From Prolixibacteraceae bacterium (GTDB lineage: Bacteria; Bacteroidota; Bacteroidia; Bacteroidales; Prolixibacteraceae), in NCBI GenBank assembly GCA_016788685.1, contig JAEUSS010000452.1:1-10796 (forward strand): 10,796 bases of DNA, given 5' to 3'. Under the pieces are notes generated by a model. It saw nothing but the letters and a program-made list of their open reading frames with translations. It did not search any database and was not told where the DNA came from. The position numbers were made by a program, and so were the translations under genes. Shown in pieces: positions 1 through 10,796 of the stretch. How positions within the stretch are numbered: the stretch's first letter is position 1; each line of letters begins with the position of its first letter.

Positions 1-1245
1 AATCAGGTAGCCTATATTCCGGGGCGCATCGAGCGGCTGATGATCAACTTCACCGGTGAAACGGTGCGCAAAGGGCAACCTCTGGCGATCATTTATTCGC
101 CGGAACTGGTTACCGCCCAGCAGGAATTGCTCGAAGCGGCAACCACCAAACTGGCACAGCCCGAAATCTACGAAGCCGCCAAAGAAAAACTCCGTCAGTG
201 GAAACTGAGCGATCAGCAGATCTCCGCGATCGAGACTTCAGGCAAGGTGCAGCCCAATATGGAGGTCGCATCAACTTCCAGCGGAATTGTTACCGCCCGG
301 CGTGTCAACAGCGGCGACTATGTGAGCCAGGGTACTGTGTTGTTCGAAGTTTCCGACCTTTCGCGCGTTTGGGTGCTGTTTGATGCCTACGAAAGCGATC
401 TTCCGTTCCTGAAGACGGGCGATAAACTGGAGTTTAACATTCAGGCCTTACCCAATTCGTCTTACTCCGGAACGATCCGGTTTATTGATCCGATGATTGA
501 CCCGGTGAACCGCGTGGCCAAGGTTCGGGTTGAAATGAATAATCCCGGATTCAGGCTGAAACCAGAAATGTTTGCCACAGGCCTCGTGAAATCGAATCTT
601 GCCCAATACAAAGACCAGCTGGTTATTCCACGCTCAGCCGTTTTGTGGACCGGGAAACGCTCTGTTGTTTACGTCAAACAACCGAATAGTGACGAGCCTG
701 TTTTTAAAATGCGAGAAATAGAGCTGGGTCCCATGCTTGGCAACAGTTACGTAGTTGCCAACGGACTGGCTGACGGCGAAGAAATTGTCACACAGGGAGC
801 GTTCAGTGTTGATGCCGCGGCTCAGCTGGAGGGCAAACCGAGTATGATGAATCCGGAAGGAAGTGCTGTTTCAACCGGGCACGATCATGGCGGGATGAGC
901 TCATCGCAAGGTAGTATGACAAATCCGGAAACATCTTCAAGCGATATTCATCCGATGACTTCAAGTCATCGGATGAATGAACTGGCAGAAAAACAGTTTA
1001 AGGTTTCGGGCAATTGCGAAATGTGCAAGGACCGTATCGAAAAGGCTGCCAAATCGGTTTCGGGAGTAGCTATGGCCGAATGGGACAGTGAAAAACAACT
1101 TATTCACGTGCATTTTGATGAGGCTAAGACCAATACCGATGCTATTCAGAAAGCAATAGCCAAGGCCGGGCACGATACTGAAAAATTTAAAACGCCGGAC
1201 GATGTCTATAATGCCCTTCCGGAGTGTTGCCTGTACCGTAAATAA
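1..1245 (+). CDS. cusB: CusB-like RND efflux periplasmic adaptor with C-terminal HMA domain (5' partial)
   Basis: The open frame runs in from base 1, so the N-terminus, with its signal sequence, is missing. Fragment residues 1-40 and about 90-125 form the two lipoyl/barrel-sandwich halves (GETVRKGQPLA, then SSGIVTARRVNSGDYVSQG). A beta-barrel follows (about 125-210) and then a membrane-proximal domain ending near GKPSMMNP. This matches the CusB branch of membrane fusion proteins, which link an RND pump to an outer-membrane channel and bind Cu(I)/Ag(I) in the periplasm. A His/Met-rich linker (GHDHGGM) leads to an HMA-type domain with a NCEMC motif (Cys339 and Cys342 of the fragment) and a terminal ECC. 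Ordinary CusB lacks the HMA tail. Pump and channel genes are expected left of the window. The linker contains a palindromic repeat also found outside genes. Family assignment is firm; metal choice is inferred from the motifs and neighbours. Confidence 0.9.
   Translation, partial: NQVAYIPGRIERLMINFTGETVRKGQPLAIIYSPELVTAQQELLEAATTKLAQPEIYEAAKEKLRQWKLSDQQISAIETSGKVQPNMEVASTSSGIVTARRVNSGDYVSQGTVLFEVSDLSRVWVLFDAYESDLPFLKTGDKLEFNIQALPNSSYSGTIRFIDPMIDPVNRVAKVRVEMNNPGFRLKPEMFATGLVKSNLAQYKDQLVIPRSAVLWTGKRSVVYVKQPNSDEPVFKMREIELGPMLGNSYVVANGLADGEEIVTQGAFSVDAAAQLEGKPSMMNPEGSAVSTGHDHGGMSSSQGSMTNPETSSSDIHPMTSSHRMNELAEKQFKVSGNCEMCKDRIEKAAKSVSGVAMAEWDSEKQLIHVHFDEAKTNTDAIQKAIAKAGHDTEKFKTPDDVYNALPECCLYRK
946..978. 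repeat. Palindromic repeat copy 1, inside the cusB-like gene
   Basis: A perfect 15-bp inverted repeat, ATTCATCCGATGACT and its complement, separated by TCA. Each arm contains its own dyad, TCATC(C/G)GATGA (948-958 and 966-976), with starts 18 bp apart. It spans exactly 11 codons without a stop and encodes IHPMTSSHRMN in the linker between the adaptor and the HMA domain. Bases 964-987 match 1447-1470 with two differences, so the similarity extends beyond the hairpin. Confidence 0.85.
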
Positions 1246-1261
1246 AACTTGACAGAATCCG

Positions 1262-1293
1262 ACTGACCTGATGAACAAATCCATCAGGTCAGT
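1262..1293 (+). terminator. Hairpin after the cusB-like gene, possible terminator
   Basis: A perfect 12-bp stem (1262-1273 with 1282-1293) with an 8-base loop begins 16 bases after the stop codon. It is followed by TTGTTAT, a weak T-tract, so termination may be partial. Confidence 0.55.
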
Positions 1294-1373
1294 TTGTTAT
1301 AGTAGGTATCCTGAAAGAAAAAGACCTTCAAAATCAACCAGCTGCGAAACACGCACGTTTAAATCATCAGCTC

Positions 1374-1416
1374 ATTTTATTCATCCGATGACTCGAAGTC
1401 ATCGGATGAATAAAAT
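1374..1416. repeat. Palindromic repeat copy 2, upstream of the DUF302 gene
   Basis: A perfect 20-bp inverted repeat (1374-1393 with 1397-1416) around a CGA loop. The core equals copy 1, including the paired dyads (1381-1391 and 1399-1409, starts 18 bp apart). It lies in the 284-bp gap between the cusB-like and DUF302 genes. No T-tract follows, so it is not an evident terminator. Confidence 0.85.
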
Positions 1417-1495
1417 AGTAAGTCGATAAGTTTTTATTTATACCGAAGTCATCGGATAAATAAACTGGCAAGTCTGATCAATTTTTATTTATACC
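1395..1495. repeat. Imperfect tandem duplication, 50 and 51 bp
   Basis: Unit 1 (1395-1444) and unit 2 (1445-1495) both begin GAAGTCATCGGAT and end TTTTTATTTATACC. The middle portions differ by several substitutions and one inserted base. Each unit carries one dyad arm (1399-1409; 1449-1459, one mismatch), so unit 2 is a half copy of the palindrome. The array ends 34 bases before the DUF302 start codon. Confidence 0.75.
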
Positions 1496-1529
1496 CTAAG
1501 CAGAATTTAACCATCTAAAAAACAAGGCA

Positions 1530-1946
1530 ATGAAGTACTACATCAGCAAAAAAATAGATGCCACTTTTGAGCAGGCTATTGACCGGGTTAAGGAATCGCT
1601 GGAAAATGAAGGTTTTGGCGTGTTGTCGGAAATTAATATTCACGACAAGCTGAAGGAGAAACTGAATGTCGATTTTAAAAGATATACCATTCTGGGTGCA
1701 TGCAATCCGGCCTATGCTTACAAAGCACTTCAGCATGAAGATAAAATCGGCACCATGCTTCCGTGTAACGTTATCGTGCAGGAATTGGGTAAAAACGAAG
1801 TTGAGGTGGCGGCCATTGATCCGGTTGCCTCGATGATGGCCATTGAAAACCCGAAACTCGCCAAACTGGCCGGTGAGATCAAAAAAAAACTTGAGCGGGT
1901 TATTGAGTCGCTGCATACGGGAGTCGAATCGTTCGGACTGGTCTGA
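1530..1946 (+). CDS. DUF302 domain protein
   Basis: A 138-residue protein that is almost entirely one DUF302 domain. The typical blocks are visible: an N-terminal helix (FEQAIDRVKESLENEGFGV), DFKRYTILGACNP at about residues 49-61, IGTMLPCNVIVQE at about 73-85, and VAAIDP followed by a C-terminal helix. There is no signal peptide or membrane segment, so it should be cytoplasmic. The biochemical role of the domain is not settled. In this window it sits within copper genes, suggesting a part in metal or redox stress, but that is context only. The start is the ATG preceded by AAGG six bases upstream. Two cysteines (ACNP, PCNV) are the only obvious metal or redox candidates. Confidence 0.85.
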   Translation: MKYYISKKIDATFEQAIDRVKESLENEGFGVLSEINIHDKLKEKLNVDFKRYTILGACNPAYAYKALQHEDKIGTMLPCNVIVQELGKNEVEVAAIDPVASMMAIENPKLAKLAGEIKKKLERVIESLHTGVESFGLV

Positions 1947-2028
1947 TTACAGGTTACGGCAACATTCAGTTCAGAAAAAGTAATAATTTAACCCCCGCTA
2001 AAACGAATTCATTAAAACACCTGATAAA

Positions 2029-2676
2029 ATGGTAAGTTCAGAAGAACGATTATACAAAAAGGCTTATGCCCTAAGCCTTTTTACTATTTTTTATAACCTT
2101 GCCGAAGGGATACTGTCGATGTTTCTGGGCTACGAGGACGAGGCTCTGACCCTGCTTGGCTTCGGAGTCGACAGTTTTATCGAAGTCATGTCGGGCATCG
2201 GCATTGCCATCATGATTACGCGCATCAGGCAAAATCCTTCAAGCCCCAAAAGTGAGTTCGAGATCAAGGCGCTAAAAATTACAGGCACCGCATTTTACCT
2301 GCTGTCGGCCGGCTTGCTGGCAGGCATCGTTTTCAACGTGGTAAACGGGCATAAACCCGAAACTACGTTCTGGGGTGTGGTCATTTCGCTGGTGTCTATT
2401 GCGGTTATGGTCTGGCTGATGAATGCCAAAAAATCGACCGGCCAAAAGTTGCACTCCGACCCCATTGTTGCCGATGCCAATTGCACCAAAGTGTGCGTTT
2501 ACATGTCGGTTGTGCTGCTGGTTTCGAGCCTGATTTATGAATTAACCGGGTTTCCTTATGCTGATGTTATCGGTGCTGCCGGTCTGGTTTATTTTTCGGT
2601 TTCCGAAGGGAAAGAGGCATTCGAAAAAGCGAAAGGTAAAAGCTGCAGTTGTTGCTGCGAACACGATCCGGAATAA
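2029..2676 (+). CDS. CDF-like cation transporter, short form, with CxxxC in place of the TM5 HxxxD
   Basis: A 215-residue membrane protein with about six hydrophobic segments. It reads like the membrane half of a cation diffusion facilitator: N23-E26 in TM1, GVDSFIEV in TM2 and ADANCTKVC in TM5, followed by a final helix with FPYADVIGAAGLVYF. Compared from memory with E. coli YiiP, whose TM2 Asp pair and TM5 His153/Asp157 bind zinc, the TM2 pair here is Asp48/Glu52 and the TM5 pair is Cys152/Cys156. The cytoplasmic CDF C-terminal domain is missing, replaced by a short tail rich in Cys (CSCCCEHD). These thiols suggest a soft metal such as Cu(I), Ag(I) or Hg(II) rather than zinc, which suits the neighbours. 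The family relation is confident; substrate and direction are inferred. Confidence 0.8.
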   Translation: MVSSEERLYKKAYALSLFTIFYNLAEGILSMFLGYEDEALTLLGFGVDSFIEVMSGIGIAIMITRIRQNPSSPKSEFEIKALKITGTAFYLLSAGLLAGIVFNVVNGHKPETTFWGVVISLVSIAVMVWLMNAKKSTGQKLHSDPIVADANCTKVCVYMSVVLLVSSLIYELTGFPYADVIGAAGLVYFSVSEGKEAFEKAKGKSCSCCCEHDPE

Positions 2677-2707
2677 ATATCGGTAAAATCGCCGCCGGGT
2701 TTTGTCT

Positions 2708-2917
2708 CTGCAGAATACGGAAACAATCTTACACCGCACGGAAGCAATTTTACACCACACGGAAGCAATTTCCGACCCTCAAAGATTGCTTCCGTGTGGC
2801 GGAATAGATCAACGGAGTGGTGAAGTAAAACAGCCGTGTGGCGAACCCGATCAGCCATGCGACGAACTGAATCAGCCGTATGGCGAACCTGATTAACGAT
2901 ACGACGCAAAATTTCTG
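2708..2917. repeat. 21-bp periodic repeat array with an orientation switch
   Basis: Ten successive 21-bp units can be laid out from 2708. Units at 2708, 2729 and 2750 carry CGGAAGCAATT or a relative. A transition unit at 2771 follows. Units from 2792, 2813, 2834, 2855, 2876 and 2897 carry the opposite orientation, CCGTGTGGCGAA and variants. Because 21 is a multiple of three, open frames with a seven-residue period appear on both strands. The array starts 31 bases after the CDF-like gene and takes up most of that 356-bp gap. I see no credible gene in it. Confidence 0.75.
2755..2799. other. 15-bp hairpin at the switch point of the 21-bp array
   Basis: CCACACGGAAGCAAT at 2755-2769 pairs perfectly with 2785-2799 across a 15-base loop. 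The hairpin results from opposite-facing repeat units meeting. It lacks a T-tract, so it is not a clear intrinsic terminator, though it could slow transcription or protect the upstream mRNA end. Confidence 0.6.
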
Positions 2918-2977
2918 CCGACCGGCGGTTAATGTCGGCGTATTAATGAAACGGAGCTCCGGGAAACTGTTTTACAG

Positions 2978-3008
2978 CTCATCGGATGAGTTTAAGTTAT
3001 CCGATGAG
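2978..3008. repeat. Palindromic repeat copy 3 (diverged), just upstream of the regulator
   Basis: CTCATCGGAT at 2978-2987 pairs with ATCCGATGAG at 2999-3008. The dyad units start at 2979 and 2997 (the second with one mismatch), again 18 bp apart as in the other two pairs. Here the central base order is G then C, opposite to the other copies, yet pairing is preserved. It ends 24 bases before the regulator start codon, where an operator or 5' leader hairpin would lie. Confidence 0.75.
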
Positions 3009-3032
3009 TAAAAATTTATACTTTTATCTGCA

Positions 3033-3593
3033 ATGAGATACTTCATCAAAAATATGGTTTGCCCGCGGTGCATTATGGCGGTGCGGCAGATTTTTCAGGA
3101 ACTGAACTACGCTCCTGTTGAGGTTACTTTGGGCGAAGTGGAAACCGCCCGGGCCGTTCCTGAAGAGGAACTCGATCAACTCCGGGAGACACTGGTTGGC
3201 TACGGTTTCGAACTGATTGACGATACCAAAAGCCGCATCATCGAAAAGATCAAGAACCTCGTTGTTCAGTCGGTTCACCACGATCATCAGGGGCTGAAGG
3301 TCAATTACTCAGAATACATTGCATCGCACCTGAACCGGGATTATGCCTACCTGAGCAGTCTTTTTTCGGAAGTGGAAGGTACAACGATCGAGAAATACAT
3401 CATCCATCAAAAAATTGAGCGGGTGAAAGAACTGCTGGTTTACGACGAACTGACCCTGAGCGAAATTGCCGATCAGATGGGCTACAGCAACGTGGCGTAT
3501 TTGTCGGGTCAGTTCAAGAAAGTGACCGGGCTTACCCCCAGCCATTTCAGGCAGGTGAAAGAAAACAAGCGGAAACCGCTGGACGCAGTATAA
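3033..3593 (+). CDS. AraC-family regulator with N-terminal HMA-like metal-binding module
   Basis: A 186-residue protein in two parts. Residues 1-70 are HMA-like, opening with FIKNMVCPRC, the MxCxxC metal loop (Cys10, Cys13), and ending in a GYGFELIDD strand typical of the fold. After a linker containing HHDHQ, residues about 90-180 form an AraC-type DNA-binding domain with two helix-turn-helix units; LSEIADQMGYSNVAYLSGQFKKVTGL shows the signature second unit. AraC proteins more often sense sugars through a cupin domain, so the HMA module points to a direct metal sensor, most likely Cu(I) given copA downstream. The gene lies between the CDF-like gene and copA on the same strand. The palindrome ending 24 bp upstream is a candidate for autoregulation. 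Domain assignment is firm; ligand and targets are inferred. Confidence 0.88.
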   Translation: MRYFIKNMVCPRCIMAVRQIFQELNYAPVEVTLGEVETARAVPEEELDQLRETLVGYGFELIDDTKSRIIEKIKNLVVQSVHHDHQGLKVNYSEYIASHLNRDYAYLSSLFSEVEGTTIEKYIIHQKIERVKELLVYDELTLSEIADQMGYSNVAYLSGQFKKVTGLTPSHFRQVKENKRKPLDAV

Positions 3594-3673
3594 GCCTGAA
3601 AATCTTATAAACAAATCCAGGAATATCGTAACAACTCTGATGTTTTCAGGCCTTACCTTTGGTAAAAAATAAT

Positions 3674-3943
3674 GAATATCTGTTTCAATGCCTAAATGAA
3701 TCAAGGAGGGGCTTTGCCCCTGTGACCCCAATCCCTTTTTTGTCTTGACACAAAAAAGGAATCAAAAAAGGTCAAGGCTGTGTTCGCTTCGCACGAAAAA
3801 TCAGCGTTCGGCGACTAAAATCTTTTAAACTCGCCTTCGGCTCAAACAGAAAAGATTTTTTAACATCGCCTTCACTTGTTTTTCGGCTCACCGAACAAGG
3901 CCGGTCGGGCTTCATTCATCTTTTGGCATTGAAACAGATATTC
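3674..3943. mobile_element. 270-bp non-coding element with 19-bp terminal inverted repeats (MITE-like)
   Basis: GAATATCTGTTTCAATGCC at 3674-3692 is exactly the reverse complement of 3925-3943, and weaker pairing continues inward for about 15 bp. GTAAAAAATAA (3662-3672) outside the left end resembles GTAAAAAAATAA (3944-3955) outside the right end, a possible target duplication with one A of difference, although it is A-rich. Inside are a hairpin at 3707-3721 (AGGGGC/GCCCCT), a 10-bp stem at 3734-3759, a stem formed by 3817-3826 and 3850-3859, and a bulged stem near 3874-3898. No credible ORF or transposase is present. It fills most of the 366-bp gap between the regulator and copA. A non-mobile structured repeat is an alternative. 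Confidence 0.65.
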
Positions 3944-3959
3944 GTAAAAAAATAAAGAC

Positions 3960-6182
3960 ATGAAAACTTCAGTAAAAAAGAATTTCCCGGTTACGGGCCT
4001 GAGCTGCGCCTCCTGTGCCATCAGTGTCGAAAGTATGCTTAAGGCGCAGTCCGGTGTACTCGATGCTTCGGTTAACTATGCCAATTCTTCGGTCTGGGTT
4101 GAATATATGCCTGAAACAGCTTCGGTTGCCGATTTCAAAACAGCCATCCAGTCTATTGGTTACGATCTGCTCATCGAAGATGAAGGTCACGACCATCAGG
4201 AAGAGTTGCAGCAGATTCATTACAAAAAACTCAAGACCAATACGCTTTGGGCCTCGTTACTGGCCTTTCCGGTGGTGGTAATTGCCATGTTCCTGATGTA
4301 TATGCCGTATGCCAACTGGATCATGCTGGTGCTGTCAACGCCGGTAATTGTCTGGTTTGGGCGTGGTTTTTTCGTCAACGCGTATAAACAGGCGCAACAC
4401 GGCAAAGCCAATATGGATACCCTGGTAGCGTTAAGCACGGGTATCGCCTACCTGTTCAGTCTGTTCAGCACATTTTTTCCTGAATTCTGGCACAGCCGCG
4501 GGCAACATCCGCACGTGTATTTCGAAGCGGCTGCGGTAGTCATTGCCTTCATTCTTTTGGGTAAGGTGCTCGAAGAAAGGGCCAAGTCGAACACTTCGTC
4601 GGCCATTAAAAAGCTCATCGGCCTGCAGTCCAATACGGTTAACCTGATTCACGATAACGGTCAGGAGGAAGAAATACCGGTTTCGCAGGTAAAGGTTGGC
4701 TACCGGCTGCTGGTCAAGCCCGGCGACAAAATTCCGGTCGACGGCGAAATTGTTTCAGGCTCGTCGTTCATCGACGAAAGTACGATTACCGGCGAGTCAC
4801 TTCCGGTTGAAAAAGAGCCGGGCGGAAAAGTATTTGCCGGAACCATCAACCAGAAAGGAAGTTTTGTTTTTGTCGCTCAGAAAGTGGGCGGCGAAACCAT
4901 TCTGGCGCAAATTATTAAAATGGTTCAGGAAGCCCAGGGCAGCAAACCGCCTGTTCAGAAACTGGTGGATCAGATTGCCGGAATTTTCGTTCCGGTAGTG
5001 ATGGTCATTGCCGTAATCAGCTTTGTGACCTGGATGATCCTGGGTGGCGACAACGCCGTGACGCAGGCGCTGCTGGCCATGGTTTCGGTACTGGTAATCG
5101 CCTGTCCGTGTGCGCTGGGACTTGCAACTCCGACAGCCATTATGGTTGGCATGGGCAAAGGTGCCGAAAACGGAATACTGATTAAAGATGCCGAAAGCCT
5201 GGAACTGTCGCATAAAGTTAATGCCGTGGTTTTGGATAAAACCGGAACGGTTACGGAAGGGAAACCAGCTGTTACGGATATGGCGTGGACTGTTTCAGGT
5301 GATGAAAAAGCAGCGCTGGAACAAATGCTTTATGCCATCGAATTGCAGTCGGAACATCCGTTGGCTGAAGCCGTCACCGCTTCGCTGAAAATCAGATCCG
5401 GTGAGCGGATAGTGCCGGATAAGTTTGAAAGCATTACCGGGAGAGGTGTTGCGGCTCATTACGGAAACCGGGTTTACCTGGTGGGCAATCAGAAATTCCT
5501 GACTGATTATCGGGTCAGTATTCCTGAAAGCAGTTTGGCCCGGATGAAGGCGTGGCAGCATGAAGCCAAGACGGTTATTTGTTTTGCCCGCGATACCGAA
5601 TTGCTTGCGGTTATTGCGATTGCCGATCAAATTAAGGAGACTTCGGCGAAGGCCATCGCAGATCTTCAGAATCAGGGCATCGAAGTTTACATGCTCACCG
5701 GCGACAATGAGCAAACTGCCAAAGCGGTGGCGCGAAAAGTCGGGCTGAAGAATTTTAAAGCCGAGGTAATGCCTTCCGACAAAGCAGAGTTCATCCAACA
5801 ATTGCAACGTCAGGGGAAAGTGGTGGCTATGGTTGGCGACGGCATCAACGATTCGCATGCGCTGGCTCAGGCTGACGTGAGCATCGCTATGGGCAAAGGT
5901 TCTGACATTGCCATGGATGTGGCCAAGATGACCATCATTTCTTCCGATCTTCAGCTTATTCCCAGAGCCATCCGCTTATCGAAACAAACCGTTCGTACCA
6001 TTCACGAAAATTTGTTCTGGGCCTTTATCTACAACCTGATCGGAATTCCGATTGCTGCAGGGATTTTATTTCCAATCTGGGGGTTTATGCTCAACCCGAT
6101 GATTGCCGGAGCGGCGATGGCGTTAAGCTCAGTTTCGGTAGTCAGCAACAGTTTACGGCTGAAATTTAAAAAACTCGATTAA
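3960..6182 (+). CDS. copA: Copper-exporting P1B-type ATPase CopA
   Basis: A 740-residue inner-membrane pump that uses ATP to move Cu(I) (or Ag(I)) out of the cytoplasm. One N-terminal HMA domain holds GLSCASC (Cys16, Cys19), followed by a His-containing linker (GHDHQ). P-type ATPase landmarks appear in order: TGES (277-280) in the actuator domain; the metal-site CPC at 382-384 in CPCALGLATP; DKTGT with the phosphorylated Asp426; the P1B nucleotide-binding HP pair at 466-467; TGDN at 580-583; and GDGIND at 626-631. The last two helices carry YN (691-692) and MALSS (720-724), which with CPC define the Cu(I)-type P1B-1 site. Length is normal and no residue looks broken. The start ATG lies 16 bp after the inverted-repeat element, so the promoter lies within that element or farther upstream. 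The HMA chaperone gene follows after 21 bp, suggesting co-transcription. Confidence 0.97.
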   Translation: MKTSVKKNFPVTGLSCASCAISVESMLKAQSGVLDASVNYANSSVWVEYMPETASVADFKTAIQSIGYDLLIEDEGHDHQEELQQIHYKKLKTNTLWASLLAFPVVVIAMFLMYMPYANWIMLVLSTPVIVWFGRGFFVNAYKQAQHGKANMDTLVALSTGIAYLFSLFSTFFPEFWHSRGQHPHVYFEAAAVVIAFILLGKVLEERAKSNTSSAIKKLIGLQSNTVNLIHDNGQEEEIPVSQVKVGYRLLVKPGDKIPVDGEIVSGSSFIDESTITGESLPVEKEPGGKVFAGTINQKGSFVFVAQKVGGETILAQIIKMVQEAQGSKPPVQKLVDQIAGIFVPVVMVIAVISFVTWMILGGDNAVTQALLAMVSVLVIACPCALGLATPTAIMVGMGKGAENGILIKDAESLELSHKVNAVVLDKTGTVTEGKPAVTDMAWTVSGDEKAALEQMLYAIELQSEHPLAEAVTASLKIRSGERIVPDKFESITGRGVAAHYGNRVYLVGNQKFLTDYRVSIPESSLARMKAWQHEAKTVICFARDTELLAVIAIADQIKETSAKAIADLQNQGIEVYMLTGDNEQTAKAVARKVGLKNFKAEVMPSDKAEFIQQLQRQGKVVAMVGDGINDSHALAQADVSIAMGKGSDIAMDVAKMTIISSDLQLIPRAIRLSKQTVRTIHENLFWAFIYNLIGIPIAAGILFPIWGFMLNPMIAGAAMALSSVSVVSNSLRLKFKKLD

Positions 6183-6203
6183 TAATCATTAAAAAACTTA
6201 ATC

Positions 6204-6413
6204 ATGGAAACACTGAAATTTAAAACCAATGTGAATTGCGGCGGTTGCGTAGCCAACGTAACTCCTCACCTGAATCAGGTAAAAGGTATTGAAAAATGGG
6301 AAGTCGACACTGCCAATCCGCAGAAAGTGCTGACTGTTGAAACTCCCGGCCTCGATCCGGAAGTAGTTATTGACACTCTGAAAACAGCTGGTTATAAGGC
6401 GGAGTTAATCTGA
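6204..6413 (+). CDS. Single-domain HMA copper chaperone, CopZ-like
   Basis: A 69-residue protein that is a single HMA ferredoxin-like domain: strand LKFKTNV, metal loop NCGGC (Cys12, Cys15), a helix through TPHLNQVKGI, and a final GYKAELI strand. The loop lacks the methionine common in GMxCxxC chaperones, having VNCGGC instead. Such proteins carry Cu(I) in the cytoplasm and pass it to the HMA domain of CopA. It begins 21 bp after copA and is followed by a strong terminator, so it most likely closes the copper transcription unit. A role in another thiophilic-metal pathway cannot be excluded. Confidence 0.88.
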   Translation: METLKFKTNVNCGGCVANVTPHLNQVKGIEKWEVDTANPQKVLTVETPGLDPEVVIDTLKTAGYKAELI

Positions 6414-6440
6414 TTGGTTCCGGCATTTCCGGGCAGAATG

Positions 6441-6485
6441 AAAAACCGAAGCAGTTCCGATGAATAAGGAATGGCTTCGGTTTTT
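6441..6485 (+). terminator. Intrinsic terminator after the copA-HMA unit
   Basis: AAAAACCGAAGC at 6441-6452 pairs perfectly with 6474-6485. A further TTCC/GGAA pair lies inside (6455-6458 with 6468-6471), and the 3' arm runs into seven Ts. The A-rich 5' side means it could also work on the - strand. Confidence 0.88.
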
Positions 6486-6548
6486 TTATGGAATCACTAA
6501 CAAAACCGCTGCTCTCTTGTTTTAATTTCAAAAATATACCTTACCAAC

Positions 6549-7181
6549 ATGTTGAGAGACTTACGCAACAACTATCAGAAATTTGAACTCACGGAAGATT
6601 CCATTAGTTCTGACCCTTTCAGGCAATTAAATGATTGGTTGAAAGCTGCCATTGAAGGAGAAAATCCTGAACCAACCGCCATGATGCTTTCTACTGTTGA
6701 TCAGAAGGGATCTCCCGACTCGAGAGTTGTTCTTTTGAAAGAAATAAATTCGGAAGGACTGGTGTTTTTTACCAATTACAACAGTAAAAAAGGGCGGCAG
6801 ATTGCTGCGCAGCAACAGGTGGCAGCTACCTTTTTCTGGCCGGAAATGGAAAGACAGGTCAGGGTTAAAGGGAAAGCGGAGAAAATCCCGGAAGCCTACT
6901 CAGTCGAGTATTTTAAATCGCGGCCGATTGATAGCCAGCTGGGTGCATGGGCTTCGCCGCAGAGCCGGATTATTGCCAGCCGGCAGGTTCTGGAAGAAAA
7001 TTTTTCGCTTTATCAGCAGTATTTTCAGAGTCAGGAAATCGTAAAACCGCCGCATTGGGGTGGATTTCTGATCCGTCCGTATAATTTCGAATTCTGGCAG
7101 GGCCGCCTGAACCGGATGCACGACCGGTTTGAATTCTGTTTGTCAGGCAACGAATGGGTTATTCATCGGTTGGCGCCGTAA
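6549..7181 (+). CDS. pdxH: Pyridoxamine 5'-phosphate oxidase
   Basis: A 210-residue cytoplasmic flavoenzyme that uses FMN and oxygen to oxidise pyridoxamine or pyridoxine phosphate to pyridoxal phosphate, the last step of vitamin B6 cofactor synthesis and salvage. Family blocks are clear: DPFRQLNDWLKAA near the N-terminus, SRVVLLKEI and FFTNYNSKKGRQI for FMN binding, FFWPEMERQVRVKG, the SRPIDSQLGAWASPQS block, then WGGFLIRPYNFEFWQG with RLNRMHDRF, and the typical C-terminal RLAP. Length is standard. It starts 64 bp after the terminator that ends the copper unit and stands alone on its strand. Its stop is only 10 bp from the convergent gene, with no separate terminator between them. Confidence 0.96.
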   Translation: MLRDLRNNYQKFELTEDSISSDPFRQLNDWLKAAIEGENPEPTAMMLSTVDQKGSPDSRVVLLKEINSEGLVFFTNYNSKKGRQIAAQQQVAATFFWPEMERQVRVKGKAEKIPEAYSVEYFKSRPIDSQLGAWASPQSRIIASRQVLEENFSLYQQYFQSQEIVKPPHWGGFLIRPYNFEFWQGRLNRMHDRFEFCLSGNEWVIHRLAP

Positions 7182-7191
7182 AAGCCGGCAA

Positions 7192-7683
7192 CTAATCTGC
7201 ACGAATCCCGGAAGGGGCATGCCGCAGCCTGTTCCAGACAGCGTCGATTGTCCACAAGGCGAACGAGGCTGTCAGGATCAGGTAGGCAATCGGAGGAATT
7301 GAAGTGAAAACTCCGATGCTGGCTTTCCAGAATACCGATATTTTCCCTGAATTCAGTTTTGTCAAAGCATCCGGAATGTTCGCCCAGACGCCCTGATTTT
7401 CCGTGGGAGCTGTTTCTCCTGACGAAACCATAACGTAAATCAGTAAAGCAGCAAAAGCGGTGCTCAGGATAATCCAGGTCTTACGGCTGATGACCGGCTG
7501 GTAATTCTCAAGTACCGAATGCTTTTTTACAGCGGCTTCAGCCTGAACACGACTCATCACTCGTTGAGTAAAGTCCGGTGAAGGAGCATCAGGAATAACG
7601 CCCTTCATTAGTTGTTCGAATTGTTTGTCCAGCTTGTTCATAGCTATGTATCTTTTAATGTATTGGTCTGTCTTCAATTTCAT
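7192..7683 (-). CDS. Two-TM membrane protein, possible anti-sigma factor
   Basis: A 163-residue protein of no family I can name. The N-terminal 65 residues are soluble and charged (LDKQFEQLMKGVIPDAPSPDFTQRVMSRVQAEA). A membrane helix follows at about 69-88, then a loop of about 35 residues and a second hydrophobic stretch at about 122-148 (IPPIAYLILTASFALW). Its start overlaps the stop of the sigma-factor gene as ATGA, implying coupled translation. A later Met at residue 15 is an alternative start. Position behind an ECF sigma gene and a membrane anchor make an anti-sigma role plausible. No zinc-type HxxxCxxC anti-sigma motif or FecR signature is visible, so this is inferred from context. Confidence 0.65.
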   Translation of the reverse strand: MKLKTDQYIKRYIAMNKLDKQFEQLMKGVIPDAPSPDFTQRVMSRVQAEAAVKKHSVLENYQPVISRKTWIILSTAFAALLIYVMVSSGETAPTENQGVWANIPDALTKLNSGKISVFWKASIGVFTSIPPIAYLILTASFALWTIDAVWNRLRHAPSGIRAD

Positions 7684-8276
7684 AACAGCGAGTAAATTTC
7701 TTCGTGCAGCATCTCGTGCAATAAGATGTGCATTCGTTTTCTCGCCCGGTGTATTTTAACTTTTATATTGCTGACCGTAAGTCCCGTAATTACACTTATC
7801 TCATCCATCGATTGATCCTCATAATAATAGAGAGTCAGCAGTACCTGGTCGTCTTCCGGAAGTTTTCCTAAGGCCAGTGTCAGGTATTTCTCCTGATCTT
7901 CCTTTTTTGTTTCGCTGAAGTAATTGAGCATTTTTTGTTCGTCCTGATCAGAAAGCCGTTGTTCTTCGAGCGACCTGAACTCAATTCTTCGTTTTCGCAA
8001 TTCGGAGATGCACGCATTGTAGGTAATACTGTACAGCCAGGTTGAAAATTTCGATTTCCCTTCGTAGCTGTCAATCTTCTGATATGCTTTAATAAAAGTA
8101 TCCTGCGCCAGCTCTTCTGCTTCTTCGGGCTTCTTCAGTAATTTCAATGCCAACGAATATACCATGTTCTGGTATTTCCCGACCAGATAAGAAAATGCCG
8201 CTGCATTTCCATTTCTGACAGCCTCAATGTAATATGAATCATCGGTTTTATGCATTCTGTACCAATAGACGTACAT
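7680..8276 (-). CDS. ECF-type RNA polymerase sigma factor
   Basis: A 198-residue sigma-70 family protein with only regions 2 and 4. Region 2 (about residues 25-95) includes YQNMVYSLALKLLKKPEEAEELAQDTFIKAY and FSTWLYSITYNACISELRKRR, which contact core polymerase and the -10 element. A variable linker follows, then region 4 (about 135-185) with LPEDDQVLLTLYYYEDQSMDEIS and LTVSNIKVKIHRARKRM, the helix-turn-helix for the -35 element. The first ATG gives MYVYWYR ahead of the usual start of such proteins, so the Met at residue 8 (MHKTDDSYY, about base 8255) may be the true start. It shares a 4-bp overlap with the downstream two-TM gene and is divergent from the DUF6249 gene. Confidence 0.93.
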   Translation of the reverse strand: MYVYWYRMHKTDDSYYIEAVRNGNAAAFSYLVGKYQNMVYSLALKLLKKPEEAEELAQDTFIKAYQKIDSYEGKSKFSTWLYSITYNACISELRKRRIEFRSLEEQRLSDQDEQKMLNYFSETKKEDQEKYLTLALGKLPEDDQVLLTLYYYEDQSMDEISVITGLTVSNIKVKIHRARKRMHILLHEMLHEEIYSLL

Positions 8277-8407
8277 TTTTGACTTCGGTTACAGATTCTG
8301 CACACAATTTCCGGAGTGTTTTTTTTTATCGTCAGTTGTAACCGCATGGAAATACCTGCGTCATACCATCGGGTTTTGAAAATAATTAAACACTTAAATC
8401 ACATATT

Positions 8408-8743
8408 ATGGCAGAAGCAATTTTAATTCCGCTTGGTTTCTTTGCAGCAGTTTTTGCATCGCTGTATGTATTTCTGACAACCAGGAACAAAGAGCGTCTG
8501 GCTCTGATCGAAAAAGGAGCCAGTCCAGAGTTATTCAAATCCAAAGCTGATGCAAATTCGGGTTACCGGATTTTTAAACTGGGTTTATTTTTAGTTGGCA
8601 TTGCGCTGGGTATTCTGGCCGGATATTTCCTTTCGGAAGGAGGCATGCAGGAAGAAGCTGCCTATTTTTCCATGATTTTTCTCTTTGGGGGCATCGGACT
8701 CATTGTTTCGTTCCTTCTTCAGAAAAAAATAGGGAATAATTAA
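8408..8743 (+). CDS. Small membrane protein, DUF6249-like
   Basis: A 111-residue protein with three predicted membrane helices at about residues 4-24 (ILIPLGFFAAVFASLYVFL), 56-76 and 84-104. Between the first two lies a conserved-looking cytoplasmic segment, TRNKERLALIEKGASPELF, which recalls the DUF6249 family often found beside ECF sigma and anti-sigma genes in Bacteroidota. The function is unknown. It is transcribed away from the sigma-factor gene across a 131-bp gap, so it may belong to the same regulatory unit or be a target of that sigma factor; neither is shown here. An intrinsic terminator follows its stop. Confidence 0.78.
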   Translation: MAEAILIPLGFFAAVFASLYVFLTTRNKERLALIEKGASPELFKSKADANSGYRIFKLGLFLVGIALGILAGYFLSEGGMQEEAAYFSMIFLFGGIGLIVSFLLQKKIGNN

Positions 8744-8765
8744 TTCCGGAAACATTTTTGATTTG

Positions 8766-8822
8766 CTGTCTTTCGGGTCCGACCTGCACTTATGCAGATA
8801 TTGGTCTGAAAGACAGTTTTTT
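8766..8822 (+). terminator. Intrinsic terminator after the DUF6249-like gene
   Basis: CTGTCTTTC at 8766-8774 pairs perfectly with 8808-8816, followed by six Ts. An inner CTGCA/TGCAG stem (8784-8788 with 8793-8797) makes a branched or extended hairpin. Confidence 0.8.
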
Positions 8823-8873
8823 ATTTTCCGGCAGGACCAGTTTCTTTATGTGCCGCGTGTAAAAAGGATTTAA

Positions 8874-10796
<1,923 letters not shown>

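Follow-up and report, generated by a model that had tools for sequence, protein, structure and literature searches.

The paired palindromes in the window, by which we mean the whole 10,796-nt stretch analyzed here (contig JAEUSS010000452.1, Prolixibacteraceae bacterium, assembly GCA_016788685.1), are probably REP-type hairpin repeats, 33 nt long and non-autonomous, whose spread is due to a subfamily of REP-associated tyrosine transposases (RAYT, or TnpA_REP) in Bacteroidota.

Palindromes in the Window and Their Repeat Family

A sequence-only reading of this DNA had reported pairs of a short dyad, with starts 18 bp apart, at 948-976, 1381-1409 and 2979-3007, and all three pairs are present at these positions. 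However, each pair is a single 33-nt inverted repeat and not two units, so the 18-bp phase is a mere consequence of hairpin geometry. Element 1 (946-978; none of the three elements is assigned a strand) is a perfect 33-nt palindrome, ATTCATCCGATGACTTCAAGTCATCGGATGAAT, with a 15-bp stem, a 3-nt loop and no mismatch to the family skeleton given below (hairpin z = -7.9). Element 2 (1374-1416) holds a perfect 33-nt palindrome at 1379-1411, its stem is extended to 20 bp, and it also has no skeleton mismatch (z = -10.9). Element 3 (2977-3009; z = -7.9) is a decayed, imperfect copy with swapped arm centers and three skeleton mismatches, and its dyad pair shows one mismatch to the dyad pattern, TTATCCGATGA. 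The half-site reported at 1449-1459 exists as TCATCGGATAA, with one mismatch. It corresponds to the right-hand half of site 2 within a diverged partial direct repeat of 1394-1444, located at 1444-1495 on the plus strand (spacing 50-51 nt; repeat families D2 with spacing 50 and D16 with spacing 51), which carries one arm only and shows no notable folding alone (z = -1.2). The dyads exceed chance expectation, as there are 11 matches in the window with at most two mismatches against 2.88 expected, and none of 200 shuffles reaches 11. Over the whole genome, the paired pattern with at most two mismatches occurs at 17 places and its reversed control at none; positions 3640-3960 of the window occur there only once.

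The family skeleton, derived from 89 palindromes, is a symmetric 33-nt sequence, ANTSAN5TSACTYNRAGTSAN5TSANT. These 89 were chosen by a CTNNNAG core and at most two mispaired positions of 13, so the pairing among them is by selection. Pairing was evaluated over 195 elements picked by the sequence pattern alone, with the arms left free: in the columns that the pattern does not fix, 1065 of 1170 cells are paired, and each column shows three or four Watson-Crick types. The arm itself is a perfect 5-bp dyad in only 34 of the 195 members, and nesting of dyads, noted in the sequence-only reading, was rejected as a defining feature.

The window's genome bears 22 copies of the repeat, and up to 89 are found per genome in the bacterial family, where the repeat occurs in 80 of 100 genomes with 1255 copies in total versus 23 for the reversed pattern. 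A phylum-wide scan allowing one mismatch recovered it in 10 of 198 genomes including the window's own, with several of the single matches unpaired and chance-like and one match to the reversed control. In length and repetition the family agrees with canonical REPs, which are palindromes of 20-40 nt with many copies per genome; it departs from them in the GT[AG]G foot, which is absent (found at 9 of 390 element ends, against 14 of 390 for a control stretch). Pairs of repeats at fixed distance were also observed, at 51 nt twice on contig C601 of the window's genome and at 50 or 51 nt in three other genomes (51 in G009 and G012, 50 in G011).

Genes around the Elements and the Copper Operator Explanation

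Element 1 is not intergenic but lies in frame within an ORF (1-1245, plus strand, cut by the contig start) encoding a CusB-like efflux adaptor with a C-terminal HMA domain (Pfam HlyD_D23 and HMA). The other two sites precede genes, as had been noted: element 2 is 119 bp ahead of the start codon of a DUF302 gene (PF03625; 1530-1946, plus strand), and element 3 is 24 bp ahead of an AraC-type regulator gene (PF12833 HTH_18; 3033-3593, plus strand). The regulator had been described as HMA-AraC, but Pfam gives AraC-type HTH domains only and no HMA. A separate terminator-like hairpin follows the adaptor stop codon (1260-1293, plus strand, z = -8.4); its relation to the palindrome family is uncertain, and a similar hairpin occurs at the same place after the adaptor gene in one relative (L064).

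This arrangement, with two of three sites upstream of genes and one just before the regulator, together with the presence of copies at the copper locus in several congeners, could be read as an operator for the copper AraC-type regulator, which would bind the dyads to control DUF302, the adaptor and the regulator gene itself. Comparison with relatives makes this highly improbable. None of eight relative loci with the AraC orthologue, compared among the loci fetched by a DUF302 search, has a family-type element within 200 bp upstream. The element-2 position has a skeleton match in only 2 of 12 relative loci (L061 and L074), with other arms, and an imperfect palindrome at this position in L066 again has other arms; arms differ between species at equivalent sites. 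Elsewhere in the window's genome, copies adjoin HSP90-family, MazG, radical-SAM, RsmF-type, M20-peptidase and ABC-transporter genes, and among 16 scanned of the 20 neighboring ORFs at 11 loci outside the window, 10 have a Pfam match and none belongs to a copper family. The operator was thus rejected, as it lacks both conservation upstream of orthologues and restriction to the regulon. As for elements 2 and 3, both are copies lying between genes, and we put forward a role in copper control for neither.

The strong stems and the covariation of the arms, as well as the terminator-like hairpin that follows the adaptor gene both in the window and in L064, would also suit hairpins that act in mRNA as stabilizers, attenuators or terminators, with pairing kept for RNA function. 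As the main explanation this is unlikely: the window has no Rfam match at the gathering threshold or at E ≤ 0.1 (the only two matches at E ≤ 0.1 are both in another locus, L033, and far below gathering), copies lie within RAYT and other coding genes, and the repeats showed no conserved position with respect to genes. A structured mRNA role as a secondary use is possible.

Association with RAYT Genes

A link to RAYT genes had been named as a test of a REP-like nature and is borne out by the comparison, although copies number tens per genome and not the hundreds anticipated. We examined 79 named Bacteroidota RAYT loci, which are the 80 best-ranked among 523 confirmed stretches, minus one with a gene under 100 aa. 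Among these best-ranked loci, a pattern-type copy (up to four mismatches to the skeleton) lies inside the gene in 42, within 500 bp in 39, in both places in 29 and in either in 52. These counts were made with the pattern because counts by pairing alone (inside 48, within 500 bp 49, both 35) include a few non-skeleton palindromes; 17 of the same 79 loci have a palindrome neither inside nor within 500 bp. The internal copies are located between the HUH motif and the Tyr, at residues 67-106. The RAYT gene on contig C601 of the window's genome carries two in-frame copies, and two more follow its stop codon; the arm type of the window is among them. No such element was found around other genes of the Y1/RAYT type (11 loci); the loci of the two PF01797 genes of the window's genome (C283 and C640) have none. 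Genomes with a close RAYT also have more copies (a median of 16.5 in 36 genomes, compared with 1 in the 27 that have no match; Spearman 0.51), although 7 of the 27 still hold at least five.

The C601 protein has no Pfam match, and its score of 43.4 bits against the curated family NF047646, in two stretches, is below the cut-off of 80. Its best fold match in the PDB, and the sole one at E ≤ 0.001, is 4er8, TnpA_REP with a REP hairpin (E = 3.5×10−6). It contains HFH and YIHLNP motifs, and H54, H56 and Y185 are invariant in 19 proteins, consistent with a HUH motif and a catalytic Tyr, given residue roles taken from the family.

Internal and flanking arms at a RAYT locus resemble each other, with 6.59 of the 8 variable positions in agreement, compared with 3.91 after permutation (0 of 2000 permutations, which ignore kinship; loci from the best 80 of 523), although in 3 of 29 loci of that set they agree at three positions or fewer. 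Across loci, arm similarity does not follow RAYT similarity (Mantel-type Spearman -0.06, a value equaled or exceeded in 1506 of 2000 permutations) in the 33 of 48 RAYTs with an internal copy, again from the best 80 of 523, that passed the motif filters. Co-evolution of arms and protein was therefore rejected, and enzyme specificity for the arms is not supported.

Arms that are homogenized within a locus yet independent of RAYT similarity could point to replication errors, in which template switching, arm correction and gene conversion create and keep perfect palindromes and RAYTs are bystanders. Arm-to-arm correction by template switching could preserve pairing without an enzyme, and the one-contig genome G011 holds 48 copies with no match to a C601-type RAYT, with weaker RAYT-type genes present. 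Such errors would not, however, readily account for one fixed 33-nt skeleton across many genomes, for its position in RAYT genes between HUH and Tyr, for its absence from the 11 other Y1/RAYT-type loci or for the clade-specific gains in unrelated genes described below, and we regard this explanation as improbable. Mobilization by the RAYT is probable from these sequence comparisons: the enzyme would recognize the single strand in its folded form, probably while the DNA is being replicated, and would cut and join the hairpin by HUH/Tyr chemistry, so that the hairpin may be copied or moved. No target-site boundary was resolved at the DNA level.

Copies inside Protein-Coding Genes

Element 1 is in frame in the linker of the copper adaptor and codes for IHPMTSSHRMN. 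Among 30 aligned adaptor homologues (of 120 listed and 6748 found), P0121, which is 85% identical, lacks it and thus represents an empty site. An empty site is likewise seen in 32 of 40 aligned GH2-type homologues (of 120 listed and 1605 found); gain of the element is clade-specific in unrelated genes. Copies thus gained lie in linkers of host proteins, mostly in one frame. Internal copies use the same reading frame in 41 of 43 cases. Coding copies as a whole have offset 0 in 55 of 59, a count from a set made up mostly of RAYT genes, and a biased one, since stops are least likely in the frame of offset 0. This offset is the only one with no TSA triplet (TGA or TCA) on a codon, which fits the survival of the repeat inside genes. 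The copy in an Alkaliflexus locus (L169), at offset 0, codes for THPMTSSHRMS, whereas that in L226 codes for a peptide other than the window's because its offset is 2. Element 1 is probably a tolerated coding copy of this kind.

These observations tentatively suggest, with more doubt than confidence on our part, a self-carrying coding palindrome. The RAYT would keep its own substrate in frame and renew it with its neighbors; the arms would turn over so fast that RAYTs of at least 60% core identity are no more alike in their arms than distant RAYTs are; and the 11-codon unit would leave one frame open and could thereby insert itself into proteins of the host (copper adaptor, Cas9-like, GH2-type), one linker being colonized repeatedly.

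Comparison with Known Systems and Implications

The kind of system is already known. According to the main text of Quentin et al. 2018 (PMC6006769), REPs occur in frame inside tnpA_REP of subclass 2.4 (RAYT group 4 of Bertels), with Bacteroidetes among the hosts. An in-frame copy between HuH and Y, as in that subclass, was found in 42 of our 79 loci (from the best 80 of 523). However, subclass 2.4 is described there with a GT[AG]G foot, YIxNNP and WQ, whereas the repeats here have no foot and the C601 protein has YIHLNP, with LF replacing the W motif. Subclass 2.6 (RAYT group 5), described in the same text as mostly Bacteroidetes, resembles our family in its flanking hairpins without GT[AG]G, its copies elsewhere in the genome and its SS tail motif (S205 and S206 are invariant in the 19 proteins). 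It differs in having NH[LIV]H and WQ where the C601 protein has NHFH and LF, a comparison made with the text description, and the main text reports no internal REPs for it, which are present here.

As in the REP/BIME and REPIN systems of gammaproteobacteria, there are short hairpin repeats, a cognate RAYT and fixed short-distance pairs, but here the palindrome is symmetric and perfect and occurs in tens of copies, not hundreds; because it is symmetric and has no GT[AG]G, copies have no orientation. Palindromes inside ORFs of unrelated proteins are likewise described in the text of Di Nocera et al. 2013 (PMC3733652) for intragenic REPs and Rickettsia palindromic elements, which are thought to be tolerated in linkers. 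The repeats treated there bear GTAG or CGTC tags, the CGTC type without a known transposase, whereas here a RAYT has the repeat in its own gene. No description of the 33-nt family was recognized in the literature searched, mostly the main texts of open papers. What is new is the lack of a GT[AG]G foot, the single coding frame, the fast arm turnover with local matching and the repeated colonization of one host linker.

For annotation, a palindrome of this sort next to a metal gene is not necessarily an operator, and the repeat accounts for an 11-residue insert that recurs in Bacteroidota proteins and could wrongly be taken as functional. The family also lends itself to tests on a HUH transposase whose likely substrate is written in its own gene, and it provides a natural substrate set, with a fixed skeleton and arms that are free but paired, well suited to asking which features of a hairpin a RAYT reads. 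If the self-carrying reading is true, the enzyme would read the symmetric TSA/CTYNRAG skeleton, and not the arms or a GT[AG]G foot.

Palindromes of the copper cluster belong to a dispersed repeat family

The sequence-only reading described three sites in the copper cluster, each with two dyads spaced 18 bp apart; the positions hold, and each site is one inverted repeat rather than a pair of dyads. Elements 1 (946-978) and 2 (1379-1411) are perfect 33-nt palindromes, the stem of the latter reaching 1374-1416, and element 3 (2977-3009) is decayed, with 3 mismatches to the family skeleton. The reported half-site is also present, as part of a diverged direct repeat with a spacing of 50-51 nt. Element 1 lies in frame within the gene of a CusB-like efflux adaptor carrying HMA at its C terminus, and encodes IHPMTSSHRMN in the linker preceding this domain. 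Two other structures are seen nearby. The interval separating the cation-efflux gene from element 3 holds degenerate repeat units around ACGGAAGCAAT and GTGTGGCGAACC (2703-2900). A MITE-like stretch of ~270 nt (3674-3943), single copy in the genome, lies between the AraC-type gene and that of the copper ATPase and is bordered by inverted repeats of 23 nt.

Searching the 3.76-Mb genome at ≤2 mismatches gave 17 places for the paired pattern and none for its reversed control. Alignment of 89 related palindromes from the loci collected up to that point gave the skeleton ANTSAN5TSACTYNRAGTSAN5TSANT, copies of which are found in 80 of 100 genomes sampled from the bacterial family (≤2 mismatches; 1255 copies versus 23 for the reversed pattern), with 22 in the present genome and a maximum of 89. 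At ≤1 mismatch the skeleton is found in 29 of 149 genomes at the order level, with 0 reversed-control matches, and in 10 of 198 at the phylum level, several of them chance-like. Among 195 elements chosen by pattern alone, the six free arm columns are paired in 1065 of 1170 cells and each shows three or four Watson-Crick types; the conserved property is arm pairing rather than arm sequence. Template-switching correction of the arms could be an alternative source of this pairing, which alone is no proof of a selected hairpin. At the ninth base of the 33-mer, a C-A mismatch or T-G pair recurs at one arm column (36/195 elements); these elements are mostly of the AGTGAGGGCTTCACT arm type, and the position is possibly a kept bulge.

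Association with a REP-associated tyrosine transposase

A nearby transposase of the REP-associated tyrosine type (RAYT) had been proposed as the mark of a REP-like repeat, and one was found on contig C601 of the genome, with four palindromes, two in frame inside the gene and two just past its stop codon, each pair spaced by 51 nt. These are of two arm types, TCATCCGATGA, which is that of the window, and TGATCCGATGA, together accounting for 11 of the 17 paired-pattern places. The 231-aa protein carries HFH and YIHLNP motifs; it has no Pfam match, and its sole NCBIfam match, REP-associated tyrosine transposase, is below the cut-off and split over two stretches. The only PDB match to its AlphaFold model (mean pLDDT 74.8) at E≤0.001 is 4er8, TnpA_REP bound to a REP hairpin, and the palindrome-coded residues fall within a low-confidence segment, 71-108.

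With an alignment of 19 C601-like proteins we searched named genomes and retained the best 80 of 523 confirmed stretches, 79 of which had a usable RAYT gene. Going by the best named match, the source bacterium is probably a member of Prolixibacteraceae. By pairing only, 48 of these 79 loci have an internal copy, at residues 67-106, and 49 a copy ≤500 bp away (both in 35, neither in 17); by skeleton matches (≤4 mismatches) the counts are 42 internal, 39 flanking, 29 both and 52 either. No such palindrome occurs at 11 loci of other Y1/RAYT-type genes, two of them from the present genome and nine from relatives. Within the retained RAYT loci, internal and flanking arms agree at a mean of 6.59 of 8 variable positions versus 3.91 for permuted loci (0 of 2000 permutations), with 3 of 29 loci agreeing at ≤3 positions. 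In comparisons between loci, the similarity of arms does not track that of RAYT cores (Spearman -0.06 across 33 RAYTs from the same best 80). From these sequence comparisons, we read the arms as probably turning over fast while matching persists inside each locus; this matching may be maintained by enzymatic copying or by gene conversion. Across the 100 family genomes, copy number is higher where a close RAYT is present (Spearman 0.51), and 7 of the 27 genomes without a RAYT match still hold ≥5 copies. The single-contig genome G011 has 48 copies, no match to the C601 RAYT and only weaker RAYT-type genes; its copies may be orphan repeats, or the enzyme may have been lost.

Copies in coding sequences

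Frame offset 0 is found for 41 of 43 internal skeleton-type copies in the RAYT loci (from the best 80 of 523) and for 55 of 59 copies that lie within a long ORF; this excess is partly a stop-codon effect, because only offset 0 puts no TSA triplet on a codon. Hosts other than RAYTs include the copper adaptor, a GH2-type protein (L119) and a Cas9-like protein at offset 0, and a TonB-receptor-like protein (L042) and a PF00144 hydrolase (L054) at offset 2. Among the best 40 GH2-type homologues, 8 have an insert at the L119 position and 32 lack it; an adaptor homologue of 85% identity (P0121) lacks the adaptor insert. Among 120 adaptor homologues listed, a family-type 11-mer occurs in the linker of 9 of the 58 with a recognisable linker, and nowhere in 51,217 residues outside the linkers. 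Of eight genus-level adaptor loci with a full linker, five (L060, L062, L065, L066 and L074) have a palindrome with other arms, L059 only a similar peptide, and L063 and L067 neither.

In Tangfeifania diversioriginum (L209, 5001-6003) the RAYT shares a continuous frame with an HPPK/FolK-like domain (PF01288) downstream, and the linker between them is coded by one palindrome; L099, L114 and L190 appear to have the same arrangement, judged by length and sequence only. The Cas9-like protein (L204, 107-3883; RuvC_III, HNH_4) has its in-frame copy at residues 973-983, with a RAYT locus adjacent. In L214, from 3443 onward, a RAYT ORF runs on without a change of frame into a 1026-aa ORF whose downstream part is ATPase-like; the junction holds one palindrome.

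The suggestion that the palindromes are an operator of the copper regulator found no support, given unrelated neighbours, differing arms and no elements at AraC orthologues: a family-type element lies ≤200 bp upstream of the orthologue in 0 of 8 relative loci. At the position of element 2, the skeleton is matched in 2 of 12 loci from relatives, and L066 has an imperfect palindrome there; the arms differ in all three. Among neighbours of 11 other copies in the genome, 16 of 20 ORFs were scanned, 10 with a Pfam match and none to copper families. The copper locus is rich in copies in several species, and the only explanation we offer is that the repeat may have entered a tolerant linker and spacer more than once.

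Relation to known REP systems

In PMC6006769, tnpA_REP genes of subclass 2.4 are described with in-frame REPs between HuH and Y, and those of subclass 2.6 with atypical hairpins that have no foot; intragenic REPs in unrelated genes are described in PMC3733652. The kind of repeat is thus already known. By inspection, the C601 protein shares features with both subclasses, lacks motifs of each, and is kept unassigned. As far as our literature searches show, the new points are a skeleton that has no foot, the preference for one coding frame, fast arm turnover combined with local matching, and the colonisation of host linkers.
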